The notes under the pieces were generated by a model. That model saw only the letters and a list, made by a program, of their open reading frames with translations. It ran no database searches and was not told the origin of the DNA. From Verrucomicrobiota bacterium (lineage in GTDB: Bacteria; Verrucomicrobiota; Verrucomicrobiia; Limisphaerales; UBA8199), in assembly GCA_029974925.1 (NCBI GenBank), contig JARKQH010000149.1:1-48800 (forward strand): a DNA stretch of 48,800 bases. The letters run 5' to 3'. This document shows positions 1 to 48,800 of this stretch, piece by piece (position 1 is the first letter of the stretch; each line of letters starts with the position of its first letter). Made by a program: the position numbers and the translations under genes.

Positions 1-814
1 CGGCGACATCACCTATTCCGTCGGCGGAAAAAACACCGACTTCACGTTCGAGGGCGCCATCGAAGACACCAGCGCCACCGTCCGCACGGCCATCATCAAA
101 ACCGGCGCGGGCAAATGGACCCTGACCGGCGCCAGTTCCTATACCGGCAACACGACGGTCCAGGAAGGCGTGTTGCAGGTGGACGGCGCGTTGGGTAACA
201 CCTCCGTCACCGTCGCCGGTGGAACCCTGGCCGGCTCCGGCACCCTCGCCGGCGCGGTCGAGGTCCAATACGGCGGCACCCTGGCTCCCGGCGCGTCCGT
301 CGGCCAGCTCACCATCAACAACTGGCTCATCCTGCAATCCGGCAGCACCACCGTCATGGAGCTCGACAAGGCCTCGGGCCTGAACGATTCAGTCGCCGGC
401 CTGGCGGCCGTCAGCTACGGCGGCAAACTGGTCGTCACCAACCTTTCCGGCACGCTCCAGGCCGGCGACATCTTTTACCTGTTCCCGGCGGCCGCCCTTT
501 ACGCCGGGGCCGTGTTCGAAGAAGTCTCCCTTCCCGAGCTCGCGCCGGGCCTCGAGTGGGACCTCAGCCAGCTCAACGTGGACGGCAGCCTCCGCGTCTC
601 GGCCGGCGCCACCCTCAATTACGCGCGGGTGGGCAACAACCTCGAGCTTTCCTGGACCGGCCTCTTGAAGCTTCAGGCGCAAACCAACAGCCTCGGCACC
701 GGCTTGAGCAACAATTGGTACGATTATCCGGACGGCGCCATGCCGCCCGTCATCGTCCCGATTGACCCGGCCAGCCCGGCCGTGTTCTTCCGCCTCGAAC
801 AACTGCCGCAATAA
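1..814 (+). CDS. Autotransporter-associated beta-strand repeat protein, C-terminal part (5' end outside window)
   Basis: The reading frame is open from base 2 to a TAA at 812-814, so only the last 270 residues are present. It begins inside a repeat region: the segment WTLTGASSYTGNTTVQ followed by a GVLQVDG strand is the hallmark of the autotransporter-associated beta-strand repeat (PF12951 type), a parallel beta-helix rung. Gly, Thr, Ala and Val dominate, as expected of a secreted repeat protein. The last 60 or so residues (LELSW...LQAQTNSL...NWYDYP...VFFRL) form a short domain that also ends other secreted proteins of this window and is common in Verrucomicrobiota. No transmembrane beta-barrel domain follows, so it is not a classical autotransporter. 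Probable location is the cell surface or outside the cell; the substrate is unknown. The next gene encodes a related repeat protein. Confidence 0.85.
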   Translation, partial: GDITYSVGGKNTDFTFEGAIEDTSATVRTAIIKTGAGKWTLTGASSYTGNTTVQEGVLQVDGALGNTSVTVAGGTLAGSGTLAGAVEVQYGGTLAPGASVGQLTINNWLILQSGSTTVMELDKASGLNDSVAGLAAVSYGGKLVVTNLSGTLQAGDIFYLFPAAALYAGAVFEEVSLPELAPGLEWDLSQLNVDGSLRVSAGATLNYARVGNNLELSWTGLLKLQAQTNSLGTGLSNNWYDYPDGAMPPVIVPIDPASPAVFFRLEQLPQ

Positions 815-869
815 GCCCGGCGTGCGCCTCGAGCATTCTGAAACCCCAGCTCCCGCGTGGCCTCCTCTT

Positions 870-910
870 GCCTGCACCCCTCGCAGTTCGCAACCTCGAG
901 GGGTGCAGGC
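870..910. other. Perfect 14-bp inverted repeat (hairpin) between two repeat-protein genes
   Basis: Bases 870-883 (GCCTGCACCCCTCG) are exactly complementary to 897-910, with a 13-nt loop. There is no T-run on either side, so a classical intrinsic terminator is not obvious, but a stem this strong after the upstream stop at 814 would suit transcript-end stabilisation or a weak terminator. It abuts the predicted promoter of the next gene at 911-939. Confidence 0.6.
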
Positions 911-939
911 TTCAACTGCCTCCGCAGCGCGGGTAAGCT
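911..939 (+). promoter_or_regulatory. Predicted promoter of the pectate-lyase-like gene
   Basis: TTCAAC at 911-916, a 17-nt spacer and TAAGCT at 934-939 form a sigma70-like -35/-10 pair. The -10 ends 7 nt before the ATG at 947, which would put the transcription start at or next to the start codon (leaderless). No Shine-Dalgarno sequence is visible. Prediction only. Confidence 0.4.
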
Positions 940-946
940 TGCCTCC

Positions 947-3900
947 ATGAAGTTCTTCTCGGCGCTCCTCCTCACGGCGGTCGGGCTTGGCGGGCCGGTT
1001 GCCCTGGCGCAACTCCCCGCCTTCCCGGGGGCCCAGGGCTTCGGCCGCTTCGCCAGCGGCGGCCGCGGCGGCTCGGTGTACCACGTCACCACCACCAACG
1101 ACTCCGGTCCGGGCTCGTTTCGCGACGCGGTCAGCGTCTCCGGCCGCACCATCGTCTTTGACATCGGCGGCGTGATTGATTACAAGCCGCCGCGCTACGC
1201 CCCCAAATCCAACATCACCATCGCCGGCCAGACCGCGCCGGGCGACGGCATCACTCTCTACGGCAACGGCCTCTCGTTCTCCGGCGCAAACAACAACATC
1301 TGCCGCTTCATTCGCGTCCGCCAGGGCGTCAACGGCGACACCGATACCGACGCCATCGGCATCGCCAATGGCAACCGGATGATCTTTGATCACGTCAGCG
1401 TCTCCTGGGGACGCGATGAAACCTTTTCCATCAGCGGCAATGTCACCAACATCACCATTCAGTCCGCCATCATCTCCCAGGGCCTGCAGCCCCACTCCGC
1501 CGGCGGATTGATCCAGACCGACGGCGGCGTCAGCATTCTCCGCACCCTCTACCTGGATAACGACACCCGCAACCCGAAGGTCAAAGGGGTCAACGAGTTC
1601 GTCAACAACGTCGTCTGCAACTGGGAAACCGCCGGCTACATCATGGGCGGCGATTCCGCCGGCCAGTCGTTCGTCAACGTCTTCAACAATTACTTTGTGC
1701 GCGGCCCCGCCAGCAGCTCCAGCGCCATCAGCGGCGGCAACACCGATTTCCACATCTACGCCACCAACAACTGGTACGACGGCGACCGGGACGGGGTGCT
1801 GGACGGCGCGGACCTGCCCTTCGCCAGTTACGGGCCGATGGACCTGAAAACCACACCCTTTCCTTATCCCATCACGACGGCCTACTCGCCCCTCACGGCC
1901 CTGAAGCTGGCCATCAGCGATGCCGGCGCCTCGTTTCGCCGCGACCGCGTGGACGAACTCATGATTCAGGAGCTCGTCTCCTGGGGGCTGCGGGGCGGCA
2001 CCATCACCTCGGAGCTGCTGCCCCCGATGAATGGCCCGGGCGTCATCCGCAACGGCACGCCCTATCCCGACACCGACCAGGACGGCATGCCGGACTACTG
2101 GGAAAATGGAACCGGCTCGAACCCCGGCGTTGCCAATCACAACGACCCGAGCCCCAGCGGCAGCGGTTACACCCGGCTTGAGGATTACCTGAACTGGCTG
2201 GCCGAACCCCACGGCATCGCCCTGATGAACACCAATGTGGCGGTGGATTTGCGACAATTCACCCGGGGCTGGGTCGTGGTGAATCGCTCCCCTTTCTGGA
2301 CTGTGGGCAATCCGACCAACGGAACGGTCTCCCTTATCAACGGCTGGTTCGTCCGCTTTACTCCCGTCAGCGGCTTGCACAGCAACGCCAGCTTCACCTT
2401 CACCGTCAACGACGCCGACGGCGAGCCGTTGACCCGCGTCATGAACCTCTTCTTCACTCCGGCGGCCCAAAGCTTCACCCCCACCTGGCATGGCGATGAC
2501 CTCGCCAACCACTGGAATGCCTCGGGCGATTTCAACTGGTCCGATGGCGTCTCCCTGCTTTACCCGTTCCACAACGGCCAGCCCGTGCTCTTCGACGACA
2601 CCGGCTCGACCACGCCCGCCGTGAATCTCCTCGGCTCCCTCCGTCCCGCCTCCGTCACTGTCCAGGCGTCCCAGTCCTACACTTTCGGCGGCTCGGGCGC
2701 GCTTGAAGGCGCGATGACTTTGAACAAAGCCGGCAGTGGGGCGCTGATCCTCAACACCACCAACCCCTTCACCGGCGCCACAACCGTCAGCAACGGCACC
2801 CTGCTTGTCCACGGCGCCTTGACCGCCAGCGCGGTCACCGTCCGGGCCGGGGCTACTCTGGGCGGGCGGGGCCGGCTCGGGAACTCCGTGGCGGCATTCA
2901 GCGGCTCGACCCTGACCCCCGGCGACGGCATCGGCGCGCCCGGCACCCTGACGATCTCGAATAGTCTCACCCTTTCCGGTGGGGTCACCAATCGCTTCGA
3001 CCTGTCCGACGACCCCACCGGCCTCCTCAAAACCAACGACCTGATCCAGGTCTTCGGCAACCTGAATGTCAGCGGCACAAACCTGTTGAAGTTCAGCCTG
3101 CTGGACGGCCTCCCCGGCAACGGCATTTACACCCTCATCACTTATTCCGGCGCGTTCAACGGCGGCCTGAGCAATTTCGCGCTCTCCGGCATCAACGGCA
3201 CGCTGACCAATCCTCCAGGTGCCATCGCCATCATCGTCAACGCCGCCCGCCCGGCCGCCACCCTGGTTTGGACCGGCAACGGCGCCAACAACTTCTGGGA
3301 CACGGGCGCGACGGTTGGTTGGCTCAACGACGGCGCCCCCGACCGGTTCTACTTCCTGGACGACGTGGTCTTCGACAACACGGGCGCAAGCAACCCGATC
3401 GTGACCCTCGCCGGCGACCTCACGCCCGGCTCGGTGACGGTCAACGCCACCGCCGCTTACACGTTCACCGGCAACGGCCGAATCACCGGCAGCACCGGCC
3501 TGGCCAAGGCAAACTCGGGCACGCTGACCCTCCTCACCACCAACGATTACACCGGCCCCACCGTGATTTCCGGCGGCGCCGTTTCGGTCTCGCGCCTCGA
3601 TAACGGCGGGGCGCCGAGCCCCCTCGGCGCGGCCGCCGTGGAATCCACAAACCTCGTCCTCTCCTCCGGCACCCTCCGTTACACCGGCGGTTCTACCACC
3701 ACGGACCGCGGGGCAACCTTCAGCGGCGCCGGCGCCATCTTCGACGTCGTCAACGCCGGCACCACCCTGACGTGGACGGGCACCAATGCCGGCAGTGGCG
3801 CGCTCATCAAGTCCGGCGCGGGCACCCTGGTGCTCAGCGCCAACAACTCCTTTGCCGGCGGCACCGTCCTGAGCAACGGCACCCTGGCGCTGGACGGTCC

Positions 3901-5209
3901 TGCCGGCGGCGGCACCGTCACGGCCAACAATTATGCACTCGGCTCCGGCTCCGTCACTTTCCAGGGCGGCACCCTGAAATTGTTCGGTTACGGTCTGAGC
4001 ACCTCGCCCAGTTACGGCACCTTCAACCGCCCGCTGATCGTTCCCGCCGGCGCCACCGGCACGCTGCTGACCCCGCCGCGTTACACCCTCAGCAGCTCGC
4101 TCTCGGGCGCCGGAACGTTGAATCTCGAGGTCAACTACGTCCGCGGCACGCTCAGCGGCAACTGGTCCGCGTTCACCGGCCGGATCAATGTGACGGGCCG
4201 CGTGGCCGACTCGGAATTCCGCATCGCCAACAGCTACGGCTATGCGGGCGCGGCCTTGTTCTTGACTGACAACGTCGTCATCACCCGCAGCGGCAGCGCC
4301 GTCACCGTCGAGATTGGCTCGCTGGCCGGCACCGCCGGTTCGCGCATCGGCCCCGGCAACTCGACCTCGAGCGGCAGCAGCTACCGCATCGGCTGGAATA
4401 ACCAGGACGCCGTCTTCGCGGGCCGCATCCTGGCCGATGGCATCAACACCATCACCAAGGTCGGCTCCGGCAACTGGACCCTCACCGGCGCCAACACTTA
4501 CACGGGCGGCACCTTCGTCAATGGCGGCACGCTCACCGTCAACAACTCGAGCGGCAGCGGCACCGGCACTGCCGCCGTCACGGTCAACTCCAACGCAACG
4601 CTCGCCGGCACGGGCCTTATCAGCGGGCCCGTCACCGTGAACCCCGGCGGCGCCATCGCCCCGGGCAGCGGCGGGGTCGGCACCCTCACCCTCAATAACA
4701 ACCTCACGCTGACCAACGGCGCCCGGCTGCTTTTCGAGTTGGGCTCCACCGCCGCGAGCGACAAAATCGTCGTCGCCGGCGCGCTCCAGCTCGGCGGCAC
4801 ATTGATGGTCACCAACGCGCCCGGCTTCGGGGCGGGCACCTACACGCTCATCCAATACAGCGGAGCCTTGACCGGGACTCTTCCGCTCCTCGGTTCCCTG
4901 CCCGCGGGATACACCGCCGCGGTCAACACCAATACCGCGGGTCAAATCAGACTCGTGGTTCAATCCGCCCCCGTCACGCCCCCGGTGTTCAACCAGATTC
5001 AGATGGCGGGCGGCCATCTGCTGGCCAGCGGCACCGGCGGGCCGCCGACCGGTGTTTACCATGTGCTGGCCACCACCAACCTCGGTCTCCCCATGACTAG
5101 TTGGAGCCGCGTCCTGACCAACCAGTTCGACCCTGTTGGGGCGTTCAGTTTCACCCTGGCGCTCGAGCCTCAGCCCCCTCACCGTTTCTTCCGCCTGACG
5201 GTGCCCTGA
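947..5209 (+). CDS. Secreted pectate-lyase-like protein with autotransporter-associated beta-strand repeats
   Basis: 1420 residues from the ATG at 947, chosen because MKFFSALLLTAVGLGGPVALA is a good signal peptide; an in-frame upstream GTG at 857 would bury it. Residues ~25-330 resemble polysaccharide lyase family 1-like parallel beta-helix proteins: FPGAQGFGR..GGRGGSVYHVT, a DSGPGSFRDAV segment, and FDHVSVSWGRDE. A calcium-binding-like DTDQDGMPDYWE element follows near residue 385. The C-terminal two thirds hold at least four autotransporter-associated beta-strand repeats (near residues 600, 858, 960 and 1175, each TLTG/LNTTNxFTGxTxVSNGTL-like). The last ~70 residues end in RFFRLTVP, the same C-terminal domain as the upstream protein. 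Likely role is binding and cleaving pectic or related uronate polymers at the surface; the exact substrate is inferred. The next gene starts one base after this stop, so they are probably co-transcribed. Confidence 0.85.
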   Translation: MKFFSALLLTAVGLGGPVALAQLPAFPGAQGFGRFASGGRGGSVYHVTTTNDSGPGSFRDAVSVSGRTIVFDIGGVIDYKPPRYAPKSNITIAGQTAPGDGITLYGNGLSFSGANNNICRFIRVRQGVNGDTDTDAIGIANGNRMIFDHVSVSWGRDETFSISGNVTNITIQSAIISQGLQPHSAGGLIQTDGGVSILRTLYLDNDTRNPKVKGVNEFVNNVVCNWETAGYIMGGDSAGQSFVNVFNNYFVRGPASSSSAISGGNTDFHIYATNNWYDGDRDGVLDGADLPFASYGPMDLKTTPFPYPITTAYSPLTALKLAISDAGASFRRDRVDELMIQELVSWGLRGGTITSELLPPMNGPGVIRNGTPYPDTDQDGMPDYWENGTGSNPGVANHNDPSPSGSGYTRLEDYLNWLAEPHGIALMNTNVAVDLRQFTRGWVVVNRSPFWTVGNPTNGTVSLINGWFVRFTPVSGLHSNASFTFTVNDADGEPLTRVMNLFFTPAAQSFTPTWHGDDLANHWNASGDFNWSDGVSLLYPFHNGQPVLFDDTGSTTPAVNLLGSLRPASVTVQASQSYTFGGSGALEGAMTLNKAGSGALILNTTNPFTGATTVSNGTLLVHGALTASAVTVRAGATLGGRGRLGNSVAAFSGSTLTPGDGIGAPGTLTISNSLTLSGGVTNRFDLSDDPTGLLKTNDLIQVFGNLNVSGTNLLKFSLLDGLPGNGIYTLITYSGAFNGGLSNFALSGINGTLTNPPGAIAIIVNAARPAATLVWTGNGANNFWDTGATVGWLNDGAPDRFYFLDDVVFDNTGASNPIVTLAGDLTPGSVTVNATAAYTFTGNGRITGSTGLAKANSGTLTLLTTNDYTGPTVISGGAVSVSRLDNGGAPSPLGAAAVESTNLVLSSGTLRYTGGSTTTDRGATFSGAGAIFDVVNAGTTLTWTGTNAGSGALIKSGAGTLVLSANNSFAGGTVLSNGTLALDGPAGGGTVTANNYALGSGSVTFQGGTLKLFGYGLSTSPSYGTFNRPLIVPAGATGTLLTPPRYTLSSSLSGAGTLNLEVNYVRGTLSGNWSAFTGRINVTGRVADSEFRIANSYGYAGAALFLTDNVVITRSGSAVTVEIGSLAGTAGSRIGPGNSTSSGSSYRIGWNNQDAVFAGRILADGINTITKVGSGNWTLTGANTYTGGTFVNGGTLTVNNSSGSGTGTAAVTVNSNATLAGTGLISGPVTVNPGGAIAPGSGGVGTLTLNNNLTLTNGARLLFELGSTAASDKIVVAGALQLGGTLMVTNAPGFGAGTYTLIQYSGALTGTLPLLGSLPAGYTAAVNTNTAGQIRLVVQSAPVTPPVFNQIQMAGGHLLASGTGGPPTGVYHVLATTNLGLPMTSWSRVLTNQFDPVGAFSFTLALEPQPPHRFFRLTVP

Positions 5210-5210
5210 A

Positions 5211-7475
5211 ATGCCTGCCACCCGCCCCGCCCCCAGCCCGCCCGCGCGTCAGCGCAGCCGGCGTCTCCTGCAAGGTTCGCTCCCGCAGCTCGCCATCGTG
5301 CTGCTGCTCGCGGCCGCCGCCCCGCCGGCCCCCGGCGCAGACTCAGCCGCGCCCCCCGCCAGCCCCATTGACCGGCGGGCGTTGGTCGCTCGTCACAACC
5401 TCATCGTGCGAAAGGTGGATGCGGACGCTTCGCTAACGGTGGGCAACGGCGGGTTTGCTTTTGGGGCGGACATTACCGGCCTTCAAACTTTTGCCGATCA
5501 CTACCAGCGCTGGGGCGTGCCGGTCGAAACGCTGGCGCGCTGGTGCTGGGTCACGGATCCCAATCCCCAGGGTTACACCCTCGCGGACACGACAAAGCTG
5601 TTCCGCCATCCGGATGGCCGCCAGGTCGGCTACCCGACCCAGGCCGCCACGCCTGCCGGTGATTGGCTCCGAAAAAACCCGCGCATCCATCCCTTGGCGC
5701 AAATCGGCCTAGACTTCCGCAAGGCGGACGGTTCGCCCCTGACGCCCGACGACATTCGCAAGCCGGAACAGACGCTGGACCTCTGGCGCGGTGTCATCAC
5801 CAGCCAATACGAACTCGAGGGGCGCCCCGTCAAAATCCTCACCGTCTGCCATCCGAAACTCGATTTGCTTGCCGTGCGGCTCGAGTCGTCCTTGTTGGCC
5901 TCGGGACGCTTGAGCGTACGCGTGGCTTTCCCCCGCGGCCATGATCTGTCGGTGAAGAACACCCCCCCGCTGGACTGGTCCCACCCGGAGTCACACCAGA
6001 CCCAAATCGCTCTCGAGCAGGGGAACCTCGCGCGCCTGCAACGGCGCGTCAGCGGCACCGCTTACCACGTCATCCTCGCCTGGACCGGACCGGCCCGATT
6101 GACCAGCCCCGCGCCTCATGAGTTCCGCCTCCAACCCGCAAAATCGGACGGGGCGTTCGAATTCACCGCCGGCTTTTACCCCGCTGGAGCTTCGCCCCCC
6201 TCGCCGCCGTCGGTGGAGGCCGTCCTCGAAGCCAGCAGCGCGCATTGGGACCGGTTCTGGCGCCGCGGGGCGGCGGTGGATTTCTCCGGCAGCACCGACC
6301 CGCGCGCCGCCGAGCTCGAGCGGCGCGTGGTTCTCTCGCGCTATCTCGTCGCCGTGCAAATGGCCGGCGTGGTGCCGCCCCAGGAATCCGGCCTCACCTG
6401 CGCCACCTGGTACGGCAAGCACCACACCGAAATGATCTGGTGGCATACGGCGCACTTCGCCCTCTGGGGCAACCCCGAATTGCTCGAAACGAACCTGGCC
6501 TGGTTCCAGCTCCAGCTCCCCGCCGCGCGCGAGCTGGCCAAAAGCCGCGGCCTGCGCGGCGCCCGCTGGGCCAAAATGACCGGTCCCGCCATGCGCGAAA
6601 GCCCCGGCGGCAACCCCCTGATCGTCTGGAATCAACCGCATCCGATTTACCTCGGCGAGCTGCTCTACCGCAGCGCCCCCTCCTCCCGGACCCTCCATCA
6701 GTACCGCGACTTGGTGTTTGACACCGCCGAGTGCCTCGCCGCGATGCTGTATTTCGACGAAGCCAAAGGCGTTTACGTCCTCGGTCCGCCGCTCTGGATT
6801 GCGCAGGAAATTTACGACCCGGCCACCAGCCAGAACCCGTCCTTCGAGCTGGCTTATTGGCGCTGGGCATTGGCCACCGCCCAGGCCTGGCGCCAGCGCC
6901 TGGGCCTCGACCGCAACCCCGCCTGGGACCACATCCTCGATCACCTCGCCCCGCTGCCCCAAAAGGATGGAAAATACGTGGCGCTCGGCTCGCACCCCGA
7001 CACGTTCGACAACCTCGCCAGCCGCCACGACCATCCCACGATGCTGGCCCCGCTGGGGCTGCTGCCCGGCCCCGGCGTGGACCACGCCACCATGAACCGC
7101 ACCCTGGATGCCGTGCTGCAATCCTGGGATTGGGAGACCAAAATCTGGGGCTGGGATTACCCCCTGATCGCCATGACGGCTGCGCGCCTCGGACGACCTG
7201 AAACCGCCGTCGAAATTCTGCTCCGCGACGGCCCCAACAACCGGTATCTGCCCAACGGCCATTGCCCCCAGCGCAGCGACGAAGCCGCCCCCAAATCCTC
7301 CAGACCCGGCGCGCGCAAACGCGAAATTGCGGCTTACCTGCCGGCCAACGGCGCGTTGTTGAGCGCCGTGGCAATGATGGCGGCCGGATGGGATGGAACC
7401 ACCAACCACGCCCCCGGCTTCCCGCAAGACGGCACGTGGCGGATTCGATACGAAAACCTCCAACGGCTGCCCTGA
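5211..7475 (+). CDS. Secreted six-hairpin glycosidase-like protein (GH65/GH95-like (alpha/alpha)6 fold)
   Basis: 754 residues. The ATG lies one base after the preceding stop, which implies translational coupling with the pectate-lyase-like gene. A basic N-terminus and a hydrophobic stretch (LAIVLLLAAAAPPAPGA, residues ~27-43) form a long signal peptide. The body has LTVGNGGFAFGADITGLQTF near residue 75 and a Trp/His-rich core, WYGKHHTEMIWWHTAHFALW, near residue 403, followed by a WNQPHPIYLGEL segment. This arrangement is typical of six-hairpin glycosidase superfamily proteins of Bacteroidota, Planctomycetota and Verrucomicrobiota, often annotated only as hypothetical. The catalytic acid and base cannot be assigned with certainty by eye. 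Context with a lyase suggests trimming of plant or algal oligosaccharides; the substrate is not known. Confidence 0.65.
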   Translation: MPATRPAPSPPARQRSRRLLQGSLPQLAIVLLLAAAAPPAPGADSAAPPASPIDRRALVARHNLIVRKVDADASLTVGNGGFAFGADITGLQTFADHYQRWGVPVETLARWCWVTDPNPQGYTLADTTKLFRHPDGRQVGYPTQAATPAGDWLRKNPRIHPLAQIGLDFRKADGSPLTPDDIRKPEQTLDLWRGVITSQYELEGRPVKILTVCHPKLDLLAVRLESSLLASGRLSVRVAFPRGHDLSVKNTPPLDWSHPESHQTQIALEQGNLARLQRRVSGTAYHVILAWTGPARLTSPAPHEFRLQPAKSDGAFEFTAGFYPAGASPPSPPSVEAVLEASSAHWDRFWRRGAAVDFSGSTDPRAAELERRVVLSRYLVAVQMAGVVPPQESGLTCATWYGKHHTEMIWWHTAHFALWGNPELLETNLAWFQLQLPAARELAKSRGLRGARWAKMTGPAMRESPGGNPLIVWNQPHPIYLGELLYRSAPSSRTLHQYRDLVFDTAECLAAMLYFDEAKGVYVLGPPLWIAQEIYDPATSQNPSFELAYWRWALATAQAWRQRLGLDRNPAWDHILDHLAPLPQKDGKYVALGSHPDTFDNLASRHDHPTMLAPLGLLPGPGVDHATMNRTLDAVLQSWDWETKIWGWDYPLIAMTAARLGRPETAVEILLRDGPNNRYLPNGHCPQRSDEAAPKSSRPGARKREIAAYLPANGALLSAVAMMAAGWDGTTNHAPGFPQDGTWRIRYENLQRLP

Positions 7476-7643
7476 GACCCGTCCGCGCGACCGGCATCCC
7501 CCCGCCCGGCCCCGCCTCGTTCCATTCAACGCCCCATTTTGTAATCCCGGGTGTCCACGGATGTCACCCCCGCCCCCTTAAACTGTTCCCCGTAAACTCA
7601 AAAAGTTTCCGCCGCCCGAAATCGTCAGGGAGGTTCGAAGGGG

Positions 7644-7672
7644 CGAGGGGGCTCGGTTGTGGGGCCCCCTCG
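7644..7672. terminator. Bidirectional intrinsic terminator candidate between convergent genes
   Basis: A perfect 9-bp GC-rich stem (CGAGGGGGC at 7644-7652 with GCCCCCTCG at 7664-7672, 11-nt loop) is followed on the plus strand by TTT. It sits between the stop of the glycosidase-like gene (7475) and the stop of the minus-strand namZ gene (7675), so it can serve both. The short T tract makes it a modest terminator. Confidence 0.55.
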
Positions 7673-7674
7673 TT

Positions 7675-8877
7675 TCAATAAATCAGGAATTCCCGCCGGG
7701 TTTCCATCCAGCGCCGCTCGTCGGGCGCAAGGCGGGCCTCGAAATCCGCCGGTTGGGCGGACCCGTCATCCACCCACTCCCGCAGAAACGTGCCGCCGCT
7801 CAACAGGTCAATGGCCAGCCGCCCGGTTTCATACTCGTAGGGCAGCCGGTGCCACAGTTCATAATCCGGATACTCCAGCCGGATGGCTTTCAACAGCAGC
7901 GCCCCCAAACGGTAGGGCCGGAACCGGTGGGGGTCGTAGCCGGCGAAGTCCGTGTGAATCTGCACGCCCGAGCAGAGCTTGCCTTGGTGCTTCTGGAAGG
8001 TGGGTTCGAAGTGGCAGAGCCGGACCTGGCAGCCGGCCAGCCAGTCGGGTGCGAAACTCCGCGCCCGGCGCAGGACGCGGGCAAAATCCACGTCCGGGCC
8101 TCCCACGATTTCAAGCGAGTTGGTGGTGCCCCGGCCCTCGGACAGCGTCGTGCCTTCAAACAGCACGGTGCCGGGAAAGCAGCGGGCCATGTTGAGGCTC
8201 GAGGCGTTCGGGCTGGGATTGACCCACGCCAGCTCGAACGCCGGCCACCCGTATCCAGGGCCCGCTTCCGGCCGATAGCCTTCCATGGCCACCACCTGCA
8301 AGTCCACCTCGAGTTTTCGCAGCGCCACATACCAGCGCGCAAATTCCCCCATCGTCAACCCGTGCCGCATAATCAGCGGCCCCACCCCCACAAAACTCTC
8401 CCAGCCCGGCTCCAGCAGCGTCCCCTCCACCGGCCGCCCCGCCGGGTTCGGCCGGTCCAGCACCCACACACTCTTCCCCGCCTGGGCGCCGGCTTCCAGC
8501 ATGTACGCCAGGGTGGTGATAAAGGTGTAAATGCGCGTGCCAATATCCTGCAAATCCACCAGCAGCACGTCGAAACTCTCGAGCATCTCCGCCGTCGGCC
8601 GCCGCACCCGGCCATACAGGCTGAAGACCGGAATTCCCAGCGTCGGGTCGGTGTAGTCCTCCGACTCGATCATGTTATCCTGTTTGTCGCCCCGCATGCC
8701 GTGCTGCGGACCAAAGGCCGCCGTCAACCGCAAACCGCCGCAGGCCGCCAGCGCGTCCAGGCTGTGCTGACAATGGCGCGTCACCGACGCCGGATGCCCC
8801 AACAAGGCAATCCGCCGCCCTTCGAGCGCGCCCCGCAGACTCCCGTCTTCAACCAAACGATCAATGCCAAGCTTCAT
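7675..8877 (-). CDS. namZ: DUF1343 protein, NamZ-type exo-beta-N-acetylmuramidase (GH171)
   Basis: 400 residues from the ATG at 8877 (MKLGIDRLVEDGSL); a TTG four codons upstream is possible but unneeded. The chain matches DUF1343/NamZ: GHPASVTRHCQHSLD, FGPQHGMRGDKQDNM, PVFSLYGRVRRPTAEML, LLVDLQDIGTRIYTF, a WVLDRPNPAGRP segment and the SEGRGTTNSLEIVG motif. Characterised NamZ (Bacillus, Tannerella) releases terminal N-acetylmuramic acid from peptidoglycan fragments. No signal peptide is visible, so the enzyme is probably cytoplasmic and serves cell-wall recycling, although the bacillar enzyme is secreted. It stands alone, divergent from the phospholipase-D-like gene and convergent with the glycosidase. 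The family is clear; the substrate is transferred from relatives. Confidence 0.88.
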   Translation of the reverse strand: MKLGIDRLVEDGSLRGALEGRRIALLGHPASVTRHCQHSLDALAACGGLRLTAAFGPQHGMRGDKQDNMIESEDYTDPTLGIPVFSLYGRVRRPTAEMLESFDVLLVDLQDIGTRIYTFITTLAYMLEAGAQAGKSVWVLDRPNPAGRPVEGTLLEPGWESFVGVGPLIMRHGLTMGEFARWYVALRKLEVDLQVVAMEGYRPEAGPGYGWPAFELAWVNPSPNASSLNMARCFPGTVLFEGTTLSEGRGTTNSLEIVGGPDVDFARVLRRARSFAPDWLAGCQVRLCHFEPTFQKHQGKLCSGVQIHTDFAGYDPHRFRPYRLGALLLKAIRLEYPDYELWHRLPYEYETGRLAIDLLSGGTFLREWVDDGSAQPADFEARLAPDERRWMETRREFLIY

Positions 8878-8980
8878 GTTATGACCCAAAACCTAACAGC
8901 CTCACACTGCCGGAGCCAGCAACAAGAGGGCAGGACCAGCCAGCCAATCGCGGCCCGCCCCCCCTGCCGGGAAAGGGGCC

Positions 8981-9009
8981 TTGACGCTGGCAGAGGTTTT
9001 GGGAGTAAT
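8981..9009 (+). promoter_or_regulatory. Predicted promoter of the phospholipase-D-like gene
   Basis: TTGACG at 8981-8986, a 17-nt spacer and AGTAAT at 9004-9009, ending 5 nt before the ATG at 9015. A GGGAG sequence at 9001-9005 could alternatively act as a ribosome binding site if transcription starts further upstream. Confidence 0.4.
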
Positions 9010-9014
9010 CGGGA

Positions 9015-11093
9015 ATGGATTCGAGACTGTGCGCGCTCGCCCTGGCCGGGGCGATCTGGGGCTGTGGCTCCACTCCCTGGGCCGTTCTCGGGCGCAGTGT
9101 CGCCGAAAAACAGCGGTCGCTGGAGGAATGGCGGAGCCTGACGGCTCCGACGAATCCGCCGCCGCGGGTTTTCGTAAAAGGGGACAACATCCGGTTTTAC
9201 TTTCGAAGCGATGGCGGTGTCGAGGGGTTCAAGGCGGATTGGAAGCCGTTGCGAGTCCCGGCGCGGGACTACCGGGTCAACTCGGCGCTCCTGCATTGGG
9301 ACCAGCGGTTGCCGGAGGTGCCGGGGGTCGAGGAGGGATGGCGCGAAGCGCGGGTGATCGCCGGGGCGGACTGGCAGCGGCTTTCGACGCGGCTGGTGGC
9401 GGCGCTGACGCCGGCCGAGCCACGCCATGCCGTTTTTTACCAGGCCTTTCTGGCCGATGGCCTGCTTTACCGCGATGAGGATGGCACGGCGCGGCTGGTC
9501 TCGCTGCGCGAGCAGCCGGCGGGGCTGGTGATTGACCGGCGGCACACGATCGAGGAAACGCTGGAGATCCTGGCGCGGGAAATCGAAATCGAGCTGGCGC
9601 GCAGTCATCCCGGCGAGACGTTGTTCCTGATCATGTCCCCCAATGCGCGGCGCTTCACCCAACCGCTGCTGCTGGATCGGAAGGAGCGGCAATGCGTGTG
9701 GCTGGCCCCGGCGGTGCTGTACGACCCCACCGAAGGAGGCCTGCCGCTTGTCGCCACCGCGCAAGGGGTGGGGGCGCTCCTGGTCGAGAGCCATGGTTTG
9801 GCGCTGCTGAAGAATCCGGTCTCAAGCGCCGCGCGCCTGGCCGACCTGGGGGTGCAAACCGCCCTCCGGTTCTTGCGGCCGCCGCTGCCGCGCGCCCGCG
9901 GCGAGCTGCCCCCGGCGGGGGAAGCCTCGGGCATGAACCTCGCCGAATGGGAAAAGTGGCTGGACCGCTACACCGGCACCCGGCAAACCCGGGGCTCCCT
10001 CCGGCTCTTGATTGACGGCGACCGTTTTTTTTCCCGGCTGCGGGAGGGCATTGCCGCAGCCACCAACCACGTTCACATCAACCTCTACATTTTTGACCGC
10101 GATGACGTGGCGGTGGGGATCGCGGACGAGCTCAGAAAGCGCTCGGGCGAGGTGAAAGTCAAAGTCGTGCTGGACCGCATGGGGAGCATGGGGGCGGGGA
10201 CTGAACCGCCCGGCACGCCCCTGCCCGAGCAGTTCGTTCCGCCCGGCTCCATCTTCTCCTACCTGGAGAAGGGCTCGGAAGTCCGGGTGCGGTCGTTTCT
10301 GAACCCCTGGTTTTCGTCGGATCACTCGAAGGTGTTTCTGGTGGATGGCCAGCGCGCCTGGATCGGGGGGATGAACCTCGGGCGCGAGTACCGCTTCGAG
10401 TGGCACGACCTGATGGTCGAGATGGAAGGACCGGTGGTCGGCAAGCTCGAGGAGGAATTTCGCTGCATGTGGGCGCATGCCGGCATGCTGGGCGACCTGG
10501 CCTACGCCGTCACGGCCGTGTCGGCCTCCCGGCCGGAACCTTCCGCGGCGCCGGACGGCGCCGAGTCCGCGGCCGGGATGGCGGTGCGGCTGCTGCCGAC
10601 CAAGACGGCGTGGAAGCCGTTCAGCACGGCGGTGCTGGGTTCATTGCGGAAGGCGCGGAATTACCTCTATGTCGAGCACCCTTATTTATTTGACAAACGC
10701 GTGCTCATGGGCCTGGTCCAGGCCCGCCGCCGCGGCGTGGATGTGCGCGTCATTTTCCCCCGCGTCAATGACTTCAAAGCCGGGGCGCGGAGCAACCTGG
10801 TGACGGCCAATTACCTGCTCAAGCACGGGGTGCGCGTGTATTTTTATCCCGGCATGACGCATGCCAAGGCGTTGCTGGTGGATGGCTGGGCCTGCCTGGG
10901 ATCGGCCAACCTCAACCACCTGAGCATGCGCTTGTGCCAGGAACAAAATGTGGCCACCTCGGACGCGGCCTTCGCCGCCCAGCTCAAACGTGAGCTGTTC
11001 GAGGCGGACTTCGCGCGGTCCCATGAACTGACCGACCCCCTGGCGGTCAACTGGGTGGATTTCCTGACCGACCTGGTGCTGGAGAGTTTCTGA
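9015..11093 (+). CDS. Phospholipase D-like (cardiolipin synthase-type) protein with a large N-terminal extension
   Basis: 692 residues from the ATG at 9015. Two HxKxxxxD motifs are present: HSKVFLVD starting at His437, followed by GGMNLGREYRFEWHD, and HAKALLVD starting at His616, followed by a GSANLNHLSMR segment. These are the paired half-sites of the PLD superfamily, so the enzyme probably hydrolyses or transfers phosphatidyl groups; cardiolipin synthase is the closest functional model. The N-terminus MDSRLCALALAGAIWGC looks like a lipoprotein or Sec signal ending in a possible lipobox Cys at 17. About 300 residues before the PLD domain have no family I recognise and make the protein longer than usual ClsA/ClsB (~410-480 residues). 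The 3' end overlaps the convergent permease gene by 47 bp. Confidence 0.85.
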   Translation: MDSRLCALALAGAIWGCGSTPWAVLGRSVAEKQRSLEEWRSLTAPTNPPPRVFVKGDNIRFYFRSDGGVEGFKADWKPLRVPARDYRVNSALLHWDQRLPEVPGVEEGWREARVIAGADWQRLSTRLVAALTPAEPRHAVFYQAFLADGLLYRDEDGTARLVSLREQPAGLVIDRRHTIEETLEILAREIEIELARSHPGETLFLIMSPNARRFTQPLLLDRKERQCVWLAPAVLYDPTEGGLPLVATAQGVGALLVESHGLALLKNPVSSAARLADLGVQTALRFLRPPLPRARGELPPAGEASGMNLAEWEKWLDRYTGTRQTRGSLRLLIDGDRFFSRLREGIAAATNHVHINLYIFDRDDVAVGIADELRKRSGEVKVKVVLDRMGSMGAGTEPPGTPLPEQFVPPGSIFSYLEKGSEVRVRSFLNPWFSSDHSKVFLVDGQRAWIGGMNLGREYRFEWHDLMVEMEGPVVGKLEEEFRCMWAHAGMLGDLAYAVTAVSASRPEPSAAPDGAESAAGMAVRLLPTKTAWKPFSTAVLGSLRKARNYLYVEHPYLFDKRVLMGLVQARRRGVDVRVIFPRVNDFKAGARSNLVTANYLLKHGVRVYFYPGMTHAKALLVDGWACLGSANLNHLSMRLCQEQNVATSDAAFAAQLKRELFEADFARSHELTDPLAVNWVDFLTDLVLESF

Positions 11094-12648
11094 GCCGGCT
11101 GCGGCGGGAGCCGTAGAGGACGTAAAGCACCAGGCCGGCCGCCATCCAGAGGACGAAACGCCACCAGGTTTTGGCGGGCAGCTCGAGCATGAGATAAACG
11201 CAGCAACCCATGGCGGCCAGCGGCACCCAGGGCACGAGCGGCACCCGAAACGGGCGCTTGCGCTGCGGGTCGGTGCGGCGCAGGACCAGAATGCCGGCGG
11301 CGACGAGCGCGAAGGCGAAAAGCGTTCCGATATTGGTCAGTTCGACCAGTTCGTTGATGTTGGCGACCGAGGAGCAGACCGCCACGATGAAGCCGGTCAG
11401 CAGGGTGGCCCAATACGGCGTCCGGAACCGGGGATGAACCTTGGCGGCCCACGCGGGCAGCAGGCCGTCCCGCGCCATGGCAAAGAAGATGCGGGGCTGC
11501 CCCGCCTGGTAGGGAACCAGGGCGGAGGTGGTGGCCAGCACCGCGCCCAGGGCAATCACGCCCGCAATCCAGTTCAGGCCCCGCGAGGAAAACGCGAAAG
11601 CCAGCGGCTCGGCATTGCCCAGCGTGTTCCATTTCACCATGCCCGTCAGCACGATGGCCACGGCGACATAGATCAGCGTGCATAACACGAGGCTCGCCAG
11701 GATGCCAATCGGCATGTTGCGCTGCGGCTCGCGCGTCTCCTCGGCGGCGGTCGAGACCGCGTCGAAGCCGATGTAGGCAAAAAAGATGATGGCAGCCGCG
11801 CTCGAGATGCCTTTGAGGCCGTTCGGCGCGAACGGCGACCAGTTTTCCGGCTGGACGTAATAAGCGCCCAGCGCGAGAAAGAACAGAATGATGGCCAGCT
11901 TGGCCACCGCCAGGCCGGCGTTGAAACCGGCGGTCTCGCGGATGCCGATCAGCACCACCCACGTCACCACCAGCACAATCCCAAACGCCGGCAGGTTGAA
12001 AACCAGCGGCAGACCCGCCACGCGCGGCGCCAGCGCCAGGGCCGCCACGTTCCGGCCGCCCGCCTCGGCCAGACCCGCGAGCTGGAGCTGGTCTGGCTGA
12101 AGCAGGCCCGCCGGCAGGGTCGAAAGGCTCATCAGGGCGCCGGTGAGGTCCCGGCTGCTTTGCAGGGCGGAGCGCAGGTCCGTGCCCAGCCAGGCCGGCA
12201 CCTCCAGACCGAAGCCCGCCAGAAAAGCCTGGAAATAGCCCGACCAGGAAACGGCCACCGCGGCGTTGCTGATGGCGTATTCCAGGATGAGGTCCCAGCC
12301 GATCAGCCACGCCACCAGCTCCCCAAGCGTCGCATAGGCGTAAGTGTAAGCCGAACCCGAGGCCGGAACCATGGCCGCCAGTTCGGAGTAACACAGCGCC
12401 GCCAATCCGCACGCCACCGCAACAATCAGAAACGAAACGACCAGGGCCGGCCCGGCGCCCACGTGGTCCGCCCCGCCCGCCGCGGCGGTGCCGACGGTCG
12501 AAAAGATGCCCGCCCCGACGATGGCGCCCACGCCCAGGAGCGTCAGTCGCACCGGACCCAGCACGCGCCGGAGCTGGGGCTGCGAAGGGTCGGCGGCGCC
12601 CAAGACCTGGTCCAGCGGCTTGCGGCGGAGGCATTGGAAGCGGAGCAT
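11047..12648 (-). CDS. APC-superfamily amino acid permease (cationic amino acid transporter type)
   Basis: 533 residues from the ATG at 12648. Longer frames exist upstream, but MLRFQCLRRKPLDQVL followed by LTLLGVGAIVGAGIFSTVGTAA is the normal N-terminus of the YfnA/CAT group. About twelve hydrophobic helices are visible. Family landmarks are GAGIFSTVG (unwound TM1), the ASGSAYTYAYATLGEL segment (TM3), FFAYIGFDAVSTAAEET (TM6) and FRTPYWATLLTGF. Such carriers move amino acids by proton symport or exchange; the substrate cannot be read from the sequence. The gene starts 23 bp after the stop of the exonuclease gene on the same strand and may be co-transcribed with it. Its last 47 bp overlap the PLD gene on the other strand. 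Confidence 0.88.
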   Translation of the reverse strand: MLRFQCLRRKPLDQVLGAADPSQPQLRRVLGPVRLTLLGVGAIVGAGIFSTVGTAAAGGADHVGAGPALVVSFLIVAVACGLAALCYSELAAMVPASGSAYTYAYATLGELVAWLIGWDLILEYAISNAAVAVSWSGYFQAFLAGFGLEVPAWLGTDLRSALQSSRDLTGALMSLSTLPAGLLQPDQLQLAGLAEAGGRNVAALALAPRVAGLPLVFNLPAFGIVLVVTWVVLIGIRETAGFNAGLAVAKLAIILFFLALGAYYVQPENWSPFAPNGLKGISSAAAIIFFAYIGFDAVSTAAEETREPQRNMPIGILASLVLCTLIYVAVAIVLTGMVKWNTLGNAEPLAFAFSSRGLNWIAGVIALGAVLATTSALVPYQAGQPRIFFAMARDGLLPAWAAKVHPRFRTPYWATLLTGFIVAVCSSVANINELVELTNIGTLFAFALVAAGILVLRRTDPQRKRPFRVPLVPWVPLAAMGCCVYLMLELPAKTWWRFVLWMAAGLVLYVLYGSRRSRLRNSPAPGRSGNPPS

Positions 12649-12671
12649 GGGGGGCCGCTTTCGAGGAAGGG

Positions 12672-13205
12672 TCACCAGTTTACCGGCACGCTCAGCTTCT
12701 TGCCGAAACGGTTGTGGTAAAACAACTGGCGGTTGGCCGCGCCATACTCGTGCACCAGGCGCGTCAGCTTGACGTCGTAACAGCAATACTCGGCGATCTC
12801 CAGCAGCCTGCCTTCCTTGAACCATTGAATCGCCTGCATTCCCTCCGCCGTCTTTTCCAAGCCGAAAGTCGCGGTCGCGATCGCGTCCAGCGACAGGCGA
12901 TGCTGCAGGTGCTTCTGCAATTCGACCAGCATGTCCAGCGTCGGCAGTTGCCGCAAATCCAGGGGGGTGTAGCCGTGCAACACCTCGTAGTCAAAGCGCA
13001 GGTTGTTGAACCCAACCACCAGGTCCGCCCGCTGCAGCTCGCGGATCAGCGCGTCCACCTGCTTCTCGCTGTAAATGAGGTACTCGCCGCGCGCGGTGCT
13101 GTAGGTCACCCCCACGCTCATCCCCATGCGGCTGATGTAATTCCAGCCGCCGACCTCCTCGGCCGACCGCTGCGTTTCCAGGTCAAAATAAACAATGTTC
13201 TTCAT
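12672..13205 (-). CDS. Ribonuclease H-like DEDD-family 3'-5' exonuclease (YprB-like)
   Basis: 177 residues, a compact single domain. The DEDD acidic residues are recognisable: FDLET (Asp8, Glu10), GFNNLRFDYEVL, and the C-terminal YCCYDVKLT segment, where a Tyr four positions before the Asp suggests the DEDDy type. The closest pattern is the YprB RNase H-like domain found alone or fused to DEAD/DEAH helicases. Likely role is a magnesium-dependent 3'-5' nuclease on DNA or RNA; the substrate is not known. It precedes the permease on the same strand. Its start faces the transposase element, whose left repeat begins 55 bp upstream. Confidence 0.75.
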   Translation of the reverse strand: MKNIVYFDLETQRSAEEVGGWNYISRMGMSVGVTYSTARGEYLIYSEKQVDALIRELQRADLVVGFNNLRFDYEVLHGYTPLDLRQLPTLDMLVELQKHLQHRLSLDAIATATFGLEKTAEGMQAIQWFKEGRLLEIAEYCCYDVKLTRLVHEYGAANRQLFYHNRFGKKLSVPVNW

Positions 13206-13260
13206 CCGGCGCGACGCCCCGGCATTCTACCCCCACCCCCGCGGAAGGAAAGCCTCCAAA

Positions 13261-13284
13261 GGGGTCAGTCCTATAATCTTTGCA
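13261..13284 (+). repeat. Left terminal inverted repeat of the transposase element
   Basis: 24 bp beginning GGGGTCAGTCCTATAATC. It differs from the reverse complement of 14471-14494 at two positions (18 and 21). Confidence 0.8.
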
Positions 13285-13360
13285 TCGGCTCCCAACGGGT
13301 TGCGGCCGGGTGTGATAAAACTTGACCATCGAGGTTCCGCCTGGCGAAATGAATGGCGTT

Positions 13361-14461
13361 ATGGCGAGGCCCTTGCGTGTACAGTATCCCGGCGCAGTCT
13401 ATCACCTGATGGCCCGCGGCGACCACGGGCAAGCGGTGTTCAAAGACGATTTCGATTGCAACCTTTTCCTGCAGACCCTGGGAGAGGCCTGTGAAAAGAC
13501 CGGCTGGCGGGTCTATGCCTACGTGTTAATGGCAAACCATTATCACCTGTTGGCGCAAACGCCGGAACCCAACCTGGTGGCGGGAATGAAATGGCTGCAG
13601 GGAGTTTACACGCAGCGATACAACGCGCGCCATGGGCTGCATGGACATCTGTTTCAAGGCCGCTACAAGTCCGTGTTGGTGGATGGGAGGCGGGATGAAA
13701 ACCATTTGCAGGTGGTGAGCACTTACATTCACTTGAACCCGGCCCGCGCGAGATTGATCCGGATCGGAGAGCAACCGCTCAAAGCATATCGGTGGAGCAG
13801 TTATCCGGCCTACCTCAGCCGGCCGAGTCAACGGCCGTGGTGGCTCAGCCCGGAACCGGTGTTGGAGAGCCTGCACCTTGGCCCTCGCGACACTCGAGGC
13901 TATGAGGCCTACCTGGAAGGGCGGACCTTGGAACTGGCCACCCAGGCCGGGCGCAGAAATCTCGAGGCTCAGTGGCACGCCGTGCGGCGCGGCTGGTACG
14001 TGGGCGGCGAGAGTTTCCGAAAGACCCTCGAGGAACACCTGGACCAAACTTCGCCCGCGTCGCGGCGGGACTCGCAGAGCGGGGCGGCCCGGGAGGCACA
14101 CGACGACGCGGCCGCCCTGCGGTTGCTACAGCGCGGCCTGGCGGCCTTGGAACTCGACGCAGCGGACCTTGCAGCCCTTCCCAAAAATGCCCCGCAGAAA
14201 CAAGTGCTGGCCTGCTGGTTGCGACAGCGCACAACTGTCTCGTTGCGCTGGCTGGGTGAGCGGCTGCACATGGGCCATTTCACCCGGGTGAGCCAGGCCG
14301 TGAGCCAGGTGAGACACCGTCCGAACCCCGTGCAGCAGCGGCTGCACAACCAGCTTGCCCAGGCGGGTGAGGGGAGCGCCGCCACCCCGCAGGGAGGCGG
14401 CCCCCCGGCGGGAGGAAAGGCCGTGAAGAGTCAGCCCAAGGCGAAGGGGGCGGGTGAATAA
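13361..14461 (+). CDS. REP-associated tyrosine transposase-like protein (Y1_Tnp/IS200-like HUH nuclease)
   Basis: 366 residues from the ATG at 13361 (MARPLRVQYPGAVYHLMARG), the standard start of this family; an upstream in-frame alternative at 13322 adds 13 unlikely residues. The HUH motif is NHYHLL (His60, His62), and the catalytic Tyr lies in YTQRYNARH (probably Tyr87), followed by HLFQGRYKSVLVD and the IHLNPARARL segment typical of the group. These enzymes nick single-stranded DNA through a 5'-phosphotyrosine link. The C-terminal ~150 residues carry a helix-turn-helix-like region (VSLRWLGERLHMGHFTRVSQ), seen in the longer environmental versions. The gene appears intact. The flanking 24-bp inverted repeats suggest a self-contained element rather than a domesticated RAYT serving scattered REP hairpins. 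Confidence 0.88.
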   Translation: MARPLRVQYPGAVYHLMARGDHGQAVFKDDFDCNLFLQTLGEACEKTGWRVYAYVLMANHYHLLAQTPEPNLVAGMKWLQGVYTQRYNARHGLHGHLFQGRYKSVLVDGRRDENHLQVVSTYIHLNPARARLIRIGEQPLKAYRWSSYPAYLSRPSQRPWWLSPEPVLESLHLGPRDTRGYEAYLEGRTLELATQAGRRNLEAQWHAVRRGWYVGGESFRKTLEEHLDQTSPASRRDSQSGAAREAHDDAAALRLLQRGLAALELDAADLAALPKNAPQKQVLACWLRQRTTVSLRWLGERLHMGHFTRVSQAVSQVRHRPNPVQQRLHNQLAQAGEGSAATPQGGGPPAGGKAVKSQPKAKGAGE

Positions 14462-14470
14462 CGTCGAGGT

Positions 14471-14494
14471 TGCTAAAATTATAGGACTGACCCC
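14471..14494 (-). repeat. Right terminal inverted repeat of the transposase element
   Basis: Reverse complement reads GGGGTCAGTCCTATAATT and continues to a GCA end; 22 of 24 bases match the left repeat at 13261-13284. It ends 38 bp before the ATG of the next gene. Confidence 0.8.
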
Positions 14495-14496
14495 AA

Positions 14497-14525
14497 TTGA
14501 CTTTCGGGGGGGGACGGGTCAAGAT
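14497..14525 (+). promoter_or_regulatory. Predicted promoter of the first prepilin-like gene
   Basis: TTGACT at 14497-14502, a 17-nt spacer and CAAGAT at 14520-14525, ending 7 nt before the ATG at 14533. It begins 2 bp outside the transposase element, so the element may have inserted just upstream of the promoter or may supply outside sequence to it. Confidence 0.4.
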
Positions 14526-14532
14526 ATGCCTT

Positions 14533-15333
14533 ATGCGTAGAGCCGTCTTGCCGTTGGTGCCGGCGCCTGGGGGAGGGTGTCGCGGAGGAGGATTCACCCT
14601 GATCGAGCTGCTGGTGGTCATTGCGATCATCGCCATCCTGGCGTCCATGCTGCTGCCGGCGCTGGCCCGGGCGAAGGAGCGGGCCAAGCGGATTCAGTGC
14701 CTCAACAATCTCAAGCAGATGGGATTGGGTCACGCCATGTACGCGCAGGACAACAACGGGCATATCACCGGGACCTATGACTATTACAGCGACAATCTCA
14801 ACTGGCTGTACCGGGATTACGCCAAAAACCTCCAGACGTTCATTTGCCCGGGAACGATGAATTTTCTGCGGACGAACCTGGTCCAGGCCTGTTACCCGAA
14901 TCCGGACCTGGTGGATGTTTACGATTTGCAGAATTTCGCCTTGACGCGGCTGCGGACGCCGGGGCACAGCTACGAGAATTTCCAATACTGGCGCTCGCCG
15001 GACGAATTCAATCAAACGATTGCCTGCATGGGCCGGGCGCGGCGGGGGACGGAAAAGAAGGAAAGCCGGATGGCGACGTTTGTTCACCGGACGGCGGCTT
15101 TGGGTTTGCAGGGGATGGTGCCGGGCCCGTCGCGGATTTTGCTGCAGGTGGACGCCGATTCGGCGTACGCGGCGGCGCCGGCCATAAATGATTACCCCGA
15201 CCCGCTGGACAATCATGGCGATGCGGGGCACAACATGAATTTCGGCGACGGCCACGCGGAGTGGGTGCCCAAGGGGAACCGTTACCTGATTGTGCGGGAA
15301 CTGTCGCAAGACGATGGCAAATCAACTCCCTAA
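14533..15333 (+). CDS. Type IV prepilin-like protein with N-terminal methylation motif
   Basis: 266 residues. The N-terminal leader ends in [19 protein letters not shown], a textbook prepilin peptidase site (cleavage after Gly, N-methylated Phe, Glu5) followed by a hydrophobic helix and [13 protein letters not shown]. After ~200 residues comes [12 protein letters not shown], the 'FxDGH' end of the H-X9-DG processing-associated domain found in large numbers in Verrucomicrobiota and Planctomycetota. No other pilus or type II secretion gene is nearby, so it is an orphan major or minor pseudopilin whose assembly system must be elsewhere. The start at 14533 gives a leader of ~20 residues; the in-frame codon at 14497 coincides with the promoter and is less likely. 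The following lipoprotein gene starts 4 bp after the stop. Confidence 0.9.
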
Positions 15334-15337
15334 GGCG

Positions 15338-15718
15338 ATGACGGTGCAACGGATCGGGAGGTTCCTGGCGGGGGCGGCGCTGGCGGCCCTGCTGGCGGGG
15401 TGCGGGGACAGCGCGCAGAAGCAGGTTCTCGAAACCGACGCCAACGGGTTTCAGTGCGAGGCGTGCAAGGCAAAATTCTACACCGATGCCGACACCTTCG
15501 CGAACCATTGTCCGCAATGCAAACAGCCCCAGGTGCAACAGGTGGTGGGGTTTGTCTGCCCCGCGGACCAACACGTGACGGTGGCGCCCCGCAGCCGCGG
15601 GTCGGTGCGGTGCGAGAAGTGCGGCAAGCCGGTGTCCGGCCTCTGCATCCCCAAAGCGAAGGACCTTCAAGCCTGGGGCGCGGCGCGGAAGACGGCGGCG
15701 GAGGTGGGAAGCCCATAG
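15338..15718 (+). CDS. Zinc-ribbon lipoprotein of unknown function
   Basis: 126 residues. MTVQRIGRFLAGAALAALLAGC is a lipoprotein signal with an LAGC lipobox (Cys22), which is why the ATG at 15338 is preferred over 15314. Paired cysteines follow: CEAC, then CPQC preceded by HC, then a CP and CEKCGKP group plus one more Cys, suggesting two small zinc ribbons facing the periplasm. The rest is low in recognisable features. It is sandwiched between the prepilin-like gene (4-bp gap) and the glycosyltransferase gene (21-bp gap) and probably belongs to the same transcript. I do not recognise a named family; metal binding is inferred from the cysteine spacing. Confidence 0.7.
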   Translation: MTVQRIGRFLAGAALAALLAGCGDSAQKQVLETDANGFQCEACKAKFYTDADTFANHCPQCKQPQVQQVVGFVCPADQHVTVAPRSRGSVRCEKCGKPVSGLCIPKAKDLQAWGAARKTAAEVGSP

Positions 15719-15739
15719 TCGCGGCGGGGGCGAGGCACC

Positions 15740-16960
15740 TTGGGAACGCAAACCGGCGCACTGATTGGGGCGGTGTTCGCGGGCCTGGCTTTGTTGAGTC
15801 TCGGGCTGGTTTGCTGGCAATGGTGGGCGGGCCTGCGTTTCCCGCTGCACCGGCGCCGGACGGGCCCTGTCAAAGGAGCGGGAGTGACCCTTTTCAAGCC
15901 GCTGAAAGGCTGCGACGAAACCACCGAGCGCTGCCTGCGGAGCTGGTTCAAACAGGACTATCCCGGGCCGGTGCAAGTGCTGCTGGGCGTGGCGGACCCC
16001 GCGGATGCGGTCTGCGACATCGTGCGCCGGCTCCTGGTCCTGCATCCTGAGGCGGACGCCCAACTGGTGTTTTGCGGCGGCGCCGACGGGGCCAACGCGA
16101 AGGTCGCGCAACTGTCCCGCCTGCACCCCCTGGCCCGCCACGAGCTTCTGGTGGTCAGCGACGCGGACGTGCGGGTGCCGCCGGATTTCCTGGCCAATGT
16201 CGTGCCGTTGCTGGAGGACCCGGAGGTGGGTTTGGTGAGTTGCTTCTACCGGCAGGCCAACCCGGCGACGCTCGCCATGCAGTGGGAAGCACTCGCGGTG
16301 AACGCCGATTTCTGGAGCCAGGTCCTCCAAGCTCGAAGTCTCAAGGCGCTGGATTTTGCCCTCGGGGCGGTCATGGCCCTGCGCCGGGGGCCCTTGGAGG
16401 AAATTGGCGGATTCAACGCCTTGCGGGACTGTCTGGCGGACGACTTTCAACTGGGCCGCCGCCTCGCCCGCCGGGGTTATCGCCTCGAGCTGGCCACGGT
16501 CGTGGCTGAATGCTGGTCCGGCCCCCAGACCTGGGGGGAGGTGTGGAAACATCAAGTGCGCTGGGCGCGAACCATCCGAGTCAGCCGGCCTGTGCCCTAC
16601 TTCTTCAGCCTGCTAAGCAATGGGACTTTGTGGCCGCTGGTCTGGGCCGCCGTGCAGCCTTCCCTGCCGGTTTTGGCGCTGGCCGCCTGTTGTTGGACAT
16701 GGCGAATCGTCACGGCGCTGCACCTTCAGTCGTTGATGAACGTCTCGGGTGACCCGCAGGGTTCAGCGCCCGCGCGCGGCCGGGGCGGGCCCAGACCATG
16801 GGAGCGCCTGGTTCCCGGCCTCCTCCTGGTGCCGGTAAAGGACCTGCTGGGGGCGGCGGTTTGGTTGGCCGCGTTCCTGGGCAATCACATCGAGTGGGGC
16901 GGCCGCAGCCTGGTCATCCGGGCAGACGGCACCCTCGAAGCCGAGCGACAGGCGGGATGA
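15740..16960 (+). CDS. Family 21-type glycosyltransferase (ceramide glucosyltransferase / HpnI-like)
   Basis: 406 residues from a TTG at 15740 preceded by CGAGG; a GTG at 15773 is an alternative. An N-terminal membrane helix (residues ~5-28) precedes a GT-A domain: VTLFKPLKGCDE, GADGANAKVAQL, VSDADVRVP (DxD-like, near 138-143), DDFQLGRRLARRGY (near 234) and HQVRWART, the (Q/R)xxRW product-binding motif. Two or three hydrophobic segments follow. This order defines GT21 enzymes such as ceramide glucosyltransferase and the hopanoid enzyme HpnI. It likely transfers a sugar to a membrane lipid at the cytoplasmic face. No other hopanoid or sphingolipid gene lies in the window, so the acceptor is unknown. 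Confidence 0.82.
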   Translation: MGTQTGALIGAVFAGLALLSLGLVCWQWWAGLRFPLHRRRTGPVKGAGVTLFKPLKGCDETTERCLRSWFKQDYPGPVQVLLGVADPADAVCDIVRRLLVLHPEADAQLVFCGGADGANAKVAQLSRLHPLARHELLVVSDADVRVPPDFLANVVPLLEDPEVGLVSCFYRQANPATLAMQWEALAVNADFWSQVLQARSLKALDFALGAVMALRRGPLEEIGGFNALRDCLADDFQLGRRLARRGYRLELATVVAECWSGPQTWGEVWKHQVRWARTIRVSRPVPYFFSLLSNGTLWPLVWAAVQPSLPVLALAACCWTWRIVTALHLQSLMNVSGDPQGSAPARGRGGPRPWERLVPGLLLVPVKDLLGAAVWLAAFLGNHIEWGGRSLVIRADGTLEAERQAG

Positions 16961-17062
16961 CGCCGGCTCCGTGGCGGGGCGCACGATACGCCCCCTCCCC
17001 CGCGCCGTTTTGCTTCTGCCCGAGTTGCCGCGGACAGAACGGAATTGTTCGCCTGGCGTTCT

Positions 17063-17082
17063 GCGGCGCCCCTTCGCGCCGC
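17063..17082. other. GC-rich hairpin between convergent genes
   Basis: GCGGCGC at 17063-17069 pairs with GCGCCGC at 17076-17082 around a 6-nt loop. It lies in the 135-bp gap between the glycosyltransferase stop and the Gfo/Idh/MocA stop. No T-run follows on either strand, so a terminator role is only possible. Confidence 0.35.
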
Positions 17083-17095
17083 GTGGGAACGCGGG

Positions 17096-18487
17096 CTAGG
17101 CCTTCTGCATGAGCCGGACGGCGCCGTAGGGGGCGCGCTCGGGCCGCGAGCGGAGGGCGTTGGCCGCGTCGTCACCGAATCTTTCCTTCACGGGGTCCCA
17201 AGTAATGCGGCGGCCGAGTTTCATGGCCACCCAGCCGATGATGCAGGCGCTGGTCGAGCGATGAGCTTCCTCGGGGGTGGTGACGGCCGGTTCGCGGGTC
17301 TGAATGCTCCGGAGCCAGTTGAGATGGTGATCGGTGCTGACCGGCAGGTGGAGCTCGTTGGGGCCGATTTTCGAGTTGAGAATCTTCGGGTCGCTGGCTT
17401 CGAGAGCCTTGCCGTAGGCAGTCGCCGGGTCGCTGGCCGTTGCCCGGGCGCCGCCCCGGCTGACGAAAATCCAGCCCTCGGACCCTTCGAACCGGATGCC
17501 GTTGGGGAAGTTGTTGTCAATAATCATCTTCACCCCGTTGGCGTATTTCATTTCGATGTGATACGGCCCGTGAACGTTCCAGAGTCCTTTCTTGGGGAAT
17601 TCCGCGGTGCCCTCGGCCTCAATCGGGCCGGTGAGCTCGGTGCCCATGCCCCAATGGCCGATGTCCACGTGATGGGACCCCCAGCCGGTGATCATGCCGA
17701 GGCAGTGGGCTTCAACGCGCAGGTAGCCGGGCCGCGAGTAATCCTTTTGGGGATGAACGCGCTTCTCGGTGTAATAAACCTTGGGGGTGCAGCCCAGCCA
17801 CATGTCGTAGTTAAGATTGGGCGGCACGGGCATCTCGGGTTCCTCATCGCCCGCCGGGTCCACCGGCAGGCCGATCTTGACGGTGTGGAGGGTGCCAATG
17901 CGCCCGTTGCGGACCAGCTCGCAGGCGATGCGGAACTGGCTGGTCGAGCGCTGCTGGCTGCCGATCTGGAAGGCGCGCTTTTTCGCCCGAACGATGTCAC
18001 TGACAATCCGGCCTTCCTCGAGGGTCATCGTCAGCGGTTTCTGCACGTAGATGTCCTTGCCGGCCAGCGCGGCTGCCACAACCGGCTCGGCATGCCAGTG
18101 ATCGGGCGTGCTGATGGCGACCGCGTCAACCGCGGGGTCTTTGATCAGGTCGCGGTAATCCCCGTAGGTTTTGACCTCGCCGGCGGAACTGCTGCCGCTT
18201 CGCTTGGCGTAATAATCCTCGACCAGCTTTTTGCCGTCGGCGAGCCGTTTGGAGTCCACGTCGCAGAGGGCCACAACACGGGCAATGTTGTGTTTCATGA
18301 CACCGGGCAGATCCATGTCCCGGGCAATGCGACCGCAGCCGATCTGGCCGACGTTAATCACCTTGCTCGGGGCGGTGGCGCCCAGGACCGACGAAGGGAT
18401 GAGCGTGGGGAGGGCGACGGCGCCGGCAGTGGTGGCCAGGGAGGTCATCAGGAACTGGCGGCGTGATACGGAGTTTTGATTTTTCAT
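17096..18487 (-). CDS. Tat-exported Gfo/Idh/MocA family oxidoreductase
   Basis: 463 residues. The N-terminus MKNQNSVSRRQFLMTSLA is a twin-arginine signal (Arg9-Arg10) with a hydrophobic stretch to about residue 36, so the folded, cofactor-loaded enzyme goes to the periplasm. The Rossmann loop GQIGCGRIA (47-55) binds NAD(P). ISTPDHWHAEPVVAAALAGK and YVQKPLTMTLEEG (QKP replacing the usual EKP) are the classic family motifs. The C-terminal alpha/beta half follows. Members oxidise or isomerise sugars and inositols; the large periplasmic subgroup in Verrucomicrobiota and Planctomycetota works with ThuA proteins in converting glycosides to 3-keto sugars, by analogy. The ThuA gene lies 34 bp upstream on the same strand, so they are a transcription unit. 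The sugar is unknown. Confidence 0.9.
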   Translation of the reverse strand: MKNQNSVSRRQFLMTSLATTAGAVALPTLIPSSVLGATAPSKVINVGQIGCGRIARDMDLPGVMKHNIARVVALCDVDSKRLADGKKLVEDYYAKRSGSSSAGEVKTYGDYRDLIKDPAVDAVAISTPDHWHAEPVVAAALAGKDIYVQKPLTMTLEEGRIVSDIVRAKKRAFQIGSQQRSTSQFRIACELVRNGRIGTLHTVKIGLPVDPAGDEEPEMPVPPNLNYDMWLGCTPKVYYTEKRVHPQKDYSRPGYLRVEAHCLGMITGWGSHHVDIGHWGMGTELTGPIEAEGTAEFPKKGLWNVHGPYHIEMKYANGVKMIIDNNFPNGIRFEGSEGWIFVSRGGARATASDPATAYGKALEASDPKILNSKIGPNELHLPVSTDHHLNWLRSIQTREPAVTTPEEAHRSTSACIIGWVAMKLGRRITWDPVKERFGDDAANALRSRPERAPYGAVRLMQKA

Positions 18488-18521
18488 ATTTCTTGGGCGG
18501 TTTTGTTAAAGGGGTGCGGGG

Positions 18522-19319
18522 TCATTGGGCAGCCGGTTTGCGCTGGGGCGCGGTTCCCATCGCCCACAGGATGCCCCCGAGCAGATGGCGGGTGAGCTTC
18601 GGGTCCGAATAATGTTCAATTTTGTGGCCGAGGGCGGTGTACCAGGACCGGCCACCGTCGAATTCATGGCGCCAGGCCAGCGGGAATTCGTCGCCGAACT
18701 TCCTGCCGGGATATTTTTCCTTTTGAGGGTCATCCAACGTGGTCAGGTCGCCCGCCAGGAGAACGTGCAGCCCGTCAGGCATGTGGTCCACATAATAGAA
18801 CTCGTCGGTCCATTGGAACGTGGGCGGCAGATGCGCCGTCGAGAGGTCGGTGGCGTCTTTGACCTTGATCGTGAAGGTCTGCATCTTGGGATGGCGGAGG
18901 AATTTTCCGCCGATCAGGGCCCAATACCATGGCCAGTTGCGCATGGCCCCGGTGGCCGAATGCACCCCAACAAAGCCGCCGCCGCCCCGGATATAACGCT
19001 GGAAGGCGGCTTTTTGGTCCTCGTTGTCAAAAATCTCGTTGTTCACGTTGCTGAACACCACCGCCTGGTAGCGCTTCAGGTTTTGGTCCGTGAACACGCC
19101 GGCGTCTTCGGAGACCTCCACCGCAAAGCCATGTTCCGCCCCGAGTTTGCGGATGGCTTCGGCGCTGGCGGCCAGGTTGTCGTGAACGTACTTGCCCGCG
19201 CCTTTTTCATTCTTGGTATAAACGAGGACCCTCCGGGGGGTGTCGGCAGCCAGGAGAGAACCGGCCAGCAGGCAGAGAATCACGCTCAGCCCCGACGTTT
19301 TGACCGCGGCAGAAATCAT
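18522..19319 (-). CDS. Secreted ThuA-domain protein
   Basis: 265 residues from the ATG at 19319, selected because MISAAVKTSGLSVILCLLAG is a signal peptide; earlier in-frame starts lack one. The ThuA fold (glutamine-amidotransferase-like) is indicated by RVLVYTKNEKGAGKYVHD, FSNVNNEIF, a GGGFVGVHSAT elbow, and the C-terminal WRHEFDGGRSWYTALGH segment. ThuA was first linked to trehalose and sucrose utilisation; related proteins act on 3-keto glycosides. It precedes the Gfo/Idh/MocA gene in the same direction, a frequent pairing. The gene after it in the other direction (19594) is divergent, with a 274-bp intergenic region. Confidence 0.88.
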   Translation of the reverse strand: MISAAVKTSGLSVILCLLAGSLLAADTPRRVLVYTKNEKGAGKYVHDNLAASAEAIRKLGAEHGFAVEVSEDAGVFTDQNLKRYQAVVFSNVNNEIFDNEDQKAAFQRYIRGGGGFVGVHSATGAMRNWPWYWALIGGKFLRHPKMQTFTIKVKDATDLSTAHLPPTFQWTDEFYYVDHMPDGLHVLLAGDLTTLDDPQKEKYPGRKFGDEFPLAWRHEFDGGRSWYTALGHKIEHYSDPKLTRHLLGGILWAMGTAPQRKPAAQ

Positions 19320-19593
19320 ATACGCATTCGACGTTTTCAGCGCGTTTTTATTTAGCCAGCCGGCCGGGTTTTTCCCGCACGGCCAACCCTGCCAGTATGA
19401 ATGGGCCCGGCGCGAAATCAAGACAAACGCGGACACCCGACCCAGGCCGCGCGGGCATTGCATCGCGGTGTCAACCCCGTCGGGATTCAAACGCCCTGCC
19501 CCGGCATTTCCCGCTCGCACGACCAATGTTGCGCCTGCGGACTTGCCGATTCCGTGGGAGTTGTGCCAAGTTTCGCGCCTTGATTCTCGAAAT

Positions 19594-22500
19594 ATGAAAC
19601 GTCCCCCGCGCAAGCAGGATTTGCGGCCGATGAAGACCGAGGCTGGCGCGCCGCTCTCCGGCAGGGGGAGCCCCTGGGGGCTATCGGGCTTTTTCCTGCT
19701 GGGTCTGGTTTTTCTCTCGGGTTTCGCGGCGCTGGTTTATGAGCTGTTATGGTTCAGGCAGTTGGGGCTGGTGTTCGGCAACACGGTGCAGGCGGCGGCA
19801 ACGGTTCTCACGGCGTTCATGCTGGGTCTGGCGTTGGGAGCCGAGCGCGCGCGGCTGTGGGCAGGACAGGTGCGGAATCCGCTGCGGTTGTTCGCCGCCG
19901 TGGAGGCCGGCATCGGGCTGTATGCGCTGGTGGCGCCAGCCGCCTTGAGGGGGGTGAGCGCCGCCTACCAAGCCGCCGCAGTGCATGCCGGGGCGGCGGG
20001 GGTCTGGCTGACGGTCCTGCGGCTGGCTCTCGCCCTGGCGGTGTTGCTGGTGCCGACCGTCCTCATGGGGGCTTCGCTGCCGGTGCTTTGCCAGGCCGTG
20101 TTGCGCTCGCGAGAGCGGTTTGCGGGGCGGCTGGGACTGATTTACGGCAGCAACACGGCGGGCGCCACAGTGGGAGTACTGGCTTGCGGGTTCGTGCTGG
20201 TGCCGGAGTTGGGCGTGCGGGTGAGCAATGGTCTGGCGGCGATGGTGAACCTTGCGGTGGGGGCGGCGGCGTGGTGGCTGGCACAAAGAACCCGGCCCGC
20301 TGCCGAAGTCCAAACGGGGTTGACATCACCGGAGGGCCGCGGAATGCGAGTGGCGGGACTGCTCGCGGTGGCGGGATTGACGGGGTTCCTGGCGCTGGCT
20401 TTTGAAACCGTCTGGTTTCGCGCGCTGGTCTTGGTGCTGGGGTCCACCAGTCATTCCTTTGCGGTGATGGTTGCCTGTTTTCTGCTCGGGTTGGTGATCG
20501 GGTCGGCGGGATTGGGCCGGCTGGCGGATCGGGCCGATCGGGCGGGCTGGGCGCTGGCGATTTCTCTGGCGGGCATGGGGCTTTGGACGTTTATCTCGCG
20601 GGGGCTGTATGAGGCTGCGCCGGAGCATCTGCTCCGGTTGCTGGTGCGGTTCGACTTCAATTATGACGGGATGTTGCTGGCGCGGACGATGCTGGCTTCG
20701 CTTTTCCTCCTGCCGCTGGCGACGGCCTCCGGGCTGGCCTTCACGGCGGTGGTGCGGCTGATCCGGGATCGGGTGCCCACGGCGGGGCGGGCGGTGGGCA
20801 GCGCCTTCAGCGTCAATGCCCTGGGGTCGGCGGCGGGTGCGGCGGTGGCGGGTTTTGCGCTGCTGCCGGCGTGCGGTTTGGAAAGGTCGTTGCTGTTGCT
20901 GGGCGGGCTGGCCCTCGTGGCGGGTGTGGCCCTGCTGTGGCGGGCGCTTGACGGAGCCAGGTGGCCGCGGCTGGCGTTGGCCTCGGGGTCGCTCGCGGCC
21001 GCCGCCGGTCTGGTCCTTGTGATTCCGTCCTGGGACCCTCTGCTGCTTTCCTCCGGGCCCTATTTTTCGCCCCGGACGCACGTGGCCGGGGGCCGGGTGG
21101 TGCTGCGCGAGAGCCTGGCGTCGCTCGAGTTGCTGTTCTACCGCGAGGGCACGACCGCGACAGTGGCGGTGACGCGGCTGCTGGACGGCCGGCTGCACTT
21201 CAGCAGCGATGGCAAAGTCGAGGCGGACACGTCACCCCAAAGCATGGTGCTCCAGCGGATGATGGGGCATGTGCCCATGCTGCTGCACCCGAATCCGCGG
21301 CGGGTTCTCAATATCGGCCTGGGGGCGGGAGTCACTTCCGGCGCGCTGTCTTGTTATCCGGAAGCGCAGTTGGAGATCGCGGACATCGAGCCGGCGGTGA
21401 CGAATGTGGCGGCGATCTGGGCGGAGCGCAACCATGACCTGATCCGGCGCGGGCGCCACACGTTGTTCATCAACGACGGCCGGAATCACCTCCTGGTCAC
21501 CACCAACCGTTACGATGTGATCACTTCTGACCCTTTCGAACCGGTGGTGGCGGGCGCGGCCAGCCTTTACACCGTCGAACATTTTCAACTCGCGCGGTCC
21601 CGGCTGGCGCCGGGGGGGCTGATGGCCCAGTTTTTGCCACTTTACGAGCTGTCGCGCGAAGATTTGCTGATGATCGTCCGCACCTTTGCGCGCGTCTTCC
21701 CGCGCGCCAGTGTGTTTTTCACGGGAACGGACACCATTCTGCTGGGGTTGACCGAAGGCGCGGAGCTGCGGCTGGCCACGGCGGCGGCCAAGTTTGCCAT
21801 CCCGGAGGTGCGCGCCTCGCTGGCGGAAATCGGGATTGATCGTCCGGAGCGTCTGTTGGACATGCTGGTGATGGACCTCGAACCGGGAGATGCGGCCATC
21901 CACCAGGGCCGGGTGAACAGCGACAACCATCCGTTCATCGAATTCTCCGCCCCCCGCAGCGCGCTGAACTACCAAACCGACACGAACCAGAAGGTCTTGC
22001 TGGACCGTTTCAAGGACGTGCCGTCGGCCTATCTCGAAGGTTTGACACCCGAGCGCGTCGAGGAAATCCGGCGCGGGCGCGACGCGTTGCGCGCGGTGCT
22101 GGAGGCTTCGCTGCGCCGGGCTCATGGAGACCTGCGCGGGACCGTGGACTTGCTCCGGCAGGCGGCCCGTCTGGCGCCGGGCAGTCCCATCATCCGCAAT
22201 GAACTCGGGGCCAGCCTCGGGTTGCTGGCCGCCCAGGCGCAGAAGCCCGGCGAGGCGCTGGCCCTTTATCAGGAAGTGCTGCGGGTGAACCCAAGGGATT
22301 TCTGGGCCTTCTTCCACCTCGAGATGCGCGCGCGAGCCGAGCAGCGGCCGGAGCTGGCCGCCGAAACTCTGCGCCAAGCCCTCGAGGCCTACCCCGATTC
22401 CCCCATGTTCCTGGCCATGCGCGGCCGGCAGCGCGGCATGGCGGGGGATCTCGAGGGGGCCATCCGGGACCTCGAGACGGCTCTGAAAGCGCTGCCGCGG

Positions 22501-22605
22501 CGGGCTGATTTCTGGCACATTTACGCCGACTTTCTGCAGCGGGCGGGACGGGAGTCCGACGCCGCCGACGCGCGGGCGCGGGCGCGCCGTCTGGAGGCCG
22601 GATAA
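19594..22605 (+). CDS. Multi-pass membrane / spermidine synthase-like / TPR fusion protein
   Basis: 1003 residues from the ATG at 19594. The first ~480 residues hold some 12-14 hydrophobic helices with two related halves: GFAALVYELLWFRQLGLVFGNT and FLALAFETVWFRALVLVLGST each open a half, an internal duplication of the MFS-like 'fused spermidine synthase' family. A soluble Rossmann domain follows (VLNIGLGAGVTSGAL, IADIEPAV, FINDGRNHLL, YDVITSDPFEP), resembling aminopropyltransferases. The last ~200 residues contain TPR-like helices (AQKPGEALALYQEVLRVNP, GDLEGAIRDLETALKALP). The family is widespread but poorly characterised; decarboxylated SAM use is not shown. Topology implies a membrane-anchored enzyme with a TPR docking tail. 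It stands alone, divergent from thuA and convergent with pyrC. Confidence 0.85.
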   Translation: MKRPPRKQDLRPMKTEAGAPLSGRGSPWGLSGFFLLGLVFLSGFAALVYELLWFRQLGLVFGNTVQAAATVLTAFMLGLALGAERARLWAGQVRNPLRLFAAVEAGIGLYALVAPAALRGVSAAYQAAAVHAGAAGVWLTVLRLALALAVLLVPTVLMGASLPVLCQAVLRSRERFAGRLGLIYGSNTAGATVGVLACGFVLVPELGVRVSNGLAAMVNLAVGAAAWWLAQRTRPAAEVQTGLTSPEGRGMRVAGLLAVAGLTGFLALAFETVWFRALVLVLGSTSHSFAVMVACFLLGLVIGSAGLGRLADRADRAGWALAISLAGMGLWTFISRGLYEAAPEHLLRLLVRFDFNYDGMLLARTMLASLFLLPLATASGLAFTAVVRLIRDRVPTAGRAVGSAFSVNALGSAAGAAVAGFALLPACGLERSLLLLGGLALVAGVALLWRALDGARWPRLALASGSLAAAAGLVLVIPSWDPLLLSSGPYFSPRTHVAGGRVVLRESLASLELLFYREGTTATVAVTRLLDGRLHFSSDGKVEADTSPQSMVLQRMMGHVPMLLHPNPRRVLNIGLGAGVTSGALSCYPEAQLEIADIEPAVTNVAAIWAERNHDLIRRGRHTLFINDGRNHLLVTTNRYDVITSDPFEPVVAGAASLYTVEHFQLARSRLAPGGLMAQFLPLYELSREDLLMIVRTFARVFPRASVFFTGTDTILLGLTEGAELRLATAAAKFAIPEVRASLAEIGIDRPERLLDMLVMDLEPGDAAIHQGRVNSDNHPFIEFSAPRSALNYQTDTNQKVLLDRFKDVPSAYLEGLTPERVEEIRRGRDALRAVLEASLRRAHGDLRGTVDLLRQAARLAPGSPIIRNELGASLGLLAAQAQKPGEALALYQEVLRVNPRDFWAFFHLEMRARAEQRPELAAETLRQALEAYPDSPMFLAMRGRQRGMAGDLEGAIRDLETALKALPRRADFWHIYADFLQRAGRESDAADARARARRLEAG

Positions 22606-22629
22606 GCCCGGGCGGGCCGCGGGACCGGA

Positions 22630-24003
22630 TTACGCGGCGGTTTCCGACCAGACCTTGCGGCCGCCCACGATGGTGGCGACGGCCTTTCCTTTAAGGCGCC
22701 AGCCGTGGAAGGGGCTGTTGCGGGACTTGCTGGCCCCCGCCGAGCAGTCGTAGGTCCACTCGCGATTCGGGTCGAACACGGTGATATCGGCGTCGGCGCC
22801 AACACTGAGCGTCCCTTTGGGCAGTCGCAACAGGCGGGCCGGCCCGATGGTAAACCGGGCGACCAGGTCCGGCAGCGACATCCGCCCGGAATGAACAAGC
22901 TGCATGAGCGCCAGCGCCAGCTCGGTTTCCAGCCCGGTGATTCCAAACGGGGCGTAATCAAACTCGACTTCCTTTTCGTAACTGCAATGGGGCGCGTGGT
23001 CGCTGCCGATGATCTCAAGCGTTCCATCCGCAACGGCCTCCAAAATGGCCTCCCGGTCGCGGGCCGAGCGCACAGGCGGGTTCATCTTGAAGTTGGTGTC
23101 GTAGGCGGGCCACGAGGGGAGCTCGCCGCCGGCGTCGAACCCGAACACCCCTTTGCCGTCCGCCGCCCAAAACTTGTCGCTGCCGGCCACGGCGGCATCG
23201 GTGAGGGTGAAATGGTGCGGGCAGGCCTCGCCGGTGATGGGCACGCCCCGTTGCCGGGCCGCGCGAAGCAGTTGCACGCTGCCGGCGGAACTGAGGTGCT
23301 GGCAGTGCACGCGCGCCCCCGTGGTTTCCGCCAGCAGAATGTTGCGGGCGACCATCATTTCCTCGCCGGCGGCGGGCCAGCCGCGCAGCCCGAGCATGGT
23401 GCTCCACCGCCCCTCGTGCATGACGCCCTCGGTGACCAGCGAGTAATCCTGGCAATGATCGAGCACCGGCAGATCGAACATGTGGGCATACTCCATCGCC
23501 CGGCGCATCAGCTCATTGTTCTGCACGCAATGCCCGTCGTCGGTAATGGCGACGACCCCGGCCTTGCGCAGCGAACCGATGGGCGCCAGTTCCTCGCCGG
23601 CGATGCCCTTGGTGATGGCGCCGGTGATGAACACGTTGACCGCCCCCTGCTCGAGGGCGATGTCGTGGATGAGCGCGACCGTGCCCGGATTGTCTATGGC
23701 GGGCGAGGTGTTGGGCATGCACACCACCGAAGTGAACCCCCCGCGCGCCGCCGCCGCGGTCCCGCTGGCGATGGTTTCCTTGGCCGTCTGACCCGGCTCG
23801 CGCAGATGCACGTGCGCATCAATCAAGCCGGCACACACCACCTTGCCTGAAACGTCGAGCACCTCGGCCCCCGCCGGCGGTTTGCCCGCCAAGCCCGGCC
23901 CGACCGCGGCAATTTTGCCATCGGTAACCAGGACATCGGCCACCGCATCAAAGCGATTGGCTGGATCTATAACCCGACCGCCGGTGAGGAGCAGCGATTT
24001 CAT
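22630..24003 (-). CDS. pyrC: Dihydroorotase
   Basis: 457 residues from the ATG at 24003 (MKSLLLTGGRVIDPANRFDAVADVL...). Zinc ligands and family motifs are clear: DAHVHLREPG near residue 60, FTSVVCMPNTSPAIDNP, a HCQHLSS segment, GEACPHHFTLTD, FKMNPPVR, and SDHAPH near residue 320. It catalyses reversible cyclisation of N-carbamoyl-aspartate to dihydroorotate in pyrimidine synthesis, in the cytoplasm. Length and motifs fit the class I, PyrC/AllB-like type. A short insertion (DGKGVFGFDAGGELPSW) precedes the FKMNPP motif. It lies 131 bp downstream of ankB on the same strand and 24 bp from the convergent fusion-protein gene. No other pyrimidine gene is present; tmk is 9 kb away. Confidence 0.93.
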   Translation of the reverse strand: MKSLLLTGGRVIDPANRFDAVADVLVTDGKIAAVGPGLAGKPPAGAEVLDVSGKVVCAGLIDAHVHLREPGQTAKETIASGTAAAARGGFTSVVCMPNTSPAIDNPGTVALIHDIALEQGAVNVFITGAITKGIAGEELAPIGSLRKAGVVAITDDGHCVQNNELMRRAMEYAHMFDLPVLDHCQDYSLVTEGVMHEGRWSTMLGLRGWPAAGEEMMVARNILLAETTGARVHCQHLSSAGSVQLLRAARQRGVPITGEACPHHFTLTDAAVAGSDKFWAADGKGVFGFDAGGELPSWPAYDTNFKMNPPVRSARDREAILEAVADGTLEIIGSDHAPHCSYEKEVEFDYAPFGITGLETELALALMQLVHSGRMSLPDLVARFTIGPARLLRLPKGTLSVGADADITVFDPNREWTYDCSAGASKSRNSPFHGWRLKGKAVATIVGGRKVWSETAA

Positions 24004-24134
24004 GGGGCCGAAGCATACAAGCCCGGCAATCCGCAACGCAAGCGCGCCGTGGCCGCGCACCACGCGCCGGAACGCGGAAAAGCCCTGCGCCGGCAGGGCG
24101 GGGTGGTCGGCTTCGGGCCGGCGCCGGCCACGCG

Positions 24135-24677
24135 TCAGGTGGAGGCGGAGCCAAAGCGCGGGGCGAGGCCCTTGACCCGGCCCCGCAACCGCGCGAGCCA
24201 CCCCGAAATCCACACCAGAAGGCGGGCGGAAATCCCCAGACGATTCCGCCGCCGCAGCGACGCGCCGTGCCGGCGCAGTTGCTCGACCACCCGCGTGCGG
24301 CCAAACAGGGCGGCGAACATGATGGGCGTCATGCCACCCCCGTTGTCCGCGTCAACCTCGGCGCCGTGAGCCAGCAGCAGGGCGACGATTTCCTCGTCGC
24401 CCTTGAACGCCACCCCGCCAAGCGGGGTCTGGCCCCGGTCGTTCCGCCGGTCCACCTCGGCGCCGCGCTCCAGGAGCATCCGGACGGTCCCCGCGTGGCC
24501 GTGGTAGGCGGCGAGCATCAGGAGCGTGTTCCCCTTCGCGTCGGCCAGGTTCACCGGCAGGCCGGCCTCCACCATCGAGCGCAGCAGTTCGGTGTCCCCC
24601 CGCCGCGCGCACTCCAGCCCCAGATGCTGGAGCTCGGCGTAGCGCCTCTCCTCGGCTTCGGTCACGGCGGTGATCAT
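24135..24677 (-). CDS. ankB: Ankyrin repeat protein, catalase-linked (AnkB-like)
   Basis: 180 residues. Three to four ankyrin repeats are visible: KGNTLLMLAAYHGHAGTVRMLL, RGQTPLGGVAFKGDEEIVALLL and a MTPIMFAALFGRTRVVEQL unit, each with the (D/N)xxGxTPLxxAA turn. The gene starts 7 bp after the catalase stop on the same strand, the same arrangement as katB-ankB of Pseudomonas, where AnkB is needed for full catalase activity and hydrogen peroxide resistance. Unlike Pseudomonas AnkB, no signal peptide is seen, so it is probably cytoplasmic, alongside the catalase. The C-terminal 35 residues are very basic. Function is inferred from context. Confidence 0.88.
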   Translation of the reverse strand: MITAVTEAEERRYAELQHLGLECARRGDTELLRSMVEAGLPVNLADAKGNTLLMLAAYHGHAGTVRMLLERGAEVDRRNDRGQTPLGGVAFKGDEEIVALLLAHGAEVDADNGGGMTPIMFAALFGRTRVVEQLRRHGASLRRRNRLGISARLLVWISGWLARLRGRVKGLAPRFGSAST

Positions 24678-24684
24678 GGCGGGG

Positions 24685-26154
24685 TCAGGCCGAGGCGGCG
24701 CGGTTCTTGACTCCCAGCGCCTTGGCGACCCCCGCCGCGTAACGCGGGTCCGCCTTGTGGAAGTGGACCAACTGGCGCTGGATGATGGTCTCGGGCACGC
24801 CGGCCATGGCCGCGGCGATGTTCTTGAACAGCCGCTGCTGCTGCGCGGGCGTCATCAGCCGGAACAGGTTGCCAGGCTGCGTGTAATCATCGTTGCCTTC
24901 GCGGTGGTTGTACCGGTCCGCATCGCCGGAAATGCGCAGCGGCGGCTCGGCATACCGCGGGTCCTGCGCCGGACCGCCAAAGCTGTTGGGCTCGTAATAG
25001 GCATCCGTGCTTTGGACCGCGTCGAACCGCATCGGCCCGTCCAGGTGATACGTGTTCACCGGCACCCGCGGGCGGTTCACCGGCAGCATCTCGTAATGCG
25101 TCCCCACCCGGTACCGGTGCGCGTCCGCATACGCGAAAATCCGCGCCTGCAGCATCTTGTCCGGCGAAAAACTGATGCCCGGCACAATGTTCGAGGGGCT
25201 GAACGAGGATTGTTCCACCTCGGCAAAATAGTTTTCCGGATTGCGGTTCAGCTCCAGGATGCCCACCTCAATCAGCGGGTAATCCTTGTGCGGCCACACC
25301 TTGGTCAGATCAAACGGGTTCCACCGGTACGTCTCGGCGTCCCGCTCGGGCATGATCTGCACGCAAAACCGCCATTTGGGGCAATCCCCCCGCTCGATCG
25401 CCTCATACAAATCCCGCTGCGAGCTCTCGCGATCCTTCGCCACAATCGCCTCCGCTTCCTCGTTGGTCAGACACTGGATTCCCTGCAGCGTCTTGAAATG
25501 GAATTTCACCCAGAACCGCTCGTTCTTCGCGTTGAGGAAGCTGTAAGTGTGGCTGCCGTAGCCGTTGATATGGCGGTAACTCCGCGGCAGGCCGCGGTCC
25601 GACATCAGGATGGTCACCTGGTGCAGGCTCTCGGGGCTCAGCGACCAGAAATCCCACATCGCCGTGTTGCTCCGCAGGTTCGTGCGCGGATGCCGCTTTT
25701 GGGTATGGATGAAATCCGGGAATTTGTAGGGATCGCGAATGAAGAACACCGGCGTGTTGTTCCCCACCATGTCCCAGTTGCCCTCGTCGGTGTAAACCTT
25801 GAGGGCGAAACCGCGCACATCCCGCTCGGCATCCGCCGCGCCCCGCTCGCCCGCCACGGTCGAGAAACGCAGAAAACACTCGGTCTTCTTCCCGACCCGG
25901 GCGAACACGGCGGCCTTCGTGTACCGCGTGATGTCCCGCGTGATCGTCAGCGTGCCGTAGGCCCCCGAGCCCTTGGCGTGCACGGTGCGCTCCGGAATGC
26001 GCTCCCGGTTTTGATGGGCCAGCTTCTCCAAAAGCTGGTAGTCCTGCAGCAGCAGCGGCCCGCGCGGGCCGGCGGTCAGCGAGTTTTGATTGTCCGCCAC
26101 CGGGTTCCCCCCGGTGGTGGTCAACAGCGGCGTCTTCGGCTTTTTCGTTTTCAT
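24685..26154 (-). CDS. katA: Monofunctional haem catalase (small-subunit, clade 3-like)
   Basis: 489 residues, the usual length for small-subunit catalases. The distal His is in [13 protein letters not shown] (His near 58), the essential Asn in [19 protein letters not shown], and the proximal haem Tyr in [14 protein letters not shown], so all catalytic residues are present. It dismutates hydrogen peroxide to water and oxygen in the cytoplasm; no signal peptide is visible. It is followed after 7 bp by ankB and divergently transcribed from oxyR. A TTCAAC/TTCAAT promoter (26175-26203) sits directly next to an OxyR-like operator, pointing to peroxide induction. Confidence 0.96.
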
Positions 26155-26174
26155 AATTCTTGTTGTTCGCCCCT

Positions 26175-26203
26175 ATTGAACCCTTTTTCGAGGTATTGTT
26201 GAA
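26175..26203 (-). promoter_or_regulatory. Predicted katA promoter
   Basis: On the minus strand, TTCAAC (26203-26198) and TTCAAT (26180-26175) are 17 nt apart, 20 nt before the katA ATG. The -35 abuts the OxyR-like site at 26204-26240, the position at which OxyR contacts RNA polymerase at activated promoters. Confidence 0.55.
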
Positions 26204-26227
26204 ATATTTGTTTCCTCTGGTTACCAT
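26199..26227 (+). promoter_or_regulatory. Predicted oxyR promoter
   Basis: TTGAAA at 26199-26204 and TACCAT at 26222-26227 with a 17-nt spacer, ending 11 nt before the ATG at 26239. It overlaps the OxyR operator almost completely, which would give autorepression as in E. coli. Confidence 0.5.
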
Positions 26228-26240
26228 AGGCCAAAGCTAT
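26204..26240. promoter_or_regulatory. OxyR operator candidate
   Basis: Two 15-bp half-sites, ATATTTGTTTCCTCT (26204-26218) and ATAGGCCAAAGCTAT (26226-26240), are separated by exactly 7 bp. Against the known ATAGnTnnnAnCTAT-N7-ATAGnTnnnAnCTAT consensus they match 7 of 10 and 9 of 10 defined positions. The second half-site runs into the first two bases of the oxyR start codon at 26239; the in-frame second ATG at 26245 would clear it. Confidence 0.65.
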
Positions 26241-27120
26241 GGAAATGCACCAGCTTCGATACGCCGTCGCCGTCGCCCGCGCCGGGAATTTCTCGCGGGC
26301 GGCCGAGCACTGCCACGTGTCCCAGCCCTCGCTGAGCCAGCAGATTCAAAAACTCGAGGCCGAGCTGGGCGAGCGCCTCTTCGACCGGCTCAAGCGCCGG
26401 GCCCGGCTCACGGCCGCGGGCGAGCGGTTCCTCGTGCGCGCCACCCGCATTCTGGAGGAGGCCGAGGCGGCCCGGCGCGAGGCCCGGGAAAGCGGGGAGC
26501 TGCTGCGGGGGACGGTGACCCTCGGCGTGCTGCCGACCCTTGCGCCCTATCTCCTGCCCGAGGTTCTTGCGCGCTTCACGCGCCGCTATCCGGGCATCGA
26601 GGTGGTGGTCGAGGAGGACACCACGGCGGGCCTGGTGCGGCAGGCCGTGGCCTGCGAAATTGACTTTGCCCTGGCCAGCCTCCCGCTCCGCGAGCCGCGC
26701 CTGGCCGTGAAGGAACTGTTCACCGAGGAATTGTTGCTGGCCGTGCCGCGCACCCACCGGCTGGCCCGCAAACGGCTGGTCGCCCCCGCCGACCTCGCGG
26801 GCGAGCGGCTCATCGTGCTCAAGGAAGGCCACTGTCTCGGGGACCAGGTCCTCGGGTTTTGCGACCGCCGGGGACTGCGCGCCGCCATCAGCTTCCGCAG
26901 CGCCCAGTTGGAAACCATCCAGGCCATGGTCCGCAGCGGCCTGGGACTCTCCTTGATCCCGGCGATGGCGGCGCAGCATCCGGCCCGGCCCGGGCTCCAA
27001 TACCGTTCCTTCGAACCGCCGCGACCCTCGAGAAGAATCGTCGCGGTCTGGCCGGCGCAACGCCCCCCGGGCCGCGCCGCCACCGCCTTCCTCCAAGCCG
27101 TAACCCCCCCGGCGGATTGA
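26239..27120 (+). CDS. oxyR: Hydrogen peroxide-sensing LysR-type regulator OxyR
   Basis: 293 residues. The N-terminal winged helix-turn-helix is plain (GNFSRAAEHCHVSQPSLSQQIQKLE). The effector domain contains EGHCLGDQVLGFC, with cysteines at positions 199 and 208, the same numbers and spacing as the redox pair of E. coli OxyR; peroxide oxidises them to a disulphide and reshapes DNA binding. It is divergent from katA-ankB, with the OxyR site between them, so it should activate katA and repress itself. The start could be ATG 26239 or 26245 (MEM/MHQLRYAVAV). The gene is convergent with larC, 22 bp apart. Confidence 0.93.
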   Translation: MEMHQLRYAVAVARAGNFSRAAEHCHVSQPSLSQQIQKLEAELGERLFDRLKRRARLTAAGERFLVRATRILEEAEAARREARESGELLRGTVTLGVLPTLAPYLLPEVLARFTRRYPGIEVVVEEDTTAGLVRQAVACEIDFALASLPLREPRLAVKELFTEELLLAVPRTHRLARKRLVAPADLAGERLIVLKEGHCLGDQVLGFCDRRGLRAAISFRSAQLETIQAMVRSGLGLSLIPAMAAQHPARPGLQYRSFEPPRPSRRIVAVWPAQRPPGRAATAFLQAVTPPAD

Positions 27121-27142
27121 TTCGGCGCCCAACGCCGGTTGG

Positions 27143-28459
27143 TCAACGGAGCTCCACCGCTTTCAGCGCGGCGGCATAGACCTCCTTGAGGGGGACCTCG
27201 GCTGCGGCGGCGACCTTGCGGCACGATTCATACTCCGGGGCGGCCTGGACCACGACGCCGTTGAGCCTGCCCAGCTTGACCGCCACCTCGCCGAAGGGCG
27301 TCTGCACGGCCACAAACTCCCGCTGGAGTTTCCGGCGCGCGGCTGAAGTCCGGCGCACGCCAAAGGCGCTGGTCTCCCGCAGCATCAGGGCGGTCAGCGG
27401 GTCCGCATCCGCTTCCGCGCACAGCACCGTCAGCAGCACGCCCGGCCGGTTCTTTTTCATTTGGACCGGCGTGTGGAACACGTCCAGCGCGCCCGCAGCC
27501 AGGGCCTGCTCGACAAAATGCCCGAGCACCTCGGGGCTCACGTCGTCCAGATTGGTTTCCAGCACCGCGACGGTGTCGCTTTCCCAGTCGCACGAGTTGT
27601 CCCGGGCGGTCGAGCCGCCCAGAATCGCGCGCAGGACGTTGGGCCGGGTTTTATTCTCCCGCGTGCCCAGGCCGTAACCGATCCGGTCGGCCACCAGCTC
27701 GCGCATGGGGCCGAAACTCTCGACCAACTCGGCCAGCAGCGCGGCGCCGGTTGGCGTGATCAGCTCGTGCGGCTCGTCGCATTGCGACACCGGAATGCCC
27801 CGGGCGCCCAAAATCGCCAGCGTGGCCGGCGCGGGAATCGGGAACCGCCCGTGCGCGCATTGCACCCACCCGAAACCATCCACCACCGGCCCGGCCAGCA
27901 CCCGCGGCCGCCCCAGCAGCTCCAAGCCAATGCAGGCCCCCACAATGTCCACAATCGAATCCACCGCGCCCACCTCATGAAAATGCACCTCCTCCGGCGG
28001 CAGACCGTGGATTTTGCCCTCGGCGACGGCGATGCGATGAAAGACGGCCAGCGCCCTGGCTTTCACCCAGTCCGAGAGCCCGCTGCGCGAAATCAGCTCG
28101 CGAATCTGCGCGTAGTTGCGTCCATGGCCGCCGGGGTCTGCCCCCGGCCCGTGCCCGTGGCCGGGTGGGTGAGGATGCGGGTGGTCATGTCCGGCCTCAT
28201 GCCCCGCGGCGTGTGAGTGGCCATGGCCCGGGCCGCCGTGGCGGTGACCGTGCGGGGGCTCCTCCTCGACATGCACATCAAATTTCACCCCTTCAATGCT
28301 GCCCTTGTGCCGGCGCTCCGCATGCAAGTGATACCCGGCAAGCCCCAGCTTCGCCAGCTCCCGCTCCAATTGCGGCAACTCCACCCCCAGGTCCAGCAAG
28401 GCCCCGAGAAACATGTCGCCGCTGATGCCGCTGAACAGGTCGAGATAGAGGGTTTTCAT
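27143..28459 (-). CDS. larC: LarC, nickel-pincer cofactor nickel-insertion enzyme
   Basis: 438 residues. MKTLYLDLFSGISGDMFLGALLDLG and the VHFHEVGAVDSIVDIVGAC segment are diagnostic of LarC. A His-rich loop at about residues 68-115 (HGHRHGGPGHGHSHAAGHEAG and onward) fits nickel handling. The C-terminal half has LETNLDDVSPEVLG and RETSAFGVRR. LarC uses CTP to insert nickel into pyridinium-3,5-bisthiocarboxylic acid mononucleotide, giving the cofactor of LarA-type racemases and epimerases. Here it is one continuous frame, unlike the frameshifted larC1/larC2 of Lactiplantibacillus plantarum. The start overlaps the larB stop by 4 bp (ATGA), so they are translationally coupled. LarA and LarE are not in the window. 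Confidence 0.92.
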   Translation of the reverse strand: MKTLYLDLFSGISGDMFLGALLDLGVELPQLERELAKLGLAGYHLHAERRHKGSIEGVKFDVHVEEEPPHGHRHGGPGHGHSHAAGHEAGHDHPHPHPPGHGHGPGADPGGHGRNYAQIRELISRSGLSDWVKARALAVFHRIAVAEGKIHGLPPEEVHFHEVGAVDSIVDIVGACIGLELLGRPRVLAGPVVDGFGWVQCAHGRFPIPAPATLAILGARGIPVSQCDEPHELITPTGAALLAELVESFGPMRELVADRIGYGLGTRENKTRPNVLRAILGGSTARDNSCDWESDTVAVLETNLDDVSPEVLGHFVEQALAAGALDVFHTPVQMKKNRPGVLLTVLCAEADADPLTALMLRETSAFGVRRTSAARRKLQREFVAVQTPFGEVAVKLGRLNGVVVQAAPEYESCRKVAAAAEVPLKEVYAAALKAVELR

Positions 28460-29229
28460 GGGCGGCGGGCGGCGGCGGCTTCGGCCAGGGCATTGATCTG
28501 GCTGGCGGCGTAGCCCGCGCCGAATCCATTGTCAATATTCACCACGGTGACCCCGCTGCCGCAACTGTTGAGCATCCCCAGCAGCGGCGCCAGCCCCCCA
28601 AAACTCGCCCCGTAACCAATGCTGGTCGGCACGGCGATGACCGGTTTGGACACCAGCCCGGCCACCACGCTGGGCAGGGCGCCTTCCATCCCCGCCACCA
28701 CAATAATCACATTGGCCGCTTGAATCGTGTCCAGCCGCCCGAACAACCGGTGCACCCCGGCGACGCCCACGTCCGCAATCCGCACCACGCGGTTGCCCAT
28801 GATGTCCGCTGTGATCGCCGCTTCCTCGGCCACCGGCAGGTCGCTGGTCCCGGCGCAAACGACCGCAATCGTTCCCGGCCGCTTCGGGAGCGGCCGCTTC
28901 TCCAACGTCAGGCAGCGGCCGGTTTCATGGTGCACCGCCCATTTGAACCGGCGCCGAACCGCCTTGGCGTGCTCGGGGGTGACCCGCGTGACGAGGACGC
29001 TTTGTTCGTGCTCAAGCAGTTTGGCGGCAATCTTCACCACCTGTTCCGGCGTCTTGCCGGCGCCGAAGATGACTTCGGGAAAGCCTTTTCTCAAGGCCCG
29101 GTGCGTATCCACCTGGGCAAAACCCAGGTTCGCCACCGGCGCGGCCTGGAAGGCGCGCAACACCTTCTCCCGGCTCACTTTCCCGGCGCGAAACCTTTCC
29201 AACAAATCAATCGCTTCCGTCGTGGTCAC
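28456..29229 (-). CDS. larB: LarB, nickel-pincer cofactor biosynthesis carboxylase/hydrolase
   Basis: 257 residues from a GTG at 29229 (VTTTEAIDLLERFRAGKVS); the longer frame upstream runs into the divergent promoter region and is basic and unlike the family. Family landmarks: FAQVDTHRALRKGFPEVIFGAGKT, IAVVCAGTSDLPVAEEA and VAGMEGALPSVVAGLVSKPVIAVPTS, the last being the PurE-like (AIR carboxylase) domain. LarB carboxylates nicotinic acid adenine dinucleotide at C5 and hydrolyses the phosphoanhydride, the first step of the nickel-pincer nucleotide pathway. It is the first gene of a two-gene unit with larC. The araC gene is divergent, 110 bp away. Confidence 0.9.
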   Translation of the reverse strand: MTTTEAIDLLERFRAGKVSREKVLRAFQAAPVANLGFAQVDTHRALRKGFPEVIFGAGKTPEQVVKIAAKLLEHEQSVLVTRVTPEHAKAVRRRFKWAVHHETGRCLTLEKRPLPKRPGTIAVVCAGTSDLPVAEEAAITADIMGNRVVRIADVGVAGVHRLFGRLDTIQAANVIIVVAGMEGALPSVVAGLVSKPVIAVPTSIGYGASFGGLAPLLGMLNSCGSGVTVVNIDNGFGAGYAASQINALAEAAAARRP

Positions 29230-29339
29230 GCGCGCACTCTGCCACACCTTTCGCCGCCGGTCACGCCGGAAAGCGGCCCGCACCGGCTTTCTCCACCCCC
29301 GCGATCGAAAGAGATTTACACGCCCCCGGGGTTTGGCCC

Positions 29340-30227
29340 ATGAAGAGGCTGATGAACGAACAATCCCCTCCGGCAGACCCAAGCCGGGGGCTTGAAATCG
29401 AAGTGCCGCCGGCGGTGGTGGCTTCCGCCAGCCGGTCGCAGCCGTTGCTGCGGGGCCTGCTGGCTGCCGGAGCCGGCTACTGCGTGAATCGGAACCGGTT
29501 TCAGCGCCCGCCCGGCGGCGGCCTGTTGCTGCTCTACTGTATCCGCGGCCGCGGATGGTGCGAGACGGACCGCCGCCTGCATCCCATTTGCCCGGGAGAC
29601 CTCCTGGTGTCGCCTTTGGACCGGCCGTTGAGGTGCGGCGCGCGCGGTTCGGCCCTCTGGACCTTCTATTGGGTTCAGGCAGGGGGCGCGCTGGTGCCCG
29701 ATTACACCCGAGCCCTGGCCGCGTCTCCCGGCCAGCCGGTCCGCCACCCGGGGCAGGAGCTGCAAATCACGCGGTTGTTTGGCGAGGTGCTCGAGGCGCT
29801 GCGCGGCGGAAGTTCCTTCAACCGGCTCCTTCACGCTTCAAGCGCCCTGGCTCATCTGTTGGCGCTGCTGATCGCGAAACAAACCGAGCGGTCGCCCGCC
29901 GAATCGGACACGGTCAGGAAGGTGGCCGAGGCCATCATCCACATGAGCGACCACCTGCAGGAGCGGCTGCGGGTGCCGGGGCTGGCCCGGCTGGCGGGTT
30001 TGTCGCCCGCCTATTTCGGGGAATTGTTCAAGGCGCAGACCGGGTGCTCGCCGCGGGAGTATCTCCAGTTGCTGCGGATGCATCGGGCCTGCCAGATGCT
30101 CCGGGAAACCAATTGGAGCGTCAAGGAAATTTCCGCCCGCCTCGGCTACCACGACCCCTTCCATTTCTCCCGCCGCTTCAAGGCCTTCGAGGGGCTCTCC
30201 CCCACCCAATACCGCCAGCGGGGTTGA
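29340..30227 (+). CDS. AraC-family transcriptional regulator
   Basis: 295 residues. The N-terminal part is a cupin-type sensing domain (YCIRGRGWCETDRRLHPI, followed by GDLLVSPLDRP, near residues 60-105). The C-terminal ~100 residues carry the double helix-turn-helix of the AraC/XylS family: LARLAGLSPAYFGELFKAQT and a VKEISARLGYHDPFHFSRRF segment ending in GLSPTQYRQR. Such proteins usually bind a sugar or other small effector and activate a neighbouring operon. The mtaB-like gene begins 73 bp downstream on the same strand, so this regulator is the obvious candidate to control it, possibly together with the divergent larBC. The effector is unknown. Confidence 0.9.
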   Translation: MKRLMNEQSPPADPSRGLEIEVPPAVVASASRSQPLLRGLLAAGAGYCVNRNRFQRPPGGGLLLLYCIRGRGWCETDRRLHPICPGDLLVSPLDRPLRCGARGSALWTFYWVQAGGALVPDYTRALAASPGQPVRHPGQELQITRLFGEVLEALRGGSSFNRLLHASSALAHLLALLIAKQTERSPAESDTVRKVAEAIIHMSDHLQERLRVPGLARLAGLSPAYFGELFKAQTGCSPREYLQLLRMHRACQMLRETNWSVKEISARLGYHDPFHFSRRFKAFEGLSPTQYRQRG

Positions 30228-30300
30228 ATCCGGGGAAAAACTCATGCCAATCGGGGATTTCTCCATTCCCGGCTGGCGGCCGGAAGGACAGAGTGCGGGT

Positions 30301-31683
30301 ATGACAACGTTTCGCGAGCTGGCCGTGGACCAGCCGGCCCGGCTGCTGTTTGGACTGGCCCCCAAACCCCTCACCACCCGTTTGGGCCTGACCCTTGGCG
30401 GCGGCTGTGTCTATCCCGAAATCAACTTCACCCTGCCGCCGATGCCGGTCGAGGCCGCGACCTTCCCCGAGGTGCGGGCCCAATACCGGCAGATCATCCG
30501 CGGGGTGCTGCAACGCGCGGTCGAGCTGGAAGCCCCGGGGCTGGTGGTCGAGTTCGAGACGCTGCCGCCGATGACGGAACACCCGGCCTGGGCCATCGAA
30601 TTGACGCGGATGCTCCTGGACGCCATGGCGGAGGCGCACGCGAAGCACGGCCTCAAGACCGTCCTGCGCATTACGCCGAACGACACCCGGGAAATGGAGC
30701 GGCCGCCCCGCATGCGCAGCGGGCCGCTGTATGAGGCCATGCTGGAGACCTTTGAGGGTTGCGCCGCGGCGGGCGCCGAACTGCTCAGCATCGAGTCGGT
30801 GGGCGGCAAGGAAGTCCACGACGACGCCCTGGTCATGGCGGACCTCGGCGGCGTCCTGTTCGGCCTGTGCGTTCTGGGGGTGCGCGACATGCGTTTTCTC
30901 TGGACGCAACTGGACCAAATCGCCCGCCGGCACGGCGTGCATTGCGCGGGGGACACCGCCTGCGGCTTCGCCAACACCGCCATGGTGCTGGCGGAACAAA
31001 AAATGATCCCCCGCGTGTTCGCGGCCGTGGTGCGCGCCGTTTCCGCCGTGCGGACGCTGGTCTGTTATGAATGCGGCGCGGTGGGGCCGGGAAAGGACTG
31101 CGGCTATGAGAATCCGATTCTCAAGGCCATCACGGGCTTTCCCATGGCCATGGAGGGGAAAACCGCCGCGTGCGCGCATTTGAGCCCGCTGGGGAACATC
31201 GCCGCCGCGACCTGCGACACCTGGAGCAACGAGTCGGTCCAAAACCTCAAGTTGCTGGGCGGCATGGCGCCCACCTGCTGCGTCGAGCAGCTCATTTACG
31301 ATTGCCGCCTCATGAACGCCGCGCTGGCCGATGGCCCGGACGCCGCGCGGCTTTACCGGAAGTGGATGGTGGCCTCCGACGCCCCGCGCGACCCCCAGGC
31401 GTTCGTCCTGGCGCCCGACAGCGCGGTTCGCATTGCCCAGGCGATTGTCGCGGCGCCCGACCCCTATCACGCCGGCCAGGCCGCCGCCTCCACCGCCCTG
31501 CAACTCCTCCGCGACGCCCAGCGCGACGGCGCGCTCCGATTGCCCCCCCGCGAAATCGGCTGGCTCGACCGCCTCCAAAAAACCCTGGACGCGCTGCCGT
31601 CTTCCGAACCCGAGTTCATATCCCACATGATGGGCCAGGTTGACCGCGGCAAGTTTGTGCCGGGCGATTACGGCCTCGAGTGA
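30301..31683 (+). CDS. mtaB: MtaB-like methanol:corrinoid methyltransferase
   Basis: 460 residues from the ATG at 30301, close to the ~460 of archaeal MtaB. The chain is strikingly like MtaB throughout: GGGCVYPEINFTLPP near 34, LVVEFETLPPMTEHPAW, LRITPNDTREMERPPRMRSG, SIESVGGKEVHDDAL (Glu165), AGDTACGFANTAMVLAEQKM (Cys221), GPGKDCGYENPILKAI (Cys267), EGKTAACAHLSPLGNIAAAT and WSNESVQNLKLLGGMAPTC. Glu165, Cys221 and Cys267 correspond to the zinc-ligand motifs (one Glu, two Cys) of MtaB, which activates methanol and methylates the corrinoid protein MtaC. No mtaC, mtaA or corrinoid-activator gene is within the window. An AraC regulator lies just upstream. Methanol is the likely substrate; another methoxyl or alcohol donor is possible. 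Confidence 0.88.
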   Translation: MTTFRELAVDQPARLLFGLAPKPLTTRLGLTLGGGCVYPEINFTLPPMPVEAATFPEVRAQYRQIIRGVLQRAVELEAPGLVVEFETLPPMTEHPAWAIELTRMLLDAMAEAHAKHGLKTVLRITPNDTREMERPPRMRSGPLYEAMLETFEGCAAAGAELLSIESVGGKEVHDDALVMADLGGVLFGLCVLGVRDMRFLWTQLDQIARRHGVHCAGDTACGFANTAMVLAEQKMIPRVFAAVVRAVSAVRTLVCYECGAVGPGKDCGYENPILKAITGFPMAMEGKTAACAHLSPLGNIAAATCDTWSNESVQNLKLLGGMAPTCCVEQLIYDCRLMNAALADGPDAARLYRKWMVASDAPRDPQAFVLAPDSAVRIAQAIVAAPDPYHAGQAAASTALQLLRDAQRDGALRLPPREIGWLDRLQKTLDALPSSEPEFISHMMGQVDRGKFVPGDYGLE

Positions 31684-31785
31684 GCGGACCCCCGGCCGCA
31701 ACGTCCCCGGCAACGCGCCGCCGCCGCGCGCCGGGACTTTTCCCTTTATTTCCAAGGCCTCGCGCCTAAGCTTCTCGGCGCGAAT

Positions 31786-33201
31786 ATGGCTTTGCGATTG
31801 TTCAACACGCTTTCGCGGTCGGTCCAGGAGTTTGTCCCGCTTGACCCGGCGGGGCGAAAGGTGGGCTTGTACTGCTGCGGCCCCACGGTGTACGACTTTG
31901 CCCACATTGGAAACTGGCGCACGTTCGTCTTCGCCGACCTGGTGCGCCGCGTCCTCGAGTTCAACGGCTACGAGGTCCGGCACGTGATGAACATCACGGA
32001 CGTGGACGACAAGATCATCCGGCGGGTGCGCGAGACCGGCCGCGCGCATCGCGAGTTTACGGCGCAGTATGAGGAGGCCTTTTTCGCGGATTTGAAGACG
32101 TTGAATTGCCGCGCCCCGCACCTGACCCCCCGCGCGACCGAGCATATCGAGGACATCATCGCCCTGATCGCCCGCTTGCTGGAGCGGGGCCTGGCCTACA
32201 CCGCCCCCGACGGCTCGGTGTATTTCAGCATCGAAAAGTACCGCGGCTGCGGCTGCCGCTACGGCCAACTGGTCAACCTCAACTTCGACGCCCTGCGGGT
32301 GGGCGAACGCGTCCGCAGCGACGAATATGAAAAGGAGGCGGTGGCGGATTTCGCCTTGTGGAAGGCGCGTGTTCCCGAGGATGGACCGGTGTTCTGGCCC
32401 AGTCCGTGGGGCCCGGGCCGCCCCGGCTGGCACATCGAATGCAGCGCCATGAGCATGAAGCTGCTCGGCCCCAGCTTTGACCTGCACCTCGGGGGCGAAG
32501 ACCTGATTTTCCCGCATCACGAGGACGAGATTGCGCAGAGCGAAGGGGCGGGGATGCAGACCGCCGGGCAGCGGTTTGTGAAATACTGGCTGCACGGGGC
32601 GCATCTCCTGGTCGAAAACAAGAAGATGAGCAAGTCCCTGGGCAATTTCTTCACGCTGCGCGACCTGCTGGACAAAGGCTTTGCCGGCCGCGAAATCCGG
32701 CACCTGCTGTTGACCGCCCATTATCGCGAGACGTTCAATTTCACGCTCGAAGGGCTGCGGGCGGCGCGCGCCGCCTTGCAGCGCATTGACGAGTGCCTGG
32801 GCAAGCTGCGCGAGCGCGCCGGCGGGCTGAAAGGCGCCGAAGACTCCGCCGTCCTCGAGGCTTTTGCCGGGGCGATCAATGACGATCTCAACGTGTCGCG
32901 CGCCTGGAGCGTGGTGTTCGAGTGGGTGCGCGAGCTCAACCGCCAGCTTGCGGAGAACCGGCTCGACGCGGCCGGGGCGGCGGCCGCGCTGGCCACCTGG
33001 GACCGCCTGGACACGGTGCTGGGCGTGGGCGCGCCGGCGGAAATCGAGGTGCCCGCCGAGATCAACGCCCTCCTGGCCGCCCGCCAGGAAGCGCGCAAAG
33101 CCCGGGACTTCAAACGGGCCGACGCCCTGCGCGACGAACTCAAGGCCAAAGGCTGGATCATCGAAGACACGCCGAAGGGCGCGCGGGTCAAACGCCTCTA
33201 A
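31786..33201 (+). CDS. cysS: Cysteinyl-tRNA synthetase
   Basis: 471 residues, the standard length. The class I signatures are FAHIGNW (HIGH) near residue 38 and NKKMSKSLGN (KMSKS). Zinc-binding Cys and His residues are seen in LYCCGPTVYDF, GWHIECSAM and IFPHHEDE. The C-terminal DALR-like anticodon region ends with KARDFKRADALRDELKAKGW. It charges tRNA-Cys in the cytoplasm. It is followed after 19 bp by tmk and then a DUF4404 gene, forming a compact housekeeping unit. The start ATG at 31786 gives the usual MALRLFNTLSR N-terminus. Confidence 0.97.
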   Translation: MALRLFNTLSRSVQEFVPLDPAGRKVGLYCCGPTVYDFAHIGNWRTFVFADLVRRVLEFNGYEVRHVMNITDVDDKIIRRVRETGRAHREFTAQYEEAFFADLKTLNCRAPHLTPRATEHIEDIIALIARLLERGLAYTAPDGSVYFSIEKYRGCGCRYGQLVNLNFDALRVGERVRSDEYEKEAVADFALWKARVPEDGPVFWPSPWGPGRPGWHIECSAMSMKLLGPSFDLHLGGEDLIFPHHEDEIAQSEGAGMQTAGQRFVKYWLHGAHLLVENKKMSKSLGNFFTLRDLLDKGFAGREIRHLLLTAHYRETFNFTLEGLRAARAALQRIDECLGKLRERAGGLKGAEDSAVLEAFAGAINDDLNVSRAWSVVFEWVRELNRQLAENRLDAAGAAAALATWDRLDTVLGVGAPAEIEVPAEINALLAARQEARKARDFKRADALRDELKAKGWIIEDTPKGARVKRL

Positions 33202-33220
33202 CCCCTCCAGTGTGCCTGCC

Positions 33221-33895
33221 ATGAAAGGTCTGTTTATCACGTTCGAGGGCACGGAGGGCAGCGGCAAATCCACCCAGATTTCACTCCTGGCCGAGCGCCT
33301 CCGCCGCGAAGGCCACCGCGTGCTCACGCTCCGCGAGCCCGGCGGCACGCCCATCGGCGAGGAAATCCGGCACACGCTCAAGCACAGCACCGCCAACGCG
33401 GCGATGACCCCCGAAGCCGAGTTGCTGCTCATGAACGCGAGCCGGGCCCAGTTGGTGCGCGAAGTGATTCGTCCCGCGCTGGCGGAGGGTGAAATGGTCT
33501 TGTGCGACCGGTTCTACGATTCCACAACCGCCTACCAGGGCTACGGGCGGCAACTGGACCTCGGCATGGTCCGCCAAATGATCGAGGTGGCGGTCGGGGA
33601 CACCCGGCCGGACCTGACCCTGCTGTTGGTCGTGCCGGCCGACGTCAGCGAACAACGCCGTCTGGCCCGCCAGGCCACCCTCCCCTTTGTCCGGGACCGC
33701 ATGGAGGAGGGGGACCGCGCCTTTTTTGAGCGGGTGGCGCGGGGCTATCAGGCTATCGCCGCCGCCGAGCCCAACCGGGTGTGCGTGCTGGATGCCACGG
33801 GAAAAGTCGAGGAAGTCCAGGCGGCGATCTGGCGCGCGGTCGAGGCGCGCTTGAGGAATCGCGGGGGACAGGTATCTTGCCAGAGGAAACCCTGA
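33221..33895 (+). CDS. tmk: Thymidylate kinase
   Basis: 224 residues from the ATG at 33221 (MKGLFITFEGTEGSGKST), which places the P-loop GTEGSGKST at residues 10-18 as in the family. DRFYDSTTAYQGYGR is the DR(F/Y) substrate-binding segment, and the LTLREPGGTPIGEEIR region contains the dTMP-binding Arg. RQATLPFVRDRMEEGDRAFFERV forms the lid. It phosphorylates dTMP to dTDP with ATP. It sits 19 bp after cysS and 7 bp before the DUF4404 gene, suggesting one transcript. Confidence 0.96.
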   Translation: MKGLFITFEGTEGSGKSTQISLLAERLRREGHRVLTLREPGGTPIGEEIRHTLKHSTANAAMTPEAELLLMNASRAQLVREVIRPALAEGEMVLCDRFYDSTTAYQGYGRQLDLGMVRQMIEVAVGDTRPDLTLLLVVPADVSEQRRLARQATLPFVRDRMEEGDRAFFERVARGYQAIAAAEPNRVCVLDATGKVEEVQAAIWRAVEARLRNRGGQVSCQRKP

Positions 33896-33902
33896 GGTTG
33901 CG

Positions 33903-34235
33903 ATGATAGACGACACCCTGGCCAAAATCGAACAGCAGATTCAAGGGGCGGGAACCATCAAAGAGGAGCGCCGCCGCGAGCTGCTCGACCTCCTCGCCAC
34001 GCTCAAGACGGAAATCGCGAATCTTTCCGTCACCCATCGCGAGCAGGCCGAAAGCATCGCCGGTTTCGCCCGCGTCTCGGCTCACGAGGCGACGCGGGCC
34101 GAGCAAAATCCGCAGTTGCTCGATTTGTCCCTGCGCGGCCTGAGTTCCTCGGTGGCGGAGTTCGAGCAGTCCCATCCGCGCCTGGTCCGAATCGTCAATG
34201 CCGTGAGTCAGACGCTTTCCAATCTCGGCATTTGA
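33903..34235 (+). CDS. DUF4404 family protein
   Basis: 110 residues, predominantly helical and charged. MIDDTLAKIEQQIQGAG, EERRRELLDLLATLKTEI, SIAGFARVSAHEATRAEQNP and the HPRLVRIVNAVSQTLSNLGI terminus match the DUF4404 pattern as I remember it. No signal peptide, cysteines or catalytic motif are visible; a coiled-coil-like N-terminal half is likely. Function is unknown. It follows tmk by 7 bp and ends the cysS-tmk unit. Confidence 0.75.
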   Translation: MIDDTLAKIEQQIQGAGTIKEERRRELLDLLATLKTEIANLSVTHREQAESIAGFARVSAHEATRAEQNPQLLDLSLRGLSSSVAEFEQSHPRLVRIVNAVSQTLSNLGI

Positions 34236-34714
34236 GACGCCCCCCCACGCTGCGGTGAGCCCCCGCGACGGCTTGAAGGGGGAGGGAACCCGTCGGCGCG
34301 TCGCAATACGACCGCATCACTAAATGTTAAAACAAAAAAGGCTCCATCCAACCTACACGAATCTCTGACACAATACGTCAGGCTTCGGTTGGAGCAGAGC
34401 CTGAGGCAATATGGCGCACAAACCGCCGCGCAAAGAGAAAAAATGAGAGGTGAAAGAGCCCTTTGTCCGGACTTTCTCCCGCCCGCCCCTGCGGGCGACC
34501 CGACCTCAGCGATCTGGATCAACAAAAATGTACCGGCGGATTCGGGCCCTGTAAGACCGCTATTTCAGCCCGCGGCCTTTTGTTCGCCATACTCAACCTC
34601 GGCGCTGAATTCTCCACCGCCCAAAAGCCCCTTGCCCAATACGCCGGCGCGGCCGGCTGCTCTATCGTCCCCAGGGAGGAAGCCCCGTCATTCTGGCCAG
34701 AGTAAGACGACCCC
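34236..34714. other. 479-bp intergenic stretch ahead of the DUF3800 gene; possible degraded island boundary
   Basis: Composition becomes richer in A and T (for example GTTAAAACAAAAAAGG near 34327). A 7-bp inverted repeat (TCAGGCT 34378-34384 with AGCCTGA 34398-34404) is present. No tRNA, no transposase and no clear coding signal are seen, apart from the doubtful small frame at 34463-34705. It may be the left junction of a horizontally acquired segment that includes the DUF3800 gene. Confidence 0.35.
34463..34705 (+). CDS. Doubtful small open frame upstream of the DUF3800 gene
   Basis: A possible 80-codon frame beginning at TTG and ending 9 bp before the DUF3800 start. The second half (LLFAILNLGAEFSTAQKPLA...SFWPE) has a more protein-like composition than the first, which looks like translated non-coding DNA. 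No Shine-Dalgarno sequence or known domain is apparent. It could be the remnant of a truncated gene or random. Listed because it would be translationally linked to the next gene if real. Confidence 0.15.
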   Translation: MSGLSPARPCGRPDLSDLDQQKCTGGFGPCKTAISARGLLFAILNLGAEFSTAQKPLAQYAGAAGCSIVPREEAPSFWPE

Positions 34715-35539
34715 ATGAGTAACGAGCCACAGCCATCGCTTGAGAAGGTCCACCGTTTCCTGGATGAAGCTGGCGACACCACCTTTTTCGGTAAAGGCCG
34801 GGTGCCCATCCTTGGCCAGGAAGGGGTTTCCCTGTCGTTCGGCCTCGGCATGGTCAAATTTGCCGGCTCCATTGTCGCGATCCGCCAGCAGGTCCAAGAA
34901 CTCTGCCGTGAGGTCGAAGCCGATGATTACGTGAACCGCATTCCCAGCGTGGCGAAGCGCGTTCAGTCCGGCGGCTTCTTTTTCCATGCCAAAGACGACG
35001 CCCCTGAGGTGCGCGAGCGCTTGTTCAAATGGATTCGCCAGACGGATTGTTCCATGGAAATGGTGGTCGGCCGCAAGATTCCTGGCCTCTTTGCCAAAAA
35101 GCACCATGGCAGGGATTTCGAATTCTATGCTGATCTGCTCTCCCATTTGCTGAAAAACAAACTGCGGCTGGGCCAGCGCCTGGTCATCAATGTCGCGGAG
35201 CGCGGCAAAACCACCCGCAACCATGTGCTCGAGTTGGCCATGTCCAAGGCCCGGGAACGGTTCGCCAAACAACACGACCCCCTCGTCATCTCTTCAGAAG
35301 TCGTTTTTAACGTGCAAAACCCGCGTACCGAGCCGCTGCTCTGTGTGCCGGATTACCTGGCCTGGACGGTTCAGCGCGTCTTCGAACGCGGTGAGATGCG
35401 CTACTACAATTATGTGCGGGAACACATTTCCCTGGTCGTTGACCTTTACGATTCCGGGAAATATGAACATAGCCTCAACTATTACACCCCCAAGCGACCG
35501 TTGACCCCTGAAAATAAATTAGGCCCGCCAATGTCCTGA
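34715..35539 (+). CDS. DUF3800 domain protein
   Basis: 274 residues. The N-terminal motif RFLDEAGD (Asp17-Glu18, residues 14-21) is the FxDE(S/A)G signature of DUF3800, a predicted RNase H-like nuclease family with scattered distribution, often near mobile and defence genes. Later family-like elements are FFFHAKDD, DFEFYADLLSHLL, a NVAERGKTTRNHVLE segment and LLCVPDYLAWTVQRVFERGEMRYY, where the last Asp would complete an acidic site. The GC content is visibly lower than that of neighbouring housekeeping genes and the gene stands alone, so recent acquisition is likely. Molecular activity has not been established for the family to my knowledge. Confidence 0.8.
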   Translation: MSNEPQPSLEKVHRFLDEAGDTTFFGKGRVPILGQEGVSLSFGLGMVKFAGSIVAIRQQVQELCREVEADDYVNRIPSVAKRVQSGGFFFHAKDDAPEVRERLFKWIRQTDCSMEMVVGRKIPGLFAKKHHGRDFEFYADLLSHLLKNKLRLGQRLVINVAERGKTTRNHVLELAMSKARERFAKQHDPLVISSEVVFNVQNPRTEPLLCVPDYLAWTVQRVFERGEMRYYNYVREHISLVVDLYDSGKYEHSLNYYTPKRPLTPENKLGPPMS

Positions 35540-35650
35540 GAAGGTTCCCCTTCGACGGCATGAAGCCGACGTTCAGACATCGCAGACCTGCCAACAATAT
35601 GCACCCACCCACGTCACAGGGCAACAAAAATGACACCCTTCCTCGCCCTT

Positions 35651-35680
35651 TTGACTTTGGGGCGGGGGCTTTGGCATAGT
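35651..35680 (+). promoter_or_regulatory. Predicted promoter of the ECF sigma factor operon
   Basis: TTGACT at 35651-35656, an 18-nt spacer and CATAGT at 35675-35680, ending 7 nt before the ATG at 35688, again a near-leaderless geometry. This favours ATG 35688 over the in-frame GTG at 35679, which lies inside the -10. Confidence 0.4.
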
Positions 35681-35687
35681 GGCGGAG

Positions 35688-36263
35688 ATGGAACGGACCG
35701 AAGCGGAACTGATTGCGGCGGTGCGACAAGGCGACGCCGCCAGCTTCGAGCCGTTGGTGCGAAGGTATTCTCCCCGGGTTTTTGCCACGGCGCGCCGCTA
35801 CGCCCGGCGCGAGAGCGAGGTCGAGGACATCGTGCAGGAGGTCTGGATGAAGGCTTATCAGAAGCTGCCGGGCTTTCGAGGCGAAGCGCCCTTCGAGCAC
35901 TGGTTGATGCGCCTGACGGTCCGGACCTGTTACGATTTTCTGCGGGCTCATCAACGCAACCGGGAAGCCTCCTTTTCAGAGTTGTCCGAGGGCGAGAGCG
36001 ACTGGCTGGAACGATTTGCGAAGGAACCCGTTGGCAATCCGGAGGATGCGGAGGCGGCGCGGCAGCTTGTCGAACGCATTCTCGAGCAGCTTTCCCCCCC
36101 TGCCCGGCTGGTGATTACCTTGCTGGAGATCGAAGAACGGTCGGTCAAAGAGATCTCCCGGCTCACCGGCTGGTCGGTGCCGCTGGTCAAAGTCCGCGCG
36201 TTTCGGGCGCGGGCGGAAATGCGGAAGGTGTTGCGCCGGCTGGCGCGGGAGAAGTACCTGTAA
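35688..36263 (+). CDS. ECF-type RNA polymerase sigma factor
   Basis: 191 residues from the ATG at 35688. Region 2 is clear (ESEVEDIVQEVWMKAYQKLPGF, with the HWLMRLTVRTCYDFLR core-binding helix following), and region 4 has LSPPARLVITLLEIEERSVKEISRLTGW with a recognition helix SVPLVKVRAFRARAEM. Region 3 is missing, as in all ECF sigmas. It directs polymerase to a dedicated promoter set. Two small genes for membrane/periplasmic proteins follow on the same strand (41-bp gap, then a 4-bp overlap), the usual place for its anti-sigma factor and sensor. Confidence 0.93.
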   Translation: MERTEAELIAAVRQGDAASFEPLVRRYSPRVFATARRYARRESEVEDIVQEVWMKAYQKLPGFRGEAPFEHWLMRLTVRTCYDFLRAHQRNREASFSELSEGESDWLERFAKEPVGNPEDAEAARQLVERILEQLSPPARLVITLLEIEERSVKEISRLTGWSVPLVKVRAFRARAEMRKVLRRLAREKYL

Positions 36264-36303
36264 CCCGGGGCGGACAGGGGTCGTCTGAGGAACTACTGGC
36301 TTG

Positions 36304-36618
36304 ATGAACCTTTTGGAACTTGAGCGGAAACTTTTGGCGGCGGCGCGGCGTTTCACGCCCAGCGACTGCGTGCCCTACGCCTTCGAGCAGCGGGTCATGG
36401 CGGCCCTCAGGGGGCGGCCGGCGGTGGACCTGTGCGCGGTCTGGGCGCGGGGCTTGTGGCGGGCGGCGGCGCCGTGCGTGGGGGTCATGCTCTTGCTGGC
36501 TGCGTGGTCGGTTTTCGCCCCGGCACAGTCCGCCCCCGCCAGCAACCTGTCGCAGGAGCTCGAAAACGCGGTCCTCGCCGCTGCCACGCCCGAACCGCTT
36601 GCGGACCTCACTTGGTGA
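36304..36618 (+). CDS. Small single-pass membrane protein, candidate anti-sigma factor
   Basis: 104 residues. A soluble N-terminal ~48 residues (LLELERKLLAAARRFTPSDCVPYAFEQRV...) is followed by one transmembrane helix (APCVGVMLLLAAWSVF, about 59-74) and a short outer tail. There is no zinc-binding HxxxCxxC motif, so it is not a ZAS-type anti-sigma, but size, topology and position right after an ECF sigma gene resemble CnrY/NccY-type anti-sigma proteins. The stop overlaps the next GTG start (GTGA). I do not recognise a named family; the role is inferred from gene order. Confidence 0.6.
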   Translation: MNLLELERKLLAAARRFTPSDCVPYAFEQRVMAALRGRPAVDLCAVWARGLWRAAAPCVGVMLLLAAWSVFAPAQSAPASNLSQELENAVLAAATPEPLADLTW

Positions 36619-37088
36619 ACAACTGGAAGGTCATACTCGCGACCATGGTGATCTTCGGCGCCGGAGTGGTCACCGGCGGTCTGTTGGTGCGCCGCACCGA
36701 TGCCATTCTAACGCCTCGAGTGCAACCCGGTCCAGGTTGGAGCCGCACCAATCAGCCCCTGCTCACCGCGGGCGGCGTGCGGCTGGATTTCCTCCGCCGC
36801 GCCCAACGGGAGCTGGACCTGACGCCGGAGCAGCGGGAACGCATTGATCTGATTCTCAAGGAAAGCCAGGAACGCACTCGCAAGATTATGGAGCCCGTCA
36901 GCCCGCAAATCCGGGACGAATTGCAGCGGGTCCGAGCCGAGTTCCGGGCGGTCCTGACCCCGGAGCAGCAGGTTCGTTTCGACGAGCTCGCCCGGCAACA
37001 GCAGCGCCCGCGCGAACCCCGGCGTCCGGGCGTTCCGGAACCCCGGCTGCCCGAAGAAAACCGTCCGCGGCCCCTGCCGCCCCGCTAA
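36615..37088 (+). CDS. LTxxQ-motif periplasmic protein (Spy/CpxP/CnrX-like)
   Basis: 157 residues from a GTG at 36615 that overlaps the preceding stop by 4 bp. An N-terminal membrane anchor (VILATMVIFGAGVVTGGLLV, residues 6-25) is followed by a helical periplasmic domain with two LTPEQ motifs (residues 69-73 and 114-118), the mark of Spy, CpxP and the heavy-metal sensors ZraP and CnrX. The tail is rich in Pro and Arg. In CnrYXH, CnrX senses metal and releases the ECF sigma through CnrY; this three-gene order (sigma, small membrane protein, LTxxQ protein) looks like a reordered version. The ligand (metal or misfolded protein) is unknown. Confidence 0.75.
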   Translation: MNNWKVILATMVIFGAGVVTGGLLVRRTDAILTPRVQPGPGWSRTNQPLLTAGGVRLDFLRRAQRELDLTPEQRERIDLILKESQERTRKIMEPVSPQIRDELQRVRAEFRAVLTPEQQVRFDELARQQQRPREPRRPGVPEPRLPEENRPRPLPPR

Positions 37089-37150
37089 GCGCCCTTTCCC
37101 GCGGGGATTCCCCCCGCCGGCCCCTCGACACCCCGCCCAAATTCCGGCAG

Positions 37151-37211
37151 GCTGCGGCTTGAAAGCCGGAAGCAACGGGCGTTCTGGCTGCGCCGGCCCC
37201 CAAGCCGCAGC
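37151..37211. repeat. 11-bp inverted repeat upstream of the metallophosphoesterase gene
   Basis: GCTGCGGCTTG (37151-37161) is the exact complement of CAAGCCGCAGC (37201-37211), with 39 nt between. A smaller hairpin (TCCGGC/GCCGGA) overlaps the left arm. It lies between the LTxxQ gene stop and the next start and could be a weak terminator or protein-binding site. Confidence 0.35.
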
Positions 37212-37241
37212 GTGGCCAGCCCCAGGCACACCCGGCAGACC

Positions 37242-38249
37242 ATGCGGCACGCACACACACCAACTTCAGCTCGGGCCCAGGCCCGCACCGTCGCCGTTCT
37301 GAGCGACATTCATTATGCCAGCGCCGCCGAACAGGCGCGCGGAAGCGATTACGAATATCGTCTCATCGCCAACCCCGCCTTGCGCCTGGCCTTGCGCCTT
37401 CACCGCCGCTACGTGTGGCTGCGCGACCCGCTGAACAAAAACCACCTGCTCGACCGCTTTCTGGAGCAGACCGCCGGCTGCGACTTCGCGGTGGCCAATG
37501 GCGACTATTCCTGCAACACCGCCTTCGTCGGGGTGAGCGACCCGGCGGCGGGCCAGAGCGCTCGCGAATGCCTGGGGCGGCTCCGGGCGCAGTTCAAGGA
37601 CCGGTTCCGGGCCACTTTCGGCGACCACGAGCTGGGCAAGGTGAGCTTTGTCGGGGGACACGGCGGCATGCGGCTGGCCAGTTGGCATTGCGCCCTCGAG
37701 CACCTGGCCCTCGAACCCTTGTGGCGGCTGGAAATCGGCAATTATCTGCTGCTGGGAGTGGTATCGTCGCTGGTCGCCCTGCCGGCGTTCGAGGCCGACA
37801 CCCTCCCCGCCGAACGCCCGGAGTGGCATGAACTCCGGCAGGAGCATCTGGCCGCCATCCGGCGGAGCTTCACCAGCCTGGCCCCCACCCGGAAGGTCCT
37901 CCTGTTCTGCCATGACCCCACCGCACTGCCCTTTCTTCTGGCGGAAGCCGACGTGCGCAACCGTCTTGACCAAATCGAGCAGACCATTATTGGCCACCTC
38001 CACTCCCGCTTGATTCTGTGGCAGGCCCAACTCCTGGCGGGGATTCCCCGCATCACTTTTCTCGGACACACCGCCCGCCGTCTCAGTCTCGGCCTCAGCC
38101 AGGCCCGGCTTTGGCGCCCGTTCAAGGTGCGCCTCTGCCCCTCCCTGGCCGGAATCGAGCTGCTCAAGGACGGCGGCTATTACCTGATCCACCTCGACCC
38201 GGCAGGCGCGGAACCCGCCCGGTTTCAGTTCTGTCCCATCCGCCGTTGA
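37242..38249 (+). CDS. Calcineurin-like metallophosphoesterase, cytoplasmic type
   Basis: 335 residues from the ATG at 37242 (a GTG at 37212 is an alternative). Metal-binding motifs occur in order: VLSDIHY (Asp22, His24), VANGDYS, TFGDHE in place of the usual GNHD/E, LLFCHDP and IIGHLHS (GHxH). No signal peptide is visible, so it acts inside the cell. The Asn-to-Asp change in the third motif is notable because that Asn normally bridges metal and phosphate. The substrate (nucleotide, lipid-linked diphosphate or phosphoprotein) cannot be deduced. The gene stands between the ECF operon and a secreted phosphatase. Confidence 0.82.
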   Translation: MRHAHTPTSARAQARTVAVLSDIHYASAAEQARGSDYEYRLIANPALRLALRLHRRYVWLRDPLNKNHLLDRFLEQTAGCDFAVANGDYSCNTAFVGVSDPAAGQSARECLGRLRAQFKDRFRATFGDHELGKVSFVGGHGGMRLASWHCALEHLALEPLWRLEIGNYLLLGVVSSLVALPAFEADTLPAERPEWHELRQEHLAAIRRSFTSLAPTRKVLLFCHDPTALPFLLAEADVRNRLDQIEQTIIGHLHSRLILWQAQLLAGIPRITFLGHTARRLSLGLSQARLWRPFKVRLCPSLAGIELLKDGGYYLIHLDPAGAEPARFQFCPIRR

Positions 38250-38299
38250 GGCGCTTTTTCCACACCGCAAAATGCAGGACGGCGCAGCCCGGTTTCCAT

Positions 38300-38328
38300 T
38301 TGATTCTGACGGGCTGGCTGACAGACTG
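38300..38328 (+). promoter_or_regulatory. Predicted promoter of the secreted phosphatase gene
   Basis: TTGATT at 38300-38305, a 17-nt spacer and AGACTG at 38323-38328, ending 6 nt before the ATG at 38335. The -10 is weak. Confidence 0.3.
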
Positions 38329-38334
38329 TGAGCC

Positions 38335-40287
38335 ATGAAAACCCGGACGTGTTGCGCCCGCTCGGTCTGGGACTGGCTTGCGGCAGGGCTCGTGTGGATC
38401 GCCCTCACCGCCGGAGTGACGGCTGCCGAGGTCGTCGAACCGCAACTGCTGCCGGTGGGCGCGCCATGGCGTTTTTATGTGGTGACGGACGATTCCCCGC
38501 CGCCCGCCGCCGGCTGGCTCGAGCGCGAGTTCGACGACAGCGCATGGTCCAACGGCCTCTCCGGGTTCAGCACTTACACCGCCGAGCCTTCAATCGAGGC
38601 GACTTATCTCGGGCGAACGACGATGCGGTCGGCCTGTTTCCGGGGAGGCTTCAGCCTCGCGGACCCGTCCGCGGTTCAATGGCTGGTGCTGCGAGTGGAT
38701 TACGTGAGCGGGTTCGTGGCGTGGTTGAACGGGCGGGAAATCGCCCGCCGGGGCGTGGCGGGCGAGCCGCCGCCCTTTGACGCGGTTGCCAGCGGCCACG
38801 CCCGGCAGGCGACCGAAGAACTGGATGTCAGCGCGCACCGCGACGCGCTGGTGGCGGGAACCAACGTCCTGGCCATCCATCTGTTCGGCTCGGCGCAGCC
38901 GGCCTACGGCTTGGTGCTCGTGCCGGAACTGTGCGCGAACTTCACCCGCGGCCCGTACCTGCAGAACGTGGGCAAGGAAACCGCAAGCATCCTCTGGCGC
39001 ACGCCCCTGCCCGCCACCACCGTGGTCGAATATGGCGCGACCCCGGCCCTGGGCCAGAGCGTGGAGGACCCAACGCCCGCCACCAACCACGTTGTCACCT
39101 TGACCGGGCTGGCCCCTGATACGGAGTGCTACTACCGGGTGCGCAGCAGGGCTGGCGCCCAGGAAGCCGTCTCACCCATCAGCCGCTTTCGCACGTTGCG
39201 GACCTCGGGGGACCTCGCCTTTGCCGTGTTCGGTGACAGCGGCTCGGGGTGGATGTCGCAACTGCAGGTCGCTTCGTGCCTGTCCACCGCCGCCGTGGAC
39301 CTGGTGTTGCATACGGGGGACATCACCTACCCGACGCTCAACCGCGGCATCGTGGACACCCGGTGCCTGAGCGTCTATGCGAACCAAATGCGCCACACCC
39401 CCTTTTTCTTCACGCCGGGCAATCATGATTTGTACGCTCCCGACACCCTGGCCACTTACCTCGAGACCTTTCTGCTGCCAACCAACCCCGTCACGGGGAC
39501 AACCCATTTCTATTCCTTCGACCACGGCGACGCGCATTTCGTGTCCTTGTTTGTGCCCACCCTCACCCCCTTCGCCGGCACGGACCCCTACGTGTTGCGA
39601 CCCGGCAGCCCCCAAATGCAGTGGCTGACCAATGACCTGGCCGCCACGACCCGGCCCTGGCGCATCCTGTTGCTGCACATGCCGCTGTTCGACTCCACGG
39701 GACACCAGACCGACGACTTGAACGACAACGGCGTTGCCGACCGGCTGGAGTTGCGCGAGTGGCTGTTGCCGGTGGCGAAGCGCTTTGGCGTGCAGGCCAT
39801 TTTCAGCGGCCACGCCCATTGCTTCGAGCGGTTTGCCCCGGTGGAGGGCGTTCACTGCATCGTGACGGGCGGCGGCGGATACACCCTCTATGGCCTGGTG
39901 CAACGGGAACCGCTCAGCCAGCGGTTTGAACCCCGCTTTCATCACTTGGCGGCTCGCATCAGCGGGGACGCGCTTCAGGTCCAGGCCGTGGACCGCTACG
40001 GCGCCGTGTTCGACTCCTTCACCATCCCCCGCGTCAGCCCGCCCACCCTCGGCGCCGCCCTGGTCGGTCCGCAAACCCTGCGGCTCCGCTGGAACGCCGC
40101 GCCGCACGTTCGCTACCAGGTCGAGGCCGCCGCCACAGCAGGGGGGCCGTTCTCCACGCTGGACCATCCCGCCCTGCCGCTGACGGCGGACGACTATCAG
40201 GCGCAACTGGACCTGGACCTCGGCGGGACGGGCGCTGCGCCGGGCGCGGCATTCTTCCGGGTCCGGGTGCTGGTCCCCGCGCCATGA
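38335..40287 (+). CDS. Secreted purple-acid-phosphatase-like metallophosphoesterase
   Basis: 650 residues with a signal peptide (hydrophobic WLAAGLVWIALTAGVTAAE, to about residue 32). A beta-sandwich with galactose-binding-like features comes first (VLRVDYVSGFVAWLNGREIARRG near 120), then a fibronectin-type III domain typical of purple acid phosphatases (RGPYLQNVGKETASILWRT, YYRVRS). The catalytic domain has FGDSGSG (near 299), HTGDITY, PGNHD, LLLHMPLF and SGHAHCFER, all metal-binding motifs. The last ~80 residues (RYQVEAAATAGGPFSTL ending AAFFRVRVLVPAP) are the short C-terminal domain shared with the secreted proteins at the start of the window. It likely releases phosphate from extracellular organic phosphates. 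Confidence 0.87.
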   Translation: MKTRTCCARSVWDWLAAGLVWIALTAGVTAAEVVEPQLLPVGAPWRFYVVTDDSPPPAAGWLEREFDDSAWSNGLSGFSTYTAEPSIEATYLGRTTMRSACFRGGFSLADPSAVQWLVLRVDYVSGFVAWLNGREIARRGVAGEPPPFDAVASGHARQATEELDVSAHRDALVAGTNVLAIHLFGSAQPAYGLVLVPELCANFTRGPYLQNVGKETASILWRTPLPATTVVEYGATPALGQSVEDPTPATNHVVTLTGLAPDTECYYRVRSRAGAQEAVSPISRFRTLRTSGDLAFAVFGDSGSGWMSQLQVASCLSTAAVDLVLHTGDITYPTLNRGIVDTRCLSVYANQMRHTPFFFTPGNHDLYAPDTLATYLETFLLPTNPVTGTTHFYSFDHGDAHFVSLFVPTLTPFAGTDPYVLRPGSPQMQWLTNDLAATTRPWRILLLHMPLFDSTGHQTDDLNDNGVADRLELREWLLPVAKRFGVQAIFSGHAHCFERFAPVEGVHCIVTGGGGYTLYGLVQREPLSQRFEPRFHHLAARISGDALQVQAVDRYGAVFDSFTIPRVSPPTLGAALVGPQTLRLRWNAAPHVRYQVEAAATAGGPFSTLDHPALPLTADDYQAQLDLDLGGTGAAPGAAFFRVRVLVPAP

Positions 40288-40617
40288 AACACTCGGAGCG
40301 GAGCGCCTCGCCCCTGTTGTGGCCTGAGCCGGATGACGTCCCCCAACTACGGCGAGGTCATCGAGCGGCCGCGGGCCCACGGCTTAATGTTTGACCGCCC
40401 GGGATAAACCCCTCCTTGACGCTGCGGCGATGGGCTGCATGCTGGCGGGCACATGATGATGGGCGCTGTTACAGGCCGGTTCGTTCGCACGCGGGCAAAT
40501 ACGAATGAGGCATTCGAGATTCCAGCGGTGCAGGCTGCGAGTCTGCGTGGCGACGGGGCGCGCGCCGGCGGAGGAGTCGCGCCGTCTTGGTTCCTGAAGA
40601 CGACTCTGGCCAGGGCG
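40288..40617. other. 330-bp stretch between phosphatase and C39-like protease genes
   Basis: It contains the promoter candidate at 40416-40444 and an open frame continuous with the following gene from three tandem ATG codons at 40453-40461. No RNA gene or repeat is evident. If translation begins at 40453, 55 residues would precede the signal peptide of the next gene; otherwise this is a 165-nt leader. Confidence 0.4.
40416..40444 (+). promoter_or_regulatory. Predicted promoter of the C39-like protease gene
   Basis: TTGACG at 40416-40421, a 17-nt spacer and ATGCTG at 40439-40444, 8 nt before the tandem ATGs at 40453. Confidence 0.35.
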
Positions 40618-41742
40618 ATGCGCCTGGGTCTGGCCCTTTTCGTCCTGACCGCCACGCGCCTGGCCTTGCCGGCGGCGAGCAGCCCGGCAACGCCGCCGCC
40701 GCAACCGGTGGACTGGCGCTGCCGGTTGTCCGCCGCCGACTTCCACAAGTCGGGAGACGGGGAATGGACCTCGCGCCGGGTTCGCGCTCCGTTTCCCTTT
40801 GAAGAACTGATTTATAGCTGGCATCCGGAGCGGCCCGGGGATTCCTTTCGACTTTACCTCAAGGCGCGCTTCAGCCGGAAGGAGGAAACGGACTGGCTTT
40901 ATGCGGGTTACTGGGGCGAGGTGGCTCCCTTGGTGACCAACCGGCAGCCACCGGCGTTTGACCGCGGGGTGCTGGACATGGACTGGCTGAAGCTCAAGAC
41001 CCCGGCGACGGCGTTCCAATTCAAGGTGGTCAGCGCGGGCCGCAACCCCCTTCGCGCGCCGCCGTCCCTGACCGTCATCGCCACGGATAATCATCCCGAG
41101 GCGAAAGTGGCGCGGCGCTGGGGCGCGCGCGGGAAACAAGAGGCCGCTCCCGCGCGGGTGCTGGATGTGCCGTTGCGGCGGCAATTTGACTCCCAGGGCC
41201 AGCGGATGCGTGACCGCTGCCAGTCGGCGGCCCTGGCCTCGGCCATGGAATATTACGGCCAGTCCGTTCCCCTCGAGCGAATCACCGCGCTGACCTACGA
41301 CCCGGAATACGGCTATCCGGGCATTTGGCCCCGCGTGATTGCGGCGGCGCGGGAGTTCGGGTTCGACGGTTACCTCGACCGGTTTCGAGACTGGCCGCGC
41401 GTCCGCCAGGCGTTGGCGGAAAACAAAATCCTGCTCTGTTCCATCCGGCTCCGGGCCGGCCAGTGCCAGGCGCCACCCTACGCCTCGATGGGCAATCATA
41501 TCGTCGCGCTGTGCGGTGTGACCGACGACGGGCGGGTGGTGGTGACCGACTCGGCGCTGGGCCGCAGCGGGACGGGGTATCTCTGTCAATGGCTGCAACC
41601 CGACTTCGAAAAAGTCTGGATGGAAACCAAAGGGGGCGTGGCCATGGTTATTTGCCCGCCGGTCGGAGCCGGGATGCGTCAAGTGGAGAAGCTGCCGCCC
41701 TTTCCCTCCGACCGCGCTTTCCCGGCGGGCGATGATCATTAA
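40618..41742 (+). CDS. Secreted C39-like cysteine peptidase domain protein
   Basis: 374 residues from the ATG at 40618, picked because MRLGLALFVLTATRLALPAAS is a signal peptide; tandem ATGs at 40453 would add 55 residues in front. Residues ~30-180 form a beta-rich domain of unknown family (WRCRLSAADFHKSGDGEWTS, and VLDMDWLKLKTPATAFQFKV). The C-terminal half matches Peptidase_C39_2: MRDRCQSAALASAMEYYG with catalytic Cys201, MGNHIVALCGV with His294 and VVTDSA with Asp311. Such domains cleave double-glycine leaders in bacteriocin exporters, but stand-alone secreted forms like this have no proven substrate. A prepilin-like gene follows on the same strand. Confidence 0.78.
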   Translation: MRLGLALFVLTATRLALPAASSPATPPPQPVDWRCRLSAADFHKSGDGEWTSRRVRAPFPFEELIYSWHPERPGDSFRLYLKARFSRKEETDWLYAGYWGEVAPLVTNRQPPAFDRGVLDMDWLKLKTPATAFQFKVVSAGRNPLRAPPSLTVIATDNHPEAKVARRWGARGKQEAAPARVLDVPLRRQFDSQGQRMRDRCQSAALASAMEYYGQSVPLERITALTYDPEYGYPGIWPRVIAAAREFGFDGYLDRFRDWPRVRQALAENKILLCSIRLRAGQCQAPPYASMGNHIVALCGVTDDGRVVVTDSALGRSGTGYLCQWLQPDFEKVWMETKGGVAMVICPPVGAGMRQVEKLPPFPSDRAFPAGDDH

Positions 41743-41864
41743 GGGGGCGGACAGGCATGGGGCAGGGCCGGGGTTGAACCGGCGGTGACCCCGCGCGGGT
41801 GAATCCAAGGGGATCCCTCCGGAGCTCATCTTTCCTCTTGTAACGGCGCCGGGGGAGAGGGACA

Positions 41865-41893
41865 TTGACGCTGAAGACTCCATTATCCCTGAT
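41865..41893 (+). promoter_or_regulatory. Predicted promoter of the second prepilin-like gene
   Basis: TTGACG at 41865-41870 with a 17-nt spacer to CCTGAT at 41888-41893, 3 nt before the ATG at 41897; GATGCT at 41891-41896 is another possible -10. No Shine-Dalgarno sequence is seen. Confidence 0.35.
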
Positions 41894-41896
41894 GCT

Positions 41897-42691
41897 ATGA
41901 AAGCGCGCGCTCATGGAAGAATTCGGGGGTTCACGCTCATTGAACTGCTGGTCGTGATCGCGATCATTGCCATCTTGGCGGCGATGCTGCTGCCGGCGCT
42001 GAGCCGGGCCAAGAGCCGGGCGCACCAGGCGCGTTGCACGTCGAACATGCGGAATTGGGGGTTTGCCACCGTCATGTACCTGTCGGATTTTCGGGATACC
42101 CTGCCGCTGTTTGGCGATTTGTCCACCGACTACACGCGGGAATTCTGGCACGCGAAACTGGCGCCCTACGTCGTGCGCGCGACCCAGATGGCGGTCACCT
42201 TCAACGTGACGGACATCTACACCAACGAGGTGCGCAAATGCCCCGGTGGCAGCTACGGGACGGTGCCGTTTTACCGGGGGACGGCGTCCTCGGCCGGGAG
42301 CTGGAACTGCTGGATCGGGGCCAATTTCGGCGCCTACGGCTCGCCGTTAAGCGGGCCGTTTTATTACGGCGACCGCACGCCGCCGCTCAAAGCTTCGCGC
42401 ATTCGCAAGCCGGCCGACGCCCTGATGTACATGGACACCATCACCCACTACGTTTACTCGCCCGTCGAGCCCACCTACAAATTCACGCTGGACCTCAACG
42501 GCGACGGCAAGGCGGACACCATGGCGCGGTATCCGGACACGCCGTTCAACTCCGGGCGGCCGACGGTGCACGCCGATGGCGCAAATGTGACGTTGCTGGA
42601 CGGGCACGTCGAGCGCGTGCCGTTCAAGAAACTGTGGGAAATTGACGGCGCCAACAACGTGGTGCACACCTTCTGGTATCTCGAGGACTAG
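41897..42691 (+). CDS. Type IV prepilin-like protein with H-X9-DG domain
   Basis: 264 residues. [22 protein letters not shown] is a strong prepilin signal with an 11-residue leader, followed by [21 protein letters not shown]. The C-terminal [18 protein letters not shown] fits the H-X9-DG processing-associated motif exactly (His, nine residues, Asp-Gly). [15 protein letters not shown] resembles a calcium loop. It is a paralogue in architecture of the protein at 14533. No pilus assembly genes are adjacent. Its TAG stop overlaps the mutS TAG on the opposite strand within a shared CTAG. Confidence 0.92.
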
Positions 42692-45399
42692 GCGAACAGG
42701 TCCATTTGCGGCGGCGGAGCAAGCTGCTTGAGCCGCTCGCGTTCGCGCAGGTGGCGGGTCGCATGCCGGACGGTGCCTTCCGGCGTGAGCTCGGATTCCT
42801 CGAGGTTGCGCAGGATTTCCTTGGCCCGCTCGAGGACGGGGCGGGGCACCCCCGCCAGCCGGGCGACCTGGATGCCATAGCTCTTGTCCGTGCCGCCCTC
42901 GACGATTTTGTGGAGGAAGACCACTTGGTCGCGCCATTCGCGGACGGCGACATTGAAGTTCTTGAGGCGCGGGAGGCGGCCCGCCAGCTCGGTCAATTCG
43001 TGGTAATGCGTGGCAAAGAGCGTCTTGGCCCCGATCTGGTTGTGCAGATGCTCGACGATGCTCCAGGCCAGGCTCAGGCCGTCGAAGGTGCTGGTGCCCC
43101 GCCCGATTTCATCCAGAATGATCAGGCTCCGGGCGGTCGCATGGTTCAGGATGTTGGCCGTCTCGCACATCTCGACCATGAAGGTGGACTGGCCGCGGGC
43201 CAGGTCGTCGCTGGCGCCAATCCGGGTGAAAATGCGGTCCACCAAATCAATCCGCGCGCGCGCGGCGGGGACGAAGGAGCCGGTATGGGCCAGCAGCACC
43301 AGCAGCGCCACCTGCCGGATGTAGGTGCTCTTGCCGGCCATGTTGGGGCCGGTGATCAGCGCAATGCGGCACTGATCGTCGAACTCGGCGTCATTGGGCA
43401 CAAACCGCTCTTCGACCAGGTGCTGCTCGAGCACCGGGTGACGCCCGTCGCGAATCACCAGCCGGCCTTCGTTCCCGATTTCCGGCCGGCAGTAACCGTG
43501 CAGCCGGGCGGTTTCCGCAAAGCTGGCCAGCACGTCCAGCCGCGCCAGCGCGGCCGCCGTGGCTTGAATCGCGGCCAGGTGGCCGAGCACCTGTTCGCGC
43601 ACTCGTTGAAACAGTTCGTATTCCAGTTTCAGGCTCCGCTCCTCCGCGCCAAGAATCCGGCCTTCCATTTCCTTCAGTTCCGGGGTGACGAACCGTTCGC
43701 CGTTGGCAATGGTCTGTTTGCGGATGTAATGGGGCGGCACCTTGTCGAGGTTGGCCCGCGTGACCTCAATGTAGTAGCCGAAGACGGAGTTGAAGCGGAT
43801 TTTGAGCGATTGAATCCCCGTCCGATTGATCTCCTCCTGCTGCAACCGGGCAATCCAATCCTTGCCGCCCCGCATGGCCGCGCGCAACTCATCCAGCGCC
43901 GGATCAAACCCGTCGCGGATAAGCCCGCCCTCCTTGAGCGCCAGCGGCGGTTCGTCCACAATGGCGCGCGCGATCACCTCCACCAGCTCGGGCAGCTCGG
44001 TTAGGTCGTCCACGAGCTGCCGCAACAGTTCGGTGCCGCCCCGGCGTGTGGCCTCCGGCGGCGCCAGAGAGTCGTCGCGGAGGAGGGTTCCACCCGCCGG
44101 GCCGCCGGCGGGGGAGGTTTCAATGTGACCGATCAGTTCCCGCAGGGTCTGGCGCAGGGCCGGCAACTGTTCGAGCCCCTGGCGCAGGGCCACCAGGTCC
44201 CGGGCCGTGCCCGCTCCCGAACTCAGCCGGCCCACCGTCCGTTCGAGATCGCGCACCTGCGCCAGTTGGGCGCGGAACCGGTCCAAGACGGCTGCGTCTT
44301 CCAGAAAAGCCTGAACCGCGTCCTGGCGTTGACGAATCGGCTCGACCGCCGCCAGCGGCTGCGAGAGCCAGTCGCGCAGCCGGCGCGCCCCCATCGGCGT
44401 GACCGTCCGGTTGAGCGCGCCGTACAGGCAGGCGTTGCGGGGCGCATCGTGGTGAAGCGGCTCCAGAATTTCGAGATGCCGCAACGTGATGTAATCGAGG
44501 CCGAGAAAATCGCTGCGCTGATAGAAGGACAGCCGCGTCAGACTCGCAGCGTCGCGGCGCAAATGCTGCGTTAAATAGTGCAGCAGGGCGCCGGCCGCCC
44601 CGATGGCCGCCGTGCGGTCCTTGAGACCAAATCCATCCAGCGCGGCCACTTTGAAATGGTCGCGCACCGTGAAAATGGCGGTTTCAGGAGCAAACACCCA
44701 ATCTTCATACCCATTGAGCATCCACCCAAACGCGGCAGCGGGTGGCGGCGGGCTGGAATTCCCGCCCGGCGCGGCGGGCGGGGCGGGCGAAACGGCCTTG
44801 GCCGGAGCCGGCCCCGCGGGGGGCGGCGCCGGCCGCAGCCCGCCTCCTCGCAAGAGGTCCCGCAGGGCGGCCGCTTCGGCCGGGTGAATGATTTCCGCGG
44901 GACGAAGTCGTTGAAGCTCCGTCAGGAGGGCGGTTTCTCCCTCCAGTTCGGTTGCCTGAAAATCCCCGGTGGTCAGGTCGGCAAACGCCAGGCCGAACGT
45001 CGAGCCGAGGGAACAAACCGCGGCGAGGAAATTGTTGCGCTCGGCCGCCAGCATCCGCTCATCAAAGTGCGTGCCGGGACTCAGAATCTGCGTGACCTCG
45101 CGTTTGACCAGGTGGCCCGGCCGCGCGTCCTCCATCTGGTCGCAAATGGCCACTTTGCGTCCCGCTTTCAACAGCCGGGCGATGTAACTGTTGGCGGCGT
45201 GGAACGGGATGCCGCACATGGGAACCACCCCGCGCCGGGTCAGGGCGACATTGAGCAACTGCGCCCCCACTTGGGCGTCCTCGAAAAACATCTCGTAAAA
45301 GTCGCCCAGCCGGAACAGCAAAAGCGCGTCCTTGGGCAGCTCGCTCTTGATCCGGCGATACTGCGCCATCATCGGCGTAAGTTTTCCGTCACTGGCCAT
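42688..45399 (-). CDS. mutS: DNA mismatch repair ATPase MutS
   Basis: 903 residues, full length. The mismatch-reading Phe-X-Glu is in [13 protein letters not shown] (domain I). The Walker A loop [10 protein letters not shown] lies near residue 684, followed by the signature-region motif [11 protein letters not shown], the Walker [17 protein letters not shown] and ATHYHEL. The clamp and lever domains lie between. An Ala/Pro-rich insertion (about residues 190-225, [20 protein letters not shown]...) in the connector region is unusual and probably a flexible loop. MutS recognises mispairs and recruits MutL. The short C-terminus ends PPPQMDLFA, a beta-clamp-binding-like QMDLF motif. Confidence 0.97.
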
Positions 45400-45409
45400 G
45401 TCCTCAAAA

Positions 45410-45437
45410 ATTAGACCGCTTGCCCCGCAAGGTCGAA
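45410..45437 (-). promoter_or_regulatory. Predicted mutS promoter
   Basis: Minus strand: TTCGAC (45437-45432), a 16-nt spacer and TCTAAT (45415-45410), 10 nt before the mutS ATG. A GAGG in the leader may be a ribosome binding site. Confidence 0.4.
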
Positions 45438-45496
45438 AAAATTATCCGGGACACCGCCCGGCACGCTTCGGCATGGGCAGGGAGGGCAAAAGCAAA

Positions 45497-45620
45497 GGCG
45501 AGGCATAGTTAAGGAGATAGGCGCTCCCGCACGCGGGATTCGAGCCACCGCAGTGGCATGTCCTGACGCCCCGGAACAACGATCTCGAATCCGGTATTTG
45601 GACCGAACTTATGCCTCGCC
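45497..45620. repeat. 124-nt nested inverted-repeat element upstream of cbiM
   Basis: The ends GGCGAGGCATA (45497-45507) and TATGCCTCGCC (45610-45620) are perfect 11-bp inverted repeats. Inside, GGATTCGAG and CTCGAATCC form a second perfect 9-bp pair, and GCCACCGCAGTGGC and TCCCGCACGCGGGA form small hairpins. The arms are thus two inverted copies of a similar unit. AGCAA occurs 1 nt outside the left end and 2 nt outside the right end, a possible imperfect target duplication. It could be a MITE-like element or a structured leader RNA for the transporter genes. Confidence 0.5.
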
Positions 45621-45793
45621 CCAGCAATTTCGACTGGCCGCCAGCGGGTTGCAACCGGAAGTTATTCACCGTATTCACCAAAGACCCCCGCCGGCTTTCT
45701 CCATTAGCCCCGGCCCGATAACTGGGTTGCATCGCCGGGCGCCGAAGGGTTATCGTGAAGGCTGCGCGGCCCGGTGGTGCGGGCCGGACTCGA

Positions 45794-46762
45794 ATGCATC
45801 TGCCTGATGGATTTCTGGATACGAAAACGGCGCTGTTCTCGGCGGGAGTGGCGGCCGCAGGGGTGGGGTTTGCCGTGCGGGAGGTGCGCGCCACCTTGGA
45901 GCCGCGTCGAATGCCCCTGCTGGGCCTGGCGGCGGCCTTTGTCTTCGCCGCGCAGATGCTGAATTTCCCGGTGGTGGGAGGAACCTCGGGGCACCTGACG
46001 GGGGGTGTGCTGACCGCAGTTCTGCTGGGGCCGGCGGCAGCGGTTGTGGTGCTGACCTGTGTGTTGGTGGTGCAATGCCTGGTTTTTGCGGACGGAGGGT
46101 TGATGGCCTTGGGCGCCAACGTTTTCAACATGGCGATTCTCAGCGTCTTCGGTGGTTATTTTGCTTTTTGGGCCGCGGCCCGGCTGGTGCGGGGCAACTC
46201 GGTTCGCGCGACGGTCTTTGCCGCCGCGTTCGCGGGTTGGGTCGGAACGGTTCTGGCCTCGATTTCGGTGGCGGGACAGTTGGCGCTGTCGGGCACGGTG
46301 CCGTGGGGGCTGGCGTTTCCGGCGATGGCCAATGTGCACATGCTGATTGGCATCGGGGAGGGGCTGGCCACCGGCCTGATCACCCTGGCGGTGCTGCGTA
46401 TCCGGCCGGACCTGGTGGCGGGGGCGCAGGCGCAGGCCGCCGCGGCCGGATGGTCGTGGGTGCCGTACGGGCTGTTGGTTTCGGTCGGGCTCGCGGTGTT
46501 TGTCGCGCCGTTTGCCTCGCCGTGGCCGGACGGCTTGGAATCGGTTGCCGCGAAGCTGGGTTTTGAGGAGCAGGCGGGCCGTTCGGCATTTGCCGCGCCG
46601 TTCGCCGAATACGAGGTTCCGGGGGTTGGCTCGGCAACGTTGGCGACCGCACTGGCGGGCCTGGTGGGCACCGTGCTTGCCTTTGGGGCCGCGTATTTGC
46701 TGGCCCGGTTGCTGGTACCGTCGCTCGGGACCCCCCACAAGGATGCGCCTTCCAGGAACTGA
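45794..46762 (+). CDS. cbiM: Cobalt/nickel ECF transporter substrate-binding component CbiM with fused PDGLE domain
   Basis: 322 residues from the ATG at 45794, required because the mature N-terminus must be Met-His: MHLPDGFLD carries the His2 that coordinates Co(II)/Ni(II). Seven or so transmembrane helices follow (LNFPVVGGTSGHLTGG, QCLVFADGGLMALGANVFNM). The C-terminal ~85 residues contain SPWPDGLESVAAKLGFE, a PDGLE domain that in other genomes is the separate CbiN/NikN protein, with a final membrane helix. It imports cobalt or nickel with CbiQ and CbiO, encoded next with overlapping ends. Confidence 0.93.
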   Translation: MHLPDGFLDTKTALFSAGVAAAGVGFAVREVRATLEPRRMPLLGLAAAFVFAAQMLNFPVVGGTSGHLTGGVLTAVLLGPAAAVVVLTCVLVVQCLVFADGGLMALGANVFNMAILSVFGGYFAFWAAARLVRGNSVRATVFAAAFAGWVGTVLASISVAGQLALSGTVPWGLAFPAMANVHMLIGIGEGLATGLITLAVLRIRPDLVAGAQAQAAAAGWSWVPYGLLVSVGLAVFVAPFASPWPDGLESVAAKLGFEEQAGRSAFAAPFAEYEVPGVGSATLATALAGLVGTVLAFGAAYLLARLLVPSLGTPHKDAPSRN

Positions 46763-47348
46763 GCCAGGCCGCACTTCCGTGCTGCATCGGGCGCCGCCCG
46801 GCCTGAAGCTGGGAAGCGCCCTGGTCATCGTTATTGCCATTGTCTTAATGCCCCGGCGTCCCGACGCCCTGTATTTGTTGCCGGCGGCGCTGCTGCTCGG
46901 GCTCTGGCCCCTGGCGCGGATGCCGCTGGGTTTTGCGGTCCGGCGGATGCTCGTCGCCGAGTTTTTCATTCTGGGCATGGCGCTGCTCACTCTGCTGGCG
47001 CCGGAGGCCCTGCCCGTTTTTCTGGCGGCGCTGATCAAGAGCAACCTTTCCATTTTTGCCATGTTGTTGCTGATCTGGACCACGCCTTTCCAGAGCATCC
47101 TCCAGCAGTTGCGCCGGCTGGGACTGCCCGCCGTCATGGTGACCACCCTGGCGCTGATGTACCGCTATCTGCCGGTTCTGGCGGAGGAATCCAGCCGCAT
47201 GCAACGGGCCCGCGCCAGCCGCACGTTCGCTCCCGGCCGCCGCCTGGCCTGGCACTCTCTCACCACCATCATCGGCCAGCTCTTCGTTCGGGCCGCGGAC
47301 CGCGCCGAGCGGATTTATCTGGCGATGTGCGCCCGGGGATGGAAATGA
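46743..47348 (+). CDS. cbiQ: ECF transporter transmembrane component CbiQ
   Basis: 201 residues if started at the ATG 46743, which overlaps cbiM by 20 bp; a GTG at 46779 (VLHRAPPGLKLGSALVIV) gives 189 residues, better matches the family N-terminus, and has AGG 10 nt upstream. Four to five membrane helices are visible. The coupling-helix Ala-Arg-Gly motifs are present as RARASRTF and the terminal ARGWK. MYRYLPVLAEESSRMQRAR is a typical CbiQ segment. It couples ATP hydrolysis by CbiO to substrate movement through CbiM. The stop overlaps the cbiO start (ATGA). It is shorter than many CbiQ proteins but otherwise regular. Confidence 0.88.
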   Translation: MRLPGTEPGRTSVLHRAPPGLKLGSALVIVIAIVLMPRRPDALYLLPAALLLGLWPLARMPLGFAVRRMLVAEFFILGMALLTLLAPEALPVFLAALIKSNLSIFAMLLLIWTTPFQSILQQLRRLGLPAVMVTTLALMYRYLPVLAEESSRMQRARASRTFAPGRRLAWHSLTTIIGQLFVRAADRAERIYLAMCARGWK

Positions 47349-48100
47349 ACCCGGCGGTTGAAATCAGCAACCTGTCGTACCGCTATCCGCCGCGGGGGCG
47401 GCTGGCGCTGGATGGCATCTCCTTTGCCGTCGCTCCGGACGAATGTGTGGCCGTGCTGGGTCCCAACGGCGCGGGCAAATCCACCCTGCTGCTGCACCTC
47501 AACGGGCTGTTGCCGGAGAAGCTGCCTGAAAACCCGAACCTTCGCATAGACGGCATTCCCCTCACTCCGGAGACCGTCCACACGGTGCGCCAGAAGGTGG
47601 GGCTCCTGTTTCAAGACCCGGACGATCAGTTGATCTCGGCCACGGTCTTCGAAGACGTGGCGTTTGGTCCGCGGCAGTTGGGGGTGGACGGCCCGGTGCT
47701 GCGGTCGCTGGTCGAGCACTCGCTCAAGCTGGTCGGCCTGGGTGGATTTGAGGATCGGGAGCCGCACCGGCTCAGCCAGGGGGAAAAACGCCGGGTCTGC
47801 CTGGCGGGCGTGCTGGCGTGCCGCCCCAGTGTGCTGGTGCTGGACGAGCCCACCAGCGACCTCGACCCGCGGGGGCGCCGCGATTTCAAGCAACTGCTGC
47901 GGAACCTCCCCGGCGCCAAGATTGTGGCCACCCACGACCTCGAGCTGGCGGTGGACCTCTGCTCGCGCGTGGTGATTCTGGACGAAGGCAGGCTGGTGGC
48001 GCAAGGGCCCACGGTGGCTTTGCTTTCGGACGAGGCGCTGATGCTGGCGCACGGGTTGGAAAAGCCGCACAGCTTGTTGCATCGCCATCCGCATGGATGA
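47345..48100 (+). CDS. cbiO: ECF transporter ATPase CbiO
   Basis: 251 residues from the ATG at 47345 (preceded by GGGGATGGAA); ATG 47339 is an alternative. It shows all ABC ATPase motifs: GPNGAGKST (39-47), FQDPDDQLI (Q-loop), LSQGEKRR (signature, near 142), VLVLDEPTSDLDP (Walker B, near 163) and ATHDLELA (switch His, near 197). The FQDPDDQL sequence is specific for the metal/vitamin ECF group. A second ATPase is not encoded here, so CbiO probably works as a homodimer. Its last 8 bases overlap the following methyltransferase gene. Confidence 0.94.
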   Translation: MNPAVEISNLSYRYPPRGRLALDGISFAVAPDECVAVLGPNGAGKSTLLLHLNGLLPEKLPENPNLRIDGIPLTPETVHTVRQKVGLLFQDPDDQLISATVFEDVAFGPRQLGVDGPVLRSLVEHSLKLVGLGGFEDREPHRLSQGEKRRVCLAGVLACRPSVLVLDEPTSDLDPRGRRDFKQLLRNLPGAKIVATHDLELAVDLCSRVVILDEGRLVAQGPTVALLSDEALMLAHGLEKPHSLLHRHPHG

Positions 48101-48800
48101 AGCCCTGAAAGACGAGACCCGGAAGCTCGAACGCTCCTGGAACCGGCATGATTCGGACTGGCTCCGCGATTACCTGGTGGCCGGCGTCGAAGACCCCCGG
48201 ATCAATCTCGCCAGCATTTTTTCCCGCCACGCCCTCCTGTGGATGCTCGCCGGCGCCCGCTACGAAGCGTTGATGAACGCCGAGTATGACTTCTCGGCGG
48301 CCCTGAACTGGTGGCTTCGGGTCCGGCGCGAGGGCGCGGATGCGGAAGCCTTGTGCGCAGTGCTCTTTGCCTTGCGCCGGGGCGCGGACAACGCCGAAGG
48401 CATCCCGCTGCCCCCTTTCGTCCGGCGTATTTTCCACCAGCTCCCCCGCGTCGTGAATGGAGTCCAGGTGCCCAACTATCTCGAGACGCTCCTTTCCACC
48501 CCCCTCCCGGCGGGCGCTCCCCCTCCGGACGAGCATGTCCTGAACACTTTTTGCGTCCTCTGGCGGGGCTTGCTGGAGCGGGACATGGCCGCTTCCGGCG
48601 CCGCCCCGAACCGCGGGACGGACGAACGCCTGCGCGTCCTCGAACCCGCCTGCGGCTCGGCCAATGATTACCGGTTTCTCGAAGCCTGCGGCCTTGCCAG
48701 CCGCCTCCTTTACACCGGCTTTGATTTGTCGGAAAAGAACATCGCCAACGCCCGCCGGCTCTTTCCCCACGTCCGTTTCGACGTGGGCAACGTGTTCGAA
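48093..48800 (+). CDS. Class I SAM-dependent methyltransferase, N-terminal part (runs off the window)
   Basis: The frame is open from ATG 48093, overlapping the cbiO stop by 8 bp, to the window end, giving the first 236 residues. Residues 1-175 are a helical region of unknown family (LERSWNRHDSDWLRDYLVAG, NLASIFSRHALLWM). A Rossmann methyltransferase core then starts with LEPACGSANDYRFL (motif I, near residue 182) and YTGFDLSEKNIANARRLFP (motif II). The target is unknown. Overlap with cbiO suggests co-expression with the metal transporter, though a link to corrinoid synthesis is not shown. Confidence 0.8.
   Translation, partial: MDEALKDETRKLERSWNRHDSDWLRDYLVAGVEDPRINLASIFSRHALLWMLAGARYEALMNAEYDFSAALNWWLRVRREGADAEALCAVLFALRRGADNAEGIPLPPFVRRIFHQLPRVVNGVQVPNYLETLLSTPLPAGAPPPDEHVLNTFCVLWRGLLERDMAASGAAPNRGTDERLRVLEPACGSANDYRFLEACGLASRLLYTGFDLSEKNIANARRLFPHVRFDVGNVFE

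Follow-up and report, generated by a model that had tools for sequence, protein, structure and literature searches.

The window, by which we mean the whole 48.8-kb stretch of DNA analysed here, carries a full-length mtaB gene whose product we tentatively propose to feed methyl groups from methanol, via a shared corrinoid protein, to homocysteine, giving methionine, while being unlinked to any mtaC of its own. We put the probability of this reading, which is built on homology and gene content, at roughly 0.5. Its parts carry different weight. Methanol is quite probably the substrate, given its homology to enzymes in both halves of the MtaB tree, and the corrinoid protein encoded on contig C477 is in good likelihood the partner, as linkage in relatives and co-occurrence suggest; homocysteine is slightly favoured as the main methyl acceptor.

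In the proposed mechanism, MtaB with its Glu/Cys/Cys zinc site would activate methanol and attach its methyl group to Co(I) in the C477 corrinoid protein, from which the adjoining homocysteine S-methyltransferase (HcyMT) would pass it to homocysteine to yield methionine. A RACo-type protein would return the inactive Co(II) form of the corrinoid protein to service. The net route would thus equal the second half-reaction of MetH, with methanol instead of methyl-folate as the donor. As a counterpoint, a full-length MetH (1275 aa, contig C250) is also encoded, so that methionine synthesis is possible without the MtaB route. The genes concerned are collected in Table 1.

Table 1. Positions of mtaB, the gene preceding it and the candidate partner genes elsewhere in the genome.
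Feature	Position	Strand	Remarks
AraC-family regulator	window, 29340..30227	+	PF12833 + PF02311
mtaB (methanol:corrinoid-protein co-methyltransferase, acetogen-type clade)	window, 30301..31683	+	460 aa; zinc ligands Glu165, Cys221, Cys267
Stand-alone corrinoid protein	C477:14674-15309		PF02607 + PF02310
Homocysteine S-methyltransferase (HcyMT)	C477:15318-16196		directly after corrinoid gene; PF02574, 232 bits
URO-D protein, MtaA/CmuA-type	C477:16303-17316		next after HcyMT; best models are MtaA/CmuA-type methyltransferases
RACo-type corrinoid reactivase	contig C213		RACo C-terminal + middle domains, 2Fe-2S domain

The mtaB gene, its product and its probable substrate

The mtaB frame has no internal stops; an earlier in-frame ATG lies at 30244, and the Pfam match begins at residue 3 counted from the 30301 start. 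Against the MtaB profile PF12176 the protein scores 556 bits (7.1e-167) over profile positions 3-460 of 460, full-length and far above the gathering cut-off of 25. The sole match in a PDB sequence search is the Methanosarcina barkeri MtaB (2i2x_A, 2e-96), which is also the sole PDB match below E 0.001 in a structural search with the AlphaFold model (mean pLDDT 90.7), at a TM score of 0.93. The Glu and two Cys residues of Table 1 are invariant in 75 aligned MtaBs, M. barkeri included, and align with the residues that, in the 2i2x structure, are the zinc ligands of the M. barkeri enzyme. All 59 positions invariant across both MtaB clades are kept, and deviations at conserved positions are nil. 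The earlier note on this DNA, which had described a genuine full-length MtaB with Glu/Cys/Cys motifs in a verrucomicrobial host, was right on both counts, the host belonging to the order Limisphaerales.

Comparison with five relatives gives dN/dS values of 0.09-0.16 (NG86, with dS near saturation). The gene is, far beyond chance, intact and under selection, not a relic; a vestigial MtaB was rejected on dN/dS and residue conservation. The reading that mtaB is a leftover with no current function is accordingly given very little chance. It can draw on the patchy spread of the gene, present in 27 of 293 genomes of the order (approximately 9%), a few of which hold fragments or broken copies only (G181, G182 and G023), but it sits poorly with the low dN/dS, with the unaltered conserved positions and with an AraC-family gene on the same strand that stops 73 bp short of mtaB. 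In genome G119, too, the gene immediately before mtaB is of the AraC kind (45% identity), and AraC-type matches are present in 11 of 35 MtaB loci; the AraC-family protein is a probable regulator of mtaB.

The other neighbours of mtaB in the window are genes for LarB and LarC, cysteinyl-tRNA synthetase (CysS) and thymidylate kinase. The LarB and LarC genes, for the synthesis of the nickel-pincer nucleotide cofactor, lie side by side on the minus strand (27143-29382) and adjoin the AraC-mtaB pair, LarC carrying a His/Gly-rich stretch. LarB, LarC and CysS are not syntenic with MtaB in the loci of relatives and therefore say nothing on its function. A minus-strand frame opposite mtaB (30178-33432, 1084 aa) was set aside as a shadow ORF within GC-rich DNA. 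Further off, the window encodes a 1450-aa protein with four passenger-associated-transport repeats (PF12951; 857-5209), a protein with an IS200-like (Y1) transposase domain (13322-14461) and a catalase gene divergent from an OxyR-like LysR regulator (24685-27120), an ordinary oxidative-stress pair.

The MtaB tree, built from 75 sequences from Verrucomicrobiota, other phyla, the window's order and the phylum to which a Halanaerobiaceae relative belongs, falls into two clades split with a bootstrap of 99: M. barkeri with L170-L177 (9 sequences), and 65 sequences including the window protein. This agrees with the methanogen-type and acetogen-type clades reported before (PMC5770442), the window MtaB lying in the acetogen-type clade together with the MtaB of locus L204. 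The latter locus encodes a pterin methyltransferase, MtaC and MtaB of 29.7, 22.3 and 52.8 kDa with stop codons TGA, TAA and TAG; an ATCGAT-N12-ATTAAT box ends 27 bp before the first ATG and a GGGAGG lies 8 bp before it. Since promoter, GGGAGG, masses and stop codons all match the published operon, we take L204 to be mtaA1C1B1 of Moorella thermoacetica, which is upregulated about 2^9-fold on methanol (PMC13391211). The window MtaB is 53% identical to this Moorella protein and 40% identical to that of M. barkeri and, with these on either side, stands between two enzymes experimentally tied to methanol. A placement outside MtaB, in a family with another proven substrate, which the earlier note had raised, was not seen. 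Within the tree, an Acidobacteriaceae MtaB (L037) nests in the verrucomicrobial clade; no MtaB relatives were found in viral contigs or plasmid records.

The NCBIfam equivalog for methanogen MtaB (NF040651) gives the window protein 443 bits, below the cut-off of 720. Because the Moorella MtaB also falls short, at 410 bits, this threshold seems to delimit the methanogen clade, not the function, and we do not claim the window protein as a methanogen-type MtaB. Drift towards another small O-methyl or alcohol substrate is conceivable at 40-53% identity, all the more as ethanol is also activated by the M. acetivorans MtaB (PMC12450230) and the two clades differ by fixed residues at six positions. 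These six differences are, however, clade-level, the window residues being shared with the methanol-induced Moorella enzyme, and the pan-family positions and zinc ligands are all retained, which makes a different substrate improbable. MTTB was ruled out as an alternative substrate enzyme, PF06253 having no match in the genome.

Candidate partners and the proposed methyl acceptor

Whole-genome profile searches gave no match on the window contig to PF02310, PF02607, PF14574, PF01208, PF00809 or PF06253, and tblastn of partner proteins against the 48.8-kb window returned nothing below E 0.3; there is no mtaC on that contig. The earlier observation that no corrinoid protein, reactivase or second methyltransferase is encoded within 18 kb of mtaB is thereby upheld. 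Its description of an MtaB without MtaC or MtaA holds for the window and fails for the genome, where, as it had itself anticipated, candidates are found elsewhere: a corrinoid protein, HcyMT and URO-D protein on C477 and a RACo-type reactivase on C213.

The C477 corrinoid protein, which displays the DxHxxG motif as GDLHDIG, is the only stand-alone methyltransferase-type corrinoid protein with both B12-binding domains in the genome, so that the outcome of a genome devoid of corrinoid proteins, also contemplated in the note, did not arise. Both domains occur at two further spots, in MetH and in a 321-aa frame on C236, the latter probably a regulator since it starts with a MerR-like DNA-binding sequence.

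Next in the cluster, the URO-D protein scores 166 bits against the MtaA/CmuA model TIGR01463 (cut-off 235) and carries a His-Cys/Cys zinc motif (HxC and C). In URO-D proteins, motifs of the His-Cys-Cys type have been tied to sulfur or selenium rather than oxygen substrates (PMC10418091). The protein is probably a second, thiol-type methyltransferase acting on the same corrinoid protein, and may serve as a further donor or acceptor enzyme. In all, the genome yields fourteen URO-D matches in approximately 13 frames on 12 contigs, one of them HemE-like; the others that were inspected differ in their zinc motifs, which suggests several methyltransferases.

As to where the methyl group ends up, the same MtaB and corrinoid partner could deliver it mainly to tetrahydrofolate, by way of the folate domain of MetH or an unrecognised protein, for oxidation or assimilation as a C1 unit. 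The presence of MetH, whose folate domain could be a methyl acceptor, leaves room for this, as do the folate methyltransferase adjoining MtaB in acetogen relatives and the analogous Ruegeria system, which supplies both folate and homocysteine (PMC12478193). Nevertheless, the three PF00809 hits in the genome are two DHPS-like proteins and MetH, with no MtvA/MtqA/MtgD-type pterin methyltransferase among them, and the same search found no dedicated folate methyltransferase of the acetogen MtaA type. A pterin methyltransferase of this type adjoins MtaB in Bacillota loci only and in none of the Verrucomicrobiota-type loci, and the corrinoid gene is adjoined by HcyMT instead. We thus consider delivery mainly to folate unlikely, and the corrinoid/folate C1 route put forward in the note loses ground to transfer to homocysteine. 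A PF00809 hit on C219 initially suggested an MtvA, yet its match is to DHPS; this 321-aa protein (locus L166, 1303-2268) is a divergent second DHPS-like protein with a score under the DHPS cut-off.

The note had further suggested pectin methyl esters as an example of a methanol source. In favour of this idea, which is weakly supported, there is a single partial match to pectinesterase (108 bits), located within a frame of 1440 aa on C434; sugar or pectin genes are not widely recurrent among the MtaB-locus neighbours inspected.

Linkage of MtaB and corrinoid proteins in relatives

Gene order was compared across 35 related MtaB loci from a protein scan, several of which end at contig ends, so that the counts are lower bounds. 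A close mtaC is present in at least 24 of these, a RACo gene in at least 12, a URO-D gene in at least 9 and an HcyMT gene in at least 6, in orders such as URO-D-mtaC-mtaB (L032) and mtaC-mtaB-HcyMT-RACo (L033, L035). Conserved-neighbour clustering returned genes for MtaC, RACo, URO-D, HcyMT and AraC as the recurrent neighbours of MtaB.

In these bacteria, the corrinoid proteins cluster together (bootstrap 100) and divide into two sister groups, the first almost wholly adjacent to MtaB and the second, which includes the C477 protein, mostly adjacent to HcyMT. In the window's own MtaB subclade, a corrinoid gene lies next to MtaB at three loci (L029, L031 and L064), each of whose corrinoid proteins belongs to group two and is 72% identical to the C477 protein; just outside the subclade (L030, L032, L034, L036 and L062) the MtaB-linked corrinoid protein belongs to group one. 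The simplest account would be that MtaB changed partners close to where the subclade arose and lost its linkage either afterwards or at the same time, branch support within the subclade being weak (35-83).

Alternatively, a dedicated MtaC may be present in the organism but lie in the unassembled few percent of its genome, in which case the detachment would be only partly real. The genome is indeed a draft (5.73 Mb, 487 contigs, 97.6% complete, 4.4% estimated contamination), and mtaC adjoins mtaB in most relatives. Against this, the sequence around the window MtaB is free of mtaC for 30 kb on one side and 17 kb on the other, and orphan MtaBs with several kb of flank recur (G171, G193, G201, G210 and others), in genomes that show a C477-type corrinoid protein only, or none. 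Five genomes with orphan MtaB (G097, G119, G171, G193 and G201) give two corrinoid-query matches each, one of the group-two type and the other, where listed, MetH; in G210, which is 86% complete, no stand-alone corrinoid protein was found, a point against the main reading. An overlooked MtaC is consequently a poor prospect in our estimation.

Co-occurrence across the order is consistent with a partnership between MtaB and the C477 protein. A stand-alone corrinoid protein is present in 23 of the 27 MtaB genomes versus 66 of 266 others (Fisher p 8e-10, a value that ignores kinship), and RACo accompanies the corrinoid protein in 83 of 89 genomes versus 8 of the 204 lacking it, kinship again being ignored. 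Many RACo matches across the order contain one in-match stop (TGA, TAA or TAG), which may be genuine or may come from the match running on past the gene end. Against the partnership, MtaB is patchy within families f1 and f15, nearly all of whose members have the corrinoid protein. HcyMT adjoins most C477-type corrinoid genes across the family. The corrinoid-HcyMT-URO-D cluster (L012, C477 14674-17316; relatives L144-L162) is conserved in family genomes that have no MtaB and is for this reason not MtaB-specific; the corrinoid-HcyMT(-URO-D) cluster seems to be a general module into which MtaB plugs. As a broader and more speculative suggestion, to which we give somewhat less than even chances, one Limisphaerales lineage may have dropped the dedicated MtaC and rewired MtaB to this module, creating a scattered methanol-fed methionine synthase that bypasses folate and coenzyme M.

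Significance and comparison with known systems

In anoxic environments, mtaB is a marker gene by which methanol use is traced. Because approximately 9% of the order's sampled genomes have a gene of this family, mtaB reads may be credited to methanogens or acetogens when they stem from a different sort of bacterium. Should methionine be where the methyl group ends up, mtaB would here denote a biosynthetic methyl supply, not growth on methanol. The unlinking would furthermore represent a natural case of partner exchange, in which a substrate enzyme gives up a dedicated corrinoid protein for a shared one.

The gene itself is of a known kind, since a paper of 2008 already noted a close homologue of MtaB in the verrucomicrobial genome of Opitutaceae TAV2 (PMC2474590); of floodplain genomes, 1.6% were likewise seen to have mtaB (PMC11264602), and Acidobacteriota express the gene in peat (PMC10805028). 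The detached, methionine-linked arrangement is a variant, and no description of an unlinked MtaB with a homocysteine-linked corrinoid protein was found in the literature searched, which excludes most subscription journals.

Among the closest known systems is MtaA1-MtaC1-MtaB1 of M. thermoacetica, whose MtaB belongs to the same clade and whose MtaC hits the family profile that the C477 corrinoid protein also matches. However, the three Moorella genes form one operon with a folate methyltransferase, whereas the window MtaB is on its own and it is genes for HcyMT and the URO-D protein that come after the corrinoid gene. MtaBC-MtaA of M. barkeri shares the fold and the zinc ligands of its MtaB with the window protein, but belongs to the other deep clade, uses coenzyme M as the acceptor and has linked genes. 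The Type 1 mlp gene clusters (PMC10418091) also combine an MtaA-like URO-D protein bearing a His-Cys-Cys zinc motif with a corrinoid protein and a reactivase, although they contain several URO-D genes, compared to the single adjacent one found here with HcyMT in between.

In its proposed mode of operation, the system closely resembles MtgBCDE, with the split methionine synthase, of Ruegeria pomeroyi, where glycine-betaine demethylation and the making of methionine share a single corrinoid protein and the genes do not lie together (PMC12478193). Judging from the genes, a stand-alone corrinoid hub between a substrate methyltransferase and HcyMT, with dispersed genes, may be a shared concept, and the nearest NCBI model for the C477 corrinoid protein is that of MtgC, with a score under its cut-off. 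Unlike in Ruegeria, where the substrate enzyme is a glycine betaine methyltransferase of the MTTB type, the substrate enzyme here is MtaB, and MetH is kept. As there is no PF06253 match and no extra PF00809 methyltransferase of the MtgD type, we do not file the window system as MtgBCDE, and say only that it may work like it.

Follow-up and report, generated by a model that had tools for sequence, protein, structure and literature searches.

The element at positions 45497 to 45621 of the window (by which we mean the whole stretch of DNA analysed, 48,800 nucleotides long) is quite likely a free-standing, trans-acting gene for a structured RNA of about 125 nt, which would be transcribed from the minus strand by its own promoter and would end with a closing stem, P0, and a U-tract. 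Seven covarying helices, including two pseudoknots, are found in copies from two phyla, and in one order most copies share a DnaA-box-like promoter element at a fixed place. Comparison of the copies establishes, at the level of sequence, the strand, the helices, both pseudoknot pairings, the independence from neighbouring genes, the box and the U-tract. The element belongs to a known kind, the orphan structured RNAs, while the family itself is new to Rfam 15. Orphan structured RNAs with equally tight conserved cores have often later proved to be ribozymes, riboswitches or the cores of ribonucleoproteins (RNPs). Here, the RNA most likely represents a new family of structured RNAs, which would act in trans and probably bind a protein. 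Given the compact fold, the lack of a catalogued family and the patchy recurrence in distant bacteria, its use as a free-standing RNA in cells is probable. Its expression, structure and binding partner can be tested directly with the covariance model, the list of members and the table of contexts.

The locus and its inverted repeats

Pfam matches place the element between two divergent genes, mutS (42688 to 45399, minus strand) and cbiM (45755 to 46762, plus strand). The mutS start codon lies 97 nt downstream of the RNA and the gene runs in the same direction. Some listed open reading frames overlap the element and were put aside on judgement alone. ARAGORN found no tRNA gene and no tRNA-like fold in the window.

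A preliminary description of this DNA had drawn attention to a nested inverted-repeat architecture, and its components are readily found: a perfect 11-bp terminal repeat (45497 to 45507 and 45610 to 45620), a perfect inner 9-bp repeat (45536 to 45544 and 45584 to 45592) and two small hairpins (GCCAC..GTGGC and CCCGC..GCGGG). Of the two repeats, the outer one is the closing stem P0; the inner one corresponds to no conserved helix, its letters instead contributing to portions of c, d, f and g. Taken alone, the inverted repeats are unremarkable and weak evidence. Among 2000 Markov-resampled stretches of 501 nt, 50 contained an inverted repeat of 11 bp whose loop measured 3 to 150 nt, and the 48.8-kb window has such repeats at seven places. 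It is conservation and covariation, not the repeats by themselves, that lift the element above chance. The folding energy is lower than that of shuffled sequences on both strands, with z -4.94 on the minus strand (0 of 200 shuffles as good) and z -3.24 on the plus strand (2 of 200).

Covariation among the copies

The existence of an RNA structure is well supported by comparison of homologous sequences. In a MAFFT alignment of 20 copies, 93.6% of cells pair, as against 34–47% when the partners are slid. Changes on both sides are seen in 14 of 34 pairs (7.2 in shuffles), with a covariation score of 0.189 compared with 0.093; none of 500 shuffles reached these values. Among five measures, the number of further pair types was the one that gave a weak result (26 vs. 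23.4, a level reached by 46 of 500 shuffles). A larger set of 53 copies, aligned with a covariance model and scored over seven helices, had 94.8% of cells paired (slid controls, 33–47%), both-side changes in 27 of 33 pairs (15.1 in shuffles) and a covariation score of 0.401 vs. 0.135, with 0 of 500 shuffles reaching the observed value for any of the five measures. Compensatory base changes above controls thus place the element among structured noncoding RNAs, and the check for covariation in relatives that the preliminary description had proposed came out in favour of one.

Five of these helices were in the model to which the 53-copy alignment is fitted. The remaining two, d and e, lie outside the model, and the counts for them are consequently unfitted. 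For d and e alone, 96.2% of cells pair (26–52% in slid versions) and both-side changes occur in six of nine pairs, compared with 1.9 in shuffles, a figure that 0 of 500 shuffles reached. The 53-row alignment (A4) takes in three poor or partial matches (L125, L131 and L135); a stricter alignment (A5) and the model built on it (R2) contain 49 copies, omitting these three and L130.

Fold of the RNA

The covariance model matches positions 45480 to 45621 of the minus strand with 114 bits, and the RNA body is read from 45621 to 45497. Its ends are joined by stem P0a, which is the 11-bp repeat: the 5' strand (45610 to 45620) pairs with the 3' strand (45497 to 45507), and the perfect repeat is backed by covariation, with all six pairs counted among the 53 copies changed on both sides. 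A short extension, P0b (45606 to 45608 with 45508 to 45510), shows both-side changes in four of four pairs. Within P0, helix b joins GUCC (45600 to 45603) to GGAC (45560 to 45563), with both-side changes in four of five pairs. Its letters differ freely among the copies while pairing is kept: GUCC/GGAC in the window, CUUC/GAAG in L059, GUUC/GAAC in L061 and also GACC/GGUC. Helix c, in which both strands read CCGG (45591 to 45594 and 45571 to 45574), is paired in 100% of cells; two of its four pairs have changed on both sides and two are invariant.

Helix d joins GAGAU in the apical loop of c (45582 to 45586) to AUCUC (45514 to 45518). It is paired in 93.6% of cells, and all five pairs have changed on both sides, as seen in AAGGUC/GACCUU in L120 and GAUAUC/GAUAUC in L124, compared with GAGAU/AUCUC in the window. 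Helix e, GGCG (45567 to 45570) with CGCC (45520 to 45523), varies little among the copies: 99.5% of cells are paired, one pair has changed on both sides, one has changed on one side and two are invariant. Two side hairpins complete the fold. Hairpin f (45544 to 45557, GCCAC..GUGGC), read in the sequence, is variable in length and sequence, is missing from two copies (L039 and L041) and stands outside the 53-copy covariation count. Hairpin g (45525 to 45538, UCCCGC..GCGGGA), the seventh helix of that count, is paired in 98.1% of cells and has both-side changes in five of five pairs.

The order of strands inside P0 is b c d c' e b' f f' g g' e' d', and d and e would therefore be pseudoknots, provided that b and c form simultaneously. 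The covariation may fit two pseudoknots or a switch between two alternative folds; we infer that all helices form together. In the resulting model, the closing stem P0a/P0b would hold a hairpin made of b and c, whose apical loop and 3' bulge would be anchored by pseudoknots d and e, respectively, to the segment that immediately precedes the 3' strand of P0, leaving one variable and one conserved side hairpin. Such a rigid, conserved core presumably binds a protein or another RNA, in the manner of an RNP or a regulator, with no control of a gene in cis.

Strand, promoter box and 3' end

Read on the minus strand, the 33 pairs contain 56 G-U and 24 A-C cells, an excess that favours this strand over that of cbiM. 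On the same strand, a U-rich tract, TTTGCTTTT (45488 to 45496), follows the closing stem, and P0 with the tract makes a terminator-like 3' end. Across 49 copies, the 20 nt after P0 hold a mean of 9.4 T, compared with 4.1 in a 20-nt stretch further on. The transcript would thus be expected to end at the closing stem and U-tract. In a consensus scan, a further hairpin resembling a terminator appeared ahead of mutS (45446 to 45461, minus strand), a weak match at one found vs. 0.6 expected in shuffles.

Upstream of the RNA lies the promoter-associated box GGTGAATAACTT (45659 to 45670, minus strand), which is DnaA-box-like and fits the DnaA-box consensus, TTATNCACA. In the order Limisphaerales, a box resembling GTGAATAACTT is present within 3 mismatches in 29 of 39 copies, as against 5.5% of random windows, though the copies are related and the 29 boxes are not independent events. 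The count covers 39 of the 40 R2 matches in the order, L131 being left out. The box stands at -48 to -51 (48–51 nt upstream) in 24 of the 39, and ten have no box within 3 mismatches. The 9-mer core of the box has no counterpart within 1 mismatch in any of the 12 copies whose membership of the order is not established. Many copies have a TTG-type -35 near the box; the -35 and -10 of the window's own copy are poor, and a promoter scan found none (0.1 expected). The RNA is probably transcribed separately, starting from its own promoter, which in this order would carry the conserved DnaA-box-like site.

The exact box occurs at three sites in the whole 5.7-Mb genome, and no further site was found in 529,509 bases of context. 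Apart from the site at the RNA, exact TGTGAATAACTT sites of the genome are seen only at L233 and L234. One of the two is upstream of an mraZ-like open reading frame (named by eye) and the other lies in a stretch with three DnaA-box-like sites. The two largest open reading frames of that stretch comprise a DUF2167 gene and one with no Pfam match; neither is dnaA, and consequently the stretch is not callable as oriC.

DnaA might be expected to bind the predicted box. If true, the DnaA-box reading would tie synthesis of the RNA to the replication cycle. The fuller proposal, that the fixed box couples synthesis to replication and that the RNA is the core of an undescribed RNP or trans-regulator in Verrucomicrobiota, we regard as speculative and rather unlikely.

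Another candidate function is catalysis, by self-cleavage or otherwise. Pseudoknotted cores are known from several small ribozymes, and the compact double-pseudoknot core seen here, which includes nucleotides that hardly vary among copies of the two phyla, would suit a ribozyme. However, no Rfam ribozyme matches it, and it is a free-standing unit with a promoter box and a terminator-like end, neither of which a small self-cleaving ribozyme needs. We consider catalysis quite improbable.

Independence from neighbouring genes

Fifty-two contexts of the RNA were compared, including two weak matches (L131 and L187). The nearest open reading frame of at least 150 aa on the 3' side shares the strand of the RNA in 22 contexts and runs opposite to it in 24, with none found in six. 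Neither mutS nor cbiM recurs in any other context (at 40% identity across half of the query). Neighbour clusters, which rest on a simple choice of the longest open reading frames, have as their commonest family a sulfatase-like one (named by eye), in 6 of 52 contexts. Several flanking genes are shared in two of six same-genus pairs (G008/G012 and G083/G188), one gene is shared in another pair and none in the other three. Outside genera, G074 and G165 are the only pair to have two flanking genes in common. With no neighbour linkage and a random downstream strand, the RNA behaves as an independent gene and not as a leader.

The possibility of a cis-acting leader or riboswitch, of cbiM on the plus strand or of mutS on the minus strand, nonetheless deserves attention, as the element sits between the two divergent genes, with mutS codirectional and starting shortly downstream. 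The preliminary description had placed it in the leader region of a metal transporter operon. A cbiM leader did not hold: the RNA is encoded on the other strand and heads for mutS, it has a promoter-like element and a U-tract of its own, and the G-U pairs fit the minus strand better. The absence of mutS and cbiM from the other contexts and the even split of downstream strands count against a leader of either gene. The riboswitches known to act on such genes offer no help; the RNA is on the wrong strand for cbiM, and covariance models for cobalamin and NiCo riboswitches, whose use the preliminary description had suggested, gave 0 matches between 45380 and 45820 on both strands at E up to 10. 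Its remark that no common riboswitch could be recognised was right, with zero Rfam matches even at that threshold. A cis-acting role is therefore very improbable; strand, context and the lack of an Rfam match led us to reject it.

A free-standing RNA could also be a base-pairing regulatory small RNA, in which the conserved loops AAGUA and CUUUGU would serve as seeds for mRNA targets. The promoter-like box, the terminator-like end and the lack of linkage to neighbour genes would all be expected of one. However, positions conserved in at least 90% of 49 copies are largely in or adjoining the core helices, and long stretches that are both conserved and unpaired are not evident among these copies. 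We regard this reading as unlikely.

Distribution and mode of spread

The element has no second copy in its own genome, where the next match has an E of 0.8. With BLASTN, matches at E 8.8e-6 or better were found in 11 of 57 relatives, two of which had a second copy. A core pattern run over one collection of named genomes (84,980 species) identified 13 contigs, most from Verrucomicrobia or similar bacteria and two from Cloacimonadota; five of the 13 appear to coincide with loci already found by BLASTN. Covariance models extended the list. Of 245 genomes of the order Limisphaerales, model R1, built from 20 copies, picked out 38 as carriers at E 0.01, and R2, built from 49, picked out 36 at E 0.001, with one or two copies per carrier; G058 and G069 account for the difference, being carriers at the looser threshold and dropped at the stricter one. 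Across the phylum, 8 of 387 genomes had a match (the window's own genome and one weak match included), as did 9 of 268 genomes in another class of the phylum (four already in the phylum count and one a weak partial match) and 3 of 124 genomes of Cloacimonadota, two of them the core-pattern matches. The patchiness looks real, since the better model, R2, added no carrier in the order, although draft genomes may miss large fragments.

Three genomes carry two copies. In each, the paired copies are 46–60% identical, and all six are closer to a copy in another genome than to their partner. This divergence, together with the nearer foreign copies, suggests gain by horizontal transfer, and part of the biology of the RNA could be selfish. 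No match was found in 50,697 phage and 72,556 plasmid records. From viral contigs picked by pattern, 27 gave one weak covariance-model match (E 0.18) and a further 10 gave none at E up to 1; these pattern scans demand an almost exact match to the core, so that more diverged copies would escape them.

A mobile origin had been raised in the preliminary description, which suggested a MITE as the other possibility. A perfect terminal inverted repeat, a patchy distribution and locations that differ between families are what a MITE or another non-autonomous inverted-repeat transposable element would show. However, the search for further copies that it had recommended gave a single one in the genome and one or two per carrier in the order. 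The sequence of the terminal repeat differs between copies while its pairing is kept, the upstream box and downstream U-tract stand at fixed places outside the repeat, and phages, plasmids and the 37 viral contigs provided nothing better than the weak match above. A single genomic copy and compensatory changes in all seven helices are not the signature of a MITE, and we consider one exceedingly unlikely; single copy number and ends that vary yet stay paired were the grounds for its rejection. A single copy with no covariation in relatives had been named as the outcome that would speak against the element as first described: the copy is indeed single, and the covariation is present.

Islands with Ro60, RtcB and tRNA arrays

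Six of the 52 contexts place the RNA in or beside islands with RtcB, Ro60, HNH, SPFH or tRNA arrays. The island of G074 holds TROVE, SPFH, HNH and RtcB genes with 11 tRNAs; that of G165 has TROVE, HNH, eight tRNAs and a GOLLD RNA; that of G061 has HNH and two tRNAs; and that of G036 combines RtcB with a partial HNH gene and 14 tRNAs. In G183 and G123, RtcB is 323 and 55 nt away, respectively. The Ro60 protein of the islands has TROVE plus vWA_Ro60 domains, and in the four tRNA-bearing islands the RNA and the tRNAs occupy opposite strands. Overall, 3 of 50 contexts scanned for tRNAs contain arrays of eight or more, a fourth holds two, and seven further contexts have a single tRNA each. Limisphaerales islands with up to 14 tRNA genes together with RtcB, Ro60 (TROVE), SPFH and HNH (L156, L163, L139 and L222 to L231) occur with or without the present RNA.

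These surroundings raise the question of whether the RNA belongs functionally to such islands, be they for RNA repair by Ro60/RtcB or tRNA arrays, as a new Y-RNA-like ligand of the TROVE protein Ro60. In Y RNAs, a stem joins both ends of the molecule, and the present RNA likewise has an end-joining stem. The Ro60 profile PF05731 is also commoner among carriers, in 12 of 38 vs. 21 of 207 other genomes (Fisher p 0.0012) or, with carriers defined more strictly, in 12 of 36 vs. 21 of 209 (p 0.0007), neither comparison being corrected for kinship or genome size. However, no match to PF05731 was obtained at E 1e-5 in 24 of the 36 carriers, among them the window's own genome (97.6% completeness). The profile can miss the RtcR-linked TROVE type, which one of the 24 (G079) has. 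That type has no apparent link to the RNA: it occurs in 5 of 36 carriers, compared with 3 of 44 selected non-carriers (p 0.46, uncorrected for kinship or genome size; the non-carriers were hand-picked from the larger listed genomes and are no random sample), and no match to it was found in the window's own genome. RtcB at E 1e-20 shows no clear difference as a partner, in 24 of 36 carriers (counted by eye) vs. 113 of 209 others (p 0.20, likewise uncorrected for kinship or genome size). Moreover, in three of three genomes scanned, the RtcR-linked TROVE operon already has the known Y RNA, YrlA, and the same three also carry the present RNA. The link to these islands is weak and not established, and a role as a Ro60 ligand strikes us as improbable.

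The TROVE/YrlA/RtcB operons of the three carrier genomes are at L218, L219 and L220, with an RtcR regulator beside each (by Pfam for L218, as are its TROVE and RtcB, and by eye for the others). At L221 (G116:C278), the RtcR-linked TROVE gene is split in two, and one of the parts contains an in-frame TGA.

Comparison with known RNA families

At gathering thresholds, no family of Rfam 15 covers the present RNA. The window's copy has no match at E up to 10, eight further loci have none at E up to 1, and the only matches for L054 and L120 are far below gathering scores. No description of this RNA was recognised among the matches listed in a search of the open-access literature.

YrlA (RF02553) is comparable in being small, structured and encoded close to genes for TROVE/Ro60 and RtcB, and it is present in three of the same genomes. 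However, the present RNA has no match to it at E up to 10, and neither L054 nor L120 matches it, although the same Rfam search does detect YrlA in L218 to L220. The tRNA-like fold that ARAGORN failed to find in the window is a further difference, as is the lack of a PF05731 match in two-thirds of the carriers.

GOLLD (RF02032) is likewise a structured RNA among tRNA arrays with HNH genes and with no assigned function, and in G165 (L163) a copy lies about 3.4 kb from the present RNA. That copy (L163:9579–10017, minus strand, 203.7 bits) is between the tRNA-Cys and Ro60 genes of a tRNA array. GOLLD has been placed in a mycobacterial tRNA cluster with HNH and is given a length of more than 400 nt (PMC6582537). 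The present RNA, in contrast, is about 125 nt long with no Rfam match, and few of its contexts are large tRNA arrays.

Orphans of the Acido-Lenti-1 type (RF01687) are similar in kind, as free-standing structured RNAs found by comparative genomics; Acido-Lenti-1 is listed among such motifs in PMC2864571. The present RNA differs in having no Rfam match at gathering thresholds. Two Acido-Lenti-1 RNAs on opposite strands are found at L048:1059–1242, about 6.5 kb from a copy of the RNA. The window also contains, at 34338 to 34403 on the minus strand, a DUF3800-VIII RNA (RF03075) that scores 42.5 bits against a gathering score of 40.2.
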